Positions 1-64,000 of a stretch of 64,000 nucleotides of DNA are shown here, piece after piece. Made by a program: the position numbers and the translations under genes. Every line of letters starts with the position of its first letter. The first letter of the stretch is position 1. The stretch is from Mesorhizobium sp. M7A.F.Ca.US.008.03.1.1. Its GTDB lineage: Bacteria > Pseudomonadota > Alphaproteobacteria > Rhizobiales > Rhizobiaceae. The notes beneath the pieces are model-generated. The model did not search any database and was not told where the DNA came from. It worked only from the letters and a program-made list of their open reading frames with translations. Location: positions 124,001 through 188,000 of the forward strand of contig NZ_RZRU01000002.1 in NCBI RefSeq assembly GCF_003997495.1, in the 5' to 3' direction.

Positions 1-97
1 AACTGGCCGGTTGCCATAGCCCGGTAAATCCGGCGTGAAAAGCCGAGATTAATCAAGAGGATAGAGCCGATCTTTGATTCAATTTCACCGGGGCAGG

Positions 98-394
98 CTA
101 CGGGATCGACACCTCACGCGGTTCGACGAGGATGTCCGCCTCGATAGCGGCGTTGATGAACGCCGCCCTTGCCGCCGAGACTTCTTTCTTTCCCTCGAGC
201 ACGGCCAGACAGACCTTGCGGGCAACCATATGCTTTTGCCCGGTCGCAACCGGCCAGCGGTTCAGCAGGATGTCGGCAGCCTGAGCGACCCGCTCCACGT
301 TGAAGATCGAGTTTCGCGATCGACCGAGCGCAATCCTGACCGGCTCATCGAAACGCTGGTCTTGCACGATGCCACCCCCAAAGTCGGCATTCAT
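98..394 (-). CDS. DUF982 family small protein
   Basis: Small protein of 98 residues of the DUF982 family, which is very common in Mesorhizobium and has no known biochemical role. The family signature is visible in the C-terminal half: a Trp at about residue 47, then PVATGQKHMVARKVC, a Leu-Gly turn, and the closing ARAAFINAAIEADI helix. The start at 394 (MNADFGGG) is chosen because the family core begins soon after it; a longer frame upstream is Arg-rich and looks non-coding. It is transcribed away from the gene at 451. Three relatives lie at 20.5, 20.8 and 30.2 kb. Confidence 0.75.
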   Translation of the reverse strand: MNADFGGGIVQDQRFDEPVRIALGRSRNSIFNVERVAQAADILLNRWPVATGQKHMVARKVCLAVLEGKKEVSAARAAFINAAIEADILVEPREVSIP

Positions 395-450
395 CGATTC
401 GCGGCCTTCAACCCCGAGCAATGTGATAGGTTCCGCGCCAAAGGTGCAAG

Positions 451-708
451 ATGTCCGATTCCAGTGGCCAGAAAAATCCCAGGCTGATCGTCGTGGTCGC
501 GTTCGATCGCGGTGAGGATGGCGAGCTGTTCCCCGCCTTTGGACCCGCCGACCAGCAGAGCGAAGACCGCGCCATACGCACCGCCAGGGCTCTGGCGGCA
601 AAGCATGCCGGCGTCATCGCCTGGAGCCGCGAGGCCGATCCGACGCTGGGCGAATACGGCCCGCCGAACACGCTCTTCGTCAGCGGCGACGTACCTGACA
701 TGGAGTAA
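451..708 (+). CDS. Hypothetical protein, 85 aa
   Basis: Soluble protein of 85 residues that I do not recognise. It has no signal peptide or membrane segment. The N-terminal part (PRLIVVVAFDRGEDGELFPAF) alternates hydrophobic and acidic residues as a beta strand and loop would, followed by a helix rich in Ala and Arg. Codon use is typical of the genome and the frame is followed by a hairpin at about 750, both of which support a real gene. It is divergent from the DUF982 gene. Confidence 0.6.
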   Translation: MSDSSGQKNPRLIVVVAFDRGEDGELFPAFGPADQQSEDRAIRTARALAAKHAGVIAWSREADPTLGEYGPPNTLFVSGDVPDME

Positions 709-749
709 TGCCGCCCCCGGGTATCGACCCAAGCTCAGGACCGTCAAGC

Positions 750-783
750 AAAAGCCCGCCACGGTAAACCGGAGCGGGCCTTG
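750..783 (+). terminator. Hairpin terminator after the 451 gene
   Basis: GCCCGC and GCGGGC arms enclose a second short stem (CGGT/ACCG) with an AAA loop, flanked by AAA on the left and TT on the right. The U-tract is short, so it is a modest intrinsic terminator placed about 45 bases after the stop codon of the 451 gene. Confidence 0.5.
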
Positions 784-960
784 GAGGAGGACAAGGGGTG
801 GGACCCTCTCCTCTTGTTTCCACGGGGGGGTGTGGACCGCAATGACCATACGAAAGTTTTGCGGAGTGCAGGATCACAAGCCGGCGTGCCTGCATCACAA
901 TCCGGTGCACGCCGATATTGGGGGCGCTCACGAGATTGCGATCAGTTGGCGATAACCCGG

Positions 961-1110
961 CTAGATACGCCCGAGCACGACAAGCACGATGATGATGAGC
1001 AGCAAGAGCCCAAGGCCGCCGCCGCCATAGTAGCCGGTGCCGTAGAACGGACCGCCACCGAAGCCGCTGAGGCCGCCAAGCAGCGCAATGAGAAGAATGA
1101 AGCGCGCAGA
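961..1110 (-). pseudogene. Small glycine-rich membrane protein frame without a start codon
   Basis: Read on the minus strand this stretch encodes RFILLIALLGGLSGFGGG, a Gly/Tyr-rich middle (PFYGTGYYGGGG) and a hydrophobic C-terminus ending in LVVLGRI before a TAG stop at 961-963. That layout, two hydrophobic stretches around a glycine linker, is what tiny rhizobial membrane proteins look like. An in-frame TGA at 1111-1113 lies just upstream and there is no ATG or GTG before the first hydrophobic stretch. Either the start codon has been lost or a rare start such as ATT is used. This is inferred from composition only. Confidence 0.35.
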
Positions 1111-1164
1111 TCACGCGAAGGTGCCAGCGTGATTGCAGACCGAACGATTCTGCGCGCCCACTTG

Positions 1165-1860
1165 TCAGACGACGCCGTAGAACAGCCTGTATTGGACGCG
1201 CTTCATATAGTCCCGGTACTCCGGCGTGGCGGCCAGCAGCGCCTCTTCGCGCAGGATGCGGTGCACCTGGAAGAAGGTGATCACCGCGTAGACGGCTAGA
1301 TTGTAGAAGGAAAAAGCCGACATCAGGAAAAGGACATGGCCGGCAAGATAGCCGGCATAGATCGGATGCCGCACCAGGCGGTAGGCACCGCCCGTCATCA
1401 CGCCACGATTGCCCGGCAGAATAGCGAACGAACGCCCCAGCGACATCTTTCCCCAGATCACGAACCCCAACGCCAGGGCCTGCAGCGCCGCCGCAACATA
1501 GACCGGGATGATGGCCACGCCCGGCTCGAGGTCGATGAAGCCGACACCGAAGCTGGCGATCACGGAGACAACCACGGTGAGCGGGTTCCAGTCGCGAACC
1601 TGCGGCCGCCGCGACAGAAGCAGCCAGGTAAAGGTCAGGATCTCGGAAATCGCCAACAGCGCCACATTGATGCGCGTCGGATCGAGCATCAGGTGATATA
1701 CGCCGCGGTAGACGAACATGCCCGCGAAGGCCAGCGCGCAGATCCGAAAGAAACCTTCCCGCAAATCCACCAGGATTTCGCGCTTTCGGGCTGCGGACAA
1801 AATTCTGCCGTCACTGACGTGCGAAAGTGCCTCGCTTTTTGATATGAGCAATGCAAACAC
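1165..1860 (-). CDS. Isoprenylcysteine carboxyl methyltransferase family membrane protein
   Basis: Membrane protein of 231 residues with about five hydrophobic segments. The C-terminal half carries the ICMT/PEMT-type S-adenosylmethionine-binding signature: RLVRHPIYAGYLAGH, then REEALL and YRDYMKRVQYRL near the end. Bacterial members methylate unknown, probably lipid-like or small-molecule substrates, since protein prenylation is absent. The start is a GTG at 1860 preceded by GAGGGA. It is a single gene with no obvious partner; the thiamine operon downstream ends towards it. Confidence 0.8.
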   Translation of the reverse strand: MFALLISKSEALSHVSDGRILSAARKREILVDLREGFFRICALAFAGMFVYRGVYHLMLDPTRINVALLAISEILTFTWLLLSRRPQVRDWNPLTVVVSVIASFGVGFIDLEPGVAIIPVYVAAALQALALGFVIWGKMSLGRSFAILPGNRGVMTGGAYRLVRHPIYAGYLAGHVLFLMSAFSFYNLAVYAVITFFQVHRILREEALLAATPEYRDYMKRVQYRLFYGVV

Positions 1861-2002
1861 CCCGATGATCCCTCAAGGCGACCTTTGCACGCAACCATTG
1901 CCGGGCAGTTAATCAACAAGATCAGATCGGTATTAAATTGCCTGTCGGGGAGCCCAGGGCGCCACATTTAGACGACCCTGCTCCACGCGATCGCTCAGAA
2001 AT

Positions 2003-2036
2003 AGACTGGCAACCCAGGTCCCTTAGTTTTGCCAGG
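2003..2036 (-). terminator. Hairpin downstream of the thiamine transport operon
   Basis: CTGGCAA at 2005-2011 pairs with TTGCCAG at 2029-2035, seven base pairs around a 17-base loop, directly after the thiY stop. It lacks a U-tract on the minus strand, so it is only a weak candidate for the operon end. Confidence 0.3.
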
Positions 2037-3059
2037 CTAGCTCAGATAGTCGTTGCGGAAATAGCTCCCGAAATCCGGGCGTTGAGCAACCAGCTTGCCG
2101 TCGGCATCGCGCAAAATGCCGGAGGCGAAGAGATAGTCGCCGATCGCTTCCATCTTGGCCGGATCCATCGTCCCGATGGCGCCGCTTTGGCTGCGTAGAT
2201 AATGGCCGTCGATCAATGCCTTCAGCGAGGCGTGGATCAGCGCCGGACTGGGCAAGGCATCCTTGTTTGCAGCGATCAGCAGGCCTGCCGCATCTTCGGG
2301 GTGGTCGACCGCGAACTGGTAGCCGCGCCGTGTCGCCTGGACAAAGGCGGCCGCGGACTCAGGGTTAGCCTGGAGATAGGCTTCGCTCGAAGAGATCAGT
2401 GTCGTGTGCTCGTCAGGCACGCCATAATCGGCATAGACGAAGCTGCGCTGTTTGACGCCCTTGAGTTCGGCCTCGACACCCTCCCAGGTCGAGACTTCAA
2501 GCGTGAAATCGACCGACCCATTGGCCAGCGCCTCATAGGCTGAGGTGCCGAGCGTCACCGTCTCGAAATTGCCCTTGCCGCCATCACGGCGGATGATGGT
2601 CGATATCAGCGCGTTTTCCCAGGCACTGCCGAAGCCGCCATAGATCAGGCCGTCAAGACTTCTTGGGCTTTTGATCTCGTTGCGTGCCGCATTAAACACC
2701 ACGCGGCCGGTTTCGGACTGCACCACCGCATAGACGCCCTTCAGATCCGCCCCGGCGGTTTTCTGGGTGAACAGGCTGATGGTGCCGTTGATGCCGAAAT
2801 CAGCGACGCGGTTTGCGACCAGCGTGCCCGCACCGGTATCGCTATAGGGCAGGATGTCGACCGCGAGCCCGGCCTCGCGATAAAACCCTTTGTCGCGGGC
2901 CACAAACAGTCCGATGTGGTTGGTGTTGACCGTCCAGTCGAGGGCGACGGTGACCTTTTTTGCCGCCGATTGTGCCTGGGCTCGCCTTGCTCCGGCAACG
3001 AGCGGAAGGCCGGTGGCAAGGGTCAGCAGCAAGGCCTGTCGGCGCGTCAAGTCAGTCAT
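2037..3059 (-). CDS. thiY: ABC transporter substrate-binding protein, thiamine precursor (NMT1/THI5-like)
   Basis: Periplasmic binding protein of 340 residues for an HMP-type thiamine precursor, inferred from the riboswitch upstream. A Tat/Sec-like leader (MTDLTRRQALLLTLATGLPL, cut near AQA) is followed by the NMT1/THI5 fold, with the family start VTVALDWTVNTNHIGLFVA and KGFYREAGLAVDI. Related yeast enzymes synthesise the pyrimidine, while bacterial members bind it. The start ATG overlaps the end of the ATPase gene (ATGA type), so the two are translationally coupled. It is the last gene of the riboswitch-led operon. Confidence 0.88.
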   Translation of the reverse strand: MTDLTRRQALLLTLATGLPLVAGARRAQAQSAAKKVTVALDWTVNTNHIGLFVARDKGFYREAGLAVDILPYSDTGAGTLVANRVADFGINGTISLFTQKTAGADLKGVYAVVQSETGRVVFNAARNEIKSPRSLDGLIYGGFGSAWENALISTIIRRDGGKGNFETVTLGTSAYEALANGSVDFTLEVSTWEGVEAELKGVKQRSFVYADYGVPDEHTTLISSSEAYLQANPESAAAFVQATRRGYQFAVDHPEDAAGLLIAANKDALPSPALIHASLKALIDGHYLRSQSGAIGTMDPAKMEAIGDYLFASGILRDADGKLVAQRPDFGSYFRNDYLS

Positions 3060-3820
3060 GGTCGTGTCCTTTGGATGGATTGGGGGTTGAGGATGATGTC
3101 GAGAATCTCGGCCTCGAGCGCGCTTGCTTGCCGCGCGTGTTCGCCGCCAAGGCAGCGCGGGCGCGAAAACGGCACCTTGATTTCACGCACGATGCTGGCC
3201 GGACGCGCCGACAGCACATAGATGCGGTCGGACAGGAACACGGCTTCGCGCACATCATGGGTGATCAAGAGCGCCGTCCAGCGGTGGTGCCGCCACATCT
3301 GTTCGAGCCAGCGCTGCATCGCGGTGCGGGTCAGTGCATCGAGCGCGCCGAACGGCTCGTCGAGCAAAAGCATGTCGCGCTGCTGCACCACCGTGCGCAG
3401 CAAGGCCGCGCGCTGGCGCATGCCGCCGGACAGCTGCGCGGGAAAATGCCGCTCGAAGCCGGCAAGCCCGAATTCGGCAAACAACGGCGCAACGCACGCC
3501 CGCGCCGCCTGTCTCCTCATGCCTTGCACTTCGAGCCCGAGCGTCGTGTTGTCGAGAATGCGCCGCCACGGCATCAGCGCGTCGCGTTGCGGCATGAAGG
3601 CGAAGTGCCTGCCGTGGTCATCGAGGCGCGCGCCGTCGAACAACATCTCGCCCTCGCCATGCTCGGCGCCGGTCAGAAGCTGGAAGAGCGTCGACTTGCC
3701 GGCGCCGGAGGGCCCAAGGATCGAGACGAATTCACCAGCGCCGACGCTGAGCGAAATATCGGCCAGCACGTCGAGCCCACCGAACGCCTTGCGCACATGC
3801 CGCAGTTCGAGCCGGCTCAT
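3056..3820 (-). CDS. thiZ: ABC transporter ATPase, thiamine precursor uptake
   Basis: ATP-binding subunit of 254 residues that powers the importer made with the neighbouring permease and binding protein. Visible motifs are Walker A GPSGAGKST at about residue 36, the signature LSGGMRQRAALLR, Walker B MLLLDEPFGALD, and the switch His in LLITHDVREA. This is the NitT/TauT/ThiZ class of importer ATPases. It overlaps the permease stop and the binding-protein start by four bases each, a tightly coupled operon. The substrate assignment comes from the TPP riboswitch and YkoF, not from the ATPase sequence. Confidence 0.9.
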   Translation of the reverse strand: MSRLELRHVRKAFGGLDVLADISLSVGAGEFVSILGPSGAGKSTLFQLLTGAEHGEGEMLFDGARLDDHGRHFAFMPQRDALMPWRRILDNTTLGLEVQGMRRQAARACVAPLFAEFGLAGFERHFPAQLSGGMRQRAALLRTVVQQRDMLLLDEPFGALDALTRTAMQRWLEQMWRHHRWTALLITHDVREAVFLSDRIYVLSARPASIVREIKVPFSRPRCLGGEHARQASALEAEILDIILNPQSIQRTRP

Positions 3821-4632
3821 CGCCGCGGCCCCTTCCCCTCGGTTTTCTTGCCGGCCCGCTCCCAGGGCATGGCAAGCCGCTGCACCAGTACAGTCAACCC
3901 AAACAGAATAAGAGTCAGCGCCGCGCTGACACCGACGGCGGCAAGAACCAGATCAGGCCGGAAATTGTTCTTGGCATTGAGCATGTAGATGCCCAGTCCC
4001 TTCGCGGCACCGGCATATTCGGCGAAGATCGCGCCAACCACCGCATAGGTGATGGAGATCCTCAACCCAGCAAAGAAGTAAGGCAGCGCCGAAGGCAGCC
4101 GCGCCAGCAGGAAGATACGCCAGCGCCCTGCCCCCATGGCGCGCAGCATTTGTCCGATCTCGACCTCGGTCGACTCATAGCCCTCGACCAATGCAACCAG
4201 CATCGGAAAGAAGGTAACCAGCGCCACCAGCATGATCTTGGGCGCCAGCCCGAAGCCGAACCACAGCACCACCAGCGGCGCGATCGCCACCAGCGGCAAG
4301 GTCTGGCTGACGATGAAGACGGGAAACAGCGCACGCCGCAGCGGCTGGTAGAAGTCGACCAGCATCGACAGCACGAAGGCGGCGCTGAGCGAACAGGCAA
4401 AGCCAAGCAGCGTGGCGCCGATGGTCGGAAGGGCGTTGTCGGCCAGCGCCTCGCGATTGAGCATCGCTTGCTCGAAGACGCGTGACGGCGCAGGCAGTAT
4501 CGTCGGCCTGATGCCGGAATAGATGGCATAAAGCTCCCACGCCAGCAGGAGCAAACCGACTGAGATAATGGCCGGCATTGCCTTGACAAGAAAGCTCGCG
4601 ATCGGGCGCGAAGCGACTGATGATGAGACCAC
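3817..4632 (-). CDS. thiX: ABC transporter permease, thiamine precursor uptake
   Basis: Inner-membrane permease of 271 residues with about six hydrophobic segments (for example IISVGLLLLAWELYAI near the start and LILFGLTVLVQ near the end). The BPD-type EAA loop is recognisable around MGAGRWRIFLLARLPSALPY, which docks on the ATPase. It belongs to the SsuC/TauC/ThiX branch. It begins 38 bases after the YkoF gene and its stop overlaps the ATPase start, so it sits inside the riboswitch-controlled operon. Confidence 0.88.
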   Translation of the reverse strand: MVSSSVASRPIASFLVKAMPAIISVGLLLLAWELYAIYSGIRPTILPAPSRVFEQAMLNREALADNALPTIGATLLGFACSLSAAFVLSMLVDFYQPLRRALFPVFIVSQTLPLVAIAPLVVLWFGFGLAPKIMLVALVTFFPMLVALVEGYESTEVEIGQMLRAMGAGRWRIFLLARLPSALPYFFAGLRISITYAVVGAIFAEYAGAAKGLGIYMLNAKNNFRPDLVLAAVGVSAALTLILFGLTVLVQRLAMPWERAGKKTEGKGPRR

Positions 4633-4670
4633 GGGAGATAACCTTTGACGGCCGCGAGAGCGGCGCGGCT

Positions 4671-5279
4671 TTAGACAGCCGACGGGCTGTTGGCCGAGAC
4701 CGTGACGTCGAGGGTTACGTGGCCGGCGCCTGGTCCGAAGCGGCAGAAAGCCTCGTCCAGCGCCGAAAAGATCGCATTGGCATCACCGCGCAGTTTCGTG
4801 CAGAAATGCTTCGAACGCTCATAGACGCCGGACCGCTTGAGAAAATCTATGCAGCCGTAGATCTCTTCCATGTGGTCGTCGGTGCCCATCACATAGAGCG
4901 AGAACTGTGCTGCCGCCGGCTGGCCGGTGACAGCAGCATTGCGCACCGCCGCGATGGCCGCATCCTTGCGCGGGCCGAGTGGCCCGACAGGCCCGCCAAG
5001 GGCATCGGAGCGGCAGATCGGATCGTCCGGCTCGCCAGGGCAGCCGCGCGAGATGGTAGCCGACAACACGCAATGTTTGCCGCTGCGTGCCGCCGCCACG
5101 AAGAGGTCGCGCATGGCAGGAAAGAGCACTTCGGGCGGCCCGACCAGCAAGGTCGAGATGTCGTCGGTCTCGATCCTGAGCTTGTCGCGCCAGGCATCGA
5201 GCGCACCGAGCGCGCCAAGGATTACACCGACGAAATCGTCGGTCATGGGATATAGGGAAATCTGTGCGCCTGAAAACAT
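4671..5279 (-). CDS. ykoF: YkoF-like thiamine/HMP-binding protein
   Basis: Soluble protein of 202 residues with two copies of the YkoF-type domain: one from the start (MFSGAQISLYPMTDDFV) and one beginning near AAQFSLYVMGTDDHMEEIY. In Bacillus, YkoF binds thiamine and is encoded with an HMP transporter. The start at 5279 is taken because it lies about 8 bases after the TPP aptamer and is preceded by GAGGCGGG; a longer frame would run through the riboswitch. It is the first gene of the operon, before the permease, ATPase and binding protein, and may deliver or buffer the imported ligand. Confidence 0.85.
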   Translation of the reverse strand: MFSGAQISLYPMTDDFVGVILGALGALDAWRDKLRIETDDISTLLVGPPEVLFPAMRDLFVAAARSGKHCVLSATISRGCPGEPDDPICRSDALGGPVGPLGPRKDAAIAAVRNAAVTGQPAAAQFSLYVMGTDDHMEEIYGCIDFLKRSGVYERSKHFCTKLRGDANAIFSALDEAFCRFGPGAGHVTLDVTVSANSPSAV

Positions 5280-5285
5280 CGCCCG

Positions 5286-5378
5286 CCTCGCTCCGCTGGT
5301 ATTACCCAGATCAGCTTCTAGGGTCTGTGGGCTTGCCGCCCCCGTCTCAGCCCCGACCGTACGGAGCACCCCTGTGGA
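5286..5378 (-). promoter_or_regulatory. TPP riboswitch (THI element)
   Basis: On the minus strand the conserved THI-box blocks appear in order: ACAGGGGTGC, then GGGGCTGAGAC, then GACCCTAGAAGCTGATCTGG and GTAATACCAGCGGAGCGAG. These are the P2/P3 junction and P4/P5 pyrophosphate-sensing parts of the TPP aptamer. The aptamer ends only a few bases before the ykoF ribosome-binding site (GAGGCGGG) and ATG, which favours control of translation initiation over transcription termination (inference). It links the whole downstream ABC operon to thiamine supply. Confidence 0.93.
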
Positions 5379-5577
5379 TGTGCGCCTTAAAGCATCATTC
5401 GAGTTGAAGGGAAAGCCGTTTTTTCAGCACACTGCGCCAAAAGGATTGCGCCAGTCGTGGTGCGCCTGAGCGGAATTTTGTCGGGAACCTTCACTGCCGC
5501 GACCGGTTGTCCCCATAGTCGCGATGCGATCACCTTCATAAGAATGAGCGACGAGTTCACAGAAATGGAGACAAACC

Positions 5578-5907
5578 ATGTTCATGAAAATCCTCGCAGC
5601 TTCGGCTCTCACCATTGGCCTGGCCACATCAGCCATGGCGCAAAGTGCTGGCGATAACAGCGCGAATGGCGGTGGCAGCGGCCGGTCGGTGACGGTCGAC
5701 CCAAAAACCCCTGCTTCGCCGAGCCCGGTCGACCCCGACACTGTCGACCCGGGCACGACCAACAGCACGACCGGCACGGTTGGGGACTTGAATTCAAACG
5801 CGGATCAGAACTGCCCGGCAAGTCCGCAAGGGGCGCAGGCAAATGCCAACGGCACCTCCCCAGGCACCACCTCGCCGACAGTCAACGACAACAATTGCGG
5901 CAAGTAA
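5578..5907 (+). CDS. Small secreted protein, Asn/Pro/Thr-rich
   Basis: Secreted or periplasmic protein of 109 residues of unknown function. Residues 1-21 form a signal peptide (MFMKILAASALTIGLATSAMA with a clear AxA cut site). The mature part is low in hydrophobics and rich in Asn, Pro, Thr, Gly and Asp, so probably unstructured; two Cys (in QNCPAS and DNNCGK) could form one disulfide. GGAG lies seven bases before the start, and a strong terminator follows 20 bases after the stop, so it is a monocistronic unit. Confidence 0.75.
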   Translation: MFMKILAASALTIGLATSAMAQSAGDNSANGGGSGRSVTVDPKTPASPSPVDPDTVDPGTTNSTTGTVGDLNSNADQNCPASPQGAQANANGTSPGTTSPTVNDNNCGK

Positions 5908-5928
5908 TCTGTTGCACGCAATCGAACC

Positions 5929-5963
5929 AAAGCCGCGGAGCACAATTTCCGCGGCTTTCTTCT
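5929..5963 (+). terminator. Rho-independent terminator
   Basis: Perfect 11-bp arms AAAGCCGCGGA (5929-5939) and TCCGCGGCTTT (5948-5958) around an 8-base loop, with T-rich sequence after it. It ends the 5578 gene and, being symmetric with an A-tract on the other side, can also stop msrA transcription arriving from the right. Confidence 0.8.
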
Positions 5964-6005
5964 ACCACCAAGCGAGGATCGGGGTTTTTGGCACAAGCTT
6001 GAACT

Positions 6006-6524
6006 CTACGAAACCGCCTTTTCGCGGACCGGCAGCTTCCAGCCCGGCCTGACGAAGTGGCAGGTGTATCCGTTGGGATATTTCTCCAGATAGTCCTGAT
6101 GCTCGGGCTCGGCTTCCCAGAAGGGGCCAACGGGTGCGACTTCGGTGACGACCTTGCCCGGCCACAGGCCCGAGGCATCGACATCGGCGATGGTGTCCTC
6201 GGCGACGCGCTTCTGTTCGTCGCTGGTGTAATAGATCGCCGAGCGATAGCTCATCCCGACATCGTTGCCCTGGCGGTTGCGGGTCGTCGGATCGTGGATC
6301 TGGAAAAAGCGCTCCAGCAGCGTGCGATAGCTTATGATGGCCGGATCGAAATTGATCTCGATGGCTTCAGCGTGGCTGCCGTGGTGGCGGTAGGTGGCGT
6401 TGGGCACGTCGCCGCCGCTGTAGCCGACACGGGTGGAGATGACGCCGGGATAGCGCCGTATCAAATCCTGCATGCCCCAGAAACAGCCGCCGGCAAGGAC
6501 TGCACGTTCGGTCGAAGTCGCCAT
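6006..6524 (-). CDS. msrA: Peptide-methionine (S)-S-oxide reductase
   Basis: MsrA, 172 residues, reduces methionine-S-sulfoxide in oxidised proteins with thioredoxin as electron donor. The catalytic motif [10 protein letters not shown] lies at about residues 12-21, with the nucleophilic Cys. Other MsrA blocks are [20 protein letters not shown] and [17 protein letters not shown], the latter holding a likely resolving Cys. The start at 6524 (MATSTER) is chosen because GAGGAGACGTGAC immediately precedes it; an upstream frame lacks a ribosome site. It stands alone, facing the terminator at 5.93 kb. Confidence 0.95.
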
Positions 6525-6606
6525 GTCACGTCTCCTCAAAAGCAAGTGGTCTCGCCATAAATGGGCATTATCACCTGCTTCGTCCAGCGGACGCGGTGGA
6601 TCTACT

Positions 6607-8169
6607 TCAATTGCTCGGTTGGGCGAGGCTGTCGATCAAACCCGGCTGTTTCACGCCGGGCGGAATGGCGGCAAAGCTGATCGCCACCGGTGGTGCCCTG
6701 AGCGACCAGTCGAAAAGAACGGTCTTGACCGGGATATTGCCCAGCCACGCCAGCAGCCGAGGCGGCACGCCACTCCCGGGCCAGACCAGGAGCATGCCGT
6801 GATCGCGCAGCCGCTGGCTGGTGATCCAGGGGGCGAGCCGCATGTCGAGGTCCGTGAAGATCGACGGCTTGTCATAGGCGTTGAGGCCCGCCAGCAACGC
6901 GATGCGGGTATCGCCGCCGACGACATCGAGCCGACCGGGCACTGCCGCATGCCAGACGGCCTCGGCTTCGTCCGAGATCTGCCGCGCCGGCCAGCAGACG
7001 GCATCCATGCGCCCGCGCAAATTGCAGCTCGTCCAGCGGATGCCCGCATAGGCGCCGGACATGCCGACAATGCAGACGAACGCGCAGATCGACAGCCATC
7101 GCATCTCGATGGCGCCGAGCCGATGACCCAGCAAGGCGATCGCCACAATGCCTACAAGATTGTACATCGGCGCGCCCCAGGCCTCGCCGGCGCCGGTGAA
7201 CAGCGAGGCCACCATGACAAGCACCGCCGGACCAAGCCCCATCCACACGAGATAGGCCAGCGTGCCGCGTTCGACGGGCTGTTCCGGCGCGGGCGAACGC
7301 CGCAACAGCCCCGATATCGCCAGCACCAGCAATAAGCCGCAGAGCCCCGCTATCTGGACGCCGATATAGTAAAGGCGGGCGCGGTGGACCAACACCCATT
7401 CATCGCGGCCGGCGACATAGGTCAGCGGCAGGAAATCGATGCGGTAGAGCTGGACGGCCAGCGGCGCGGCGGCGGCGAGGAAAACCGCGAGCCCAAGCCA
7501 GGGCCAGGGCGTGGCGAGCCGATTGCGTGCCCGTGTGTCCGACAACAGCCAGATCGCGCCGAAGAGCAACAGCAGCCCGGTGGAAAACTTGGCATAGAGC
7601 CCGACGCCCGACACCAGTCCGAGCGCCAGCCACCAGCCCGGCCCACCGCCACGGCCTGCACGCCACAACAGCCAGCAGATAGCGGCCCAGAAGGGCATCT
7701 GCGCGTAGTCATGATTGAACTGCGGTGTCGGCCAGCCGAAGAAATACAATGAGGGCATCAAAAGCACGGCGGCCAGCGCGCGGGTTCTCCCGAGCATGTC
7801 GCGGCCCAGCAGGTAGACGAAGACGAAGGTCGCCGAGACGACAAGCTGGGCGAGCAGATATTGCGGCCAGCGGAACGATCCGGTCAGAAGATGGCTGATC
7901 TCGAGCAGCCAGCCGGGAAGCTGCGGATGCTTGTAGGTCAAAAGCACCCATTCGCGGCCCCACATGAAGCTCTCGACGACATCGCCGGGCGGGGCGGCAT
8001 CGACGAGCGCCGGCACCACGGTCCAGCACAGGATCTGCGTCAGGCATAAAAGCGCCAGGCCGGCTTCTGGATAGGGCGTCAGCCCCGGCCAGATCGACTG
8101 CCGCCAGTCGCCTGGAACAGAACTGCCGACCGGCAGCCAACCGTTCATGGGTTCGTCGATTCGCGTCAT
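6607..8169 (-). CDS. GT39/ArnT-like membrane glycosyltransferase
   Basis: Integral membrane protein of 520 residues with about eleven hydrophobic segments and a soluble C-terminal region. It resembles the dolichyl/undecaprenyl-phosphate-sugar glycosyltransferases (GT-C fold, PMT/ArnT-like). The first periplasmic loop holds the acidic catalytic-type stretch [13 protein letters not shown] and then [11 protein letters not shown], as in rhizobial family members. Such enzymes use a polyprenyl-phosphate-linked sugar to decorate lipid or protein outside the membrane; the acceptor cannot be told from sequence. It is a single gene. Confidence 0.8.
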
Positions 8170-8446
8170 GCGGTGGATAAATCACACCGGACGGTTTTTC
8201 GAACAGCCCAGAACTCAAAGCTTACGAAAATGTATACTTGGCCGACCATGGCAAAACCAAGATTGAGGCAGAGTTTCGCGCCACCATGCCGCCTCTCCCA
8301 TCATCACATGCCAGCAAGACAACAATGGAACACGCTATCCCGCAGCACCCTGAACATGCCGGGCATAGCGAATGGGCGTGATCGCGGCAGGCGTCGCCTA
8401 CGCCTGATCGGCTCCCGTCCCCAAGAAAGCATCCAGGATTTGAAAA

Positions 8447-9154
8447 ATGCGCCACCACCATGCCGTCATTCACTACCGTGCGCTCGATTTCTGGATGGCC
8501 CGTGCGGCCGTTCTCGTCATCATCTGCCTGCAGCTTCTGGTCATCAACAATCTCTCATTCGGGCCGCGCTGGCTGGCGCCCGCGCTGGAGGCCGCCCTGC
8601 TGCTGCCCTTGTCGGTGGCCACCGCCTGGACACAGGCCGCCACCCGGAAGGCGGTCGAGGACCACGAGTGGCATGCGATCGGCCAGTTTCGAGTCATGAT
8701 CCGCAGAACAGCGCTGACCATGACCGCCATCATCAGCATCATGAATTGCGGCTCGCTGGTCCTGTTGGTGCATGCCTTGCTGGAGGGCCATGCCGGCAAC
8801 AGCGGTACGACGCTGCTGATCGACGCACTCAACATCTGGGTCACCAATGTCATCGTCTTTGCCTTGTGGTTCTGGAGCACCGATCGCGGCGGCCCGCCGA
8901 CCTGCGGCCTCGTCAAGCTCGCACAGGCCGACTTCCTGTTCGCGCAGATGACGTTGAACGACCGTGAGCTTCGAGACTGGCTGCCCGGTTTCGTCGACTA
9001 TTTCTTCCTCGCCTTCACCAATGCGACGGCATTTTCGCCGACCGATACCTTGCCACTTTCCCAGCGCGCCAAGCTGCTGATGATGGCCGAGGCCATGATC
9101 TCGCTGCTGACCATCGCACTGGTCGCGGCACGCGCGGTCAACATCCTCGCTTGA
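8447..9154 (+). CDS. Uncharacterised multi-pass membrane protein
   Basis: Membrane protein of 235 residues with about five to six hydrophobic segments, beginning with a His-rich N-terminus (MRHHHAVIHYRALDFW). The C-terminal part, FFLAFTNATAFSPTDTLPLS followed by RAKLLMMAEAMISLLTIALV, resembles the pore-loop-like region seen in a family of rhizobial membrane proteins related to small ion-channel modules; that resemblance is from memory and is not a firm assignment. A perfect 10-bp-arm terminator follows 17 bases after the stop. Confidence 0.75.
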   Translation: MRHHHAVIHYRALDFWMARAAVLVIICLQLLVINNLSFGPRWLAPALEAALLLPLSVATAWTQAATRKAVEDHEWHAIGQFRVMIRRTALTMTAIISIMNCGSLVLLVHALLEGHAGNSGTTLLIDALNIWVTNVIVFALWFWSTDRGGPPTCGLVKLAQADFLFAQMTLNDRELRDWLPGFVDYFFLAFTNATAFSPTDTLPLSQRAKLLMMAEAMISLLTIALVAARAVNILA

Positions 9155-9170
9155 TCGGCCCGACACGCGA

Positions 9171-9208
9171 AAATAGCCCGCCCGGCGAACCGGAACGGGC
9201 TATTTGGG
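9171..9208. terminator. Bidirectional hairpin terminator
   Basis: AAATAGCCCG (9171-9180) and CGGGCTATTT (9196-9205) form a perfect 10-bp stem with T-runs on both strands. It serves the 8447 gene on the plus strand. On the minus strand it was probably also the terminator of the small gene now at 10090, before the IS element at 9244 separated the two (inference from the target-site duplication). Confidence 0.8.
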
Positions 9209-9243
9209 TTGTCTTCGATGGTTGGAATGCAGCGCCGGACTAG

Positions 9244-9260
9244 GACCAATCGACATTCAG
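9244..9260 (+). repeat. Left terminal inverted repeat of the IS
   Basis: GACCAATCGACATTCAG; 14 of 17 positions match the reverse complement of 10073-10089. It is preceded by the CTAG target copy at 9240-9243. Confidence 0.8.
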
Positions 9261-9318
9261 GGATTCCGTTTTGGCGCGATGCGTGATTCATAGGTGTCCG
9301 CGATTTGCGGAGACTTAG

Positions 9319-10076
9319 GATGGCGACGAAGCGGTATGAGTTGAGCGACGAGCAATGGCGGCGGATTTCGTCGCAGCTGTCGGGCAAGGTTGGTGACCCT
9401 GGCCGGACTGGCTCGGACAATCGGCTGTTCGTCAATGGTGTGTTATGGGTGCTTCGATCCGGTGCTCACTGGCACGATCTGCCAGAGCGCTACGGTAAGT
9501 GGAAGACGCTGCACAAGCGGTTCTCGCGCTGGTCCAAAGCCGGGGTATGGGACCGCGTCTTCGCGGATCTGACGAAGGATCGGGACAACCAATATTTGAT
9601 GCTGGACAGTACTCTGGTGCGCGCCCATCAACAGGCAGCGACCGGAAAAGGGGGGCCTCGGATCAGGCTCTGGGGCGCTCCCGAGGTGGACTAACCACCA
9701 AAATCCACATGCTTGCCGATACCTTCGGTCGTCCCCTCAGGTTCCTGCTTGCCGCCGGGCAGAGCCATGACATCTTGGCCGCGCCACTACTGCTCGAAGG
9801 CTGCACAGCCCAGGCCGTCCTTGCCGATAGGGCCTATGATCCAGCGCCCTGCGAAACCTCATCGACGAGATCGGGGCAAAGGCGGTCATTCCCTCGACCC
9901 GTTCCCGATCAGTCCCCATCCCGCATGATCCCATCATCTACAAATGTCGAAACCGCATCGAGCGCTGCTTCAACAAACTCAAGCACTTCAGGCGCTTCGC
10001 AACGCGCTATGACCGCAGGGCACGCCACTTCCCAAGCTTCATCCATCTCGCCGCAGCAATGATCTGGATGCGCTGA
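9319..10076 (+). pseudogene. IS5-family transposase, frameshifted
   Basis: DDE transposase read in three pieces. Piece one (MATKRYELSDEQWRRISSQL to QQAATGKGG) holds the N-terminal DUF4096 part and the first catalytic Asp (LMLDSTLVRAHQ). The shift at GAAAAGGGGGGCC (about 9645) may be the programmed frameshift known in IS427-type elements. Piece two (LGRSRGGLTTKIHMLADTFG to VLADRAYD) holds the second Asp. A further one-base loss near 9850 puts the end (IPHDPIIYKCRNRIERCFNK, with the catalytic Glu) in another frame, up to the TGA at 10074. The second shift is a real lesion, so this copy is probably inactive alone. Confidence 0.85.
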
Positions 10077-10089
10077 ATGTCGATTCAGC
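10073..10089 (-). repeat. Right terminal inverted repeat of the IS
   Basis: CTGAATGTCGATTCAGC, the inverted partner of 9244-9260; it overlaps the transposase stop codon and is followed by the CTAG target copy. Confidence 0.8.
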
Positions 10090-10404
10090 CTAGTGGCGCT
10101 TGCCCAGCCTGTAGCCGTTGCCGCCCAGCAGGTTGACGCCGAGCCCGCTCAGAACGCCACCGACGATATTGGTCTTGTTGCCGTTCAGAATGCCTGAGAC
10201 GACATTGCCGCTCAGGATGTTGTTGCCGCTGAGCACGTCGTTCAGCGCGGTGATCTTGCCAAGGTCGATGGACGGCGAAACATTGATCAGGCTGCCCGAA
10301 TTGCCTCCCCAGCCGCCCGAACCTCCGCACCCACAACCTGCCTCGGCGGCTCCAACGGATGATGCAACTGCAACAGCGGCGAAGATAACTGTGAACTTGT
10401 TCAT
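10090..10404 (-). CDS. Small secreted protein with Cys-Gly N-terminus and Asn-Gly-rich body
   Basis: Exported protein of 104 residues, function unknown. Residues 1-22 are a signal peptide (MNKFTVIFAAVAVASSVGAA). The mature N-terminus GCGCGGSGGWGG is followed by a repetitive Asn/Gly/Leu/Val body (LSGNNILSGNVVSGILNGNK and similar), which reads like short beta-rich repeats of a surface or matrix protein. Its TAG stop lies inside the CTAG target copy of the IS element, so the insertion left the protein intact but moved its terminator some 0.85 kb away. Confidence 0.75.
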   Translation of the reverse strand: MNKFTVIFAAVAVASSVGAAEAGCGCGGSGGWGGNSGSLINVSPSIDLGKITALNDVLSGNNILSGNVVSGILNGNKTNIVGGVLSGLGVNLLGGNGYRLGKRH

Positions 10405-10784
10405 GAAAGCTACTCCCGTTTGATGATGGAGATGGCTTCCGTCTTCTGTGGTCTACCTCTTGCTTAACAATATATGAACACTTTATCCGCTCAAGCCTTA
10501 ATCTAACTTCGGTGCATCAATCAAAAATTAATAATAATCATTATGCATAACCGATATGATTAACTGGCTTGCGGCGACGAGCGATCTCGAAAGACCAGTC
10601 AGTTCGAATCCCGGTCAGCAACGGCCGATCGGAAAATGCGGGAATGCCCGCCCCGGCGTGAGCAGAAACGGGCAGCGGTCGATCCTGGAAATGAGAGCCA
10701 CGCCGTGCCAGGTGGCGTTTCAGCGTGGCCTCGGGGCGGCTCTGTTGAAGGCCCCGGCAATGCGCCAGCAGACAACCCCAACAG
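10405..10784. other. Intergenic region, partly AT-rich
   Basis: No convincing gene. The first 150 bases (10430-10560) are markedly AT-rich with runs such as TTAATAATAATCATTATGCAT, the likely promoter zone of the 10090 gene. The remainder returns to high GC up to the last phage-like gene at 10785, and may hold the edge of the prophage piece; no attachment site was recognised. Confidence 0.5.
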
Positions 10785-11108
10785 CTACTCGTCCCGCGCA
10801 CGGCTGACTCTCCGCACCACGAACTCGAACAGGGCGTCCGAGATCCACATCGCGCAGACGCCGATCAGGAAGGCCGCGGCCAGCGTGGTGGTGTCGTCGG
10901 CGGGATCGGGCATCGGCAGGCCGGCGATCCTGGCGTAGGAGACCGCCGGCAGCGTCAGATAAGCTGCCGCAAGCGCGCCGCAGATCGGCGAGGCCACCAT
11001 TTCGCGCAGCTTGTAGCGATGCCGCGACAGCGCGCGCAGAACGCCGCCGGCGAGACCCGCCGCCACGACCGGTCCCTTGATGCCGAGCAGGTCGAAAAGA
11101 TCGTTCAT
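10785..11108 (-). CDS. Phage-associated membrane protein, holin-like
   Basis: Membrane protein of 107 residues with three hydrophobic stretches (VVAAGLAGGV, ICGALAAAYLTLPAVSY, LAAAFLIGVCAMWISDALF) and a basic tail. It sits last in the lysis cassette, so a holin or holin-helper role is plausible, but no family was recognised. Two adjacent ATG codons (11108 and 11111) are possible starts; the first overlaps the stop region of the lipoprotein gene, which suggests coupling. Confidence 0.65.
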   Translation of the reverse strand: MNDLFDLLGIKGPVVAAGLAGGVLRALSRHRYKLREMVASPICGALAAAYLTLPAVSYARIAGLPMPDPADDTTTLAAAFLIGVCAMWISDALFEFVVRRVSRARDE

Positions 11109-11293
11109 CATGGCCTCCAGCCGCAAAGCTTCTGGCCCTTTTCGTTGTGAGCCAGGATCGCCGCCACCGACGCGTCGGAAAGGGTCGCCGCCTCTGCCCT
11201 TGTCGGCCGGATGGGATGCCCGGCCGCGCAGAACGACCCGCCTGATGTGGTGCAGCCGGCCAGCATCAGCGAGAGCACTATGATCTTGACCAT
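11108..11293 (-). CDS. Small lipoprotein, o-spanin (Rz1)-like
   Basis: Protein of 61 residues with a lipoprotein signal: MVKIIVLSLMLAGC, lipobox LAGC with Cys14. The C-terminal part ILAHNEKGQKLCGWRP matches the pattern of small lysis-cassette proteins in many proteobacterial prophages. It starts 16 bases inside the preceding one-helix gene in another frame, the nested arrangement typical of Rz/Rz1 spanin pairs that fuse inner and outer membranes at lysis. Assignment is by context and lipobox, not by sequence identity. Confidence 0.7.
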   Translation of the reverse strand: MVKIIVLSLMLAGCTTSGGSFCAAGHPIRPTRAEAATLSDASVAAILAHNEKGQKLCGWRP

Positions 11294-11511
11294 CTGGTGA
11301 GCCTCTCCCGGTTTTCATCCGGCGCCCGGCCGGCGACGGCGTCATCGATCTTCTGGGCTTCGGTGCGTGCCGCGGCGTCGGCGGCATCCTGCCTGGCCTT
11401 CTGGCTGGCCTTGCCCTTGGCATAAGCTGTCCAGACACCGGCAAGCGCGGCGCCCGTTGCCAGAAGATACGGCCAGGCCTGGCCAAGCAGCGCGAGGGCG
11501 AGTGTTCCCAT
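11278..11511 (-). CDS. Single-helix membrane protein, i-spanin (Rz)-like
   Basis: Protein of 77 residues: an N-terminal membrane helix (WPYLLATGAALAGVWTAYAK) followed by a charged Ala/Lys/Glu/Gln-rich helix (KASQKARQDAADAAARTEAQ) that could form a coiled coil. This topology is that of Rz-type inner-membrane spanins. The start at 11511 (MGTLALALL) is chosen because it directly precedes the membrane helix and follows the holin-like gene by one base. Its 3' end overlaps the lipoprotein gene. Confidence 0.65.
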   Translation of the reverse strand: MGTLALALLGQAWPYLLATGAALAGVWTAYAKGKASQKARQDAADAAARTEAQKIDDAVAGRAPDENRERLTRWSRS

Positions 11512-11512
11512 C

Positions 11513-11731
11513 TCATGTCTCCTTGGCCGGCGGCGCGACCATGCCGCGCGGCCCGTCACGCACCGCGTTGATGATGATCTTGGCAAGGGCAATGACGCCG
11601 CTGATCTGAAGCGCGGTGCGGTCGCTCACGCCGAGCAGCGTCCAGTCGAAGCCGGCGATCGCGCCGCCGCAGATGATGGCGATCAGCGTGTTGAGGAGAT
11701 TGTGCAGCGCATTGGTGTTGAACCATGTCAT
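11513..11731 (-). CDS. Two-helix membrane protein, holin-like
   Basis: Protein of 72 residues with two hydrophobic segments, LLNTLIAIICGGAIAGFDW and TALQISGVIALAKIIINAV, and a short basic cytoplasmic tail. Size, topology and position right after the endolysin gene fit a phage holin that controls endolysin release. The start at 11731 overlaps the endolysin stop by four bases. Confidence 0.65.
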   Translation of the reverse strand: MTWFNTNALHNLLNTLIAIICGGAIAGFDWTLLGVSDRTALQISGVIALAKIIINAVRDGPRGMVAPPAKET

Positions 11732-12438
11732 CGAAACAGGCTCCCGAAAAAATCGGCTACCTGATGCCGGTAGGCCGCGAGCGCTCCGGCCATGAGGACG
11801 AGGATGCCGGCCGCGGCAGCCGTCTTGCCGCCGGTCGCCTGCGGCACGGGCTGAACCGACGGCGCCCCATTGGCCGATGTTTCGACCCTGAGCGGCACCG
11901 GCGCGGTCACCGACACCGCGGGGCGCTGCGCCGACATCAGCAGGGCCTGAACCCGCACCGACCTGACCCGATCGGACCAGCCGCGCCCGAATGTTGCCCA
12001 TGTCGGCAACCGCTTGAGGAACGCCAGCCGCGCATCGCAAAGCGCATCGATGGTGACGCCGGCCGGCTTTGCCTTGGCCGCCGCGACGGTGACCGGTCCG
12101 ATCCGCCCGTCCTGGGCAACGCCGACGGCCGCCTGCAAATATTTGGCCGCCCGGCCAGGCCCGCTGTTGACGGCGAAATCGAACACCGCATGGTCGACGC
12201 CATCGGGCAATTCGGCGCCGAGCACAGCGTCCCAGTAGAAGCGGCGATAAACGGTGGCGACCTGCGCGTCGCTGATCGCAAGCAGATCCACCTTCGTCGC
12301 GTCGGCCTTCACATAGCGGCGGAAGCTGGCAAGCGTCACACCTTTCATGGTGGCGCCGCCGGGATCGGCCGGATTGTCCGACCACCCGCCTTCCGATTTG
12401 AGAACAAGCGCAAGCGCCCGTGCGAAGTTGCGGTCCAT
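11728..12438 (-). CDS. GH108-family endolysin with C-terminal membrane segment
   Basis: Peptidoglycan hydrolase of 236 residues. The N-terminal GH108 domain carries the hallmark SEGGWSDNPADPGGATMKGV at about residues 14-33, where the Glu in SEGG is the catalytic residue. A PG_binding_3-type region follows (DAVLGAELPDGVDHAVFDFA, NSGPGRAAKYLQ). The last 35 residues form a membrane helix (AAAAGILVLMAGALAAYRHQ), unusual for a simple endolysin. It leads the lysis cassette, and the region just upstream (12439-12684) separates it from the divergent plus-strand insert. Confidence 0.88.
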   Translation of the reverse strand: MDRNFARALALVLKSEGGWSDNPADPGGATMKGVTLASFRRYVKADATKVDLLAISDAQVATVYRRFYWDAVLGAELPDGVDHAVFDFAVNSGPGRAAKYLQAAVGVAQDGRIGPVTVAAAKAKPAGVTIDALCDARLAFLKRLPTWATFGRGWSDRVRSVRVQALLMSAQRPAVSVTAPVPLRVETSANGAPSVQPVPQATGGKTAAAAGILVLMAGALAAYRHQVADFFGSLFR

Positions 12439-12684
12439 GGTGGTGGCTCCTTTGAAGGTTGAGCTATGTTCGGGAGGGGCCGAATTTCACGGCCGAGGAA
12501 ATGCGAAGCGAGAACGCCATCGGCATCACTTGCCGCGCGGAGCGATGCTCATGCGGCTATCAAGGCAAGTCCGAAGCGGGAAGTGCTGAACTGGGCAAGC
12601 CGTGGATATGAGTCACGCACCTTGCCAGCAGTTGGGCCGGGGAGTTTACATTGGGCTGCTGATTCCAGCTTGCAAGGAACCGAG

Positions 12685-13377
12685 ATGTTCTTAGACGCCG
12701 TCCGAAACATTCGCGACCTTGGCTTTGAAATTCTCACCATCGGCAAGAGAACGGTAACGGTCCGAAACATCACCCTGTCTTTAAACGGCGTCTCCCGCCG
12801 CATGCGATATGTGATGGCCAGAGGCTACGAGGATCAGGACGCGGCTCTGGCTTCGCGCTTTCTGAACCGCCACGACAAGGTTCTTGAAGCTGGCAGCGCG
12901 ATCGGCTTCATGGCGCTGAACTGCATGATCGAGGCAAACCCGCGCCTGGAGGCATCCATGAGGGAGAATTTTCGCCTCAATGGGATCAGCCTGCCCGTTC
13001 TCAAGACCGTGGCTGTCGGTCCATCCGACGGCTCTATCAGTTTCGGTATCAGCCAGAATTTCTGGTCATCCAGCGCATTGCGTCGGGACAACGAAGCTGA
13101 ACGGCTCACCCTACCTATGCTCTCGATCCCGACAATCGTTTCAGAGCTTCCGTTCAAGCCAAATGTCTTGATCATGGATATCGAAGGTGCCGAAACAAGC
13201 ATTCCGCCGAACCATTTTGAGTTATTTGAAAAGCTGATTGTCGAGTTCCACCCCAAGTTGACGGGTCATGCCGAAGCGCTGGAGTTGGAGCGAAACATAA
13301 CCAAGCGTGACGGAGTTTGGTCGGGCTGGAGGAACAATCGCGTTTATAAAGACGTGATGATGGCCGATTCGGGGTGA
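12685..13377 (+). CDS. FkbM-type methyltransferase, possibly shortened
   Basis: Protein of 230 residues of the FkbM SAM-dependent methyltransferase family, often found with polysaccharide genes, where members methylate sugars. Family blocks are VLEAGSAIGFMAL (motif I, about residue 70), EANPRLEASMRENFRLNG, PNVLIMDIEGAE and the closing EFHPKL. Between GFMAL and EANP only a few residues remain, where family members usually have ten or more additional ones, so motif I to II looks shortened and activity is doubtful. The start follows AAGGAACCGAG. It is first of three co-directional genes. Confidence 0.78.
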   Translation: MFLDAVRNIRDLGFEILTIGKRTVTVRNITLSLNGVSRRMRYVMARGYEDQDAALASRFLNRHDKVLEAGSAIGFMALNCMIEANPRLEASMRENFRLNGISLPVLKTVAVGPSDGSISFGISQNFWSSSALRRDNEAERLTLPMLSIPTIVSELPFKPNVLIMDIEGAETSIPPNHFELFEKLIVEFHPKLTGHAEALELERNITKRDGVWSGWRNNRVYKDVMMADSG

Positions 13378-13384
13378 GACAGCC

Positions 13385-13822
13385 GTGAGACCAATTGCTT
13401 TCATTGCCATTGCCGTCGGACTTGGAGCGGCTATGACTATCGGCGTCCTAACATTCGGTACTCCTAAGGTTCCCAAAGCCGTGCCGAAGCCGGCAGAAAT
13501 AAAGGACATCAAAGGTCGACTTACGGTGCTCACCGCCAATTCGTTCAAAGTGGATGGCACTTCCATTGTTCTCTGTGGAGTTAGGCCATCAGGTAAGACA
13601 TCCGCGGAAAACGCAGCTCAGAGCGTCAAGCTTTCTTATGAAAATGCCTATGTGAAATGTAGGCCTGTCGGCGGCGGTACCCCATGCGATGGGAAGACGG
13701 TGGCGACCTTAGGTGCATCTACCGTAGCGCAATGCAAGATTGACGGGGCGCTTGACTTGGCAACGGCTCTGACAGACTCCGGCATTCTTTGCGGGACGAT
13801 CCCTAGCTACAAGTCGTGCTAG
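13385..13822 (+). CDS. Small exported protein, possibly thermonuclease-fold derived
   Basis: Protein of 145 residues with an N-terminal hydrophobic anchor or signal (FIAIAVGLGAAMTIGVLTF) and a 110-residue domain. The run VLTANSFKVDGTSIVLCGV recalls the OB-fold start of staphylococcal-nuclease-like domains (a strand, VDGxxIRLxGI), but the usual catalytic Asp/Arg residues are not evident. Five Cys (LCGV, VKCRP, TPCDG, AQCKI, ILCGT) plus a C-terminal Cys suggest disulfides. The start is GTG; it lies 8 bases after the methyltransferase and 3 before the polymerase-like gene. Confidence 0.6.
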   Translation: MRPIAFIAIAVGLGAAMTIGVLTFGTPKVPKAVPKPAEIKDIKGRLTVLTANSFKVDGTSIVLCGVRPSGKTSAENAAQSVKLSYENAYVKCRPVGGGTPCDGKTVATLGASTVAQCKIDGALDLATALTDSGILCGTIPSYKSC

Positions 13823-13825
13823 CGA

Positions 13826-15022
13826 ATGTCGCACTATTACGCCCAAACCCCACGCATTCCAATCGCCAAGCAGTCGACTTTTGCGGACAAACTGAAGACG
13901 ATTTACGTCGTTGTTGGCGTCATCGCCATGAGTCTGCAAAGCGTCTACCTGCCCCAATTCGGGATGGCCGCCTTTTGCTACCTCGGGCTTCTCATGCTGA
14001 TCCCGCTGCTAAATGCGCCGGTCAAGGCAAATGTTTTTTGGATCGTCGCTTTCCTACTAGTCGGGATGTGCGGGACCTTGGCCACAGCGGAAGATGGCGG
14101 AACCAAAGCAGTCCTAGGCACGATTGGTAGCAGCTTGGCTCTCATTCTCGTTCCAGCTTGCTTTGCCAAAGATACTCGCCCTTTGTTGATTGGTTTGCGA
14201 TGGGCGATCGCTGCGCACGCGCTTATGGTGCTGTTCCAGATCATCTATTTCGCGGCGTTCCGAACTTATTTTGACCCGTTGGCAAGTCTTGGCCTTGGTG
14301 ACCAAGCGGTCATGAGCAAGAAAGGACTCGAGCTTGCCGTCGGCAGAGTGCCGCGCTTTGCAGGCTTGTCGAATGAACCGGGCACACATTCGACCATGAT
14401 CGCGAGCCTGCTTGCCGGCGAGTATGCTCTTTCACGCAAGCTCTCCAAGGTCTCAATTTTAGGCATTCTTTCCGCGATCGCGACGATGTCGCTTGGCGGC
14501 ATGATGTTCGTCGCAATGTTCTGCGGAGTTGTTGGGCTCCACCAATTTTTCGCTGTTCGCAAATGGAGGCTACTTGTCGCCGCGATCGGCACGGCGCTGC
14601 TTTCGGTCATGATCTATTGGGCGTTGCTGAATCTTGAGACAAGATCACAACTCTATGTCGAGGGTACGCAGCACGATCAGATGATGGAATGGGCATTTTC
14701 CTACCAGCGGATAACGCTGTTTGGCCTAAGCGAAAGTCAGATACCGATATTCTTCACATTTGGCTATCTGGGTGTTGGTCTCGACTTCCTGCTCCGATAC
14801 GGCTTGTGGGCAGTTATAGGGGTTGCTGTGTATTTGTTGAGTTTGCCGCTCTTGGGCATTGGCCTGTCGATTGTGCTGTTGGCCACAAAATTGAAACTGA
14901 CATATCCTCTAGTTTTCGTCATCCTCGCAACGATCAACTTAGGCATGACGCAGAACCCTTACGCAAAGTTGCGAATTCATCCTAGGCTTCGAAATCTCCC
15001 GACCAGCCGATCGCCGAACTGA
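13826..15022 (+). CDS. O-antigen polymerase/ligase-like membrane protein (Wzy-like)
   Basis: Integral membrane protein of 398 residues with about ten hydrophobic segments and a central periplasmic loop. The stretch PRFAGLSNEPGTHSTMIASL is typical of the Wzy/WaaL group, which polymerise or ligate O-antigen or other polysaccharide units at the outer face of the inner membrane. Low sequence conservation in this group makes the call depend on topology and this motif. Its 3' end overlaps the tailspike gene by 41 bases in opposite direction, so the natural C-terminus may have been altered when the insert arrived. GC is lower than in the neighbours. Confidence 0.68.
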   Translation: MSHYYAQTPRIPIAKQSTFADKLKTIYVVVGVIAMSLQSVYLPQFGMAAFCYLGLLMLIPLLNAPVKANVFWIVAFLLVGMCGTLATAEDGGTKAVLGTIGSSLALILVPACFAKDTRPLLIGLRWAIAAHALMVLFQIIYFAAFRTYFDPLASLGLGDQAVMSKKGLELAVGRVPRFAGLSNEPGTHSTMIASLLAGEYALSRKLSKVSILGILSAIATMSLGGMMFVAMFCGVVGLHQFFAVRKWRLLVAAIGTALLSVMIYWALLNLETRSQLYVEGTQHDQMMEWAFSYQRITLFGLSESQIPIFFTFGYLGVGLDFLLRYGLWAVIGVAVYLLSLPLLGIGLSIVLLATKLKLTYPLVFVILATINLGMTQNPYAKLRIHPRLRNLPTSRSPN

Positions 15023-17294
15023 CGACCCACAATCCCGCCGCGTAGGCCTCCAGCACCACGCGCTCGCCAGGATCGAGGATCAGATACTTTCCGGCGCCGC
15101 CGCCCTTGATCGTGTCGGTCCTGTCGGGATCGACATTCATGACATGGGTCGCGTGCACGGCGGCAAAACCGATCCGAAGGCCAGACACGGCAGGCGGCAG
15201 CGTATGCGTCCGCGCCGCGCCGGCGCCGTTGTTGTGGCAGAGTGCGCGGTTGTGAAGCCCTAACAGCGTTGTGTTGACGGTTAGATTGATCGGCACACTC
15301 GACGTCCCCTGCAAGCTGGGATTGTCGCCACCAATGAACCGGGTCACGATGCCGCCCGTGATGGAGCTGCCAGTGCCATCGCCAACCCATTCCGACATGT
15401 CGAAACCGTCGACAAGCATTTCGTCGATCACGCCGCCGGTGGTCACACGCAAGGCGATGCCAACGGAGGTGGAGTTCTTCAGAGCGATGTCCCTGAGACT
15501 GGCTTTGCGCAGCCTTTGGCCGGCGGAAAGGTTGAACCGGATGCCGTGCGACTGGGTGTTGCCCCTGATACCCGTCAGGCTAAGGCTCGCCGGGGTGACG
15601 CTGTTCGCAACCACCACGGCATCGGTCGAGCAATTCATCAGCGTGCCTGGGCCGATCGCAAGCGACGTCTGGTATGGCGCGGCGATTGCAGCCGTGGCGC
15701 CAGACGTGCCGCCCGTGATCGTCTCGCCAGCCGAGAAGATGCCGGACGAACCGCGCACATAGATGCGCCGGGTCACGCTGCTTACCGCTTTGGCGATCCC
15801 CGAGATCCCGCCGGTGATTGTTTCAGCGGCCTGGAATGTCCCGCTTGCCGGCAAGACGCGCAGCACATTGGCGAAGGAATCGACCAAGGTGCCTGTCGCG
15901 CCGGATGAACCGCCTGTCACCGTCTCACCGAGTTCATAGTCGACGGTTGAACCGGTGATGACGATTTCAAAATGTTGGAACCGCAGGGTTCCGGTCGAGC
16001 CAGACGTACCGCCGCTGACCGTTTCGCCAGTCGCAAACGATCCAACTTGCGAGTTGAGGGCGAACTGATATTCGCCGTTTGGCTCCAATTGCAGGGCGGT
16101 GTTGTAGCGATCGATGTACCAGTTATCGAGCCGGCCTGACTGAATCTGAACGCCGAACACGTTACCGGCAGAACTACCGGAGAGCCGGTTGCCGATTGCC
16201 TTGACATTCGAAATGACGATCTCGCTGTTGGCGTCAGTCGCGGCTACGCCTACCAGACAGTCATTCGCCACCACGTTAGTTATGATCCCTCGTGGATCTC
16301 GCGCACCGGTCATCTCCACCCAGATACCAGCGGAGGGACTGTCGAGATGTGCATCCGCGAAAACCCCGTCGACCAGCACGTCCGTGGTGTTTAGATTCCC
16401 CGTATAGGTCAACACGACACCGTCGCGTTTGCACTTCGCCGACCGGATGTTGCGCACGATCGGCTTGCGGACGCCGGCCACGTAAACCGTGTCGCCAAAC
16501 TCGCCGCCGGTTGGCGTGATGATGTTATAGCCGTCAATGTCCTCAATCGTCGGACTGTCGACACAGAGCGCCATAACACCGGCAAGGCCAAGATTGCGAA
16601 CCTTCACGCCGCGGATTGTCGGCCGCTTCCGGCGTGCACCAGTGGAGAGGCCTACGCGAATACCAATAGAAGCCTGGTAGCCGGCATGTGATCCACCATC
16701 GATCGTGAGGTCCCCGTCTATCAGGACGTCATCGGCAGCGATATCGATGACGGGATGGTGGCCGGTAACGGTACCGACTGGCGCACGCAGGATCAGGGCA
16801 GAGCCGCCCAGGCATTCGACGCGCTTCTTCGCTGTCGAGATCGTGTGGTTGCCGTCGGTCTGGTAGGAGCCGTCAATCAGCACATGCGGATAGCTGCCCG
16901 CGAGCAGTGCACTGATAGCAGCCGTGGCATTCGCACCGCCACCACGCGCCCCGAGCATTGATGCCGTCACCGGGGTTGAGGCGAGCGTATAGCCTGTCGT
17001 CGTCATGCCATCGCTCAGCGTGATCACCAAATCCCCGACATTCGTTCCATTCTTGCGGTACACAGCGCCGCTGCCTGCCACCTGAGAGCTGTCGTAGAAG
17101 GCGGTGCGGATATATGTGGGTGCTAATGGCGGGGAAAATGCCTCCGCCGTCGCCTTGGTCGCGAATTGCGGATCGAGCACGGTTGTCATGGCGCCCGTCG
17201 CTACGTCTGCAGCGGCCTGGGCCTGGTCGATGATGCCTTGCGCGGCTGCCTGGATATCCCCGACTGTGTCGTCGGACTGGTAGAACGACAGCAC
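14982..17294 (-). CDS. Phage tailspike-like protein, 5'-truncated
   Basis: Protein of at least 770 residues with a right-handed beta-helix core (short repeats such as VLIDGDLTIDGGSH, ITNVVANDCLVGVAATDANS) as in polysaccharide-degrading tailspikes. Four related segments lie at about residues 415-540: GETVSGGTSGSTGTL, GETVTGGSSGATGTL, AETITGGISG and GETITGGTSGATAA. The first usable start is GTG at 17294, but coding-like reading (FAFQTLNPVIGTDDI) continues upstream to a stop at 17355, so the true N-terminus that would attach to the virion is missing. Confidence 0.78.
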   Translation of the reverse strand: MLSFYQSDDTVGDIQAAAQGIIDQAQAAADVATGAMTTVLDPQFATKATAEAFSPPLAPTYIRTAFYDSSQVAGSGAVYRKNGTNVGDLVITLSDGMTTTGYTLASTPVTASMLGARGGGANATAAISALLAGSYPHVLIDGSYQTDGNHTISTAKKRVECLGGSALILRAPVGTVTGHHPVIDIAADDVLIDGDLTIDGGSHAGYQASIGIRVGLSTGARRKRPTIRGVKVRNLGLAGVMALCVDSPTIEDIDGYNIITPTGGEFGDTVYVAGVRKPIVRNIRSAKCKRDGVVLTYTGNLNTTDVLVDGVFADAHLDSPSAGIWVEMTGARDPRGIITNVVANDCLVGVAATDANSEIVISNVKAIGNRLSGSSAGNVFGVQIQSGRLDNWYIDRYNTALQLEPNGEYQFALNSQVGSFATGETVSGGTSGSTGTLRFQHFEIVITGSTVDYELGETVTGGSSGATGTLVDSFANVLRVLPASGTFQAAETITGGISGIAKAVSSVTRRIYVRGSSGIFSAGETITGGTSGATAAIAAPYQTSLAIGPGTLMNCSTDAVVVANSVTPASLSLTGIRGNTQSHGIRFNLSAGQRLRKASLRDIALKNSTSVGIALRVTTGGVIDEMLVDGFDMSEWVGDGTGSSITGGIVTRFIGGDNPSLQGTSSVPINLTVNTTLLGLHNRALCHNNGAGAARTHTLPPAVSGLRIGFAAVHATHVMNVDPDRTDTIKGGGAGKYLILDPGERVVLEAYAAGLWVVSSAIGWSGDFEA

Positions 17295-17529
17295 AATGTC
17301 ATCGGTTCCGATAACGGGGTTCAGCGTCTGGAAGGCAAAGCTGCCCTCACCCCGTCAACCGTTTTCTGAGAAAAAATTCCTAGTCCGTTCGAAACTCCCG
17401 CTCTGACCGACGCCGGCAAGCGCGTGAAACCCTGCTTTTGCCGGCGGCTGGTCATAAGCCTGCAGGTGTGAAATCATTAGCCGAAGCTCATGGAATGATT
17501 CCCGTCGCACGGCCTTGTGGGAGAGGACG

Positions 17530-17799
17530 ATGGACAGACCCGCCATGGCATCCGTGTTCAGGATGCGGCATGCACCAGCCACGCTTTCCGGCGTGCGCAG
17601 CACCGGTCAGGGTCAGGCCGATCCAGTCATCCGCGTGCGTTCGCTGGGCGAAGCCATCCGTTTCGTCGCCAACGCTTACCCCCAATATGACATCAGCGCC
17701 GTCGCCATCAGCTGCGGCGATCCTTCGGTCACGCGCCTTGGCAGTCTGGAGGTGAAGGTGCTGTGGCGCGAATATGGCGAGCGCCTGACGCAGGAATAG
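17530..17799 (+). CDS. Hypothetical protein, 89 aa
   Basis: Soluble protein of 89 residues; not recognised. An N-terminal basic, Ser/Ala-rich part precedes a compact region (IRVRSLGEAIRFVANAYPQY, then LGSLEVKVLWREYGERL) that looks like an alpha/beta fold. The start at 17530 is preceded by GAGAGGACG; an earlier ATG has no ribosome site. It lies just outside the prophage piece. Confidence 0.6.
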   Translation: MDRPAMASVFRMRHAPATLSGVRSTGQGQADPVIRVRSLGEAIRFVANAYPQYDISAVAISCGDPSVTRLGSLEVKVLWREYGERLTQE

Positions 17800-17875
17800 G
17801 CCGCTTCCGCGCGCCTTCCGGATCGGAAACGCCGCTGGCGCGTTTCAACTGCGACCAATGGAGGGAAAAAACGCC

Positions 17876-18181
17876 ATGAACGTCGCCAACCTGCAACTCG
17901 AAGGCCTGCTCATGGCCGTCGCATCGATCAATCATGTCCTGGTTCGAAAAGGCATACTGACGGCCGAGGAGATCGACATCGCCTTGCGCAAGGCCGAGGC
18001 CAGCGAAACCAGCCAGGAGCGATCCGAAGGCATGTCGGCGTCCAGCCGCGACGCCGTCAACTTTCCGATACGGCTGCTGGAACTCGCCAACCAGTGCCAG
18101 CCGGAGGCCGACATGCCCTCCTTTTCAAAACTGGCCCGGATGGTCGGCAAGGTGAAGGAACCCTACAACGACCAGCTGTGA
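17876..18181 (+). CDS. Hypothetical protein, 101 aa
   Basis: Soluble, mostly helical protein of 101 residues. The N-terminal 45 residues (LQLEGLLMAVASINHVLVRK and LTAEEIDIALRKAEA) form two amphipathic helices, as in small rhizobial proteins of unknown role, followed by a polar linker and a short C-terminal helix. GGAGGG lies 11 bases before the chosen ATG; an in-frame ATG at 17858 overlaps this ribosome site and is less likely. Confidence 0.6.
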   Translation: MNVANLQLEGLLMAVASINHVLVRKGILTAEEIDIALRKAEASETSQERSEGMSASSRDAVNFPIRLLELANQCQPEADMPSFSKLARMVGKVKEPYNDQL

Positions 18182-18232
18182 GGGTGCCGGCGGGCGGGCG
18201 GACGTGCTTCGCGGTGGCCGGCCGGCCTCGCC

Positions 18233-18661
18233 TCAAGCCCTGCCCGGCCATCCCAGGTTGAGCGAAAGCACCTTGCCCGGTCCATGCACCGCCGCGAACA
18301 GCAATCCTGCCATGAACGAAAAATGGTCGATGAAGAAGCCGAACTCGGCCTGGTTGCCGGCCCAATGGCTGGGTCCGTGAAAGGCAAGGGCGAGGAACAG
18401 CACATAGGCGGCGGCGACCAGGGCGGCCTGCGAGAAGAAGGCGCCGGTCAGGAAGCAGAGCACCAGCGCGACTTCCAGCATCGCAGCGCACCAGGCCAGG
18501 AACAGCGGAAACGGAAAGCCGGCGGCGGCGATATAGCCGGAGGTGGCCGCCATGCCCATGAATTTGAAGGTCACGGCCATCAGGAAGACGCCGGCGAAGA
18601 TCAGCCGGGCGATGAGAATGGCCGCGGTCTGCCACGGCGATCGAATGATTTGCGACGACAT
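18233..18661 (-). CDS. DoxX family membrane protein
   Basis: Membrane protein of 142 residues with four hydrophobic segments, the topology of the DoxX/DoxD family (subunits or relatives of quinone-linked oxidoreductases). Family features include LIARLIFAGVFLMAVTFKFM near the N-terminus and the amphipathic FFIDHFSFMAGLLFAAVHGP near the C-terminus. The true substrate of most bacterial DoxX proteins is unknown. It is a single gene. Confidence 0.82.
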   Translation of the reverse strand: MSSQIIRSPWQTAAILIARLIFAGVFLMAVTFKFMGMAATSGYIAAAGFPFPLFLAWCAAMLEVALVLCFLTGAFFSQAALVAAAYVLFLALAFHGPSHWAGNQAEFGFFIDHFSFMAGLLFAAVHGPGKVLSLNLGWPGRA

Positions 18662-18862
18662 GCTCGTTCTCCAGCTTTGCAGGTTGCTCGCTCCTAGGAC
18701 GCGCGACGGGCGCCAGGTCCGACACGCCAGGCCAATTTTTCTCGACAGGGCGCTCGCCGCGGGTCGAAGGAGGCTTCGAAGCCTCGCACCGCGCCGGCAA
18801 AGAGCGATTTTCGGTTTGCCGGCCGACGGTATATTGTTGCTCGCTCAAAGGGGGAGACGGAC

Positions 18863-19039
18863 ATGGCCAAGGCCTTGACCATCGGCGCACCGCAGCATCC
18901 GGCGATGAGCACCGCCTACGAACAGGAATGCAGAGATATGCTGGCTCCGCATCTCGACGCCCTGCTCCGCAAGGTCGAGGCCGCCGGTTGGGACCGCGGG
19001 CAGGCCGCCTCGGCGCTCATCTCGCCGCGATGCGGCTGA
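18863..19039 (+). CDS. Small hypothetical protein, 58 aa
   Basis: Short soluble protein beginning MAKALTIGAPQHPAMSTAYE, then an acidic helix-forming stretch (LAPHLDALLRKVEAAGWDRG) and ending SALISPRCG before TGA at 19037. A strong ribosome site GGGGGAGAC precedes the ATG by 4 bases, and the helix composition is protein-like. It is divergent from doxX. Not recognised; the call rests on ribosome site and composition. Confidence 0.5.
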   Translation: MAKALTIGAPQHPAMSTAYEQECRDMLAPHLDALLRKVEAAGWDRGQAASALISPRCG

Positions 19040-19545
19040 AGCCGGCCTGACGACGCGCCGGCCCGAACAGCTTTCCGGCGCATCGTGCGATTGAAACTTG
19101 TTGGTAATCACGGAAGTGATATTGTTAGCCGGGGCTAATGCAGCGGTGTGCCGGTGCAGCGATTTTGGGTGGGCTGAAATTTGCGAACAAACGTCAGGTT
19201 TGGGGCGATATCTCATGGCGTGGGGTCTGCGACGCTGGAATGCAGCGGCTGCGGCGGCGCTGGCCAGGTCTTCCAATGTCCGCGCTGGACGAGTTCCAAC
19301 GGCCATTGCTGCCCTGCCGGCACCCACCGGCGCGGCTGCCCCGGCCGCAGCGCGGCATGCTCCGAATGTGACGGCGACCACGCTGCCGACGCCGACCCCA
19401 TGCGGCCATCGGCCTGATACAGGCCGTTTGCAGGCCTGGCCATGTCGTCTGGTGGAACCGGCGGCGCCGATCTGTGTTATGTCGTGCTGATCGCGGGCGC
19501 CGAAGATTTTGCGCGTTTCCCCGACAACAGAAAGCGAGGCCTGAG
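19040..19545. other. Long region with no secure gene
   Basis: About 500 bases between the 58-residue gene and the DUF3606 gene. The only coding-like signal is a Cys-rich plus-strand frame at 19181-19417 (listed separately). No terminator, repeat or RNA gene was recognised. Confidence 0.4.
19181..19417 (+). CDS. Possible Cys-rich zinc-binding small protein
   Basis: Frame of 78 residues with LECSGCGGAGQVFQCPRW, GHCCPAGTHRRGCPG and SAACSECDGD: CxxCxGxG-type and CPxG/CxxCxG motifs like the zinc-binding centre of DnaJ. No ribosome site is visible and the last 15 residues lose the pattern, so it could be a damaged gene or a chance frame. Kept as a low-confidence candidate because clustering of six or more Cys in spaced pairs is unlikely by accident. 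Confidence 0.3.
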   Translation: MRTNVRFGAISHGVGSATLECSGCGGAGQVFQCPRWTSSNGHCCPAGTHRRGCPGRSAACSECDGDHAADADPMRPSA

Positions 19546-19725
19546 ATGGCTGACGACAAGTCGAAGACGAAACAGGACCGCAAGCTGGTCTCGAGCGAAG
19601 AGCCCTACGAGGTTGCCGCCTTTGCCCGCAAATACGGCATTCCGCCAAGCGAGGCACAGACCATCATCAAGCGCTACGGACCCTCGCGCAAGAAGCTCGA
19701 CGCCCATATGGCAGCCCGCGGCTAG
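19546..19725 (+). CDS. DUF3606 domain small protein
   Basis: Protein of 59 residues matching the DUF3606 pattern: charged start (ADDKSKTKQDRKLVSSEE), then PYEVAAFARKYGIPPSEAQT and IIKRYGPSRKKLDAHMA. It looks like a small helix-turn-helix-like fold with unknown role; members are frequent in rhizobia and often stress-linked. The ATG is preceded by AGCGAGG. Confidence 0.75.
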   Translation: MADDKSKTKQDRKLVSSEEPYEVAAFARKYGIPPSEAQTIIKRYGPSRKKLDAHMAARG

Positions 19726-19809
19726 TCGCCCGAAAGTGGATTTCGGTTTGGGAGAACGAAACGACACGCATGAAGCGGGTCGTGCGCGTCCGTTCGGACG
19801 CGGCACGCT

Positions 19810-19914
19810 TTAGGGCCGAAACCATTTCGCCCGGGCGGCGTTGAAGATGCTGCGGGCCGCGTCAACCGGGCCTGGTGGTACGGTGAACAGGATGTCTTTT
19901 TCCCGGTTTCTCAT
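19810..19914 (-). CDS. Possible very small protein, 34 aa
   Basis: Frame MRNREKDILFTVPPGPVDAA followed by a helix ending AARAKWFRP. Composition is protein-like, but the ribosome site is weak (AGG directly before the ATG). It is divergent from the GFA-family gene. Low confidence. Confidence 0.25.
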   Translation of the reverse strand: MRNREKDILFTVPPGPVDAARSIFNAARAKWFRP

Positions 19915-19986
19915 CCTGGCCAACGAAACGGCAGACGAGCATCTGTCCCACCCGGCCCGCAGCGCCACGCATTGAGGGAGGTCGTC

Positions 19987-20430
19987 TTGTCCGACACCAT
20001 ACGCAGGACCGGCAGCTGCCTGTGCGGCGGCGTGCAGTTCCAGGTCAGCGGCGCGCCGTTGCGCGTCGGCCTGTGCCATTGCAAGGATTGCCGCAAGGCC
20101 GGCGGTTCGGTCTATTCGGCCTTTGCCATCTGGCCGCGCGAGGCCTTCGAGACCACCGGCCTCGTCAGCTCCTATGGCACGCGCAGCTTTTGCCCGACAT
20201 GCGGCGGCCGCGTCGCCTGGGTCGACGACAACGAGGCCGAGGTGGCGATCGGCAGCCTCGACATCGCGCCCACCGATCTCGTGCCCGAATATGAGTTGTG
20301 GACCTCCAGGCGCGAGACCTGGCTGCACCCTCTGCCCGGCACCGAACAGTTCGAGCACGACCGCCCAGCGGCCCACGACGCTGAAGCGCCGATACCGAGA
20401 TCGCTGTCGGACATCGACGCTGAGATTTGA
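19987..20430 (+). CDS. GFA (CENP-V/glutathione-dependent formaldehyde-activating) family protein
   Basis: Zinc-binding protein of 147 residues of the GFA family, some members of which catalyse S-hydroxymethylglutathione formation; most are uncharacterised. Zinc ligands are visible: GSCLCGGVQF, LCHCKDCRKAGG and FCPTCGGRVAW. The start is taken as TTG at 19987 because GAGGGAGGTCGTC lies in front at proper spacing; there is no suitable ATG. Two DUF982 genes follow about 95 bases downstream on the same strand. Confidence 0.85.
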   Translation: MSDTIRRTGSCLCGGVQFQVSGAPLRVGLCHCKDCRKAGGSVYSAFAIWPREAFETTGLVSSYGTRSFCPTCGGRVAWVDDNEAEVAIGSLDIAPTDLVPEYELWTSRRETWLHPLPGTEQFEHDRPAAHDAEAPIPRSLSDIDAEI

Positions 20431-20524
20431 TCTCTGGGCAAGGGAACCCTGCCCTGCCGCCGACGTTACCGGATGCCTCTCACGCATGTCGCCCGGCGAC
20501 TTGCGGCAATCATGGAGACGACCG

Positions 20525-20761
20525 TTGAACGACAAGATGTTTCCCCGCCCCATCAGGCTGAAATTCGCGCCTGAGCGCGAGCGCACCATCCGCAGCGCCT
20601 GGGAAGGCCTGGAATGCCTCGGCGACTGGCCGGCTGGCCAGGGACGGCGCTATCGGGCGGCGTTGCGCAGCTGCCGCGATGCGCTGGATGGCTGGACGCC
20701 GCCGGAAAAAGCGATGCGGGCGGTGATCGACGCCGCGCGCGAAGCGAAACTCCTCCAGTAG
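20525..20761 (+). CDS. DUF982 family small protein
   Basis: Protein of 78 residues of the DUF982 family: IRSAWEGLECLGDWPAGQGR (family Trp and PxxxG block), YRAALRSCRDALDGW and AMRAVIDAAREAKLL. The start is TTG at 20525 with GGAG nine bases before; an in-frame ATG at 20537 is the alternative. It forms a tandem with a second DUF982 gene 14 bases downstream. Confidence 0.7.
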   Translation: MNDKMFPRPIRLKFAPERERTIRSAWEGLECLGDWPAGQGRRYRAALRSCRDALDGWTPPEKAMRAVIDAAREAKLLQ

Positions 20762-20775
20762 TTGGAAAACAGGAC

Positions 20776-21021
20776 ATGTCCGAGCTCATTTTGCCCACAC
20801 CGATGCGGATCAAGCCGCATGGGTCGGACACGATCCGCGACGTCGCCACGCTCAAGGATGCCAGCGAGATCCTGATCGACTGGCCGCAGGCCAAGCGCGG
20901 CCCGTTCTACCAGGCGGCGCGTGAGAAGGTCGAAGCCGCCTTGGAAACCAAGGCAGGTGCAGCCGAGGCACAGGAAGCGTTCGCAGCGCTCTGCAGCCAC
21001 TCCGGCGTCTTGGTTCGATAG
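20776..21021 (+). CDS. DUF982 family small protein
   Basis: Protein of 81 residues, second of a tandem DUF982 pair. Family features are TLKDASEILIDWPQAKRGPF (Trp and Gly-Pro-Phe/Tyr block), YQAAREKVEAALE and a shortened end AFAALCSHSGVLVR. It differs clearly from its neighbour, so the tandem is not a recent duplication. A strong terminator follows. Confidence 0.72.
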   Translation: MSELILPTPMRIKPHGSDTIRDVATLKDASEILIDWPQAKRGPFYQAAREKVEAALETKAGAAEAQEAFAALCSHSGVLVR

Positions 21022-21036
21022 CGGTTTCCATCAAAA

Positions 21037-21069
21037 GAAGCAGGCGGGGCATCGCCCCTCGCCTGCTTC
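21037..21069. terminator. Bidirectional rho-independent terminator
   Basis: GAAGCAGGCG (21037-21046) pairs with CGCCTGCTTC (21060-21069), and the inside GGGC/GCCC pairs as well. It lies between convergent genes ending at 21021 (plus) and 21106 (minus). Confidence 0.75.
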
Positions 21070-21105
21070 GTGCAAATCGGTCTGGATTCCGGACAATCGA
21101 TCCGA

Positions 21106-21240
21106 TTATTCCGCCGGTAGCTCGCCCTGTACGACCGGGTGAGAGGTTTCGAAGCCAAAACTCTTCGGCGCCAGCAAAATCAACGCTATCACGATGGCAA
21201 TCGAAGCAAGCAACGTGGCCGTGGTCGCAATATCTCTCAC
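21106..21240 (-). CDS. Small single-helix membrane protein, 44 aa
   Basis: Very small protein starting with GTG at 21240, preceded by GGAGAG. It has one membrane helix (LLASIAIVIALILLAPKS) and a polar tail ending in HPVVQGELPAE. Size, ribosome site and the terminator just downstream support expression. No function can be given. Confidence 0.55.
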   Translation of the reverse strand: MRDIATTATLLASIAIVIALILLAPKSFGFETSHPVVQGELPAE

Positions 21241-21330
21241 GATAATCTCTCCAATTCCAAGTCGTGAGAAAAACGCTCCCGAGAAACCGCGGTTCCATTA
21301 GCTTGTGCGATAATACCAACGAGCTGGCGT

Positions 21331-21639
21331 TTATTGTTTCGGCGGCTGGGGCGGCACTTCACCAGGCTTGATCACCGGCGTCTTGCCTTCGTCAGGGGCC
21401 GGCGCCGCCATGCCCTGGTCGCCCGTCGGGGGCGGTTTCAGCACGCCGCCGCAGTCGTTGAGCTTCGCCGTCAAATTGCCGTCATCGGCTTGCTGTCCAG
21501 GCTGCTGTTTTGCCCCTTGCCCGGTCTGAGCCCTGCATTTGTCTGCCTGTGGCGCCTGGCTGTCGTTCTGCTGCTGGGCCGCGGCCGGCACTGCCAGCGC
21601 CAGCATAAGGCCGAATGGCATGATGGCGAGAGTTCTCAT
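21331..21639 (-). CDS. Small secreted Pro/Gln-rich protein
   Basis: Exported protein of 102 residues. Residues 1-21 form a signal peptide (MRTLAIMPFGLMLALAVPAA, AQ cut). The mature part is Gln-rich, has two Cys (DKCRAQ and NDCGGV) and ends in a Pro-rich tail (IKPGEVPPQPPKQ). A GAAGGAGGC ribosome site precedes the start. Rhizobial genomes hold many such proteins; function unknown. It is divergent from the dehalogenase-like gene. Confidence 0.72.
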   Translation of the reverse strand: MRTLAIMPFGLMLALAVPAAAQQQNDSQAPQADKCRAQTGQGAKQQPGQQADDGNLTAKLNDCGGVLKPPPTGDQGMAAPAPDEGKTPVIKPGEVPPQPPKQ

Positions 21640-21786
21640 CGCCGCCTCCTTCTTTCTTTCACGGGTCGCCCGCGGCGACCTTCCCTTCACAGGGACAACG
21701 CCTGTCGATGAAAAAGGTTGGCCGCCTCGCCGGGCGGCATTGCAACCAAATCCGTTTGCCGGCCGTTGCGCGTGCCGGAGGCGATC

Positions 21787-22725
21787 ATGTTCGAAGGTTT
21801 TCAAGGCGCGGAAATCGACACTGGCGAGGCCGGCATATTCTGCCAGCGTGCCGGCGGCGGGCCGCCATTGCTGTTGCTGCACGGCTTTCCGCAGACGCAT
21901 CTGATGTGGCGCGACATCGCGCCCGCTCTGGCCAGCCGGTTCAGCGTCGTCTGCGCCGATTTGCGCGGCTATGGCGGCAGTTCCTGTCCGGCGTCCACTC
22001 CGAGCCACGCACCCTATGCCAAGCGCGCCATGGCGGACGATTTGGTGCGGATGATGGAGAAGCTGGGGTTCAGCAGCTTCATGGTCGCCGGCCATGATCG
22101 CGGCGGGCGTGTCGCCTACCGCATGGCGCTCGACCATCCCGACAGCATCGACATGCTCGCCGTTCTCGACATCGTGCCGACCGCCGATGCCTGGGACCGG
22201 GCCGACGCCAGGCTGGCGCTGGGCTATTGGCCGTGGTCGCTGCTGGCGCAGCCCGAGCCGTTGCCGGAAAAGATCTTGTCCGGAGCAGCCGAGGCGATCG
22301 TCGACAATGCGCTCAACGGCTGGGGCTCGTCGCCATCGGCCTTTCCAGCCGAAGTGCGTCAGGCCTATGTCGAGGCCTTGCGTGCGCCTTCCCACGCCCA
22401 TGCCATCTGCGAGGAATATCGGGCGGCAGCCACGCTCGACCGCGAGCACGACCATGCCGACAAGGCAGCCGGCCGGCGCATCCGTTGCCCGCTACTGGCG
22501 CTATGGAGCGGTCAGGGCGCGTTGGCGGATTGGTATGCCGGCGAAGGCGGGCCGCTGGCGCTGTGGCGCGGCTGGGCCGACGATGTGCGCGGCCAGACGA
22601 TGCCGGGCGGACACTTCTTTCCCGAGGAGAACCCGACGCGGACGGCCGATCTGCTGGACGGCTTCTTCGGTGAAACCAGTCACGGCATCTCCCGGCGATC
22701 GGAATTACCTTCGCCCTCCCCTTGA
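21787..22725 (+). CDS. Alpha/beta hydrolase, haloacetate dehalogenase-like
   Basis: Alpha/beta hydrolase of 312 residues closest in pattern to fluoroacetate/haloacetate dehalogenases. Visible are the oxyanion-hole HGFPQTHLMW, the nucleophile elbow GHDRGGR with Asp104 and Arg105/Arg108 (carboxylate-binding arginines in that family), Asp128 in VLDIVPT, and the catalytic His in GGHFFPEENP. An Asp nucleophile instead of Ser argues for dehalogenase or epoxide-hydrolase chemistry. The start at 21787 begins just before the fold. Its last 21 bases overlap the convergent mgtC-like gene. Confidence 0.82.
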   Translation: MFEGFQGAEIDTGEAGIFCQRAGGGPPLLLLHGFPQTHLMWRDIAPALASRFSVVCADLRGYGGSSCPASTPSHAPYAKRAMADDLVRMMEKLGFSSFMVAGHDRGGRVAYRMALDHPDSIDMLAVLDIVPTADAWDRADARLALGYWPWSLLAQPEPLPEKILSGAAEAIVDNALNGWGSSPSAFPAEVRQAYVEALRAPSHAHAICEEYRAAATLDREHDHADKAAGRRIRCPLLALWSGQGALADWYAGEGGPLALWRGWADDVRGQTMPGGHFFPEENPTRTADLLDGFFGETSHGISRRSELPSPSP

Positions 22726-23253
22726 TGGGGCCGAAGCCGCCTCCTTCTCCGCCTTTGCCTGACTGCCTTCATCACCGGCGGCAAGGCCAGGTCCGCGTTC
22801 GAACCGGTGCAGAAGGCCGGCAACGACCAGCACGATCAGCGTCCCGAACCCGGCCACCTGCCAAAGACCCAGGCCGCAGGCGACGCCGATCGCGCCCGCC
22901 AGCCACATGCCGGCGCCTGTCGTCAGCCCATGCACCTCGCCGCGCGAAAACATGATCGAGCCGGCTGCGAGGAAAGCGACGCCGGCGGTCACCGCCTCGA
23001 CCACCCGGATCGGATCGACCTTGACGGCTTCCTGCGCGAACATCGGTGCATGCACGATCTCGATCGTCAGGATGCCGAAGGTGGCGGCGGCGACGCAAAC
23101 GAGAATGTGCGTGCGAAGTCCGGCCGGGCGGTTGCGCCATTCGCGTTCGAAACCGATGACCGCGCCGTAGAGCGTCGCCAGCAACAGCCGCGCCGCGATG
23201 ACCGGAAACGAGGTGTAGGTCGAATGGCCGAATTCCTCGACGAGCTGTTCCAT
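22705..23253 (-). CDS. mgtC: MgtC/SapB family membrane protein
   Basis: Membrane protein of 182 residues with four to five hydrophobic segments. MgtC hallmarks are GAVIGFEREWRNRPAGLRTH and AGSIMFSRGEVHGLTTGAGM. The family helps growth at low magnesium and modulates ATP synthase in pathogens; in soil bacteria the role is less clear. The C-terminal soluble domain of Salmonella MgtC is absent. The start at 23253 (MEQLVEEFG) is preferred. It overlaps convergently with the dehalogenase-like gene. Confidence 0.85.
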   Translation of the reverse strand: MEQLVEEFGHSTYTSFPVIAARLLLATLYGAVIGFEREWRNRPAGLRTHILVCVAAATFGILTIEIVHAPMFAQEAVKVDPIRVVEAVTAGVAFLAAGSIMFSRGEVHGLTTGAGMWLAGAIGVACGLGLWQVAGFGTLIVLVVAGLLHRFERGPGLAAGDEGSQAKAEKEAASAPSRGGRR

Positions 23254-23384
23254 GATGTCCCCTCCGAAAGCTTGACGCCACAACGCGGCCGCCGGGTCAC
23301 GGTTCCTGAATGCACCGCCAGATGCGGCAAGGATGCGGCCGTTTTTGAAAACGTCGGGGTGTTGATGGAACGGCCCTCAAGGGC

Positions 23385-24440
23385 TCAGGACGTTTCGGTT
23401 TCAGGCAGGTCGGTGCCGAGCTGCGGAACGATGATCGAATCAAGGGGCGCCGTCAGCGACCAGCTGAGGTGGCCCGGGCTGCGATCCAGCACCGCCAGGC
23501 CGTTCAGCGATTGGGGCGCGACCCGTTGCAGGACGACGGTGCCGAAACCCTTGCGCGTGGTTTCGTCCCGCCGCTCCCCCTCACGCACCGGCATCGTCTC
23601 GTCCCAGAGCAGATGGATTTCCCGCTTGTCCGAAACGCCTTCGACGATCCGCCAGGTGATCTCCAGCCGCCCGGCTTCGCTGGCCAGCGCGCCATATTTG
23701 GAAGAGTTGGTGCCGAGCTCATGAAATGCCATGCCGAGATTCTGCACGGCATTCGGCTGCAAGGTCAAAAGCGGTCCCGATAGCGATACCCGCGCCTCGT
23801 GGCCGAACGGCTTGAGCTGCTCCTGGGCGAGGTCGAAGAGGCTGGCGCCGGCCCATTCCGAGTTCACAAGCAGATCGTGCGACCGCGACAGCGCCATGAT
23901 GCGGGAGCGGATCATTTCCTCGAACTCGCGCGGATCGGTCGAGCGTTTGCTGGTCTCCCTGATCATCGAAAGGATCACCGCGAACTGGTTCTTGACGCGA
24001 TGGTTCACCTCGCGGAGCAAAAGCCTGATCCGGCGCTCGCTCTCCTTGCTGGCAGTGATGTCTCGGGCGATCTTCGAGGCGCCGATGATATCGCCGGACG
24101 CATTCCTGATCGGCGAAATGGTCAGCGACACGGCGATGAGGCCGCCATCCTTGCGCCGGCGGATCGTCTCATAGCTGGCCAGCAGTTCGCCTTTGCGAAC
24201 CCGGCTGATGATGTCGGTCTCTTCGTCCTTGAGATGATCGGGGATGAGCATGAGCACGGACCGGCCGACGGCCTCTTCGGCGGTGTAGCCGAACATGCGT
24301 TGCGCGGCCGCGTTCCAACTGGTGATGATGCTGTTCAGATCCTTGCTGACGATGGCGTCGAAGGATGAATCGACAATCGCCGCCAGCCGCGCATCGGCGG
24401 TGATGGCGATCAAGGCATTAAGGCCCGCCAAATCTGTCAC
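23385..24440 (-). CDS. PAS domain sensor histidine kinase, HWE/HisKA_2 type
   Basis: Soluble sensor kinase of 351 residues. A PAS domain (about 15-135; IVDSSFDAIVSKDLNSIITS, FGYTAEEAVG, RRRKDGGLIAVSLTISPI) precedes the HWE-type core: phospho-acceptor His near 147 in LLREVNHRVKNQFAVILSMI, the N-box HELGTNSSKYGALA and WDETMPV. No membrane segment remains when the GTG at 24440 (behind GAGAAGGGG) is used as start; a longer frame upstream looks non-coding. No response regulator lies nearby. Such kinases in rhizobia often feed the general stress response. Confidence 0.87.
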   Translation of the reverse strand: MTDLAGLNALIAITADARLAAIVDSSFDAIVSKDLNSIITSWNAAAQRMFGYTAEEAVGRSVLMLIPDHLKDEETDIISRVRKGELLASYETIRRRKDGGLIAVSLTISPIRNASGDIIGASKIARDITASKESERRIRLLLREVNHRVKNQFAVILSMIRETSKRSTDPREFEEMIRSRIMALSRSHDLLVNSEWAGASLFDLAQEQLKPFGHEARVSLSGPLLTLQPNAVQNLGMAFHELGTNSSKYGALASEAGRLEITWRIVEGVSDKREIHLLWDETMPVREGERRDETTRKGFGTVVLQRVAPQSLNGLAVLDRSPGHLSWSLTAPLDSIIVPQLGTDLPETETS

Positions 24441-24618
24441 TGTCGACCCCTTCTCCCTCACATGCGTATTGCGCGCATGGCCCCCAATGCGCCGCGGTGC
24501 GTTTTGGTTGCAATCGCCTCCCGACATTCCTCCCAGTAACCGTCCGGGCAGTTCACCACCGGAACCTTGCGCGCTTGCGCGAGTTGCACCGGACACCCCA
24601 TGAACGAGGAGACACACG

Positions 24619-25101
24619 ATGAGCGACGGCAACAGCGATCTCGACCGGGTCTGGAAGCTGATGGACAGGATAGGTTTCTGCATGCTGGCCACCCGCGAAG
24701 GCGATGACATCCGCTCGCGACCGATGGCGGCGCATGCGGTACGCGACGAAAACGCCATCTACTTCCTCACCGATGTCGACAGTCACAAGGACGACGAGAT
24801 CGAAGCCGAGCCCAATGTCGGCCTCGCCTTCGCCGATTCAGGCGGCCAGAAATATGTTTCCGTCAGCGGTCTGGCGGCGGTTTCGAACGACCGCGCCAAG
24901 ATCAGGGAGTTGTGGTCGACCCCGGCCAAGGCCTGGTGGGACAGTGCCGATGACCCTTCGATCCGCGTCCTTAAAGTGACGCCGAAAGATGCCCAGTATT
25001 GGGACAGTCCCGGCACCGTGGTCAGCTACGTGAAGATGCTGGCGGCAGCGGTCAGCGACAGCCGCCCAGAAATCGGTGACACCGGCAAGGTCAGGATGTA
25101 G
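24619..25101 (+). CDS. Pyridoxamine-phosphate-oxidase-fold general stress protein
   Basis: Protein of 160 residues with the flavin-binding split-barrel of the general stress protein 26 type: GFCMLATREGDDIRSRPMAA, IYFLTDVDSHKDDEI and KYVSVSGLAAVSNDRAKI. Members bind FMN, FAD or F420-like cofactors; the enzyme activity here is unknown. A GAGGAGACACACG ribosome site precedes the ATG. It is divergent from the HWE kinase, and both could be part of stress signalling (inference). Confidence 0.83.
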   Translation: MSDGNSDLDRVWKLMDRIGFCMLATREGDDIRSRPMAAHAVRDENAIYFLTDVDSHKDDEIEAEPNVGLAFADSGGQKYVSVSGLAAVSNDRAKIRELWSTPAKAWWDSADDPSIRVLKVTPKDAQYWDSPGTVVSYVKMLAAAVSDSRPEIGDTGKVRM

Positions 25102-25191
25102 CCGGACGGCGTTGGAAAATCAGGACATCAAGCACACGTGCGAATGCCGGTGGCCGCAGGGAATATCGCCGGTGCGGCACAGCGGTGCCGC

Positions 25192-25389
25192 TCAGTCTGG
25201 CTTGGGAGCGTCAGGGGCATTCGGTGCTGTATCGGCGTCAGCATCTCTTTGCGGACAGTCCTCATAGCTGTGGTCGCGCCCGCCGCAGAAAGAACAGCAC
25301 ATGGCCTCGCGACCCCCGTTTCCGGGCCGCCATTGCGGGGTTTCGTAGGGCTTCCTGCCATCCATCCCCAGCAATGCACGACGGACCAT
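25192..25389 (-). CDS. Small CCHC zinc-knuckle-like protein
   Basis: Protein of about 65 residues whose core CSFCGGRDHSYEDCP fits a CCHC zinc knuckle (C-x2-C-x4-H-x4-C), a nucleic-acid-binding motif best known from retroviral Gag and rare in bacteria. Before it lies GMDGRKPYETPQWRPGN; after it an acidic Asp/Pro/Ala tail. The start may be ATG 25389 or ATG 25365; neither has a clear ribosome site. Moderate confidence because of the exact motif. Confidence 0.5.
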   Translation of the reverse strand: MVRRALLGMDGRKPYETPQWRPGNGGREAMCCSFCGGRDHSYEDCPQRDADADTAPNAPDAPKPD

Positions 25390-25482
25390 TTGGTTGCGCC
25401 GCCACAGATGGCCAGCCGGCGGTTGCGGAACCACCCGCCGGGATGCGAGTTTCGGCCAGTACATCCATTCGAGGAAATAGCC

Positions 25483-25776
25483 ATGCCGATGCGCCGAATT
25501 GCCTTGATGACGGCAGCGATCCTGCTGGCCGCGACCGGCCTCGCCGAAGCCAGGCCCGATACCCGCACGATGAGTTGCGACCAACTCCGGCAATTGATCC
25601 AAAGTCACCATGCCATGGTGCTGACCACCGGCCCCAACACCTATGACCGCTATGTCAGGCAGTTCGGCAACGAATGCGACTGGCCGGAGGTGCCGATGTC
25701 GGCCTATGTCCCGACCCGTGACGGCAGCTGCCCGGTCTACCGCTGCGAGGAACCTGTCACCAACTTTCCGAACTGA
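25483..25776 (+). CDS. Small secreted protein with conserved Cys
   Basis: Exported protein of 97 residues: signal peptide MPMRRIALMTAAILLAATGL with cleavage near AEA, then a compact domain with four Cys (MSCDQL, NECDWP, GSCPVYRCEE). The DQLRQLI and FGNECDWP segments recur in rhizobial small periplasmic proteins of unknown role. GAGGAAATAGCC precedes the ATG. Confidence 0.72.
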   Translation: MPMRRIALMTAAILLAATGLAEARPDTRTMSCDQLRQLIQSHHAMVLTTGPNTYDRYVRQFGNECDWPEVPMSAYVPTRDGSCPVYRCEEPVTNFPN

Positions 25777-25860
25777 TACAGCGCCTCCAATCGGCTTTGC
25801 CGCCGCAGTGCGTTGATCCCGGCGCGCGAACCGGCTAGGGGTGATGCGCAACTTGCCTTT

Positions 25861-25934
25861 TCCCGCTTCGTCTAATGGTAGGACAGCGCCCTTTGAAGGC
25901 GTGAATCGTGGTTCGAGCCCATGAGCGGGAACCA
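25861..25934 (+). tRNA. tRNA-Gln (anticodon UUG), divergent
   Basis: A full cloverleaf can be drawn: acceptor TCCCGCT/AGCGGGA (7 bp), D-arm with CTAATGGTAGGAC, anticodon stem GCGCC/GGCGT around CTTTGAA (anticodon TTG), T-arm CGTGG-TTCGAGC-CCATG, discriminator A and encoded CCA at 25932-25934. The weak U1-A72 pair is a known identity element of tRNA-Gln. The acceptor and anticodon stems differ from what I recall of the usual alphaproteobacterial tRNA-Gln (GGGG-type acceptor), so it may be an extra or acquired copy. Confidence 0.85.
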
Positions 25935-26071
25935 GCAAGCAACCAGGCGCTCGCCTGTTCGAAGCTGCGCGCAGAATGGCAAGCCGGGTTCATTGCATTA
26001 GCGCCCGCTTGTATTTCGCCCGAAGCAGGATCATCATCCAGGCAGTCAGCGGCTTGAAGGGGTGCAGCGCC

Positions 26072-26221
26072 ATGGAACTGAGTTGCTTTGACGGGGGCGC
26101 CCTTGCGTCGGCGATGTCCCTGAACGTCACGGCGGTTTTCACAATACTGGCCGCATTTGCCGCATTTCGGCTGGTTGCGATGTCAGGCGAAGGTGCTGTC
26201 GACCAACTCCAGACGGCGTAG
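26072..26221 (+). CDS. Small hypothetical membrane protein, 49 aa
   Basis: Frame MELSCFDGGALASAM followed by one hydrophobic helix (VTAVFTILAAFAAFRLVAM) and a short acidic end. GAAGGGGTG lies before the ATG. It is a possible tiny membrane protein in the small-gene region near the tRNA; no family recognised. Confidence 0.4.
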   Translation: MELSCFDGGALASAMSLNVTAVFTILAAFAAFRLVAMSGEGAVDQLQTA

Positions 26222-26254
26222 CCCGCAGAAACCTCCCGTTCAGGAGAACGGCAT

Positions 26255-26440
26255 ATGGCCGCGAGAAAGGTGATAGCCGTCAAGGACTGGTCTTGCGGCA
26301 TGAGCGACGAGCTTGGCCGCGTCGTCCTGACCATCAACCCGACCGAGGGCGAGCCAATCCTGGTTTTGATGACAATTTTCCAGGCGGCAAGGATGGCCGG
26401 GGAATTGCGGACCCCGAAACTCGTCTCCATACCTCGGTAA
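26255..26440 (+). CDS. Hypothetical protein, 61 aa
   Basis: Soluble protein of 61 residues (KVIAVKDWSCGMSDELGRVV, then LTINPTEGEPILVLM and a short helix). Alternating strands suggest a small beta-rich fold. GGAG lies eight bases before the ATG and a strong hairpin follows the stop by 30 bases. Not recognised. Confidence 0.6.
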   Translation: MAARKVIAVKDWSCGMSDELGRVVLTINPTEGEPILVLMTIFQAARMAGELRTPKLVSIPR

Positions 26441-26469
26441 CGCAGCGCGCCCTCGGCAAAGCGGATCAA

Positions 26470-26508
26470 GCTCGCCGGGGGCAGCCCCAACGCCCTCCCC
26501 CGGCGAGC
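26470..26508. terminator. Strong GC-rich inverted repeat (terminator candidate)
   Basis: GCTCGCCGGGGG (26470-26481) and CCCCCGGCGAGC (26497-26508) form a perfect 12-bp stem with a 15-base loop. No U-tract follows, so it may act as a weak terminator or mRNA-stabilising hairpin after the 26255 gene. Confidence 0.55.
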
Positions 26509-26642
26509 CCTGTTGCTCCGTTACGATGAACAATGGAGCAATTACTGCTCTACGAATCCGGGCGCCGTTAAGTTGCATCCGGCCTCCTGAAACCATTTCG
26601 CGGACCCTGCGTTGACCACCGGGCCGACACAGGAGACATCTC

Positions 26643-26849
26643 ATGACCGTCAATTGCCGTATATCGATCGACAACCGACCGGAGGCCACGGACGCCGTTT
26701 TCCAGGCGGTTCCCCGGATCGGCGAAAGCGTTGCGCTGTCGATCGACGGAACCACGCAGGATCTGCGGGTATCGCGCGTCGTGCACGTCACAAACGGCAG
26801 CCTGGAAGGTGCCGCGATCGTCGTCGAAGTGACGACCAACATCCTCTGA
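26643..26849 (+). CDS. Hypothetical protein, 68 aa
   Basis: Soluble protein of 68 residues with regular beta-strand alternation (SVALSIDGTTQDLRVSRVVH, LEGAAIVVEVTTNIL) and no Cys. AGGAGACATCTC precedes the ATG. It resembles small beta-barrel proteins of phages and rhizobia in pattern, without a recognised family. Confidence 0.6.
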   Translation: MTVNCRISIDNRPEATDAVFQAVPRIGESVALSIDGTTQDLRVSRVVHVTNGSLEGAAIVVEVTTNIL

Positions 26850-26938
26850 ACCGAGAGTTCTCGTCCCGCTACGTGAGCCGGCGCCGCGTCGCGGCAACTG
26901 CCGACCGGCCTGCGAGCGGCTCCGCGCAGCGAGCCGCT

Positions 26939-27181
26939 CTACTCCTCGCCACCGTCGGAAATGCCGTTGCCGCCGGCGGTTGGCAGGATGCCGAAGTCTT
27001 GCGACTTGGTCCCTTGCTCCGCCGTCAGGAAGCCATCCGAGGCAAGACCGCGCCGCAGCAATTCCCTGACGGCGGCCGAACGGCTCGGCATGCGCTTGTC
27101 GAAGCGCCAGTTTTCCAGCGCCGCCAGTTCGTCTGACGTCAGCATGATCTGCAACCGTTCCGGGCGTTCCAGTTCAGTCAT
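26939..27181 (-). CDS. Ribbon-helix-helix DNA-binding protein
   Basis: Protein of 80 residues. The N-terminal 45 residues fit a CopG/MetJ-type ribbon-helix-helix: strand RLQIMLTSD, helix ELAALENWRFDKR, turn MPSR and helix SAAVRELLRRGL. The rest is a polar, Gly-rich tail. Such proteins act as dimeric repressors, often as antitoxins; no toxin gene is adjacent on either side. A short palindrome at 27217-27231 upstream of the start could be its own operator. Confidence 0.75.
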   Translation of the reverse strand: MTELERPERLQIMLTSDELAALENWRFDKRMPSRSAAVRELLRRGLASDGFLTAEQGTKSQDFGILPTAGGNGISDGGEE

Positions 27182-27216
27182 CGGGCTCCCTCGCCTACGG
27201 CCACGAATACGTCGAA

Positions 27217-27231
27217 TGAGTATTCAACTCA
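27217..27231. promoter_or_regulatory. Candidate operator upstream of the ribbon-helix-helix gene
   Basis: TGAGT-ATTCA-ACTCA, 5-bp arms in an AT-rich promoter-like stretch 35 bases before the 27181 start. Short palindromes of this kind are typical of autoregulated ribbon-helix-helix repressors. Inferred only from position and symmetry. Confidence 0.35.
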
Positions 27232-27461
27232 CTTACCTCATAATTAGGAAACCGCTCCTAGCGCGTCAAGACCTCGCTATGGGTGAACCGCTTCTCACGC
27301 TGATGATGAGCTTGATGGGTATTCGGCGTAGGGCACACACTTGTATAACTATGCTAACTGTTTGATTTATTTAGATATTATTTAATTTGTGACTTGCCAA
27401 GGCGAAGCCTCTGCCGCATTGTGCAATCTGAACAGAAAACCGTTCCCTTTGGGAGGTTTCG

Positions 27462-27779
27462 ATGCGGTATGATTACTCGGCGCGACTGCGCGATGATGTC
27501 CGTTCAGCGGTCCAGATCGCCTTCAGGAAGAACGGCATCGTCAGCATCACGGCGGTGGCGGAGCATGTGAGGGTCAGGAATCTGTCCGAAAATGTCGCCC
27601 TCGAGGACGTCGAATACCTTGTCTTTCAGGCAGCCCAACTGATTGGCGCCGCAATTGAATTCGACGGGCTCAACAATTTCGACGGCGTAGCTGGTATGTT
27701 CGTGGACGGGCTCGGTGGCGCCGATGGCGAGCACGTGATCGCCCAACTCGACAGGCCTGGTCCGGCCACCCTGCAGTAG
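27462..27779 (+). CDS. Hypothetical protein, 105 aa
   Basis: Soluble acidic protein of 105 residues. Residues 1-65 (VRSAVQIAFRKNGIVSITAV, RNLSENVALEDVEYLVFQAA) look like a small helical bundle; the end is Gly/Asp-rich. GGGAGG lies before the ATG. The region upstream (27240-27450) is AT-rich. Not recognised. Confidence 0.6.
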   Translation: MRYDYSARLRDDVRSAVQIAFRKNGIVSITAVAEHVRVRNLSENVALEDVEYLVFQAAQLIGAAIEFDGLNNFDGVAGMFVDGLGGADGEHVIAQLDRPGPATLQ

Positions 27780-27884
27780 GCAGTTCCGGCTGAACGCGTA
27801 TCTGTCCCGCGCCGGTTAGGGGGCCTCCCCCAAAAGGCCGCCCTGCTGTTTCTGTACCTTGGTGAAGAGACCGGAGCTGTTCCG

Positions 27885-28754
27885 TCAGGCGGAGCCGGCG
27901 ATTTGTGAGGCGAAGTCGCGATAGGGACGCAGCGGGCGGCCCAGAAGCGCGGTCAGGCGCTCGACGTCGCCGGCCTCGGGCAGCATCCCATCGGTCAGGA
28001 ACCGCTCGCCCATCAAGCGCATGTCGTACGCCATCCAGGCAGGCAGGAACTGCTTGAGATTCTGCTCGAAACCTTCGGTGTTGTCGCCGCCGTAGCTGAT
28101 CGGGCGGGCGAGCACGTCGGACCAGATGGCCGCGATATCCGTCCCGGTCAGTGTCTGCGGACCGACGAGATTGATCCGCTCCAGCGCAAGCGGCTCCGCG
28201 GACCGTTCCCGGCGCAGCAGTTCGAGAGCGGCGATTTCGGCGATATCACGCACATCGATCATGGCGAGACCCTTGGCACCGATCGGCATTGTATAGGTGC
28301 CGTAGCCGGTGATGACGTCTTCGATCATCAGATCGTTCTGGATGAAGTAGGCGGGGCGCAAGATCGTAGCCTTGAAGTCCATCTGCTCGATCATTCGCTC
28401 GACGCCGAACTTGCCGGCGAAATGCGGCACGTTCACATAGACGTCGGAATGGATCACCGAGAGATAGACGATCCGCTCGATGCCCGCCGATCGGGCGACA
28501 TTCAGGGCGACCAAAGCCTGGGTGAATTCATCCGGCACCACTGCGTTCAAGAGGAACAGGGTGGAAACACCGGACATGGCTTTGCGCAGCGAATCGACAT
28601 CGAGGAAGTCGCCTTGCGCGACCGATACGCCCGCCGGGAAGCTTGCTTTCGACGGGTCGCGGACGAGAGCACGGACATCGGCGCCGCGCTTGACGAGGTG
28701 CTCGACGACCTGGCGGCCAACATTGCCTGTGGCGCCGGTAACGAGGATGGTCAT
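27885..28754 (-). CDS. NmrA-like NAD(P)-binding oxidoreductase
   Basis: Atypical short-chain dehydrogenase/NmrA-type protein of 289 residues. The Rossmann start ILVTGATGNVGRQVVEHLVK is followed by RALVRDPSKA and GDFLDVDSLRKAM. The active-site Tyr region of classical SDRs is absent, as usual in NmrA-like sensors and in QOR2-type quinone reductases. The divergent LysR gene 103 bases away makes it the likely regulated target. No further operon partner. Confidence 0.85.
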   Translation of the reverse strand: MTILVTGATGNVGRQVVEHLVKRGADVRALVRDPSKASFPAGVSVAQGDFLDVDSLRKAMSGVSTLFLLNAVVPDEFTQALVALNVARSAGIERIVYLSVIHSDVYVNVPHFAGKFGVERMIEQMDFKATILRPAYFIQNDLMIEDVITGYGTYTMPIGAKGLAMIDVRDIAEIAALELLRRERSAEPLALERINLVGPQTLTGTDIAAIWSDVLARPISYGGDNTEGFEQNLKQFLPAWMAYDMRLMGERFLTDGMLPEAGDVERLTALLGRPLRPYRDFASQIAGSA

Positions 28755-28857
28755 GGAATTTCTCCTGTTGGGTTGCTTGACAGGCCCAATATGTGTGGCT
28801 CACAAACATTCAAACAGGCCGAAATTATAGACGTACCGTCTCACTGGTGGAACACTC

Positions 28858-29748
28858 ATGGATCTTCTGGCCCTCACCGATTTCAACCTCGTTGCCCGCC
28901 ATGGCGGTTTCGGCAAAGCGGCAAGAGCCACCGGCAGGCCCAAGGCAACGCTGTCCCGGCGGGTTGGAGACTTGGAGAGCAGCCTTGACCTGCGCCTGTT
29001 TGAACGGGGTGCGCGCAACCTGAAGCTCACCGAGGAAGGGCGCGCACTCTTCGAGCGGACGGGGAGCTTGCTCGCCGAGCTGGACGAGACGGCTGCGGAG
29101 ATCGCCTCGGGCGGCCAGAGACCCAAGGGCAGACTGCGGATCAGCGCACCTATACATTTTTCTCAGACCGCGATGGGGAGGATCGCCGCGGGATTTACTC
29201 TCAAACATCCCGAAGTGAGGCTTGAGGTCACGACGGAGGACCGGTCTGTCGACATGATCGAGGAAGGTTACGACCTGGTGATCCGGGTCAATCCGAATCC
29301 CGACGAAAGCTTGATCGGACGGGCGTTTCTCCGCGACCGCCTGGTCGTTGTGGCGAGCCCGGACCTTCCTCGCCCGACCGGGGGGCGGACCGCTCCTGGC
29401 GTTGCGCGCGGCACAGGCGAGCGGCAAACATGGCGCGTGAAGAACCAAGATGGCCAGTCGACGATTGCGGTCGAGCCTGTCCTCGCTCTGTCGACGCTGA
29501 TCATGGTGCGGGATGCGGTGCGAGCCGGCGTCGGTGTTGGACGTCTCCCGATTTCCCTGGTGAGCCACGATCTGGCTGACGGCACGCTGGTGAATTGGGG
29601 CGACATCGATGGCCCGGAGATCGCTCTGTGGACGCTCTACCCCTCCCGGCGGCTGCTCAGCGCGCGCGTGTCGGCGTTCCTGGATTTTCTGAAACAGGCC
29701 TTCCCGAACGGGACGCCGGACGAACTGGCCGCCTATATCGGCAGGTGA
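28858..29748 (+). CDS. LysR family transcriptional regulator
   Basis: LysR-type regulator of 296 residues: N-terminal winged helix-turn-helix (FNLVARHGGFGKAARATGRP, ATLSRRVGDLESSLDLRLFE) and a substrate-binding effector domain (GRLRISAPIHFSQTAMGRIA onward). It is close in pattern to the group that controls divergent NAD(P)-binding reductases. It is divergent from the NmrA-like gene, so the shared 103-bp interval should hold its operator; an ATG behind GTGGAACACTC is the start. Confidence 0.9.
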   Translation: MDLLALTDFNLVARHGGFGKAARATGRPKATLSRRVGDLESSLDLRLFERGARNLKLTEEGRALFERTGSLLAELDETAAEIASGGQRPKGRLRISAPIHFSQTAMGRIAAGFTLKHPEVRLEVTTEDRSVDMIEEGYDLVIRVNPNPDESLIGRAFLRDRLVVVASPDLPRPTGGRTAPGVARGTGERQTWRVKNQDGQSTIAVEPVLALSTLIMVRDAVRAGVGVGRLPISLVSHDLADGTLVNWGDIDGPEIALWTLYPSRRLLSARVSAFLDFLKQAFPNGTPDELAAYIGR

Positions 29749-29801
29749 TGCCCGACCGCTTTTCGCCAGCAAGAACTTTATTTTTCGCGGAATGATTTCC
29801 G

Positions 29802-30032
29802 GTGGAACAAGTTGGGGCGACGAAAATTACCTTGTCGCCCTTACAAGTGGAGGACGTGGTGAAAGGCTTGCGCAGTCTCCTTGCCGAACTGTCAGCCAGC
29901 TGGCTCAAGCGCCGCAAGGCGCCCACCACCGTGAACACCGTCAAACCCCGCCCCGACCACCAGGCGATGCGGCAACGTTCCGCTCACAAACCCAAAAAAC
30001 CGCCCACCCGCGACGTCGCCTCGAACATGTGA
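29802..30032 (+). CDS. Possible hypothetical protein, 76 aa
   Basis: Frame with GTG start (VEQVGATKITLSPLQVEDVV, helix GLRSLLAELSASWLKRRK) and a very basic, Pro-rich tail (RSAHKPKKPPTRDVASNM). The first half is protein-like; the ribosome site is poor. Could be a real small basic protein or a chance frame. Confidence 0.3.
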   Translation: MEQVGATKITLSPLQVEDVVKGLRSLLAELSASWLKRRKAPTTVNTVKPRPDHQAMRQRSAHKPKKPPTRDVASNM

Positions 30033-30121
30033 GCCGCGGACAATGTGGGGCCGCCCAATGCCGCTGGGGGGGGTATCGGCAACTCTCACGCCGGATTGAT
30101 CGGCATCGACGAAACCTTTGA

Positions 30122-30149
30122 GGGCCGAAGGCGTTTATCGCTTCGGCCC
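30122..30149. repeat. Perfect 9-bp inverted repeat before a DUF982 gene
   Basis: GGGCCGAAG (30122-30130) and CTTCGGCCC (30141-30149) around a 10-base loop, 17 bases before the ATG at 30166. It may be a terminator for whatever lies upstream or a 5' hairpin that shields the ribosome site of the DUF982 gene. Confidence 0.45.
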
Positions 30150-30165
30150 AATCGAGGTGGTTCCA

Positions 30166-31483
<1,318 letters not shown>

Positions 31484-31490
31484 GCGGCGT

Positions 31491-32085
31491 CGGCCCTTCT
31501 CCCTTTTGGCGAAGTCGGCAATGCAGTGACCGCATTACGAAATGCGTTGACATCATAGCCCTTGTCGGCGAGCAGCATCGCACCCTCTGGCAAATCGGCG
31601 ATTAAGTCTGATGCAGAGGCGATGTCGCTCTTCTGGCCTGCCGTCAGCATCAGCTTGATCGGCCTGCCTTTGGCATCGACAAAGCATGGATTTTGGTTGT
31701 CAGCCCGCCACGGGAACGACCGAGACAATGATCTCGATCCCCCTTTTTGCCGTCGCACCCCTGCTGATAGACGCGAACAATGGAGGTGTCGATCATCTGC
31801 ACCTTGCCGTCATGGGCTTTGGTGATGGCGTCCATGAGACGGTCCCACACACCTGCTCTCCGCCATCTGACGAAGCGATTGTAGCAGGCGGTGCGTGGGC
31901 CGTATCGCTCTGGCAGATCGCGCCATGGCGCACCGGATCGCAGCACCCAGAAGATGCCGTTGAGCACCCGCCGATCATCGACGCGCGGCACTCCTCGTGG
32001 CTTGTTGGGCAACAGGGGCGCAATCACGCGCCATTCGAAATCGGTCAGGTCATATCGGCTCATTGCTGAGCCTGAATCAGATTCC
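31491..32085 (-). mobile_element. Remnant of a second IS5-family element
   Basis: Minus-strand IS5-type sequence of about 600 bp. The transposase start side is present, with a likely element end near GAGCCTGAATCAGATTC (about 32068-32085), but the 3' third of the transposase and the other end are missing. The remnant stops within a few bases of the aldo/keto reductase stop. No target duplication can be assigned. Confidence 0.7.
31510..32063 (-). pseudogene. Truncated, frameshifted IS5-family transposase
   Basis: Starts MSRYDLTDFEWRVIAPLLPN at 32063 and runs through the first Asp region (MIDTSIVRVYQQG) and LGRSRGGLTTKIHAL. A one-base loss near 31685 (GCTTTG-TCGATGCC) shifts the frame; the continuation VDAKGRPIKLMLTAGQ to LLADKGYDVNAFRNAV holds the second Asp. 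After that the family sequence stops at about 31515, so the catalytic Glu part is gone. Inactive. Confidence 0.85.
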
Positions 32086-32198
32086 GCCGCAACATGAAAG
32101 TCTCGGTCGACAACGACCCATTGCGGACCTACGCCCAAGAAGGGTATGTTGCGGCAGCACGCGTAGGCAATCCGCCTCACCATCGCGGCGCATGTTTC

Positions 32199-32495
32199 AT
32201 GAAAGAAAATAAGAGATTCTACTCGCTCATGCACGCGGTCTGTGCTGGTCATGGCTATTGTGGAGGAATGCACGGCGACAAGTTCATGGATGTCAGGGAT
32301 TTTATTCCTCAATCCGGTCATGTTACAGCGGATCAATTCGTCGAATGGGTATTTCTAGCTGAGTACGAGAATGAGAGTGAGCGAATGTCTCCCAGATGGG
32401 ATCGGCATCGCCAGAGGATACGAGACTTTTTTGTTGAGCATATGGGATCAGACGCCGTCGATGCCAGCCAACTAAAATGGGAAGTGGATGGCTGA
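32199..32495 (+). CDS. Hypothetical protein, 98 aa
   Basis: Soluble protein of 98 residues (MKENKRFYSLMHAVCAGHGY; VTADQFVEWVFLAEYEN; IRDFFVEHMGSDAVDASQLK). A Cys/His/Gly patch (CAGHGYCGGMHGD) near the start could bind metal. The ATG at 32199 is chosen because the upstream 35 residues overlap the IS end region and look unrelated. The IS insertion upstream may have replaced the native promoter. Its base composition is less GC-rich than its neighbours, hinting at transfer. Confidence 0.6.
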   Translation: MKENKRFYSLMHAVCAGHGYCGGMHGDKFMDVRDFIPQSGHVTADQFVEWVFLAEYENESERMSPRWDRHRQRIRDFFVEHMGSDAVDASQLKWEVDG

Positions 32496-32556
32496 ACCAA
32501 CCCCTTTACTCTGCTTCCCACCCCTCTCGGTCATACCGCATTTATGAGTTCACGAT

Positions 32557-34536
32557 CTAGCTCGCGGCGGCTGCCGTGACCTTTTTGGACGCGGTCCGCT
32601 GTCGCCGCATGCGTCGTTTGGCGACAAGCTTGAGAGCGACGGGCGGCTCGTTTGACAGCGCGCCCAGCACGGCATCGACCATGCCATGCGCCACGAAATC
32701 CGCGTTCATGTCACGGGCCAGTTTGTCGGCCGCCTCCTTGTCCTCGCTGCCGGCCTCCGACCAGAACACGATTCCCACCCGAAGTGCAGCCTTGGCGCGC
32801 TTCAGCCGGCGAACCAGAAAGCGGGCGTGCTTGACGGAATCCCGGTTCAGGAATCCGACCACGACGGTGTCGACGGTTTCGAGCTCAAGGCGGCGAATGC
32901 TGGCGGGCTCAATATCGGCAAAGCCGGCTTTCGATACCGTCGCTCCCTGGACCTCCAGCACCTGCGCCAGCATCGCGGCAGCGGCGTCGTCGAGTTCGCC
33001 GCGCCCGCCGGCGCAAAGCACGGACATATCCGTGCCATCGGGCAGTTCGGTCTCGTCCTCCCCGCTGGGGTCGCCATCGTCGCTCGCCTCTGCGGCCACA
33101 TGCGGCTCCTCCTCCTCGCCTGCCTCCTCCTGCGCGCTGTCGTCAAGATTGGCGACCAGCATCAGGGCACTGGCGGCCACCTGCCGCCTTTGCAAATCGC
33201 CCATGACGCCGCGCACCCGGTCTTGTTCGCCCAGCAGAAGCGCCGGAATGGCAACCTTGTCGTAGAATTCGACCAGATATTTCTCCTCCAGCATCTCCTC
33301 GGCATGGTCGGTGGCTTCTTCCGGATCGCCGGCCAGCAGTCGCTGGTACAGGCGCGCATGGGGTTCGAGCACGGGCTCGTTGCCGAACAGCACGTCGAGG
33401 AATTCAAACTGCGGCACGTGCCTGCCCAGCACCACCAGGCAGACGGTGAGCGGCGTCGACAGGATCAGCCCGAGCGGCCCCCAGAGCCACGTCCAGAAAA
33501 TCGCAGCGACGATGATCGCCAGCGGCGACAGTCCTGTCCTCGAACCGTAGAGCCAAGGCTCGACGACATTGCCGGTGATCAGCTCCATCACCACGAACAG
33601 GGCGGCCGTCCACAGCACGAGCGACCAGCCCGGCGCAACGGCCAGCGCCAGGAACAGCGGCAAAAGCATGCCTATGATCGGGCCGATATAGGGAACGAAA
33701 CGCAGCGCCAGTGCCAGCAGCCCCCACAGCAGCGCATTGGGAATACCGAGGGCCCAGAGCCCGATCGCGATCGGTATGGCGTAGACGATGTTGACGACCA
33801 ATTGCATCAAGAGATAGCGGCCCACCCGCTTGGCGGCTTCCTGAAGCGCCTCGGTGGTGCGGTGGAGGTCGCCGTAGCCGACAAGCCGGATGAAGCGGTC
33901 GCGCAAATCCTCCCGCTCGAGCAGCATGAAGATGACGACGACGATGATCAGCCCGGCCGAGCCAAGCGGGCTGATCAGCGGCCCGACGATATTCTGCAGG
34001 ACCTGAAGCGGCCTTTCGTGCGCGACGATCTCGACCGGCACCGGCTCGCGCGGCGGCTTTTCCGGCGTGGCGGCCGGCAGCGTGGGGTCCTGTCTGTCGA
34101 TCTCCTGGCCGACCCGCTCGACCACCTGGCTCAATCTGGCGAGGATCCCGCCCCCGACCCCGGTTTCCTTGAGCGAGCGGATCTTGGTCAGGATGTTGGT
34201 CTGGTAGACCGGGATGTTCTGCGCCAGTTCGCTGACCTGCGTGGCGACGATGAAGGAGAACAGGCCAAGCGCCGCGAAAGCGCCGAGCACGCTGGCAATG
34301 ACGGCGGCAATACGGGGGATTCCGACCTTTTTAAGAGCTGAGACAAGCGGCGCCAGTGCGAAGGTCAGCAGCAGCGCGATCGCGATCGGCAGGAAAACCT
34401 CGCGCCCAAAATACAGCGCCGCCACTGTCGTGACGATGGCCGCCACATTGGGCAAAGAGGTTCGCGGATGGGGCGCGGCCGCTGAAAGGGAATCCTCCAG
34501 CCCCGGAGACGCCGTGCCGTTTCGACGATTGGCCAC
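32557..34536 (-). CDS. AI-2E family transporter with C-terminal soluble domain
   Basis: Membrane protein of 659 residues. Residues 1-350 form the AI-2E transporter/PerM-like fold with about eight hydrophobic segments (IVTTVAALYFGREVFLPIAI, AGLIIVVVIFMLLEREDLRD, FVPYIGPIIGMLLPLFLALA, WTWLWGPLGLILSTPLTVCL). An acidic linker then leads to a 130-residue soluble domain (DMSVLCAGGRGELDDAAAAM, VDTVVVGFLNRDSVKHARF) that resembles a Rossmann/B12-binding-like fold. The start is GTG 34536 behind GGGAGGCATCAC. The substrate is unknown; AI-2 export is shown only for a few relatives. Confidence 0.85.
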   Translation of the reverse strand: MANRRNGTASPGLEDSLSAAAPHPRTSLPNVAAIVTTVAALYFGREVFLPIAIALLLTFALAPLVSALKKVGIPRIAAVIASVLGAFAALGLFSFIVATQVSELAQNIPVYQTNILTKIRSLKETGVGGGILARLSQVVERVGQEIDRQDPTLPAATPEKPPREPVPVEIVAHERPLQVLQNIVGPLISPLGSAGLIIVVVIFMLLEREDLRDRFIRLVGYGDLHRTTEALQEAAKRVGRYLLMQLVVNIVYAIPIAIGLWALGIPNALLWGLLALALRFVPYIGPIIGMLLPLFLALAVAPGWSLVLWTAALFVVMELITGNVVEPWLYGSRTGLSPLAIIVAAIFWTWLWGPLGLILSTPLTVCLVVLGRHVPQFEFLDVLFGNEPVLEPHARLYQRLLAGDPEEATDHAEEMLEEKYLVEFYDKVAIPALLLGEQDRVRGVMGDLQRRQVAASALMLVANLDDSAQEEAGEEEEPHVAAEASDDGDPSGEDETELPDGTDMSVLCAGGRGELDDAAAAMLAQVLEVQGATVSKAGFADIEPASIRRLELETVDTVVVGFLNRDSVKHARFLVRRLKRAKAALRVGIVFWSEAGSEDKEAADKLARDMNADFVAHGMVDAVLGALSNEPPVALKLVAKRRMRRQRTASKKVTAAAAS

Positions 34537-34679
34537 GTGATGCCTCCCCTGCCAAATGCCATGATCGGGCATATAGAGCCGACGTGCAACTTTAGCCAAC
34601 GATGAAATACGCCTCACTCAACAGGCAATGATCCGGGCCGGCATCGGCCGCTCTCGAAGGACGGAATGGCCCGATCGGA

Positions 34680-35768
34680 TCAGCGCGCCGCTTGCCTGGC
34701 CAGCGCGTGCTCGATCAGCACGTCGATGGTCTGGCTGTAGCCGATGCCTGAGGCGGCAAGCGCCTTGGCGTACATCGAGATGTCGGTGAATCCGGGAATG
34801 GTGTTGACCTCGTTGACGAGCAGGCTGCCATCGGCGCGCAGGAAAAAGTCGACGCGCGCCATGGCTTCGCAGCCAAGTGCCTGGAATGCCCGCCGCGCTA
34901 TATCCCTGGCCGTCTCGGCCACATCGGCCGGGACATCGGCGGGCACCTTGACCAGCGCGCCGTCGGCATCGAGATATTTGGCTTCATAGGTGTAGAAGCC
35001 GTGCTTGCCGGCCGGAATGATCTCGCCGGGCAGCGACACCGTCAGCGACCCGTCGGCGCGCTCCAGCACCGAGAACTCGATCTCGCGGCCCTCGACGAAT
35101 TCCTCGATCAACACTTTGCCGTCGTAGCGGAAAGCCGTGTCGATGGCCTGCTCGAAGCCGTCCCTGTCATTCACCTTGCTGACCCCGAAGGACGAGCCCT
35201 GGCGCGCCGGCTTGGCGAAGAACGGCAGGCCGAGTGTCCCGGCAATCTCCTGGAAGGAATGCTTGCCGTTTCGATGCACGGTGACGGAGCGGGCAACCGA
35301 AAGCCCTGCCTCGCGCATCAACCGCTTGGCGACATCCTTGTCCATGGCGGCGGCCGAGGCGAGGATGCCGCAGCCGACATAGGCGACATCGGCGACCTCG
35401 GCATAGCCCTGCACCGAGCCGTCCTCGCCGAACGGCCCGTGCAGCACCGGGAACACGACGTCGATGGAAGGCAGGTCAGGTTGCGTACCATCCCGAGACA
35501 CGACGACCAGCCGGCCCTTGCCGCCGGGCAGCAGGGCGACCTCTGCACCATCCTCGGCTACCGGCGCCCCTGCCCCCTCATCGCCGATCGCCGCGGCGCG
35601 ATCGAGTTGTTGCAGCAGCCACCTGCCGTCTCGCGAAATGGCGATCGGCACGATGTCGTAACGCGTCCGATCGATCGCCTTCAGCACATTGGCGGCCGAA
35701 AGGCGCGACACGTCATGCTCGGCCGAACGCCCGCCGTAAAGGATGGCCACTCTTGTCTTGTCCGTCAC
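34680..35768 (-). CDS. ddl: D-alanine--D-alanine ligase-like ATP-grasp enzyme
   Basis: ATP-grasp ligase of 362 residues matching DdlA/DdlB. Visible are VAILYGGRSAEHDVS, VFPVLHGPFGEDGSVQG, CGILASAAAMDKDVAKRLM, FFAKPARQGSSFGVSKV, VLIEEFVEGREIEFSV and the metal-binding end RVDFFLRADGSLLVNEVNTI followed by PGFTDISMYAKALA. It would join two D-alanines for peptidoglycan. It lies outside the mur/fts cluster where rhizobia keep their main ddlB, so it is a second copy, and it follows a C39-like peptidase gene by 24 bases, which may indicate a special dipeptide product (inference). Confidence 0.9.
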   Translation of the reverse strand: MTDKTRVAILYGGRSAEHDVSRLSAANVLKAIDRTRYDIVPIAISRDGRWLLQQLDRAAAIGDEGAGAPVAEDGAEVALLPGGKGRLVVVSRDGTQPDLPSIDVVFPVLHGPFGEDGSVQGYAEVADVAYVGCGILASAAAMDKDVAKRLMREAGLSVARSVTVHRNGKHSFQEIAGTLGLPFFAKPARQGSSFGVSKVNDRDGFEQAIDTAFRYDGKVLIEEFVEGREIEFSVLERADGSLTVSLPGEIIPAGKHGFYTYEAKYLDADGALVKVPADVPADVAETARDIARRAFQALGCEAMARVDFFLRADGSLLVNEVNTIPGFTDISMYAKALAASGIGYSQTIDVLIEHALARQAAR

Positions 35769-35792
35769 GAAATCCCTCGACTGTCAAAAAAA

Positions 35793-36410
35793 TCAAATGG
35801 CGACGGCAATGCCGCGATTGGCGAAGAAGCGGTCGAAATCGGCCGGCGCCAACACTGCGTCTGCCTGTGTGGCCGGGTCATGGCCGGATGGGTTGTGGAA
35901 GCGGAAACCCTCGTCGGACGTCGCGGTGACCAGCACCAGATGGCCGCCCTTCGAGGGCGGCTCGCGCTCGGGCCAGCGGATAGAACTGCTGACCGAAGCG
36001 ATGAAGAAGCGCGAGCGCTGCATGATCGCCGGAATCTCCGCTGTCGCGACATTGGTCATCACCTCGGCGCGCAGGCCGAAGGCTTCCTTCACGAAGCTGA
36101 CGAAGGGCGCGTAGATCAGCCCCCTGATCGATCCTTCGTTGACGACATAGCCGCCATATAAGGTGCAGCGCCTGGCAAGCTCGATCGTCGGCACGCTCTC
36201 GCCGCGGCTCGCCAGGATCATCTTCAGGCACGCCATGCCGCAGATGTTGGCGGCCCAGAGTGCGTATTCATCGAGTGTTTCCGCGCCCGACCCCCGCCAC
36301 AGCGGATCGCGCCGCAGCGCAACATCCGCGCCGTCGGCGAGCACGTCCAGCGTCATGTCCGGCGTCTCCCACTGGCTGAAAAACGGCACGGTTTCAGGCG
36401 GTGGGCTCAT
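35793..36410 (-). CDS. C39-like (papain-fold) cysteine peptidase
   Basis: Cytoplasmic-looking protein of 205 residues with the order of a C39_2/papain-like peptidase: nucleophile Cys57 in NICGMACLKMIL, His157 in KGGHLVLVTA and Asn173 in FRFHNPSG. There is no signal peptide. The gene sits 24 bases before the Ddl-like gene and is co-directional, an operon. It could trim or process the dipeptide product, or act as an isopeptidase/transferase; this pairing is not one I know to be characterised. GGAGACCGC precedes the start. Confidence 0.75.
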   Translation of the reverse strand: MSPPPETVPFFSQWETPDMTLDVLADGADVALRRDPLWRGSGAETLDEYALWAANICGMACLKMILASRGESVPTIELARRCTLYGGYVVNEGSIRGLIYAPFVSFVKEAFGLRAEVMTNVATAEIPAIMQRSRFFIASVSSSIRWPEREPPSKGGHLVLVTATSDEGFRFHNPSGHDPATQADAVLAPADFDRFFANRGIAVAI

Positions 36411-36507
36411 GCGGTCTCCTCGGCGGCTGGCTCCATCTCGTATACGAGGATACGAGATGAATGAAAAGCCGCGTAGGCCGGTTCAGGTGTGGTGAGCCGT
36501 GCGCCGC

Positions 36508-37023
36508 CTACTCGGCCTTCGTCCAGCCGAAAACCAGCCATGCATATTTCGATTTTTCGTCGGGTTCGACAGTGTAGGTCATCTGCATGTCGCCGTCCTT
36601 GGCGTAGATATCCAGCCGGGGCGCCGTATCCAGCTTGAGCCACGCCGAACCGTTGCTGAAGGACCAAGTCCCGCACCAGACGCAAGGCCCCGACGTCGGA
36701 TCACCCGGCTGATGAAAATTGTAGCGGCCGTCCGCCGTGATCTCCAGATAGTCGAACGCGCCGTAAAACGCGGTCACCGTCTGCTGGAACTCACTGGCGG
36801 CCGCTTCCTGTTCCGGTGTCGGCGCATCCTTCATATCGCGCGGCGGCCGGATGGCTCCGCCGTTGAGTTTCCATTTGCCGACAAAATCCTTCTCGGTCGG
36901 AAGATATTCCTCCTGAGCCTGCGCCGATGAAATATAAGCAAAAGATGATATACTTGTGAGGCCCACCGCCCCGATCGCAAATAGAAGCGTGGCGGCACAG
37001 ATCGCCCTTGTTGGGTTTTGCAT
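36508..37023 (-). CDS. Secreted hypothetical protein, 171 aa
   Basis: Exported protein of 171 residues. An N-terminal signal (AATLLFAIGAVGLTSISSFA, cut near AQAQ) is followed by a domain with a CVWCGTW motif (two Cys) between strands FDYLEITADGRYNFHQPGD and WSFSNGSAWLKLDTA. It looks like a lipocalin- or META-like beta-barrel, not assigned. The upstream gene on the same strand is unrelated. The 5' side is AT-rich (AAAATATATC), a likely promoter. Confidence 0.68.
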   Translation of the reverse strand: MQNPTRAICAATLLFAIGAVGLTSISSFAYISSAQAQEEYLPTEKDFVGKWKLNGGAIRPPRDMKDAPTPEQEAAASEFQQTVTAFYGAFDYLEITADGRYNFHQPGDPTSGPCVWCGTWSFSNGSAWLKLDTAPRLDIYAKDGDMQMTYTVEPDEKSKYAWLVFGWTKAE

Positions 37024-37210
37024 AAAAAATATATCTCCACGGGGGTAAGGGGAGTTCTATTGAGGATTTTGCAGCGCGCGTTGCTTCGATGCCGATTCCC
37101 GCCCGCCATTTGCACGGTTAGCATCGGGGCCACCGATCTGGCAACGCAAGGCAACCTCTCTCCAGCATCGCCCCTGCGCCCGCGATCCCGGCCGGCTGAA
37201 TATTGGCAGC

Positions 37211-37639
37211 TTAGAAGGTGATCTTTACCGAAGCGGCGCTGCGACTATGCGGACCGTGATGGACGGCCTCGATGTTGTTGCCGTCGGGATCGAGCAGGAA
37301 GGCGGCGTAATAACCGGCGTGATAAGGCCGTTCGCCCGGCGCGCCATTGTCCGTGCCGCCGGCCGCTAGCCCGGCCTTGTAGAAGCCGTCGACCATGGCG
37401 TGGTCCCTTGCCTGGAAAGCCAGGTGATGGCGGCCGGTGAGTTTTCCCTGTGCGGCCCGGCTGTCGGCAGTGGAGACAAACAGCTCGTCGGCCCAGAAAA
37501 AGTCGGCGCCGCCACCACCGATCGGAACATCGAGCGCCTGCAGGACCGCCTCGTAGAAATGCCGGCTGGCCGCGAGGTCCCTGACCACAAGTTGGATGTG
37601 GTCGATGAGCCGGCCGCGATGCAATTCCTGGGTCTCCAT
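37211..37639 (-). CDS. VOC family protein (glyoxalase-like)
   Basis: Vicinal-oxygen-chelate fold protein of 142 residues: IDHIQLVVRDLAASRHFYEA at the start, TGRHHLAFQARDHAMVDGFY in the middle and GYYAAFLLDPDGNNIEAVHH at the end. Metal ligands His (in IDHIQ), His (in GRHHLAF) and Glu (in NIEAV) are in place, so it may be an active lyase/dioxygenase-type enzyme. GGAGGCGTTTTC precedes the ATG at 37639. It is a single gene. Confidence 0.88.
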   Translation of the reverse strand: METQELHRGRLIDHIQLVVRDLAASRHFYEAVLQALDVPIGGGGADFFWADELFVSTADSRAAQGKLTGRHHLAFQARDHAMVDGFYKAGLAAGGTDNGAPGERPYHAGYYAAFLLDPDGNNIEAVHHGPHSRSAASVKITF

Positions 37640-37717
37640 GAAAACGCCTCCTCGTATGGGTTCGAATTTAGGTTCGGACAGGGCGGCGTCAATGCGGATA
37701 CCTCTTCCGTCCAGCAA

Positions 37718-37753
37718 CAAAAAGCCCGCCGGGAGGGGATCCGGCGGGCCTTT
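37718..37753 (-). terminator. Rho-independent terminator (minus strand)
   Basis: GCCCGCCGG (37724-37732) and CCGGCGGGC (37741-37749) form a 9-bp stem; on the minus strand the stem is followed by TTTTTG. It would stop transcription coming from the aminotransferase side, though it lies nearly 500 bases past that gene. Confidence 0.7.
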
Positions 37754-37843
37754 GGAAAGCATGTGTAGCCTTCAGAGGTCTGAGGGGGGATCAGACCTGG
37801 TAAGAACCTTTGTTGGCCGCAGAGGTTCCACCCGAACAAAAAA

Positions 37844-38269
37844 TTGCGATGCCCCTTCGAAACCGCGGAATCCAAGCGGTGGAGGCGATTTCTTTCGCGA
37901 GACCACTCACAGTTTGGAACTTTCCGCTCGCTACCGGGTTTGGTGGCGCGGTGGGAGGAATTGCGATTGGATTGTTTTCAGAGGCTCGAAGCGCTGGTGG
38001 ACAGCGCCGGTGTCGACGATATCGAGGAAGCAACCGCTCTGCTGCGCCGGTTCAAAGGCGGATCGCGCGAGGTCGCGGCAGCCATCGACGAGTTCATGCT
38101 CGATTTCATGACTTTGGTCTTCGTCGTCGAAAACGGCGAAGAAGGTTTCCAAAAGCCGGTCCGCAAGCTCGCTCGCGCCAGGCTTTCAAAGCTTGAGCGG
38201 CTGGTGACTGTAACGGCGAAGGAAAAGCCGGCTTCCGGCGCCAGCCTATCCCTTCAGGATGGTGGCTAG
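37844..38269 (+). CDS. Possible hypothetical protein, 141 aa
   Basis: Frame whose second half is protein-like: LDCFQRLEALVDSAGVDDIE, ATALLRRFKGGSREVAAAID, EFMLDFMTLVFVVENGEEGF, a helical domain of about 80 residues. The first 40 residues are less convincing, so the true start may be later. It converges on the aminotransferase gene with a 24-base overlap. Unrecognised. Confidence 0.45.
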   Translation: MRCPFETAESKRWRRFLSRDHSQFGTFRSLPGLVARWEELRLDCFQRLEALVDSAGVDDIEEATALLRRFKGGSREVAAAIDEFMLDFMTLVFVVENGEEGFQKPVRKLARARLSKLERLVTVTAKEKPASGASLSLQDGG

Positions 38270-39454
38270 CCTGGGAATGCCTTCGCTCACCGCGCGCCGG
38301 TCGGCAAGCGTGAAGGACAGCCGCAGCGTGTTGCGCCCAGTACCGTCGGCATAAAAGGCATTGCCCGGCACGAAGGCGACCCGCGCATCTTTGACCGACC
38401 GCGCCAGAAGCTCGGTGGCGTCGGCCCCATCCGGCAATGTCACCCAGACGAACATGCCGCCTTCCGGATGGCTCCAGGTCACGCCTTCGGGCATGTGGGC
38501 CTCCAGTGCCGAGAGCAGCCCGTCGCGGCGCCCACGATAGGCGCCGATGAGTTTTTCCACCTGGCCGTCGAACACGGCTTCGGCGACGCGATGCATCACC
38601 ACCTGGTTGATCGACGGGCTGTGCAGATCCGAGGCCTGCTTCATCAGCACCAGCTTCTCGACGATGTGGCGCGGCGCGCACACCCAGCCGACCCGCATGC
38701 CCGGCGACAATATCTTCGAGAACGAGCCGCAATAGAGCGTGCGCGCCTTGTCGATGCCGCCGGACCTCATGCAGTCCAGCGCCAGGATCGGCGGCTCGCC
38801 CTCGCCGTCATAGCGCAGCGCGCGATAGGCGGCATCCTCGATGACTGCGATATCGAGTTCGCCGGCAAGGTCGAGCACTGCCTCGCGCTGCTCACGGTTC
38901 AGCGTGTTGCCGGTCGGGTTGGCGAAATCTGGCACCAGATAGGCGAATTTGGCCTTGCCGCCGTTTGCGGCCGCCGCCGCGCGATAGGCATCCGGCGTCA
39001 TGTTGCCGCCGGCCGGGGTCAGCCGGTCGTAGCGCGGCTCATAGGCGTTGAAGGCCTGCAGCGCGCCCAGATAGGTCGGCCACGTCACCAGCGCGGTATC
39101 GCCCGGCGACAGGAACAGTTTGCCGAGATAATCCAGCGCCTGCTGCGAGCCGGAGGTGATGATGATGTTGGCCTCGTCGCAAGCGACGCCGAGCTTGCCC
39201 ATCTGCCCGGCGAGCCAGCGCCGCAACGGCAGATAGCCTTCCGAAACCTGGTACTGCAGCGCCGCACCCGCCTCGGCGCCGCCGAGCACCGAAGCATAGG
39301 CGTCACGGATCGCCTCGGCCGGGAACAGCGCCGGATCGGGAATACCGCCGGCGAACGAGATGATGTCCGGCTGGTCGAGCAGCTTCAGGAGCTCGCGGAT
39401 TTCGGACGCTTTCATGCGCGACGAGCGCGAAGCCAACAGGTTCATAAGGGTCAC
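38246..39454 (-). CDS. PLP-dependent aminotransferase, 2-aminoadipate/valine type (class I/II, MocR-related)
   Basis: Fold-type I aminotransferase of 402 residues. Blocks are IISFAGGIPDPALFPAEAIR, NIIITSGSQQALDYLGKLFL, PDFANPTGNTLNREQRE, the Asp region IAVIEDAAYRALRY and the PLP-lysine site CGSFSKILSPGMRVGW. It fits the LysN/2-aminoadipate or aromatic aminotransferase group that is also the effector fold of MocR regulators. GTG 39454 behind GGGAGG is taken as start; ATG 39445 is the alternative. A perfect palindrome at 39477-39503 sits just upstream, so a dedicated repressor is likely. Confidence 0.9.
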   Translation of the reverse strand: MTLMNLLASRSSRMKASEIRELLKLLDQPDIISFAGGIPDPALFPAEAIRDAYASVLGGAEAGAALQYQVSEGYLPLRRWLAGQMGKLGVACDEANIIITSGSQQALDYLGKLFLSPGDTALVTWPTYLGALQAFNAYEPRYDRLTPAGGNMTPDAYRAAAAANGGKAKFAYLVPDFANPTGNTLNREQREAVLDLAGELDIAVIEDAAYRALRYDGEGEPPILALDCMRSGGIDKARTLYCGSFSKILSPGMRVGWVCAPRHIVEKLVLMKQASDLHSPSINQVVMHRVAEAVFDGQVEKLIGAYRGRRDGLLSALEAHMPEGVTWSHPEGGMFVWVTLPDGADATELLARSVKDARVAFVPGNAFYADGTGRNTLRLSFTLADRRAVSEGIPRLATILKG

Positions 39455-39476
39455 GACACACCTCCCGGACGCTGCA

Positions 39477-39503
39477 ATATAGGTCAACTTGGCTGACCTA
39501 TAT
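39477..39503. promoter_or_regulatory. Perfect 10-bp-arm operator before the aminotransferase gene
   Basis: ATATAGGTCA (39477-39486), seven-base spacer ACTTGGC, TGACCTATAT (39494-39503). It lies 23 bases upstream of the GTG start, overlapping a likely core promoter. Arms with GGTCA/TGACC are of the size used by GntR- or Lrp-type dimers. No regulator gene lies directly next to it. Confidence 0.7.
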
Positions 39504-39620
39504 CCCCTCTTGGCCGAGAGTTGAAGTATGCCTGAACGATTTCCCGAATGCGCCAGCGCCGGCGCGATGCTCGAACGCCGCGAGCGGTTCCACAAAAGTG
39601 TGCAGCGGTTTTCCGCCCGC

Positions 39621-40073
39621 CTAAAGGGTTTTCTTGTAGCCGAGATGGCTGCCGGTGAAGCCGAGGCTTTCATAAAAGCGGTGCGCGTCCGCCCGCCCCT
39701 TGTCGGTGGTCAACTGGACGAGGCTGCAACCGCGCGCCCGGCATTGATCGATCGCCCATTCGATCATCAGCCTGCCCACGCCCCCCGAGCGCCGGTGGCC
39801 GGCAACCCGAACCGCCTCGATCTGCCCGCGCCACGCGCCCTTGCGCGAGAGGCCGGCAAGGAAAGATATCTGCAAGGTGCCGATTACCTCGCCGCCCTCG
39901 ACGGCCACCATCAGCAGCTGATTGGGATCGGTGTCGATGGCGTTGAAGGCGTCGATATAGCCTTGCGCCAGCGGCAAGGAAGCGTCCTCGCGGCCGGCGC
40001 CAAGCGGATCGTCGGCCAGCATCGCGACGATATCAGGCAGGTCGGAGGCCTGCGCACGGCGGAAGGTGATCAT
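39621..40073 (-). CDS. GNAT family N-acetyltransferase
   Basis: Acetyl-CoA-dependent acetyltransferase of 150 residues. GNAT motif A is visible in IEAVRVAGHRRSGGVGRLMI (Q/R-x-x-G-x-G/A loop), preceded by VEGGEVIGTLQISFLAG and followed by motif B in SLVQLTTDKGRADAHRFYES and LGFTGSHLGYKK. The acceptor, an amino acid, antibiotic or protein N-terminus, is unknown. Confidence 0.9.
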   Translation of the reverse strand: MITFRRAQASDLPDIVAMLADDPLGAGREDASLPLAQGYIDAFNAIDTDPNQLLMVAVEGGEVIGTLQISFLAGLSRKGAWRGQIEAVRVAGHRRSGGVGRLMIEWAIDQCRARGCSLVQLTTDKGRADAHRFYESLGFTGSHLGYKKTL

Positions 40074-40138
40074 GGTGTCGAGATATCGCGAGGCGGCGGC
40101 GGCGGCAAGATTTGAATACGCTCCTCTCCGGGCGCAGG

Positions 40139-40867
40139 CTAAACTTCGCCCCCATAAACCCGCTGCGCCTGCGTCAGCGCCTCATCGAGCCTCGCACCCT
40201 CGGCATATCCAGCCAGATTCTGCGGCCGCTCCATGTCAGGCAGCAGCCTCGGACACGGCTCGGCGGCGCCGACCACCATCCGCACCGGGATGACGCCGGC
40301 CCAAACCGGATGCCCGTAATCCTCCTCGTCGTCGCCGACGCCCTTGGCGCGCACTTTGGCCGATGCTTCTTCGATGCGCATGCCAATCACCATCGTCGCC
40401 TTGGCCTCCTGCACCGAGATCGGCCGCAAGGTCTCGCTCCGGCCGGGATAGAAGCGGTCGACGACGCCGGCCAGCGCCTTCAGTTTCTCTTCTGGCTCAT
40501 CGATGATCCGCGCCGTGCCGAAACACATCGCCGAGCGGTAATTGGCCGAGTGGTTGAAGCCCGAGCGCGCCAGCACCAGCCCGTCGAGATGCGACACCGT
40601 GAGACAGGCCGGTGTGCCGCCGCGCAGCTGGCGCAGCATGCGGCTGGCCGACGAGCCGTGCCAGTAGAGCATGTCGTCCTCGCGCCAGTGGATGGTCGGC
40701 GTGCAATAGGGCTGGCCGTCGAACGTATAGGCGACATGGCACAGCAGCCCGGCATCCAGCACCGCGAAGACTGCCGCATGATCGTAGCTGCCGCGCTCGT
40801 GCAGGCGCTTGACGCGGTTGCGGCTGGTGGTCGGAAAGCTGGCTGGCGTGTCGTTCACGGCTTGCAT
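40139..40867 (-). CDS. Pyridoxamine-phosphate-oxidase-like flavin-binding protein
   Basis: Split-barrel flavin-binding protein of 242 residues (PPOX-like, NimA-like group): LHERGSYDHAAVFAVLDAGL, PYCTPTIHWREDDMLYWHGS, ANYRSAMCFGTARIIDEPEE. Members with this layout are found divergent from MocR regulators in many rhizobia. The start at 40867 is chosen because the interval to the MocR gene then carries the ATTGGT/ACCAAT operator repeats. It probably depends on that regulator and may act in vitamin B6 or nitro-compound metabolism (inference). Confidence 0.83.
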   Translation of the reverse strand: MQAVNDTPASFPTTSRNRVKRLHERGSYDHAAVFAVLDAGLLCHVAYTFDGQPYCTPTIHWREDDMLYWHGSSASRMLRQLRGGTPACLTVSHLDGLVLARSGFNHSANYRSAMCFGTARIIDEPEEKLKALAGVVDRFYPGRSETLRPISVQEAKATMVIGMRIEEASAKVRAKGVGDDEEDYGHPVWAGVIPVRMVVGAAEPCPRLLPDMERPQNLAGYAEGARLDEALTQAQRVYGGEV

Positions 40868-40896
40868 CCTCGGTTGTTGTCTGCCAACCATGCGCC

Positions 40897-42351
40897 ATGG
40901 CATTGGTCGATAAAAGAACCAATCATGGCGATAAAATTCAGACCAATCCGCCGGATTGGTCGGCGCTGATCCCGGTCTTGCCGGGCGACGGCCCGCGCAG
41001 CCGCGAGCTCTACGCGGCACTGCGGCGGCTGATCGAGACCGGTGCGCTGGCTGCCGGGGCGAAACTGCCGACCACCCGGGATCTCGCACAGCGCTTCGGC
41101 CTTTCGCGTTCGGCGGCGGTTGCCTGTTTCGAAACCCTGATCTCGGAGGGGTTTGCGGTTGCCAGGGTCGGCGCCGGCACCTTCGTCGCGCCTGATGTGC
41201 CGCATCTGCCGACAACACTGGTCAAGCCGCGTCCACCCGAGATCGATGCCGGCACCTCGTTGCCTTGCGGCCTTGGTGTGGCGGTGTCCGATCCGCGCAC
41301 GCTCGATATGTTTCGCATCCTGTTGTCGCGCCACCTCACCCGCCCCGGGCCGGAGCATTTCCGCTATGGCGACCCGCGCGGCGGCCTGCCGCTGCGCACG
41401 GCAATTGCCAACTATCTCCGAACCGCACGCGGCGTGCGCTGCGATGCCGGCCAGATCGTGCTGACCTCGGGCACGCAGCAGGGGCTGGATCTTCTGGTGC
41501 GCGCCGCGCTCAGCCCCGGCGATGCTGTCTGGATCGAAAACCCCTGCTATCCCATGGCGCACGCCGTGCTTGCCGGCAGCGGCGCCAGGGTTTTTGGCGT
41601 GCCGGTCGACGCGGAAGGGCTAGATCCCGAGATCGGCGAAAGCCTGTGCCCGAAAGCGCGCGCGGCCTATGTCACGCCTTCGCATCAATATCCGCTCGGC
41701 GTGACGATGACGATGCGCCGCCGTCTCGCTTTGCTCGACTGGGCGCGGCGCAACGATGCCTGGATCATCGAGGACGACTACGACAGCGAGTTCCGCTATG
41801 CCGGCCCGCCGCTGACCTCGCTGCAGGGCATGGACGGTTCAGGCCGTGTCGCCTATCTCGGCACCTTCTCGAAAATCCTCTTCCCCGGCCTGCGCATCGG
41901 CTATGTCGTGGTGCCCGAAGCGCTGCTCGATGTCGTGATGGCGGTCAGGGCGCGCTCCGACCGCTTTCCCTCGACACTGGCCGAAGGCGCGTTGACCGAC
42001 CTGTTGAACGAAGGCCATTTCGCCGCGCATCTCAGGCGCGTGCGCCGCCGGGTGCAAGCCGCGCGCGACGTGCTGGTCGCCGGCCTCGAGGCGCATTGCG
42101 GCGATGCCCTCGAAGTAACCGTGCCCGAACAGGGGCTGCACTTGATGGCGACGCTGAAGGAGGCCGGGCCGGACACAGCGATCGTCGAGGCGGCGAAGGC
42201 GGCAGGCGTCGGCGCCAGGGCCTTGTCCTTGATGTTCATCGCCGGGGCGCCCCGGCAAGGTCTGGTGCTGGGTTTTTCGGGGTTTTCGGACGAGGAGTTG
42301 ACGGCCGCGACGGTGCGACTGGGTGGGGTGGTTCGGCAGCAAGCCCGGTGA
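40897..42351 (+). CDS. MocR family regulator (GntR-type HTH fused to aminotransferase fold)
   Basis: Regulator of 484 residues. Residues 30-95 form a GntR winged helix (RELYAALRRLIETGALAAGA, KLPTTRDLAQRFGLSRSAAV), followed by a PLP aminotransferase-like domain of about 350 residues with QIVLTSGTQQGLDLLVRAAL, HQYPLGVTMTMRRRLALLDW, IIEDDYDSEFRY and the PLP Lys in YLGTFSKILFPGLRIGY. MocR proteins sense PLP or amino-PLP adducts. The start at 40897 has four ATTGGT/ACCAAT half-sites in or next to it; a later start is possible. Confidence 0.92.
   Translation: MALVDKRTNHGDKIQTNPPDWSALIPVLPGDGPRSRELYAALRRLIETGALAAGAKLPTTRDLAQRFGLSRSAAVACFETLISEGFAVARVGAGTFVAPDVPHLPTTLVKPRPPEIDAGTSLPCGLGVAVSDPRTLDMFRILLSRHLTRPGPEHFRYGDPRGGLPLRTAIANYLRTARGVRCDAGQIVLTSGTQQGLDLLVRAALSPGDAVWIENPCYPMAHAVLAGSGARVFGVPVDAEGLDPEIGESLCPKARAAYVTPSHQYPLGVTMTMRRRLALLDWARRNDAWIIEDDYDSEFRYAGPPLTSLQGMDGSGRVAYLGTFSKILFPGLRIGYVVVPEALLDVVMAVRARSDRFPSTLAEGALTDLLNEGHFAAHLRRVRRRVQAARDVLVAGLEAHCGDALEVTVPEQGLHLMATLKEAGPDTAIVEAAKAAGVGARALSLMFIAGAPRQGLVLGFSGFSDEELTAATVRLGGVVRQQAR
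40902..40923. promoter_or_regulatory. Candidate MocR operator, repeat 1
   Basis: ATTGGT (40902-40907) and ACCAAT (40918-40923) form an inverted repeat with a 10-base AT-rich spacer, about 35 bases from the PPOX-like start and overlapping the first codons of the mocR gene as called. Confidence 0.55.
40941..40961. promoter_or_regulatory. Candidate MocR operator, repeat 2
   Basis: GACCAATCC-GCC-GGATTGGTC, perfect 9-bp arms around three bases, carrying the same ACCAAT/ATTGGT half-sites as repeat 1. The centres are about 39 bases apart. It lies within the apparent N-terminal coding part of mocR. Confidence 0.55.
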
Positions 42352-42400
42352 GCCAACGAGAACCGCCTCATTCCTGCGCCGACAGCGAACTGTCGAGCCC

Positions 42401-42895
42401 TCAATCACCATCGGCGGGCTGGGCCTTGCCGCACTGCGCCAGCACCTTGCCGATGGCCGCGCTCGAACCCTTCAGCGGAAAGCTGATCTCGCCATATTTG
42501 GCTGAACTGACCGACACATCGCCTTTGCCGCGCAACAGGTCGAGCAGCGGATCGGCTTTCGCCAGATTGGCCACGAAGTAGTTGTACATGGCCTCCAGCT
42601 GAAGCGCCTTCGCCACCGCCTTACCCTCGGCCTTGAACGCGAACGAACCGCTGATGCCGGGCTCCAGTTGCTGGCCGGTGGCGCCGAGATCGTAGCTCAG
42701 CACCGGCGTGTCGAAACAGGTCAGCATCAGATGCGCATCGCCTTTCGGCCCGCCGCAGACCGAGGCGGTCAGCACGCTGCCGCCCTCGTCTTCCTCCATC
42801 TTCGCACTCCAGCCACCGCACGACGCGGCAAACCCCGGCTGCGCGGCCTGCAGGACCGCAACCGCACCGGCGACGACGAGATATCCAGCTCTCAT
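42401..42895 (-). CDS. Secreted hypothetical protein, 164 aa
   Basis: Exported protein of 164 residues. Signal peptide MRAGYLVVAGAVAVLQAAQP (cut near FAAS), then a domain with paired Cys (ASCGGWS, SVCGGPKGD, LTCFDTP, AQCGKA) arranged around strands. It may be a periplasmic, disulfide-stabilised protein. It is divergent from the DUF922 protease gene. GGGGGAAGTC precedes the start. Confidence 0.75.
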   Translation of the reverse strand: MRAGYLVVAGAVAVLQAAQPGFAASCGGWSAKMEEDEGGSVLTASVCGGPKGDAHLMLTCFDTPVLSYDLGATGQQLEPGISGSFAFKAEGKAVAKALQLEAMYNYFVANLAKADPLLDLLRGKGDVSVSSAKYGEISFPLKGSSAAIGKVLAQCGKAQPADGD

Positions 42896-43011
42896 GACTT
42901 CCCCCCAATTGACTCCCTCTAGGGCATTTGCAGCACCAGCAGGCATTCTATAGGAAAAGCTCGTCCGGTGGCATTGCCTCGCTGCAACCGGTTCTGATTT
43001 TGCGGAGAGCC

Positions 43012-43614
43012 GTGTTGAAAGCCTGTATTCGTCTGTGTCTGTCGCTAGCCGCACTGCTGGGCTTGCCGCTCGCCGCCCATGCCGACTGGAAGCCGGTCGA
43101 GAAGATCGAGCCCTACGCGATCTCGGGCCAGTCCGGCGCCGAACTCTACCGCTCGATCGGCGAGAAAGGGCCAAAGCTCGGCATTGCCCGCGCCATCGCC
43201 TACACCAATTTCAAGCTGACCTGGGGGCTAAGGGACTACACGCCCAAGGGCAAGGACTGCGTGCTGACGGCCGGGCGGCCGAAGCTGATCATCACCTACA
43301 CCTTGCCAAGACCCTCCGGTTCCCTGCCGCCCGCCGTCCAGAAGAACTGGGACGTGTTCATCGCCGGCGTCAGCGCCCATGAGAAGGTGCATGGCGCCAG
43401 CATGGTACAAATGGTCCACGACATCGAAGCCACGACCGACGGCCTGACCGTCACCGATGATCCCAGATGCAGCAAGACCAGGGCCGAGGTGGTCAAGCGG
43501 CTCGACGCGATCTCGAAGGCGCGGGTGCAGGGAAGCCGCGATTTCGACCGCGTCGAATTCGGCAATGACGGCAATTTGCAGAAGCTGGTGTTCGTCCTGG
43601 TGACCGGCCCCTGA
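43012..43614 (+). CDS. DUF922 domain secreted putative zinc protease
   Basis: Exported protein of 200 residues. The signal peptide (LCLSLAALLGLPLAAHA) is followed by the DUF922 domain, whose HExxH-like motif is SAHEKVHGASM (His123 as first ligand). DUF922 proteins are predicted zinc metallopeptidases of the envelope. The start is GTG 43012 after GCGGAGAGCC. The neighbouring divergent gene encodes another secreted protein, but no shared role is evident. Confidence 0.82.
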   Translation: MLKACIRLCLSLAALLGLPLAAHADWKPVEKIEPYAISGQSGAELYRSIGEKGPKLGIARAIAYTNFKLTWGLRDYTPKGKDCVLTAGRPKLIITYTLPRPSGSLPPAVQKNWDVFIAGVSAHEKVHGASMVQMVHDIEATTDGLTVTDDPRCSKTRAEVVKRLDAISKARVQGSRDFDRVEFGNDGNLQKLVFVLVTGP

Positions 43615-43668
43615 GACAGGCCGCCGCGCCTTTGCGACGCGGCGGCAGATTTTGCGGTCTGCCCTGCC

Positions 43669-43859
43669 CTAGCGGCTCAGATCAAGCGCTGCCGAGAGAT
43701 CGCCCATCGGCGGCTGGTCGTTGTTGCGCAGCGCCTTGTCACGGGCAACGATGCCGGAAATGGTTGAGGAAGGAGCCGCCGAAGGCGCCCTGGAAGAAAT
43801 TGTCGGCCAGAACGTACTTCTTCGCCACCGCCCACATCGGCAGCACCGATCCGTCGTCC
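43669..43859 (-). pseudogene. Fragment of an AcpA-type phosphoesterase
   Basis: Two pieces of a phosphoesterase (acid phosphatase/phospholipase C-like) on the minus strand. The first, DDGSVLPMWAVAKKYVLADN then FFQGAFGGSFLNHF (43765-43859), is a family signature; the second, GIVARDKALRNNDQPPMGDL then SAALDLSR with a TAG stop (43669-43755), looks like the C-terminus. The frame changes between them and several hundred residues are missing. Upstream the reading breaks off at 43860. Not functional. Confidence 0.7.
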
Positions 43860-43860
43860 G

Positions 43861-43932
43861 GCGCTGGCCGATCCCGAGATCGACGACATCGTCGCCTTCC
43901 TGCAAACGCTGACCGATGCGGATCAACGGTGA
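43861..43932 (+). pseudogene. 3' fragment of a cytochrome c peroxidase-like gene
   Basis: ALADPEIDDIVAFLQTLTDA, then DQR and TGA: the end of a di-haem cytochrome c peroxidase/MauG-like protein (typical close: DIVAFLxTLT). No haem motif or start precedes it; the reading begins abruptly at 43860, where the minus-strand phosphoesterase fragment begins. The two fragments together look like the scar of one deletion. Confidence 0.65.
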
Positions 43933-44024
43933 CTCGACACGCGTTGAGCTGGAAGAGTATCCGCCGGACAGCACAATGGTACCAGGGAACGCAACGCTGG
44001 TGGGGACCGGAACTGGAGCGGGAC

Positions 44025-45017
44025 TTAGTTCCGCCACGCCTCCAGATCGGCCAGGATTTGCGCCTTCAGCGCCGGATCGGCATAACTCGCGTGCACCGAT
44101 GTCGCGGCGAGCTGGCGGATGGTTTCGCTGTCCCAGGCAAAGGCCTCGGCGCAGGCGGCATAGGACGCTTCGAGAGTCGTGTTGAGCAACGACGGATCAT
44201 CGGTGTTGATCGAAACCGCGACACTGGCCTTGCGCAGAGCGTCGAGCGGATGTTCGGCAAGTGAGGGATAGACGCCCAGCGCCACGTTGGAGATCGGACA
44301 GACGCCGAGGGCGATCTGCTTTTGCGCCAGCAAGTCGACGAGTTCCGGGTCCTCGATCGCGCGCACGCCGTGGTCGATGCGGTCGGCGCCAAGCAGTTCG
44401 ATTGCGTCGCGAACACCTTCCGGGCCGCTCGATTCGCCGGCGTGAACGGTGCGTCGCAAACCCGCGGCGCCGGCACGGCGAAACGCCTCGGCGAAGCGCG
44501 GGCCGGTGCGGCCGGCAGCCGCTTCGTTCCCGTCGATCGACAGGGCAACGACGCGCTTGTGCCTGATTTCGCTCAGCAACTCCACCAGTTCGATCGCTTC
44601 CGCCGCAGACTGGGTGCGAAGCAAGCTGACGCAAAGCCCGACAGGCGGGTGTCCGTCCTTCTCGGCGGCAGCGAAACCCGCATCGAATGCGTCAATCATC
44701 CCTGGGATGTTCTTGTGCCAATGCGGCCAGTGCGTCGGGTTGACGATGACATCGGCATAACGCACGCCGCTTCGCCCCATGCGCTGCGCAAACTTGTAGG
44801 CCGTGGTGGCGAGCTGCTCGCGCGTCCGGAATGTCCCGCACAACCAGTCGAGCATCTCGAGGAAGCTCTTGAGATCATGGGCTTCGAAGAGCCTGTCGCG
44901 AGGCGCACGCAGCGGAATGCCGGCTTCCTGGCAGTTCCTGATCACATCGTCGGCTTCGAAACAGCCCTCGACGTGGATGTGCACTTCGGCTTTCGGCAGC
45001 CCGATGAAGTCGGTCAA
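44025..45017 (-). CDS. add: Adenosine/adenine deaminase family protein
   Basis: Metal-dependent deaminase of 330 residues of the adenosine deaminase family. Zinc ligands and catalytic residues are visible: PKAEVHIHVEG (HxH), TVHAGESSGPEGV (His and catalytic Glu), RIDHGVRAIEDPEL and VAVSINTDDPSL (Asp pair). It would convert adenosine to inosine; some relatives use adenine or other purines, so the substrate is not certain. The start is TTG at 45017 behind GGGGAGGCG. A single gene in its own unit. Confidence 0.88.
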   Translation of the reverse strand: MTDFIGLPKAEVHIHVEGCFEADDVIRNCQEAGIPLRAPRDRLFEAHDLKSFLEMLDWLCGTFRTREQLATTAYKFAQRMGRSGVRYADVIVNPTHWPHWHKNIPGMIDAFDAGFAAAEKDGHPPVGLCVSLLRTQSAAEAIELVELLSEIRHKRVVALSIDGNEAAAGRTGPRFAEAFRRAGAAGLRRTVHAGESSGPEGVRDAIELLGADRIDHGVRAIEDPELVDLLAQKQIALGVCPISNVALGVYPSLAEHPLDALRKASVAVSINTDDPSLLNTTLEASYAACAEAFAWDSETIRQLAATSVHASYADPALKAQILADLEAWRN

Positions 45018-45136
45018 TGACGCCTCCCCTGTTGGCGGGCGCCATCAAATCATGAAACGGCCGGTCCCCATTTCAAGAAATGGTTGAAAGAATTGCATAT
45101 GGGCCGTGGGGTTGGCGGCGCCGCGCGAACCCAAAC

Positions 45137-46195
45137 CTATTGCGTTTCCGCACTCGCCCTCAACTCCGCCCGCTTCTCGTCCGAGACGACAGCCAGATCC
45201 AGCACCTTCTGCAATTCGGCGGCATGGCGGAAGGACGGTTCGGCTTGCACGCCGGTTCGCACCGCGTCAGTGAAACGCTGATAATTGGTCGCCACCGTGC
45301 CGGGGTCGAGCTCTTCCCATTTGGCGTTCTCGACATTGTCGCCGACGCAAGCCTTGAGCGCCGAGCCGTCGAGATTGTGCACCACTTCGAGGCCGCCTTT
45401 GTCGCCATAGATGCGCAGGCGCAGCTCGTTGAGATGGCCTGATGCCCAGCGGCTGGCATGCACAACGCCGAAGGCGCCGTTGGAAAAATCCAGCGTCATG
45501 GCGAAGCTGTCATTGGCGTCGAGCCCGTAGTCGCCGATGCGGTTGCCGGGCGCCTTGTCGAAGGCACGCAGCCGGCAGAAGACATGATCGATGTCGAGCG
45601 CGGCGCCGTAGCTGGCGAAATCGAGGATGTGGATGCCGACATCGCCGAGCACGCCGTTCGAGCCGTGGCCGCGCGACAGGCGCCACAGCCATTTCGGATC
45701 GGTGCGCCAGTCGCCCCAGAACTTCGACACCAGCCAGCTTTGCAGGTAGGACGCCTCCACATGCCTGACTGTGCCGATTTCGCCCGCCTGCACCATCTGG
45801 CGGGCCTTCTGCAGCGCCGCCACGTTGCGATAGGTGAGGTTCACCATGTTGACGATGCCGGCGGCCTCGGCGGCGTCGGCCATCTCGGTGGCCTTGCCGA
45901 AATCTTCGGCCAGCGGCTTCTCGCACAGCACCGGCTTGCCGGCGGCGATCAGCGCCATGGTGGTCGGGTGATGGATCCGGTCGGGCGTGACATTGGCCAC
46001 CGCGTCGAACGCACCCCACGCCAGCGCCTCCTCCAGCGCGGTAAAGCGGTTGGGAATGTCAAAGCTGTCGGCGAACTCGCCGACCCGCGCCGGATCGACA
46101 TCGACCGCGCCGACAATGTCGACGCCGTCGATAGCGGTGAAGCGCCGGGCGTGTTCCTGCGCCATCCAGCCGGTGCCGAGTATCAAAAGCCGCAT
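45137..46195 (-). CDS. Gfo/Idh/MocA family oxidoreductase
   Basis: NAD(P)-dependent oxidoreductase of 352 residues. Rossmann part: RLLILGTGWMAQEHARRF, then the signature GKPVLCEKPLAEDF (EKP) and YRNVAALQKARQMVQAGEIG; C-terminal alpha/beta domain includes GDVGIHILDFASYGAA, with His as likely proton relay. Typical substrates are sugars, inositols or trans-dihydrodiols. The SDR gene 49 bases upstream is co-directional, and the pair may be controlled by the divergent LysR at 47.1 kb. Confidence 0.9.
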   Translation of the reverse strand: MRLLILGTGWMAQEHARRFTAIDGVDIVGAVDVDPARVGEFADSFDIPNRFTALEEALAWGAFDAVANVTPDRIHHPTTMALIAAGKPVLCEKPLAEDFGKATEMADAAEAAGIVNMVNLTYRNVAALQKARQMVQAGEIGTVRHVEASYLQSWLVSKFWGDWRTDPKWLWRLSRGHGSNGVLGDVGIHILDFASYGAALDIDHVFCRLRAFDKAPGNRIGDYGLDANDSFAMTLDFSNGAFGVVHASRWASGHLNELRLRIYGDKGGLEVVHNLDGSALKACVGDNVENAKWEELDPGTVATNYQRFTDAVRTGVQAEPSFRHAAELQKVLDLAVVSDEKRAELRASAETQ

Positions 46196-46244
46196 TCTTT
46201 GCTCCTTGGGTGAGATGCCGGAATCCCCCTCCCGGTCGACGCCC

Positions 46245-46949
46245 TCAGATAGCGCGTATAATGCCGCCGTCGACCCGGATGTTCTGGCCAGTGATGTAGC
46301 CGGCGCCTTCGGACGCCAGGAAGGCGATGGTCGCGGCGATCTCTTCTGATGTGCCGTAGCGCTGCATCGGCACGCTGTCGCGGCGCTCCTCGGTGGCCGG
46401 CAGGCTGTCGATCCAGCCGGGCAGCACATTGTTCATGCGCACATTGTCGGCTGCATAGGTGTTGGCGAAGATCTTGGTGTAGGCGGCAACGCCGGCGCGG
46501 AACACTGCGGACGTCGGGAACATCGGGCTCGGTTCGACCACCCAGGCCGTCGAGATGTTGATGATGGCGCCGCCCTTCTGCTTGACCATCTGCGGCGCCA
46601 CGATGCGCACCGGCCGGATGACGTTGAGCAGATAGACGTCCATGCCGGTGTGCCATTGCTCGTCCGTGATTTCCAGGATGGGCGCGCGCGGCCCGTGGCC
46701 GCCGCTGTTGACCAGCACGTCGATGCGGCCATAGCGCTCCAGCGTCAGGTCGACGAGGCGCTGCAGATCTTCATTGGATTGGTTGGAGCCGGTGACGCCG
46801 AGCCCGCCGAGTTCCTTGGCCAGCGCCTCGCCCTTGCCGGACGAGGACAGGATGGCAACCTTGTAGCCATCCGCCGCCAGCCGCTTGGCCGCCGCCGCAC
46901 CCATGCCGCTGCCGCCGGCGACCACCACAGCTACTTTTTCTACACTCAT
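46245..46949 (-). CDS. SDR family oxidoreductase lacking the usual catalytic Tyr
   Basis: Short-chain dehydrogenase/reductase of 234 residues. The cofactor loop is AGGSGMGAAAAKRLAADGYK and the NAG-type motif is LVNSGGHG. Ser is present in NISTAWVV, but the YxxxK position reads FPTSAVFRAG, with no Tyr four residues before a Lys; the nearby AAYTK is 8 residues later. This variant is known in non-classical SDRs. Downstream is the Gfo/Idh-type gene, with a LysR gene divergent, so the two oxidoreductases likely act in one sugar or polyol pathway (inference). Confidence 0.88.
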   Translation of the reverse strand: MSVEKVAVVVAGGSGMGAAAAKRLAADGYKVAILSSSGKGEALAKELGGLGVTGSNQSNEDLQRLVDLTLERYGRIDVLVNSGGHGPRAPILEITDEQWHTGMDVYLLNVIRPVRIVAPQMVKQKGGAIINISTAWVVEPSPMFPTSAVFRAGVAAYTKIFANTYAADNVRMNNVLPGWIDSLPATEERRDSVPMQRYGTSEEIAATIAFLASEGAGYITGQNIRVDGGIIRAI

Positions 46950-47076
46950 CGGATTTTCCTCTCAGGGTTTGCGGGCACCGCAAGCGGTGTTTTCGGGAGT
47001 TGAGCGTTGATATAGCTGGTTTTCCGCACCGGTTCGAACCAGAATGCCTGAAATCAACCTGTAGAAAAACTCCTGC

Positions 47077-47973
47077 ATGCCAGAAGCCTTCCTCAGCCTG
47101 CCGCCGTTGAATGCGCTGCGCGCCTTCGAAGCCTCGGCGCGTCATCTCAACTTCCGCATCGCCGCCGAAGAGCTCAATGTCACGCAAGGGGCGGTCGCCC
47201 AGCACATTCGCGGGCTGGAGGCCGATCTCGGCACAAAACTGTTCGAGCGGCTGCCGCGCGGCCTGGCGCTGACCGATGAGGGCCGCGCCTATGTCCCCAA
47301 CATCCGCCGCGCCTTCGACCTGATCTCGGAAGCGACGCTGCTGTTGCGCCCCGAACCGGCGCGGCTGACGATCAGCGTGACGCCGACCTTCGCCACCAAA
47401 TGGCTGATCCCCAGGCTGCAGGATTTTGTGACTGACAATCCGCTGGTCGACCTGCGCGTCCTGGCCAGCGAGGGTCTGTCGAGCTTCCAGGCCGATGGCG
47501 TCGACATCGCGGTGCGCCAGGGCCGGCCGCCCTTCGGCGCCGGCCTGATGGTCGACCTGTTGTTTCCCCAGCAGATCGTCGCCGTCTGCAGCCCTGCTTT
47601 GCTGCCGCGTGGCGCCAGTGAAATTGCCGCCACTGAAATCCAGCATCACGTCCTGCTGCATGATGCCCACAATCTGTGGCCGGAATTTATGGAAAAGGCG
47701 GTCGGCCTGAAGATGACGACCGAGCTGAAACGCATGCGCTTCAACCAGACCGGCCTGGCCATCGACGCGGCCATCGCCGGCCAGGGCATTGCGCTGGCCA
47801 GCCGCTTTCTCGTCGCCGCCGATCTCGCCGCCGGCCGTCTGGTTCAGCCCGTCAGCGGCGAAATGCGCGGCACGCAGGATTTTTATGTCGTGATGCCGAG
47901 AAAACAACGCCACCCCGAGCCGACGCAAGCCGTGCGGCAATGGTTGCTGGATGCCGGAGAAAGGCCAATCTAG
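47077..47973 (+). CDS. LysR family regulator, GcvA-like
   Basis: LysR-type regulator of 298 residues with the GcvA-like start SLPPLNALRAFEASARHLNF, HTH AAEELNVTQGAVAQHIRGLE and effector domain from LTISVTPTFATKWLIPRLQD. The divergent SDR/Gfo-Idh pair is the probable target. Its 3' end overlaps the convergent Lrp gene by four bases. Confidence 0.9.
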   Translation: MPEAFLSLPPLNALRAFEASARHLNFRIAAEELNVTQGAVAQHIRGLEADLGTKLFERLPRGLALTDEGRAYVPNIRRAFDLISEATLLLRPEPARLTISVTPTFATKWLIPRLQDFVTDNPLVDLRVLASEGLSSFQADGVDIAVRQGRPPFGAGLMVDLLFPQQIVAVCSPALLPRGASEIAATEIQHHVLLHDAHNLWPEFMEKAVGLKMTTELKRMRFNQTGLAIDAAIAGQGIALASRFLVAADLAAGRLVQPVSGEMRGTQDFYVVMPRKQRHPEPTQAVRQWLLDAGERPI

Positions 47974-48443
47974 ATCGGCAGCAAGGCGTCGGGCTTCACA
48001 TTGGCGATCGAGGCGTAGGTATGTGTCTCCCGCACCCCGGGCAGCGGCAGGATGACCCGCTGCAGAAAATCCTGGAACATCGCCATGTCGGCGATGCGCG
48101 CCTTGACCAGATAGTCGAAGCCGCCGACCACCATGTGGCACTCGATGATCTCGGGCGCCCGCAGAACCGCCTCCGCGAAGCGGTCGAAGACATGCGGCGC
48201 CGTGTGGTCGAGCCGCACCTCGATGAACACGAGTTGCGCCTGTCCGATCCTGGCCGGATCGAGCACGGCGCGCACCGCGCGGATGAACCCTTCGGCGAAC
48301 AGCCGCTTGACGCGTTGTGCCGCCCCTGTCGGAGACAGGCCGACCCGCCGCGCCAGATCGAGCGTCGTGCGACGCCCATCCTCCTGCAGAAGACGCAACA
48401 GCGAGCGGTCGATGGGGTCGAGCTCATCCATTTCGGGATTCAC
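47970..48443 (-). CDS. Lrp/AsnC family transcriptional regulator
   Basis: Lrp/AsnC regulator of 157 residues: HTH LDPIDRSLLRLLQEDGRRTT, LARRVGLSPTGAAQRVKRLF, and a RAM ligand domain (IIECHMVVGGFDYLVKARIA). Regulators of this size bind amino acids. It is divergent from the ornithine-cyclodeaminase-like gene (start 116 bases away), a common pairing for amino acid catabolism. Confidence 0.92.
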   Translation of the reverse strand: MNPEMDELDPIDRSLLRLLQEDGRRTTLDLARRVGLSPTGAAQRVKRLFAEGFIRAVRAVLDPARIGQAQLVFIEVRLDHTAPHVFDRFAEAVLRAPEIIECHMVVGGFDYLVKARIADMAMFQDFLQRVILPLPGVRETHTYASIANVKPDALLPI

Positions 48444-48558
48444 ACATTTTTGCTTTCGAGAGCGTGATAGTCACGCCAAAATAGCAAAACCAGTATATTT
48501 CATCACGCGCCCGGATCGCAATACCGTTGTCGTGCAACCGACAACGAAAGCGGATCCC

Positions 48559-49554
48559 ATGACATCAGCGATATCGACCTCCCGCAGCGCCCAGGCCAAG
48601 GGCGACACGCCCATACTCACCCTGAGCGAGGCCGAGGTGAAAACCTGCATCGACCTGCGCCAGCTTCTCGACGCGCTCGCCGGCGGCTTCAAGGCGCTGT
48701 CCGGCGGCAAGGTCGTCAGTCCGGCGCGGCCGCAGCTCGATATTCCGCAGGCCGGCTATTCGCTGGCGATGCCAGCCTGGACGGTAGGCATGCATCTGAC
48801 GGTGAAGATCGTCAACGTCTTCGAGGGCAACATCGCCCTGGGCATCCCCAGCCACCTCGCCACCATCCATCTGTTCGACCCGCAGACAGGCATGCCGGTC
48901 TGCGTCATGGACGGCACCTATATCACCGCCGTGCGCACCTCCGGCTCGGCTGTGCTCTCGGTGCGTGAACTCGCCCGCCGCGACGCCAAGATCGCGACGG
49001 TGGTCGGCGCCGGTGTGCAGGCCGGCCAGCATTTGCATCTTTTGCCGCTGGTGCGCGACTTCGCCGAAATCCGAGTCGTCTCGAAGGAATTTGCTGATGC
49101 GAAGGCGCTCGCCGCACAGCATCCGGGCGTCGTCGCCGTCGCCGATGTCGAGGCCGCGGTGCGTTCGTCCGACGTCGTCTGCCTGGCAACGCATTCCTAC
49201 CAGCCGGTGATCTCCGCCGAATGGGTGCGACCCGGCAGCCACGTCTCGTCGGTCGGCGTCGCCCCGCCCGGCGGCGAGCTGCCGATCGAGCTTGTCAGCA
49301 GGGCCAGCCTGTTCGTCGAGACCAGGGACGCCTTTGCCCCTACCCCGGTCGGTTCCTGCGAACTCGCCGGTCTTGATCCGCAAACCGGAACCGAGCTCGG
49401 CCAGATGTTGCTCGGGCTGCGGCCGGGGCGGGTCAGCGCCGATCAGGTCACCGTCTACAAGGCGATGGGCGTCGCCATGGAAGACATGGTGGCCGCCGAC
49501 CTCGCCTACCGCGAGGCGGTTCGGCGGGGAACGGGACGTGTGGTTGCGCTGTAG
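48559..49554 (+). CDS. Ornithine cyclodeaminase/mu-crystallin family protein
   Basis: NAD(P)-dependent enzyme of 331 residues: N-terminal VKTCIDLRQLLDALAGGFKA, Rossmann site VVGAGVQAGQHLHLLPLVRD, catalytic-type Lys in LTVKIVNVFEGN and Asp in CVMDGTYITAVRTSGSA. Family members act as ornithine cyclodeaminase, alanine dehydrogenase or delta-1-pyrroline-2-carboxylate reductase; the sequence alone does not decide. The divergent Lrp gene supports amino acid catabolism. Confidence 0.9.
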   Translation: MTSAISTSRSAQAKGDTPILTLSEAEVKTCIDLRQLLDALAGGFKALSGGKVVSPARPQLDIPQAGYSLAMPAWTVGMHLTVKIVNVFEGNIALGIPSHLATIHLFDPQTGMPVCVMDGTYITAVRTSGSAVLSVRELARRDAKIATVVGAGVQAGQHLHLLPLVRDFAEIRVVSKEFADAKALAAQHPGVVAVADVEAAVRSSDVVCLATHSYQPVISAEWVRPGSHVSSVGVAPPGGELPIELVSRASLFVETRDAFAPTPVGSCELAGLDPQTGTELGQMLLGLRPGRVSADQVTVYKAMGVAMEDMVAADLAYREAVRRGTGRVVAL

Positions 49555-49678
49555 CGGAGCCGCTCAATTGTTGAAGCCAGCGCCGCCCGTGGATAGGATC
49601 GTCCTTCTTCCGTTTACGGGGAGAAGATGGCGGCAGCCAGATGAGGGGCGGCACCGACGTGGAGGGTTGGGACCAGCC

Positions 49679-50296
49679 CTATCCCTCCACCGTCTCCAGC
49701 ACGCTCAGCAGCGTGCCTTCCATGTCCGGTTCGTCGCCGGAGCAGACGCACAGCATCTCGGCGTCGCCTTCGCCGACCGACAAATAGGCGTGGCCCATGG
49801 TGGAATCGATGTAGACGCTTTCGCCCTGTTTCAGCCGCACCGGCGCGTACTGGTCGGTGTGCAGTTCGATCTCGCCCTTGAGCACGATCAAAAATTCCTC
49901 GCCGGCATGCCTGGTCAGCGGGCCGAACTCCTGCGGCGTGCGGGCGCGGGCATAGGCGTGGATCGGCACCATGCGCTTGCGCACCAGGTCGGTCGCCAGA
50001 TAGCGGTAGTCGTAGTTGCGGGTCAGCTGGCGCAGCGTGTTGGACTGCGAGGTCACCGAACGCCGGGTACGCGCAGACGGCTGCTTGCGGTCGCCGCTGA
50101 GCAGTTCAGTGACATGGATGCCCAGCCCCTCGCAGATCTGCAGCAGCTTGTCGTAGCTCAGCGACATCTGGTCGTTCTCGACCTTGGAGAGCGTCGACAC
50201 CGCGACGCCGGTCAGCGTGCTGACCTCCTGCAAGGTCCAGCCATGCATCTTCCTCAAGCCGCGCAGGCAATCACCGAGGTTCGGTTGCTCCGACAT
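49679..50296 (-). CDS. XRE family regulator with C-terminal cupin
   Basis: Regulator of 205 residues: HTH at about 5-60 (CLRGLRKMHGWTLQEVSTLT, VAVSTLSKVENDQMSLSYDK) and a cupin sensor at about 120-195 (RHAGEEFLIVLKGEIELHTD, VRLKQGESVYIDSTMGHAYL). This class (PuuR/SutR-like) responds to small metabolites. Start 50296 follows CAGGAGCTGACG. It is divergent from the DAO-type oxidase gene (50431), with an AT-rich promoter zone between them, so it probably controls the 50.4-54.4 kb gene set. Confidence 0.9.
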   Translation of the reverse strand: MSEQPNLGDCLRGLRKMHGWTLQEVSTLTGVAVSTLSKVENDQMSLSYDKLLQICEGLGIHVTELLSGDRKQPSARTRRSVTSQSNTLRQLTRNYDYRYLATDLVRKRMVPIHAYARARTPQEFGPLTRHAGEEFLIVLKGEIELHTDQYAPVRLKQGESVYIDSTMGHAYLSVGEGDAEMLCVCSGDEPDMEGTLLSVLETVEG

Positions 50297-50430
50297 CGTC
50301 AGCTCCTGGCACGGCCACGGGCCGCTTCTTCCCCCTAGGTAGTCCAACTCCCTGCCGCTATCAACAACGCTAACAATTTTCTTATACGCTAAATATTGAC
50401 TGGATAAGAAATTATTTCTACCCCTAGGAG

Positions 50431-51564
50431 ATGCAGTCGAAGTTCTCTCAGAAAATCGTCGTCATCGGCGGCGGCATCGCCGGCCTTTCGCTGGCGGCGG
50501 CCGTGCAGCCCTGGGCCGAGGTCACCGTGCTCGAGCGCGAGCCGCATCTCGGCTATCACGCCAGCGGCCGCTCGGCGGCGCTGTTTTCAGAAACCTACGG
50601 CAATGCGCTGGTGCGGGCGCTGTCGCTGGCCAGCCGGCAGGCGATCATCGATGGCGGCTTCGCCGCCCACCGGCGCGGAGCGTTGCATGTCGGCGGTGTT
50701 GAGGACAATGCCGCCATCGATCGCATGGCGGCCGAGATGCAGGCGCTGGTGCCGAGCGTGCGGCGCCTGTCGGCTGCGGAAGTCAACGCACTGGTCCCGG
50801 TCATCGCCACCGAATCCACCTGCGGCGGCGTGCATGAACCCGGCGCGCTCGATGTCGACACAGGAAAGATGCTTGCGGCTTCAGCCTCCACACTCAAGGC
50901 GGGCGGCGGCGTGATCCGCACCGGCGAAGAGGTCCGTGAGATCGCGCGCACGGCAGCCAGCTTCAGCGTCACCACCAATGCCGGCGCCTACGAGGCCGAG
51001 ATTATCGTCAACGCCGCCGGCGCCTGGGTCGATGTCGTCGCCGGGCTGGCTGGCCTCCCCGGTCTCGGCTTCCGGCCCAAGCGCCGCACCGCCTTCCTGT
51101 TCGATCCACCCGCCGGCACGGACATCAGCGCCTGGCCGCTGGTGGTCGATTTGCACGAGCAGTTCTATTTCAAGCCGGATGCCGGCAGGCTGATCGGCTC
51201 GCTCGCCGACGAAACCGATTCCGCGCCTTGCGACGCCTACCCCGAGGACATCGACGTCGCCATCGCCGTCGACCGCATCGAACAGGCGACATCGCTGCGC
51301 ATCGGCCGTCCGTCGACGCCCTGGGCGGGCCTGCGCACCTTTTCGCCCGACCGCACTCCAGTCGTCGGCTTCGACCCGCGCCTGCCCGGCTTCTTCTGGC
51401 TCGGCGGCCAGGGCGGCTACGGTTTCCAGGTGTCGCTGACGCTGGCGCGGTTGGGTTCGGCGCTGCTGCGCGGCCAACCCCTGCCGGACGATCTCACGGC
51501 ACGCGGCGTCACTTCTGCCGCGCTGACGCCTGACCGTTTCCTCAACCCGGCGGCGACGCCATGA
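50431..51564 (+). CDS. FAD-dependent oxidoreductase, DAO family
   Basis: DAO-type flavoprotein of 377 residues: FAD-binding IVVIGGGIAGLSLAAAVQPW, VLEREPHLGYHASGRSAALF, and the C-terminal HxxGQGG-like LPGFFWLGGQGGYGFQVSLT. It would oxidise amino or imino acids with electrons passed to O2 or quinone. It lies first in a plus-strand set with a peptide-binding protein and a serine hydrolase, under the XRE-cupin regulator. Start after CTAGGAG. Confidence 0.9.
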   Translation: MQSKFSQKIVVIGGGIAGLSLAAAVQPWAEVTVLEREPHLGYHASGRSAALFSETYGNALVRALSLASRQAIIDGGFAAHRRGALHVGGVEDNAAIDRMAAEMQALVPSVRRLSAAEVNALVPVIATESTCGGVHEPGALDVDTGKMLAASASTLKAGGGVIRTGEEVREIARTAASFSVTTNAGAYEAEIIVNAAGAWVDVVAGLAGLPGLGFRPKRRTAFLFDPPAGTDISAWPLVVDLHEQFYFKPDAGRLIGSLADETDSAPCDAYPEDIDVAIAVDRIEQATSLRIGRPSTPWAGLRTFSPDRTPVVGFDPRLPGFFWLGGQGGYGFQVSLTLARLGSALLRGQPLPDDLTARGVTSAALTPDRFLNPAATP

Positions 51565-51619
51565 ACTTCACCGGCCTGTCCTTCCCTCAACCCGTTATGT
51601 GTCATCAGGAGCGTTTGCG

Positions 51620-53224
51620 ATGAAATCCACCGTTCTGCACGCAGTGCTTACCTCGTCCCTGCTGGCCTCATCCGTCCTTCTCGGCGGGCAGGCCTATGCC
51701 AAAACCCTGGTCTATTGCTCGGAAGCCAATCCCGAGACCTTCAACCCGGCGATCGGCATCGCAGATTCGACCATGGACGCCGCCGCCAAGACGATTTTCA
51801 ACCGGCTGATCGAGTTCAAGCCGGGCACGACCGAAGTCGGTCCGGCGCTGGCCGAAAGCTGGGACGTTTCGCCCGACGGCAAGACCTACACGCTCCATCT
51901 CAGGCACGGGGTGAAATTCCAGTCGAACGACCATTTCACGCCCTCGCGCGATTTCAACGCCGATGACGTGCTCTACACATTCAACCGCCAGCGCGATGCC
52001 GACAATCCCTACCACAAGCTCGGCGGCGGCGCTTACGAGTACTTCAACGCGCTGGGCATGGGCACGCTGATCGACAAGATAGACAAGGTCGACGATTACA
52101 CCGTGCGCTTCACGCTGACGGCAGCCAACGTCACCTTCCTGCCCGGCATCGCGCTCGACTATCTCTCCATCCTGTCGCTGGAGCAGACCGAAAAGATGGT
52201 CGCGGCCGGCACGCCGGAACTGATCGATAGCGAACCCGTCGGCACCGGCCCGTTCGTGCTGCAGGCCTATGTGCCCGACAGCCAGATCCGCTATGCCGCC
52301 AACAAGGATTACTGGCGCGGCGCGCCGAAGATCGACACGTTGGTCTTCGCCATCACGCCCGAGCCGACCACCCGCGTCGAGCGCCTCAAGGCCAATGAAT
52401 GCCAGGTCGCCGCCCCGCCACCGCCCAGTGCAGTCGCCGGTTTGCGCACCGATCCCGACATCACCGTGCTCGACCTCAAGGGCCAGAACATCGGCATTCT
52501 CGGCTTCAATGTCGAACACCAGCCGCTCGGCGACGTGCGCGTGCGCATGGCGCTGGCCAAGGCCGTCGACCGCAAGGCGATCGTCGACGCCGTCTATGCC
52601 GGCGCCGGCACGGTCGCCGGCAGCGTCGTGCCGCCGGCGCAGATCGGCGCCGTCACCGACGCCGGCATCGATTATGACCCGGATGGCGCCAAGAAGCTGC
52701 TGAAGGAAGCCGGCCACGAGAGCGACCTGAAAATCAGCCTGTGGGCGATGCCGGTGTCGCGGCCCTACAACCCCAATGCCAAGCGCATGGCCGAGATGAT
52801 TCAGGCCGACTGGGCGAAGGTCGGCGTCAAGGCCGAGATCGTCAGCTTCGAATGGGGTGAATATCTCAAGCGCACCGCGGCGGGCGAACAGGACGCCTAT
52901 CTGCTCGGCGGCAGCAGCGATAATGGCGACCCCGACAACATGCTGAGCTACCTGCTCTCCTGCGACGGCGTGAAGGGCGGCTCGAACCGCTCGCGCTGGT
53001 GCGATCCAGCCTTCGAGAAGCTGCTGCAGGACGGCCGCGTCGCCGCCGATCCGAAACAGCGCGCCGACATCTACGCCAGAGCGCAGGCGATCCTGAAGGT
53101 CGAGGTGCCGGTGGCGCCGATCGCCCATTCGGTGGTGGCGATTCCGATCCGCAAGAGCGTGCTCAACTACGTGCTCGACCCCTTCGGCCGGCAGAACTTT
53201 GCCGCGGTCGATATGGCGGAGTGA
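51620..53224 (+). CDS. ABC transporter substrate-binding protein, peptide type (family 5)
   Basis: Periplasmic solute-binding protein of 534 residues (DppA/OppA-type). A signal peptide MKSTVLHAVLTSSLLASSVL (AYA cut) is followed by KTLVYCSEANPETFNPAIGI and the family motif FNRLIEFKPGTTEVGPALAE; the C-terminus has VPVAPIAHSVVAIPIRKSVL. It should bind di- or oligopeptides, or haem/aminolevulinate-like ligands. No permease or ATPase genes lie beside it in this window, so it works with a transporter encoded elsewhere. Confidence 0.92.
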   Translation: MKSTVLHAVLTSSLLASSVLLGGQAYAKTLVYCSEANPETFNPAIGIADSTMDAAAKTIFNRLIEFKPGTTEVGPALAESWDVSPDGKTYTLHLRHGVKFQSNDHFTPSRDFNADDVLYTFNRQRDADNPYHKLGGGAYEYFNALGMGTLIDKIDKVDDYTVRFTLTAANVTFLPGIALDYLSILSLEQTEKMVAAGTPELIDSEPVGTGPFVLQAYVPDSQIRYAANKDYWRGAPKIDTLVFAITPEPTTRVERLKANECQVAAPPPPSAVAGLRTDPDITVLDLKGQNIGILGFNVEHQPLGDVRVRMALAKAVDRKAIVDAVYAGAGTVAGSVVPPAQIGAVTDAGIDYDPDGAKKLLKEAGHESDLKISLWAMPVSRPYNPNAKRMAEMIQADWAKVGVKAEIVSFEWGEYLKRTAAGEQDAYLLGGSSDNGDPDNMLSYLLSCDGVKGGSNRSRWCDPAFEKLLQDGRVAADPKQRADIYARAQAILKVEVPVAPIAHSVVAIPIRKSVLNYVLDPFGRQNFAAVDMAE

Positions 53225-53308
53225 AGCTGGGCGACCCTGCCCTCGGGCTCGGCCCGAGGACGCACCGGCATCTATGAAACCAGCAATTTAGCGGCGAAAG
53301 CGGAATCC

Positions 53309-54409
53309 ATGCGTGAAGACCTGAACGCCCTCCTCAAGTCCTATCTCACCGATGGCGCGGTAGGCGCCTCGCTCGCCTACTCTACAGGCGCCGCACCAAC
53401 CGCCCTCACCGCCGGCCTCGCCGACCGGGAGCATGGCATTGCCGTCTCGCCTGAACGCCTGTTCAAGATCGGCAGTTGCACCAAGACCTTCGTTGCCGCG
53501 GCCTTGGTCAAGCTCGCCCAGGACGGCAAGCTCGACCTCGGAGCGCCGATCTCCGGCTGGTTTCCCGACCTGCCGGGCGCCGGCGCCATTTCGGTGCTTC
53601 AACTGATCAACCACCGCAGCGGCCTGCCCGAATTCGAATACTACATTCCGATGGACCCGAGCCGGCAATGGACGCCGCAACAGCTGGTCGACATCGCCTT
53701 CGCCTCCGACAAGCAGAAGGCGCCGGGCGGACCCGCCGTCTACAACAACACCGGCTATGTGCTGGCCGGCATGGTGATCGAGACGGTCTCAGGCCAGTCG
53801 TTGGGCGGCTACGTCAGAAGCGCCGTGCTGCAGCCGCTCGGCCTGGAAAATACCTGGTCGCCAGCCACCGAAGCCTTTCCGGAAAAATCGATGGTGCGCG
53901 GCTACTACCACCGGCCGCCGCCGCCGGCGAATGCGCCCACAGATATCGCCTCGGGCGGCGAGATGTGGCGCATGGATGGCGTGATGCCCTACTCCGATGC
54001 GCTGCAGGATTCCTCCGATTCCTTCCCGTTCGGCGCCGCCTATGGCTGCGGCGACATGGTGTCGACGCCGTCCAATATGGTGAGCTTCATGCGCGGCCTG
54101 TTTTCCGGCAGAGTGCTGTCGCCGCCGTTCTTCGCCGAGATGTTCGAACACCGCGTGCCGGCGAGTTTTCCGGGCACCCGCATGCGCGAGACCGGCGCCG
54201 GCATGTTCCAGAGCACCTACGCCGACCGCGCCTTCTACGGCCACCAGGGCAGCATTCCCGGCTACGTCGCCGTCATGCTGCACGATCCGATCTCGGGGTT
54301 GACCATCGCCATGACCAGCAATGTCGGCTCCGGCAACCGGCTGTCCTTCCAGGCCAGTGGCCTGCATCCGGTGGTCGATAAGGCGATCCAGATCATTCTG
54401 CGAGACTGA
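53309..54409 (+). CDS. Serine hydrolase, beta-lactamase/D-aminopeptidase fold
   Basis: Class C beta-lactamase-fold hydrolase of 366 residues with no signal peptide: SxxK motif GSCTKTF (Ser56, Lys59), YxN motif AVYNNTGY (Tyr145, Asn147), and the third motif position near YGHQGSIPGY (HxG in place of KTG). Cytoplasmic relatives include D-aminopeptidases and D-amino-acid amidases; others are esterases. Next to a peptide-binding protein and DAO-type oxidase, peptide hydrolysis is plausible (inference). Confidence 0.88.
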   Translation: MREDLNALLKSYLTDGAVGASLAYSTGAAPTALTAGLADREHGIAVSPERLFKIGSCTKTFVAAALVKLAQDGKLDLGAPISGWFPDLPGAGAISVLQLINHRSGLPEFEYYIPMDPSRQWTPQQLVDIAFASDKQKAPGGPAVYNNTGYVLAGMVIETVSGQSLGGYVRSAVLQPLGLENTWSPATEAFPEKSMVRGYYHRPPPPANAPTDIASGGEMWRMDGVMPYSDALQDSSDSFPFGAAYGCGDMVSTPSNMVSFMRGLFSGRVLSPPFFAEMFEHRVPASFPGTRMRETGAGMFQSTYADRAFYGHQGSIPGYVAVMLHDPISGLTIAMTSNVGSGNRLSFQASGLHPVVDKAIQIILRD

Positions 54410-54570
54410 CCCTATTCACCCAAAAGACCTCGAGACCCACGGCCGCCGCAATGATTTCCGGATTGTCCTTTGCCGTCATGCGGCAGGTTTGGTGGCATTT
54501 GAATAAAAGCCGCTTGTGGATATTTACCCGGCGTTCCCTCGTCTCCGGCAAGGTCTTTTAGGGCGGGATC

Positions 54571-54777
54571 ATGGAGGGACCATTGACCAGCGATTTTTCA
54601 GCCGCCCGCATCCACCTCGAACGCGCCTATCATTATCTGCAGGGCAATGACGAGACGAGTCGCGCGGCCTGTGACGCGCTCGATCTGTTGATCGAAGCGG
54701 TGACGGAGGCGCAGCACAGGCGACCCGAGGCTGGAGTGCTGGAGTTTCCGCAATCGACGGCGCGGCGAACCGGATAG
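54571..54777 (+). CDS. Hypothetical protein, 68 aa
   Basis: Soluble helical protein of 68 residues (FSAARIHLERAYHYLQGNDE, DALDLLIEAVTEAQHRR). The pattern of paired helices with Tyr/His is common among rhizobial small proteins. GGGCGGGATC precedes the ATG. It converges on the GGDEF/EAL gene. Not recognised. Confidence 0.65.
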   Translation: MEGPLTSDFSAARIHLERAYHYLQGNDETSRAACDALDLLIEAVTEAQHRRPEAGVLEFPQSTARRTG

Positions 54778-54831
54778 AATGTGTCGAGTTTCAGGCCAGT
54801 CCGGCCTGGCCTGAAACTCGGCGCACCCGGA

Positions 54832-56970
54832 TCACGATGCCTTGCGGGCCGCCGCTCCCTTGGTCGCGCGCGCGACGATTCGCTCCAGCGGCTCCGGCCG
54901 GTGCAGCAAGAATCCCTGGCCGAAGGCGACCCCCATGTCGCTCAACATGGCCAGCGTGTCCTGCCGTTCGATCTTCTCACCGACCACGTCGCAGCCGAGG
55001 CTGCGGGCAATGCTGGTGATGGCCAGCACGATCTCGCGGTCGAAGCGGCTTTGCGTGATGTGTTCGACGAAGGAACCGTCGATCTTGATCGTGTCGACGG
55101 GGAACCGCCTGAGATATTCGAACGAGCTCATGCCGGCGCCGAAATCGTCGAGGCTGACGCGGCAGCGCCGCTCGCGCGCCTTGCGCACGAACTGTTCGGC
55201 GGCGTCGAAATTGGTGACGGCGGCGGTTTCGGTGATCTCGAAGCCGATGCCCGAATGCGGCGCTCCGGTTTCTTCTATGACGCTGTCCACGAAGTCCCAA
55301 AGCTGCGGATCGCTCAGCGTCTGCGCCGACAGATTGAAGCCAAGCGTCAGCGCCCCCGAACTCAAGGCGGCACCATGCCGCGACAGCGCGGTGCGGATGA
55401 TCCAGCGGTCGAGCCGCGACGCGATGCCGAACCGCTCGGCCACCGGAATGAACTCGCCGGGTGGCACCAGCCGGCCGTTGCGTGCGGCGAGCCTGGCCAA
55501 CACTTCGACATGGCGGCTTTCCTGCCAGGGGCGGCCCAGCCGATGGATTTCCTGGCCAAACAGCTTCAGCCTTCCGTCTTCCATGGCATCGACCGTATCG
55601 GCGACGACGCGCGCCGCGTTGAGGCCACCCGAACCCGATGCCGTATCGGTGGAGAAGACGGCAAATCGGTTTCGCCCGGCAGCCTTGGCCGCGTAGCAGG
55701 CGTCGTCGGCGCAGGCCAGCGCGTCGGCCACCGTCGTGTTGGCGTCATCGACGAAAGCGATGCCGATCGAGGCCGCCAGCTTGCGCGACGTGGCCGTCGA
55801 TCCTAGTTCGGCATCGCGAACCGCGGCAAGTACCGCGCCGGCCAACCGCCCGGCCTGCGCCGCATCGCAATTGGGCATCAGCAGCGCGAACTCGTCACCG
55901 CCCAGGCGCGCGGCATGCGCCGTCGCGGGAAGGCAACCCAGAATGCCGTGGGCGACGCTTTTCAGTGCCAGGTCGCCGGCCGCGTGGCCGGCAAAATCGT
56001 TGAGCGCCTTGAAGTAGTCGAGATCGACATAGAATACGGAAAGCGGCAGCAACTGCGGGGCCGCGATATGATCGGCCAGCAGCCGGTCGAATGCGGCGCG
56101 GTTCAAGAGACCGGTGAGCGCGTCATGGCGGGCCGCATAGGCAAGCTCCTGCTCGCGCTGCTTGTCTTCGGTGATGTCGCGCACCGTACCCAGGATCTGC
56201 CCCGCCAGCCGGCGGTCCGGGATTTGCGGATCGGCGATGAAACGCAGCAGGGATTCTATGTGCCGGACCTCTCCGTCGCGCCGGACGATGCGGTACTGCA
56301 CGGCGGTGACCTTGTCCGTTTCGAGCGGCACCAGATGCGCGCGCGACGCGGCCTCCTTGTCGTCCGGATGCAGATAGCCGAACCAGTGGTCGCGCTCGAC
56401 TTCGGCGGTGTCGGAGACAAGCCCGAAAATCTCCCTGGTGCGTTCGTCCCAATAGCTTTTGCCGGTGGCGAGGTCGTGGTGCCAGATGCCGGTGCCGCTG
56501 GCGGCGAGCGCCAGGCGGAAGCGCACATTGACCTGCTCGAGTTCGGCTTCGGCGGCCTTCTGCTTGGAGATGTCGGTCTGCACACCCATCAGCCTGAGCG
56601 GCTTTCCCATCGAGTCGCGCTCGACGACGCCGCCGCGATCGAGCACCCACACCCAGTGTCCCTGCTTGTGCTTCAGCCGCAATTCGGTCTCGATGGCGTC
56701 GGTCAGGCCGGCAATGTGGCGGTCGCCGCTGGCCAGCGCCCGCTCGCGGTCGTCGGGATGGGTCAGTTGCAGCCACAGGTCGCTGGTGTTGGCAAGTTCG
56801 CTCTCATCGTAGCCCAGCATCCGCGCCCAGGTCGCGGAATAGAAGCAGTCGCCGGTTACAAGATCCCAGTCCCAAACGCCAAGATGGGCGCGCTCCAGGG
56901 CCTTGGCCCAGAACGTTCCATTGCGACTTTTCTTGCCCTGACGCGCCATCGTCTGCTTCGCCTGCCCCAT
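54832..56970 (-). CDS. PAS-PAS-GGDEF-EAL protein with degenerate EAL motif
   Basis: Soluble signalling protein of 712 residues. Two PAS domains with PAC ends (HLGVWDWDLVTGDCFYSATW; GTGIWHHDLATGKSYWDERT) precede a GGDEF domain with intact active site RLGGDEFALL (about residue 360) and an EAL domain. In the EAL domain the signature reads EVL, LYQPI reads LFGQEI, and the loop reads SLDDFGAGMSSFEYL, VGEKIE. It probably makes cyclic di-GMP, while the phosphodiesterase half is likely inactive or regulatory. ATG 56970 or 56949 may be the start; neither has a clear ribosome site. Confidence 0.88.
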   Translation of the reverse strand: MGQAKQTMARQGKKSRNGTFWAKALERAHLGVWDWDLVTGDCFYSATWARMLGYDESELANTSDLWLQLTHPDDRERALASGDRHIAGLTDAIETELRLKHKQGHWVWVLDRGGVVERDSMGKPLRLMGVQTDISKQKAAEAELEQVNVRFRLALAASGTGIWHHDLATGKSYWDERTREIFGLVSDTAEVERDHWFGYLHPDDKEAASRAHLVPLETDKVTAVQYRIVRRDGEVRHIESLLRFIADPQIPDRRLAGQILGTVRDITEDKQREQELAYAARHDALTGLLNRAAFDRLLADHIAAPQLLPLSVFYVDLDYFKALNDFAGHAAGDLALKSVAHGILGCLPATAHAARLGGDEFALLMPNCDAAQAGRLAGAVLAAVRDAELGSTATSRKLAASIGIAFVDDANTTVADALACADDACYAAKAAGRNRFAVFSTDTASGSGGLNAARVVADTVDAMEDGRLKLFGQEIHRLGRPWQESRHVEVLARLAARNGRLVPPGEFIPVAERFGIASRLDRWIIRTALSRHGAALSSGALTLGFNLSAQTLSDPQLWDFVDSVIEETGAPHSGIGFEITETAAVTNFDAAEQFVRKARERRCRVSLDDFGAGMSSFEYLRRFPVDTIKIDGSFVEHITQSRFDREIVLAITSIARSLGCDVVGEKIERQDTLAMLSDMGVAFGQGFLLHRPEPLERIVARATKGAAARKAS

Positions 56971-57168
56971 CCCCGGGCAATCTGCGGCAAAACCAGAGAA
57001 GAAACAGTTACCGCGGCGGGCGGGCTGCATTGTTGGCCCCCGCCTGCCGCCTCCGCTCTTCGATTGGCCGGCAAGTATCGGAGTTTCGCATCGGCCGGAT
57101 ATTCCTAGTCATGGCTCCAGGTCATCGGCGGCGCCGATGATCCCATGCAAAGACAAGAGGACCTCCCA

Positions 57169-57618
57169 ATGACCAAGCAAGAAGACAACAAGGCCGTCGT
57201 CGTCAGATGGTTCACCGACTTCTGGGGTGAAAGCTGCGACCTGTCCGTCGTCCACGACATCGCGGCACCCGACATGCTGCTGAAATACTCGCTGCACGAG
57301 CAGCGCCGCGGCCGCGACGACATCAAGGCCTTCATGACCGATTTCCGTGCCGCCTTCCCGGACCTCAACTTCTGGGCCACGGCCGACCTGATTGCCGAGG
57401 GCGACTATGTCGTCGGCCAGTGGGAGGGCGGCGGCACGCATACCGGCCCCGCCTTCGGCGACTTCCTCGCCGGCTCGCTGCCGGCCGCCACCGGCCGAAC
57501 CATGCGCTTCACCGGCACCACGGTGCTGAAGGTGGTCGACGGCAGGATCGTCGAGGAGATCGGCCTCGATGACGGCGTCACCGCCCTCACCCAGCTCGGT
57601 CTGATCAAGGCCGCCTGA
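57169..57618 (+). CDS. SnoaL-like polyketide cyclase family protein
   Basis: Small NTF2/SnoaL-fold protein of 149 residues: VVVRWFTDFWGESCDLSVVH, RRGRDDIKAFMTDFRAAFPD, VVGQWEGGGTHTGPAFGDFL and VLKVVDGRIVEEIGLDDGVT. It has the size and pattern of ester cyclases and predicted isomerases; no polyketide genes are near, so the true substrate is unknown. The start at 57169 follows AAGAGGACC. Confidence 0.88.
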   Translation: MTKQEDNKAVVVRWFTDFWGESCDLSVVHDIAAPDMLLKYSLHEQRRGRDDIKAFMTDFRAAFPDLNFWATADLIAEGDYVVGQWEGGGTHTGPAFGDFLAGSLPAATGRTMRFTGTTVLKVVDGRIVEEIGLDDGVTALTQLGLIKAA

Positions 57619-57678
57619 GGCGATCAGGCAAAACGATCGTTGGGGCCAGGCGGCGTCAATGCCGCCTGGCCTCATCGC

Positions 57679-58215
57679 TTACTGGCTCGGCGCCATCGCG
57701 TGCTCGCATGACACTTTCGGGTTCATGTCGGCGAACGTGCCGGTCGGATTGCCCTTCCAGGCCCATACATGCAGTTCGTAGAATTCACCCAGGCCATAGC
57801 GGTTGGGGGCGCTGTTGAAGTTGAACAGCTGTGCGTCCAACGATGCCGGTCCTTTCGAAGTGATGTACTCGACTGCCACCAATTGCAGCGTGCCATCGGC
57901 CATCGGCTCGTACATCACAGCTTCGGGACGGGCGATGTCGATCTTGTCGTCCTTCAGATAGTGGCCGTTGACATAGTGAATGCCCATGGCGCCGCCGGTG
58001 ATGCCGCTGGCACAGGAAATAGGCGAATAGCCCTCTAATACCGCTGCCTTGACGTCGACAAACCGGCTGTTGGCAGCCCGCACCTTGTCGGCCAGCGGGT
58101 TGGGGCCGGAGGCAGTTTCAGCCGGCTCCTGATGCGCCTGCGCGAGGGTGGTGCAGATTGCCAGCATGGTCCCCGCCATAAGAAGTCCGCTGCGAAAGTT
58201 CGATATCATCTTCAT
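57679..58215 (-). CDS. Secreted hypothetical protein, 178 aa
   Basis: Exported protein of 178 residues: signal peptide (LLMAGTMLAICTTLAQA, cut near AHQ), then a domain with CASGITGGAMGIHYVN, ARPEAVMYEP and DGTLQLVAVEYI, which I recall as a conserved pattern in rhizobial and burkholderial periplasmic proteins of unknown role. Two Cys (ISCASG, VSCEHA) may pair. It converges on the SnoaL gene. Confidence 0.75.
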   Translation of the reverse strand: MKMISNFRSGLLMAGTMLAICTTLAQAHQEPAETASGPNPLADKVRAANSRFVDVKAAVLEGYSPISCASGITGGAMGIHYVNGHYLKDDKIDIARPEAVMYEPMADGTLQLVAVEYITSKGPASLDAQLFNFNSAPNRYGLGEFYELHVWAWKGNPTGTFADMNPKVSCEHAMAPSQ

Positions 58216-58333
58216 TCCATTCTTCTCGAAAAAGCCCAGCTGGCCGCCCGCCGAAAATACGGAGGCCCGGCAGGCAAGCGCTGTGGCTGTTGTTGCTTGG
58301 AGATCCCGAAATCGATGTGACGACCGGGAAGGA

Positions 58334-58660
58334 TCATCCCTTCGGCAGATACGGGATCGTTCCGGCCAGATCGGTGTTGTCGATCACCTGGAAACGGCTG
58401 TCGCTGCCGCCCTGACGGGCCGAAACGAAGGGCGCATAGGCTGGATCGTTGGTGAAGGCGCGGGCCGCCGCTTCCGACGGGAACGCCATCAGCGCGATCA
58501 GCGTGGTGTCGAGCGGCTTGCCTTCGAGCGTTTTCACATTGCCGCTGCGCGACAGATATCTGCCGCCATGCTTGTGGACGAGGTCGTGCACCGAGGCGGC
58601 ATAGGCCGGCACCCACTGCGGGTCGTTTATCTTGATGTCTGCGATAACGTAGGCGGTCAT
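58334..58660 (-). CDS. DUF1330 family protein
   Basis: Protein of 108 residues with the dimeric alpha/beta-barrel pattern of DUF1330: AYVIADIKINDPQWVPAYAA, HGGRYLSRSGNVKTLEG, and LIALMAFPSEAAARAFTNDP. Function unknown, probably a small-molecule-binding dimer. It is divergent from the HxlR gene across a palindrome with GTAC/CAGTAC half-sites, so HxlR regulation is likely. Confidence 0.9.
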   Translation of the reverse strand: MTAYVIADIKINDPQWVPAYAASVHDLVHKHGGRYLSRSGNVKTLEGKPLDTTLIALMAFPSEAAARAFTNDPAYAPFVSARQGGSDSRFQVIDNTDLAGTIPYLPKG

Positions 58661-58748
58661 GGTAGTCTCCTGGTTGCGGTGCACAGGGTATCCCGTGCAA
58701 CCGGCCAAAGGGCTCGCATGGCAGGACCCTCGCCAACCAGTCCGCGAT

Positions 58749-58767
58749 CTGTACTGGGGCAGTACAG
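58749..58767. promoter_or_regulatory. Palindromic operator between DUF1330 and HxlR genes
   Basis: CTGTACTG-GGG-CAGTACAG, perfect 8-bp arms, followed by a third half-site CGTACTGG at 58772-58779. GTAC-ended palindromes are typical of HxlR-family (HypR, YodB-like) operators. It lies between the two divergent starts (58660 and 58836). Confidence 0.75.
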
Positions 58768-58835
58768 TTTCCGTACTGGCCGCTTCATTCATGAGGGCCT
58801 AATATTCGGTCAGGTTTGAGGGAGAGGCACCAATC

Positions 58836-59528
58836 ATGAGCCAGCACGGATACAAGCAATTCTGCCCGCTATCGATGGCCGCCGAGGTGCTGTGCACCCG
58901 CTGGACGATGGTGCTGATGCGTGAACTGGTGGCCGGCTCGACCCGCTTCAACGACCTGCGCCGCGGCGTCCCCAAAATGTCGCCGACTCTTCTGTCGCAA
59001 CGGCTGAAGGAACTTGAGATCGCCGGGATCGTCGAGCGCGGGGAGGTCCAGGGCGAGAAGGGGATCTTCGACTATCGGCTGACGGAGGCCGGCCGGGACT
59101 TGCGCCCCGTCGTCGAGGCAATGGGCTTCTGGGGGCAGAAATGGGTCGAGTCCCGGCTGTCGCTGAAGAACCTCGATCCGTCGCTGCTGATGTGGGACAT
59201 GCGGCGCAATTTGAACCCCTCTCCGCTGCCCGAGGGACGTACGGTGATACAATTCCTGTATCAGGACCTGCCGGCGTCCAAACGCTCGTGGTGGCTGATC
59301 GTCGAGAAACACGGCGAGGTCGATCTGTGCTGGTACGATCCGGGTTTCGATGTCGATCTTTACGTCTCGACCGACCTGCACACCATGACGGCGATCTGGA
59401 TGGGATTGCTGACCGTCGAGAAGGCCGGCGCGAAGGTTGCCCTGACCGGCGACCAGGCCATCGGCAGGAAGATGCAGACCTGGCTCGGGCTCAGCCCGTT
59501 CGCCGTGGAACCCAAACGCGCGGCATAG
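58836..59528 (+). CDS. HxlR family transcriptional regulator with C-terminal domain
   Basis: Regulator of 230 residues. Residues 1-110 are an HxlR winged helix: FCPLSMAAEVLCTRWTMVLM, RFNDLRRGVPKMSPTLLSQR, ELEIAGIVERGE, DYRLTEAGRDLRPVVEAM. A C-terminal domain of 110 residues (VIQFLYQDLPASKRSWWLIV, CWYDPGFDVDLYVSTDL) resembles the SCP2/sterol-carrier-like extension seen in some HxlR proteins. The Cys in the N-terminal part could sense electrophiles. It is divergent from DUF1330 gene, sharing the palindrome. Confidence 0.9.
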   Translation: MSQHGYKQFCPLSMAAEVLCTRWTMVLMRELVAGSTRFNDLRRGVPKMSPTLLSQRLKELEIAGIVERGEVQGEKGIFDYRLTEAGRDLRPVVEAMGFWGQKWVESRLSLKNLDPSLLMWDMRRNLNPSPLPEGRTVIQFLYQDLPASKRSWWLIVEKHGEVDLCWYDPGFDVDLYVSTDLHTMTAIWMGLLTVEKAGAKVALTGDQAIGRKMQTWLGLSPFAVEPKRAA

Positions 59529-59579
59529 GAGGAGAACCCGAATGAGTATTTGCCGTTACCTTGTCGGCCTGGCGACGGC

Positions 59580-59777
59580 CTAAAGCGGGTTGCGGCCCCT
59601 GTCGGGTGCTTCGATCAGGTAGTGCTTGTCCTCATAAGCCTCGATCAAAGTTGCGAGAACGTCAAAGCGGTCACCATCGAGAGAGCCGACGTCGGGTTCA
59701 TTCTCGAAATAGCTGGTGATTTCGGCGATCGACCAGTCGTAATCGGCTTCGGTCTTAATGAGTCGAATGTTTTCCAT
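59580..59777 (-). pseudogene. HigA-like antitoxin, N-terminal domain only
   Basis: Protein of 65 residues matching the N-terminus of HigA-type antitoxins: IRLIKTEADYDWSIAEITSY, FENEPDVGSLDGDRFDVLAT, LIEAYEDKHYLIEAPD. Normal proteins continue into an XRE helix-turn-helix (usually DPIEAIRFRMEQ); here the frame ends in RGRNPL and a stop. No HigB toxin is next to it. It is either a truncated remnant or a free N-terminal domain. ATG 59777 follows GGAGAACGTGTG. Confidence 0.65.
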
Positions 59778-59904
59778 CACACGTTCTCCGGATCAATCTT
59801 TGTCATAGGGGGATTTCGCAAATCTGGAAAGACACGCGCGAACCCTCCTGACAGTTGGCAGGAAACGGGTGGCGAGACGGGCTTTTGGCGGCTTCAATGC
59901 GGCG

Positions 59905-61029
59905 ATGTTCACCACCCTGGCGAAAAATCTGAAATCCGAGCCGCTGCCGGTCGCCGACGATCCGCGCTGGGCGCGCATTGTTGCGCGCGACAAGTCTGCC
60001 GACGGGCAATTCTGGTATTCGGTGGCGACGACCGGCGTCTATTGCCGGCCTTCCTGCCCGTCGCGGCGCGCCAACCCGAAAAATGTGCAGTTGCACGGCA
60101 CGCTGGCTCAGGCCAGGGCGACCGGCTTTCGCCCGTGCCGGCGCTGTAATCCCGATGGCCCATTGCTCGAAGCCGGCAATGCGGCGATGGCCGCCGCTGC
60201 CTGCCGCAGGATCGAGCAGAGCGAGGAAGAACTGTCGCTGGCTGAATTGGCGAATGCCGCCGGCCGCAGCGCTGGCTATTTCCACCGCATCTTCAAGGCG
60301 GTCATCGGGCTGACGCCGAAGGACTATGCCGCCGCGCACCGCGCCGCCCGGGTCCGCCAGGGCCTAGAAGACGGCGCCAGCGTGACGACGGCGATCTACG
60401 ATGCCGGCTTCAATTCGAGCGGGCGTTTCTACGAGAAATCGACCGGCATGCTCGGCATGACGCCGACGCGCTATCGCGCCGGCGGTGCGCATGAGGAGAT
60501 CCGCTTCGCCGTCGGCGAGACCTCGCTCGGCGCCATCCTGGTCGCGTCCAGCCAAAAGGGCGTCGCCTCGATCCTGCTCGGCGACGATCCAGACGCACTG
60601 GTGCGCGACCTGCAAGACCGTTTCCCCAGGGCACGGCTGATCGGCGGCGACCGCGACTACGAGGCGCTGGTCGCCCGCGTCGTCGGCTTCGTCGAGGCTC
60701 CGGCGCTCGGTCTCGATTTGCCGCTCGACGTGCGCGGCACGGCGTTCCAGCAGCGCGTCTGGCAGGCCTTGCGCGACATCCCCGCCGGCCGCACGGTTTC
60801 CTATGCCGAGATCGCGCAGCGCATCGGCACACCGAAGGCGACCCGTGCCATCGCCGCCGCCTGCGCCGCCAACAATCTTGCGGTCGCTATTCCCTGCCAC
60901 CGCGTGATCCGCAGGGATGGCGCCCTGTCCGGCTACGCCTGGGGCGCTGAGCGCAAACGCGCGCTGCTGGAGCGTGAGGCGGACGGGTCGAACGCACCCG
61001 GCAGCGCTTACCGATCCGCGCGGAGATGA
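59905..61029 (+). CDS. ada: Bifunctional Ada: methylphosphotriester/O6-methylguanine-DNA methyltransferase and regulator
   Basis: Adaptive-response regulator of 374 residues. Zinc site Cys47, Cys51, Cys78, Cys81 (GVYCRPSC, FRPCRRC), Cys47 accepting methyl from phosphotriesters; AraC-type HTH at about 100-180 (LAELANAAGRSAGYFHRIFK); and C-terminal MGMT domain with IPCHRVIR (Cys331). The start at 59905 (MFTTLAKNL) is chosen since the zinc domain begins soon after. Downstream are a 75-residue gene, MGMT and 2OG oxygenase genes, likely its regulon. Confidence 0.92.
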   Translation: MFTTLAKNLKSEPLPVADDPRWARIVARDKSADGQFWYSVATTGVYCRPSCPSRRANPKNVQLHGTLAQARATGFRPCRRCNPDGPLLEAGNAAMAAAACRRIEQSEEELSLAELANAAGRSAGYFHRIFKAVIGLTPKDYAAAHRAARVRQGLEDGASVTTAIYDAGFNSSGRFYEKSTGMLGMTPTRYRAGGAHEEIRFAVGETSLGAILVASSQKGVASILLGDDPDALVRDLQDRFPRARLIGGDRDYEALVARVVGFVEAPALGLDLPLDVRGTAFQQRVWQALRDIPAGRTVSYAEIAQRIGTPKATRAIAAACAANNLAVAIPCHRVIRRDGALSGYAWGAERKRALLEREADGSNAPGSAYRSARR

Positions 61030-61038
61030 CGGCCAAGC

Positions 61039-61266
61039 ATGCGCGCGATGGCAATATCTCATGACAGCGTCACCGAGGGGACAGCCCGCACCGCCGTCAG
61101 CAAACGCGCCCTGGAGGCGAAGTCCCAGGTCATGGCCGCCATCGGCGAGCTTGTCGATGACGGTAAGGCTGAGTGGAACCACACCGCAACCGGCGACATC
61201 GAGCTGCGCCTGCTGAGCGGTGAGGTGTTCGTGCTCGGCGAAGTGACGGTCACGCGTGTGGCATGA
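61039..61266 (+). CDS. Hypothetical protein, 75 aa
   Basis: Soluble protein of 75 residues (ALEAKSQVMAAIGELVDDGK, EWNHTATGDIELRLLSGEVF, VLGEVTVTRVA): a helix followed by three strands, like a small winged or beta-sheet fold. It starts 9 bases after ada and probably shares its transcript. GGAGATGACGGCC lies before the ATG. Not recognised; ends where the long palindrome begins. Confidence 0.6.
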   Translation: MRAMAISHDSVTEGTARTAVSKRALEAKSQVMAAIGELVDDGKAEWNHTATGDIELRLLSGEVFVLGEVTVTRVA

Positions 61267-61314
61267 GCATGCTTGGCTGAAGTGCGAACGGTTCAAAATC
61301 AGCACTCTACGCCG

Positions 61315-61468
61315 CCCCCCTCTGTCCTGCCGGACATCTCCCCCACAAGGAGGGAGATTGGCAGTTCCGGCGTCGGCTCTCGTCCTGCAACATTGGAGAT
61401 TGGCGAAGGCGGTGATGACAGCCAATCTCCCCACCTGTGGGGGAGATGTCCGGCAGGACAGAGGGGGG
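61315..61468. repeat. Long palindromic intergenic repeat (RIME-like)
   Basis: Outer arms of 33 bp, 61315-61347 and 61436-61468, are perfect reverse complements (core block GTCCTGCCGGACATCTCCCC). Inside, GGGAGATTGGC and GCCAATCTCCC pair as a second inverted repeat. The pattern matches the large palindromic intergenic elements described in Rhizobium/Mesorhizobium (RIME type). It separates ada/75-aa genes from the MGMT gene, so it may end or stabilise the upstream mRNA. Confidence 0.8.
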
Positions 61469-61575
61469 GCGCTATAGAGCGCCTGCCTTGTAGATTCGAA
61501 TTTGAAAGCAAGCATCGGAGTGAGCACCGAACGGCGCGCAGCTAGGGTTCAGGTACAGACAAAGGAGTAAACGCA

Positions 61576-62130
61576 ATGAACCTCATGCAAACCCAAATGG
61601 CGCCACCGGCGAGCGTCCACAACGCCCTCGACACCATCGCCTACGCCATCGGCGAATCCGCCATCGGCGACATCCTGGCGGCGCGCAGCGATATCGGCGT
61701 CTGCGCCATCCTGATCGGCTCGGATGCCGACACACTGGAGCAAGATCTCGCCAACCGCTTCCCGGGCAAGGTACTGGTCGAAGACGAGGCCACCTTGCGC
61801 GACGATCTCGCGGCAATCGCGCGCTTCATCGAGACGCCCGGCGCAGGCCTCGACCTGCGGCTCGACATGCGCCACGGCACGCCATTCCAGCAGCGTGTCT
61901 GGGATGTGCTGCGCGCCATCCCCTGCGGCGCCACCATCACCTACACCGCCGTTGCCCGGCGTCTCGGCCAGCCGAACGGCGCCCGCGCCGTGGCCACCGC
62001 CTGCGCCGCCAACGCAATCGCACTCGGCATTCCCTGCCACCGCGTTGTCCGCGCCGACGGCACGCTGTCGGGCTATCGCTGGGGCATCGAACGCAAGCGC
62101 GCCTTGCTCGACAAGGAGGCCGGACGATGA
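61576..62130 (+). CDS. ogt: Methylated-DNA--protein-cysteine methyltransferase
   Basis: O6-alkylguanine-DNA alkyltransferase of 184 residues: domain start IAYAIGESAIGDILAARSDI, active-site IPCHRVVRADGTLSGYRWGI with Cys154, HTH in ARRLGQPNGARAVATACAAN. It aligns along its whole length with the C-terminal half of the Ada protein upstream (GETSLGAIL/GESAIGDIL, ILLGDDPDALVRDLQ/ILIGSDADTLEQDL), so it looks like a split-off copy. AAAGGAGTAAACGC precedes the start; it overlaps the oxygenase gene by four bases. Confidence 0.92.
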   Translation: MNLMQTQMAPPASVHNALDTIAYAIGESAIGDILAARSDIGVCAILIGSDADTLEQDLANRFPGKVLVEDEATLRDDLAAIARFIETPGAGLDLRLDMRHGTPFQQRVWDVLRAIPCGATITYTAVARRLGQPNGARAVATACAANAIALGIPCHRVVRADGTLSGYRWGIERKRALLDKEAGR

Positions 62131-62870
62131 ACGCCCATGCCAAGGTTGCCACATCGGTGGTCGAAGCCGCCGAGACACGCGTCGCTGCTTACGACTGGCC
62201 TGCCCTTGCCGCCGAGCTCGACGGCTTCGGCTGCGCGGTGATCGAGAAGTTGCTGCCGCCCGAAGAGTGCCGGCGGATCGCCGGCCTCTACCCCAGGGAA
62301 GAACATTTCCGCAGCCACATCCATATGGCCAGGCATGGCTTCGGCAAGGGCGAGTACCGCTATTTCCGCTATCCCTTGCCCGACCTGCTCGGCGGCCTGC
62401 GCAGCGCGCTCTATCCCAGGCTGGCCGAGGTCGCCAATCGGTGGAACGAGCGCATGGGTCAGGCCATGCGTTATCCCGCGACGCATGCCGAATTTCTCGA
62501 ACAATGCCATGCCGCCGGCCAGACGCGGCCGACGCCGCTGCTGCTGCAATATGTGCCTGGCGACTTCAACTGCCTGCACCAGGATCTCTATGGCGACCTC
62601 GCCTTTCCGCTGCAGGTGGCGGTCCTGCTCTCCGAACCGGGCCAGGATTTCAGCGGCGGCGAGTTCGCGCTGACCGAACAGCGGCCGCGCATGCAGAGCC
62701 GGGTCGAGGTGGTGCCGCTGCGCCAGGGCGACGCCGTTGTATTCGCCGTCCACAACCGACCGGTGCAGGGCACCAAAGGCAATTACCGCGTCAATCTGCG
62801 CCACGGCGTCAGCCGGTTGCGCTCAGGCATGCGCCACACGGTCGGCATCATTTTTCACGATGCGAAGTGA
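62127..62870 (+). CDS. 2OG-Fe(II) oxygenase, alkylation-repair-associated
   Basis: Non-haem iron oxygenase of 247 residues. HxD motif is in FNCLHQDLYGDLAFPLQVAV (His151, Asp153); the barrel continues with DFSGGEFALTEQRPRMQSR, QGDAVVFAVHNRPVQGTKGN, and NLRHGVSRLRSGMRHTVGII, which should hold the distal His and the 2OG-binding Arg. This is the type found next to ada/ogt in alphaproteobacteria, and it lacks the AlkB signature loops. Translational overlap with ogt and position after ada imply a role in alkylation repair (inference). Confidence 0.85.
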   Translation: MNAHAKVATSVVEAAETRVAAYDWPALAAELDGFGCAVIEKLLPPEECRRIAGLYPREEHFRSHIHMARHGFGKGEYRYFRYPLPDLLGGLRSALYPRLAEVANRWNERMGQAMRYPATHAEFLEQCHAAGQTRPTPLLLQYVPGDFNCLHQDLYGDLAFPLQVAVLLSEPGQDFSGGEFALTEQRPRMQSRVEVVPLRQGDAVVFAVHNRPVQGTKGNYRVNLRHGVSRLRSGMRHTVGIIFHDAK

Positions 62871-62894
62871 GCAGGGAGAAGATGGAGGTCCTCC

Positions 62895-63500
62895 TCACCC
62901 CGCCAGCGCATAGCGGCTGACCACCATGCCACAGGCATAGGCCTTCGAGCCGAGCAGCCGCAGGTTCCTAAAACCACCCTGATCGAAAATCCGGCGGCCC
63001 GCACCCAGCACCGCCGGATTGATGAAAAGCTGGAACTCGTCGACCAGCCCGGCCGCGATCAGCGCCGACGCGAAACCGGCGCCGCCGAACACGGCCATGT
63101 CGCCGCCCTTGCCCGCTTTCAGCGCATTGACTTCGCGCGGCAGGTCACCACTGACCACGCTGGTCCGCTCCCAAGCCGGCTCCCAGGCCGATTGCTTGAG
63201 CTTGTTGCTGAGCACCACCTTGCGGGCGTCGACGATGCGCTGTGCAAAGGCGTAGAACGGATCGCGCGGAAACTTCCTCGCCGCATTGCCCCAATGGGTG
63301 AGATAGCCCTCCTGCGCCATCTTGCGGCTGAGCAGGATGGTATCCACGCCTGCGAAGACAGCGTTGAAGTCCTGCTTCAGCGTATCGTCCCAGGCGCTCT
63401 CGCCACCCCACTCCCAGAGCTGCCAGGAATGATCCTCGGTGGCGCCGACAAAGCCGTCGACCGACATTTGCATCTGAAGGACCAGCTTTTTCACCGTCAT
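62895..63500 (-). CDS. RibD C-terminal (dihydrofolate-reductase-like) protein
   Basis: DHFR/RibD-like reductase of 201 residues: KKLVLQMQMSVDGFVGATED, TILLSRKMAQEGYLTHWGNA, VFGGAGFASALIAAGLVDEF, FINPAVLGAGRRIF. The family is NADPH-dependent with diverse, mostly unknown substrates. Start is taken at ATG 63500; GTG 63494 fits the GAGGAG ribosome site spacing better. It is divergent from the HxlR gene at 63597, its probable regulator. Confidence 0.88.
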   Translation of the reverse strand: MTVKKLVLQMQMSVDGFVGATEDHSWQLWEWGGESAWDDTLKQDFNAVFAGVDTILLSRKMAQEGYLTHWGNAARKFPRDPFYAFAQRIVDARKVVLSNKLKQSAWEPAWERTSVVSGDLPREVNALKAGKGGDMAVFGGAGFASALIAAGLVDEFQLFINPAVLGAGRRIFDQGGFRNLRLLGSKAYACGMVVSRYALAG

Positions 63501-63596
63501 TCTCCTCACGGTCATCGCAAACAGTTTACATTTGGAACCGTTGACGCAAGGCCAAAACGATGTCAATAGTAAAGTGATTTAAAAATGGAACCATAG

Positions 63597-64000
63597 ATGT
63601 CGACGCGCGAAAAGTCCGGCTGCCCGATCAACCTGTCCCTCGAACTCATCGGCGACCGCTGGACGCTGCTCATCATCCGCGACATGGTCTTCGCCGGGAA
63701 AAAGCACTTTCGCGAATTCCTGCAATCCGACGAAGGCATCTCCTCGCGCACGCTGGCCGAGCGACTGCAAACGCTTCAGGAGGAAGGCATCCTCACCCGA
63801 AGCGACGACCCGACGCATGGCTTGAGAACGGTCTACCGGCTGACCGAAGCAGGCATCGACCTCTTGCCGGTGCTGGCGACGCTCGGCGCCTGGGGCAGCA
63901 AGCACCGCAAGGCCGACGACAAGCTGGCCAGGATTGCCGACGAGTTGGCGGCAGGCGGCGAAGCGGCGCTGGAAAAGATGAAAGCGGCGCTGCGAGCGGA
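63597..64000 (+). CDS. HxlR family transcriptional regulator (cut by window edge)
   Basis: Regulator, at least 134 residues, running off the right edge. Winged helix: SGCPINLSLELIGDRWTLLI, GKKHFREFLQSDEGISSRTL, AERLQTLQEEGILTRSDD, VYRLTEAGIDLLPVLATLGA. The Cys in the Gly-Cys-Pro start is the usual redox site of HxlR proteins. Direct repeats TTTGGAACC (63531) and AATGGAACC (63584) in the interval to the RibD-like gene are candidate control sites. Confidence 0.88.
   Translation, partial: MSTREKSGCPINLSLELIGDRWTLLIIRDMVFAGKKHFREFLQSDEGISSRTLAERLQTLQEEGILTRSDDPTHGLRTVYRLTEAGIDLLPVLATLGAWGSKHRKADDKLARIADELAAGGEAALEKMKAALRA

What the first reader, a model, noticed from the sequence alone, without database searches (positions are those of the whole stretch)
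12685..17294. FkbM methyltransferase and Wzy-like polymerase lodged between a tailspike and an endolysin
Seen: minus-strand late-phage order (tailspike then endolysin and lysis genes) is interrupted by a three-gene plus-strand block of lower GC encoding an FkbM-type methyltransferase, a small exported protein and a 398-residue polymerase/ligase-like membrane protein. Known: temperate phages such as D3, Sf and P22 types carry serotype-conversion genes (Wzy, O-acetylases, glucosyltransferases) so the lysogen's O-antigen no longer binds the phage tailspike. Inference: this block is a surface-polysaccharide conversion cassette paired with the spike that reads the polysaccharide, kept in a decayed rhizobial prophage. 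The middle gene, with a thermonuclease-like start but no clear active site, would be a new component, perhaps an inhibitor of the resident polymerase as Iap is in D3.
Basis: partly seen in the sequence, partly recalled or inferred. Interest (0 to 1): 0.72.

Follow-up and report, generated by a model that had tools for sequence, protein, structure and literature searches.

The report
Prophage spike paired with sugar-coat genes
A defective virus in a Mesorhizobium (legume-symbiont) chromosome carries, beside the gene for the spike that grips the bacterium's sugar coat, genes likely to alter that coat; related viruses across the genus use the same spot for a changing set of coat-altering enzymes that goes with the spike type.

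Summary
A low-GC plus-strand block (FkbM methyltransferase, 145-aa exported protein, 398-aa polytopic protein) lies between a beta-helix tailspike and a GH108 endolysin in a prophage remnant of Mesorhizobium. Nearest relative: M. ciceri WSM1271, same site. The slot is not peculiar to this remnant. In related prophages across the genus, spike-to-endolysin is a cargo bay for surface-polysaccharide enzymes: EpsG polymerases, acyltransferase-3 proteins, methyltransferases, glycosyltransferases, sulfotransferases, a deacetylase. They occur in 21 of 23 loci with long spikes; 58 ORFs on the spike's other side gave none. Prophages sharing a spike receptor domain usually share cargo (19/28 pairs versus 9/225), even where the endolysins differ in ancestry. 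Weaker points: the 398-aa protein matches no polymerase family and its fold prediction failed; the window's FkbM has lost ten residues in the SAM site and its C-terminal frame. The middle protein is no phage-type inhibitor: its relatives sit beside manC in host exopolysaccharide clusters. Known precedents: Sf6, P22, D3 and Acinetobacter wzy prophages. What appears new is the rhizobial setting and the interchangeable, spike-matched enzyme slot, retained in truncated remnants.

The parts
8447..9154 (+). left chromosomal flank (conserved membrane protein, present in 98 of 146 genomes)
   Evidence: flanks prophages, remnants and empty sites
10785..11516 (-). ORF whose C-terminal ~95 residues are holin-like
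   Evidence: PHROG 2359 holin E 1.8e-5, PHROG 13918 E 1e-18
11728..12438 (-). endolysin (glycoside hydrolase 108 + peptidoglycan-binding)
   Evidence: Pfam PF05838 E 6.5e-25; PHROG 315 E 7e-49
12685..13377 (+). FkbM-family methyltransferase, lacking ten residues between SAM motif I and the acidic residue, with a frame-shifted C-terminus
   Evidence: NCBIfam TIGR01444 42.8 bits; alignment with two relatives
13385..13822 (+). 145-aa membrane-anchored exported protein; relatives lie beside manC in host exopolysaccharide clusters
13826..15022 (+). 398-aa polytopic membrane protein, proposed repeat-unit polymerase (Wzy-like)
   Evidence: about 9 hydrophobic segments; same slot holds EpsG polymerases in relatives; dN/dS 0.16 against M. 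ciceri
14982..17294 (-). beta-helix tailspike, N-terminally truncated relative to fuller prophages
   Evidence: Pfam PF13229; fuller 935-aa relative L085:6555-9362
17341..17382 (-). promoter-like element of the prophage right end, fused directly to the truncated spike
17876..18181 (+). right chromosomal flank (conserved small protein, present in 138 of 146 genomes)

Best explanation
The block is a lysogenic-conversion (serotype-converting) cassette of a podovirus-like temperate phage that integrates at a fixed site in Mesorhizobium chromosomes. The phage's tailspike reads a cell-surface polysaccharide. The adjacent cassette encodes enzymes that change that same polysaccharide in the lysogen: here a candidate replacement polymerase plus a methyltransferase and a helper derived from a host exopolysaccharide cluster. 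The altered coat would no longer be recognised by that spike, shutting out relatives of the phage and sparing its progeny from binding debris. Spike and cassette form a matched pair that is exchanged as a unit between phage backbones; the polymerase can also be swapped within the cassette. In this genome the rest of the phage is gone, FkbM is probably damaged, and the 398-aa gene and the spike remain open with a low dN/dS. Shown here: site, prophage origin, recurrent polysaccharide cargo in the slot, spike-cargo association, exchange between backbones. Inferred: that the 398-aa protein polymerises repeat units, that the cargo is expressed in the lysogen, and that it blocks spike binding.
For: Prophage origin: flanks of the site are 1.5-2.8 kb apart in 5 genomes, 3-16 kb in 22 and 29-42 kb in 11 (from coordinates); G053 carries the same spike next to podovirus tail genes (PHROG 376 E 7e-182, PHROG 394 E 3e-49); 41 IMG/VR viral contigs carry the same spike N-terminus. 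Slot content: EpsG, Acyl_transf_3, FkbM, CmcI/RfbT-like and other methyltransferases, GT2/GT4/GT25, sulfotransferases, polysaccharide deacetylase, again in viral contigs. 34 of 57 slot ORFs against 0 of 58 control ORFs on the other side of the spike (Fisher 3e-14, ORFs not independent). Long-spike loci with such cargo 21/23, short-fibre loci 4/13 (P 3e-4). Similar spike receptor domains share cargo in 19/28 pairs versus 9/225, 0 of 20000 permutations. Backbone discordance: L084 has the window's spike type and FkbM but an endolysin nearer L088/L092; L094 and L095 have endolysins 92-93% identical to the window's but other spikes and EpsG. dN/dS: 398-aa gene 0.16, spike 0.17.
Against: No enzymatic or surface phenotype is known. 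The 398-aa protein hits no Pfam, NCBIfam or PHROG polymerase and hhalign found no link to the other slot polymerases or the host polymerase; the AlphaFold model is unusable. No sigma-70-type promoter was found in front of the cassette. Slot enzymes are not all on the strand opposite the late genes: EpsG genes are co-oriented with the spike. Shared ancestry inflates the spike-cargo association. FkbM in the window is probably impaired.
Confidence: 0.75

Rival explanations
1. Domesticated locus: after loss of the phage, host lineages kept the spike-plus-polymerase module as a surface-type switch or a polysaccharide-trimming enzyme, and recombination with incoming prophages keeps exchanging it.
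For: Seven truncated remnants share the same fusion of the spike to the right-end element but carry three spike types with different cargo; the spike and the 398-aa gene stay open with dN/dS 0.16-0.17 between two remnants whose truncation is shared.
Against: A 6-bp microhomology CT(A/T)TGC at the junction allows recurrent deletion, and L095 differs by one base there; low dN/dS may reflect time spent in functional phages; truncated spikes have no conserved start codon.
Confidence: 0.15
2. The block is a host exopolysaccharide fragment inserted by chance into a decayed prophage, unrelated to the spike.
For: Low GC; the 145-aa protein's relatives sit in host exopolysaccharide clusters; the exact three genes occur only in remnants.
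Against: The same slot is filled with unrelated polysaccharide enzymes in full-length prophages and viral contigs, and cargo follows spike type.
Confidence: 0.06
3. The cargo modifies something other than the spike's receptor, for instance protecting virions or defending against unrelated phages.
For: Enzyme types are diverse; some spike types carry more than one modification enzyme (L128, L132).
Against: Cargo identity tracks the spike receptor domain rather than the backbone.
Confidence: 0.15

Closest known systems
Shigella phage Sf6 tailspike (gene 14) and oac (gene 15)
   Same: Converting gene directly next to the tailspike and convergent with it; spike is an enzyme acting on the modified polysaccharide (record annotation).
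   Different: A single O-acetylase between spike and integrase in an enterobacterial phage; no interchangeable polymerase slot beside the endolysin.
Pseudomonas phage D3 (Wzy-beta, Iap, O-acetylase)
   Same: Phage-borne polymerase that changes O-antigen linkage; D3 infection gives resistance to superinfection (PMC4815439).
   Different: D3 carries an inhibitor (Iap) of the resident polymerase; no counterpart found here, and the 145-aa protein belongs to a host-cluster family.
Acinetobacter baumannii prophages with wzyPh
   Same: Prophage Wzy replaces the capsule linkage; wzy1Ph prophages nearly always carry one depolymerase spike type, and the same protective role was proposed (PMC9241936, PMC13228068).
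   Different: Unrelated genes and host; no interchangeable slot with methyltransferases, acyltransferases, glycosyltransferases and sulfotransferases was described in the passages read.
P22-like gtrABC operons (epsilon34, P22, BTP1)
   Same: Mobile O-antigen-modifying operons in intact and degraded prophages; spikes with a conserved N-domain and exchangeable C-domain (PMC2629481, PMC7067206).
   Different: Glucosylation or acetylation by gtr operons, in a different genomic setting.

Membership tests
Serotype-converting moron of temperate phages | Carried by a prophage or its remnant | tested here: met
   Occupied, remnant and empty sites in related genomes; virion genes beside the same spike
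Serotype-converting moron of temperate phages | Encodes surface-polysaccharide-modifying enzymes | tested here: met
   FkbM by NCBIfam; EpsG, AT3, GT, MT in the same slot of relatives
Serotype-converting moron of temperate phages | Expressed from its own promoter in the lysogen | tested here: inconclusive
   Opposite strand to late genes in the window, but no sigma-70-like promoter found; no transcript data
Serotype-converting moron of temperate phages | Changes serotype and blocks adsorption | not testable with these tools
   Needs wet-lab assay
Wzy/WaaL polymerase-ligase | Sequence match to a polymerase or ligase family | tested here: not met
   No Pfam, NCBIfam, PHROG or PDB match; such proteins are often unassignable by sequence
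Wzy/WaaL polymerase-ligase | About 10-14 transmembrane helices and GT-C type fold | tested here: inconclusive
   About 9 hydrophobic segments; model pLDDT 39
FkbM methyltransferase | Match to the family model | tested here: met
   TIGR01444 42.8 bits, cut-off 37.7; Pfam PF05050 below cut-off
FkbM methyltransferase | Intact SAM-binding region | tested here: not met
   Ten residues missing after motif I and C-terminus out of frame relative to L084 and L086
Iap-type inhibitor of the resident polymerase | Small phage-specific peptide without a host-cluster counterpart | tested here: not met
   145 aa; relatives are host genes beside manC
Beta-helix tailspike | Right-handed beta-helix domain and phage tail-fibre N-domain | tested here: met
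   PF13229 26.1 bits, cut-off 25.9; N-domain present in the fuller relative, PHROG 11518 tail fibre, but truncated in the window

The most novel reading that the evidence does not exclude
The truncated loci are a domesticated system: after losing the phage, Mesorhizobium lineages keep the spike-plus-coat-enzyme module at one chromosomal address, and it keeps exchanging matched modules with incoming prophages, acting as a chromosomal surface-type switch.
Probability: 0.15. Interest if true: 0.78.

Novelty: new variant of a known kind. Interest (0 to 1): 0.55.

Why it matters
Rhizobial surface polysaccharides affect nodulation, and phages use such coats as receptors. A single prophage slot that swaps non-homologous coat-modifying enzymes in step with the spike gives a natural catalogue of receptor-reader/receptor-editor pairs. 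It makes a general proposal (that depolymerase phages carry an enzyme that hides the host from their own spike) directly testable, and suggests prophages shape rhizobial coat diversity.

Tried and rejected
AlphaFold models of the 398-aa protein and of the 145-aa protein (two sequences each) were both unusable, pLDDT 39, so no fold search was run. The 398-aa protein: no relative in phages, plasmids or viral contigs, one in the genus, none outside it among 395 family genomes, no PDB sequence match. hhalign gave no link between the 398-aa protein, the two other slot polymerase families, EpsG and the host polymerase. A suspected link to the 331-aa slot protein of L138/L226, suggested by similar first residues, failed on comparison. 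The right-end element was first taken as a possible att core; it is absent from empty sites and not found at the left end, and looks more like a phage promoter. The idea that this is an unlinked gene-transfer-agent lysis locus was dropped once full-length prophages with podovirus tail genes were found at the site.

Full report
What is there. The window lies in a Mesorhizobium genome: the 398-aa gene has one close relative in public genomes, in M. ciceri bv. biserrulae WSM1271 (91% identity), and that locus is colinear with the window across the block and both flanks at about 90% nucleotide identity. Between a GH108 endolysin (11728-12438, minus) and a beta-helix tailspike (14982-17294, minus) sit three plus-strand genes: an FkbM methyltransferase, a 145-aa exported protein and a 398-aa polytopic protein. 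Their GC content is 53.3% against 63.1% for the window, at the minimum for that length in the window.

It is a prophage remnant at a fixed site. The host genes at 8447-9154 and 17876-18181 are conserved in the genus (98 and 138 of 146 genomes). From their coordinates in the 38 genomes where I could pair both flanks on one contig, they are 1.5-2.8 kb apart in 5 (empty), 3-16 kb in 22 (remnants) and 29-42 kb in 11 (full-size prophages). In G053 the same spike has its full N-terminal part and lies beside podovirus-like tail genes. Forty-one viral contigs in IMG/VR encode the same spike N-terminus. The spike in the window lacks about 118 N-terminal residues and is fused to a promoter-like element that marks the right end of the prophages.

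The slot is a cargo bay. I read 50 loci in total. Between spike and endolysin the relatives carry EpsG polymerases, acyltransferase-3 proteins, FkbM, CmcI/RfbT-like and other methyltransferases, glycosyltransferases of families 2, 4 and 25, a WsaF-like glycosyltransferase, sulfotransferases and a polysaccharide deacetylase, with similar genes in viral contigs (some of these contigs are the same prophages). As a control, 58 ORFs from the 4.5 kb on the other side of the spike contained no such family, against 34 of 57 in the slot. Loci with long spikes carry such a gene in 21 of 23 cases; loci with a short fibre, often followed by an extra tip-like ORF, in 4 of 13. Counting one per spike type, 11 of about 13 long-spike types carry one.

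Cargo follows the spike. Among 23 long-spike loci, pairs with similar receptor domains share homologous cargo in 19 of 28 cases, other pairs in 9 of 225; no permutation in 20000 reached this. Relatedness inflates this, but the endolysin identities argue against simple shared descent: G029 (L084) has the window's spike type and FkbM with an endolysin closer to G022/G036, while G080 and G081 have endolysins 92-93% identical to the window's with different spikes and EpsG. So spike and cargo travel together. Within the window's spike type the polymerase itself is swapped: the 398-aa protein in the window and M. ciceri, a 459-aa polytopic protein in G029 beside the same FkbM gene, and a 41%-identical 431-aa relative of that one with another methyltransferase in G053.

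The three genes. FkbM passes the NCBIfam cut-off, but in the window it has lost ten residues between SAM motif I and the acidic residue, and its C-terminus is out of frame relative to two relatives, so it is probably impaired. The 145-aa protein has relatives in 40 of 146 genomes; in most loci examined these lie beside manC or a second small exported protein in a host exopolysaccharide cluster with Wza-, tyrosine-kinase- and polymerase-like genes (named from recall of such clusters, not by family scan), present also in this genome. That argues against an Iap-like phage inhibitor and for capture from such a cluster. The 398-aa protein has about nine hydrophobic segments and lies in the polymerase slot, but has no family match and its model failed. 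I call it a candidate polymerase, not a member of the Wzy family.

How it most likely works. Following Sf6, D3 and the A. baumannii wzy prophages (PMC4815439; PMC9241936; PMC13228068), the cassette would change the polysaccharide that the spike reads, so that the lysogen is no longer bound or cleaved by the same spike. Polymerases would do so by changing the linkage between repeat units, the other enzymes by decorating the units. Gene order, association with spike type and exchange between backbones are shown here; expression, enzymatic activity and blocked adsorption are inferred.

An open point. Seven truncated loci share the same fusion junction although they carry three spike types, and the spike and the 398-aa gene evolve with dN/dS 0.16-0.17 between two of them. 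Either one ancestral remnant has kept exchanging spike modules, which would mean domestication, or the deletion recurs at a 6-bp microhomology. The data do not decide.

Novelty. Phage-borne serotype conversion beside a tailspike is known, and a protective pairing of a depolymerase with a Wzy was proposed for Acinetobacter in 2026 (PMC13228068). My literature searches found no account of it in rhizobia or of one slot that exchanges many non-homologous enzymes in step with the spike. The library is partial, so this is not proof of absence.

Noticed in passing
window 17341-17382; also L148, L172-L175, L180-L182, L185: A conserved element TAGGAATTTTTTCTCAGAAA..GTTGACGGGGTGAGGGCAGC(TATGCTACAT) marks the right end of these prophages, sometimes in two to four copies; it resembles a promoter with an operator.
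   Followed up: partly
L084, L088, L092, L180 versus window, L086, L087, L095 (window 17406-18188): Two small host genes right of the prophage occur in swapped order in two groups of species, just outside the prophage end.
   Followed up: no
control ORFs on the far side of the spike, e.g. L093:5572-6261: Seven of 58 such ORFs match the T6SS immunity protein Tdi1 C-terminal domain and two match HNH endonuclease: possibly a second cargo site.
   Followed up: no
L130, L146, L147, L150-L152, L160, L165: A second architecture: shorter fibre followed by an extra ORF (Laminin_G_3 lectin-like in L130), mostly without polysaccharide enzymes.
   Followed up: partly
L168, L170, L171, L192: Host exopolysaccharide cluster (manC-like, Wza-like, tyrosine-kinase-like, polymerase-like genes) with two small exported protein families of unknown function.
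   Followed up: partly
window 9499-10062: Transposase fragment (DDE_Tnp_1, E 1.6e-5) between the left host flank and the lysis genes.
   Followed up: no
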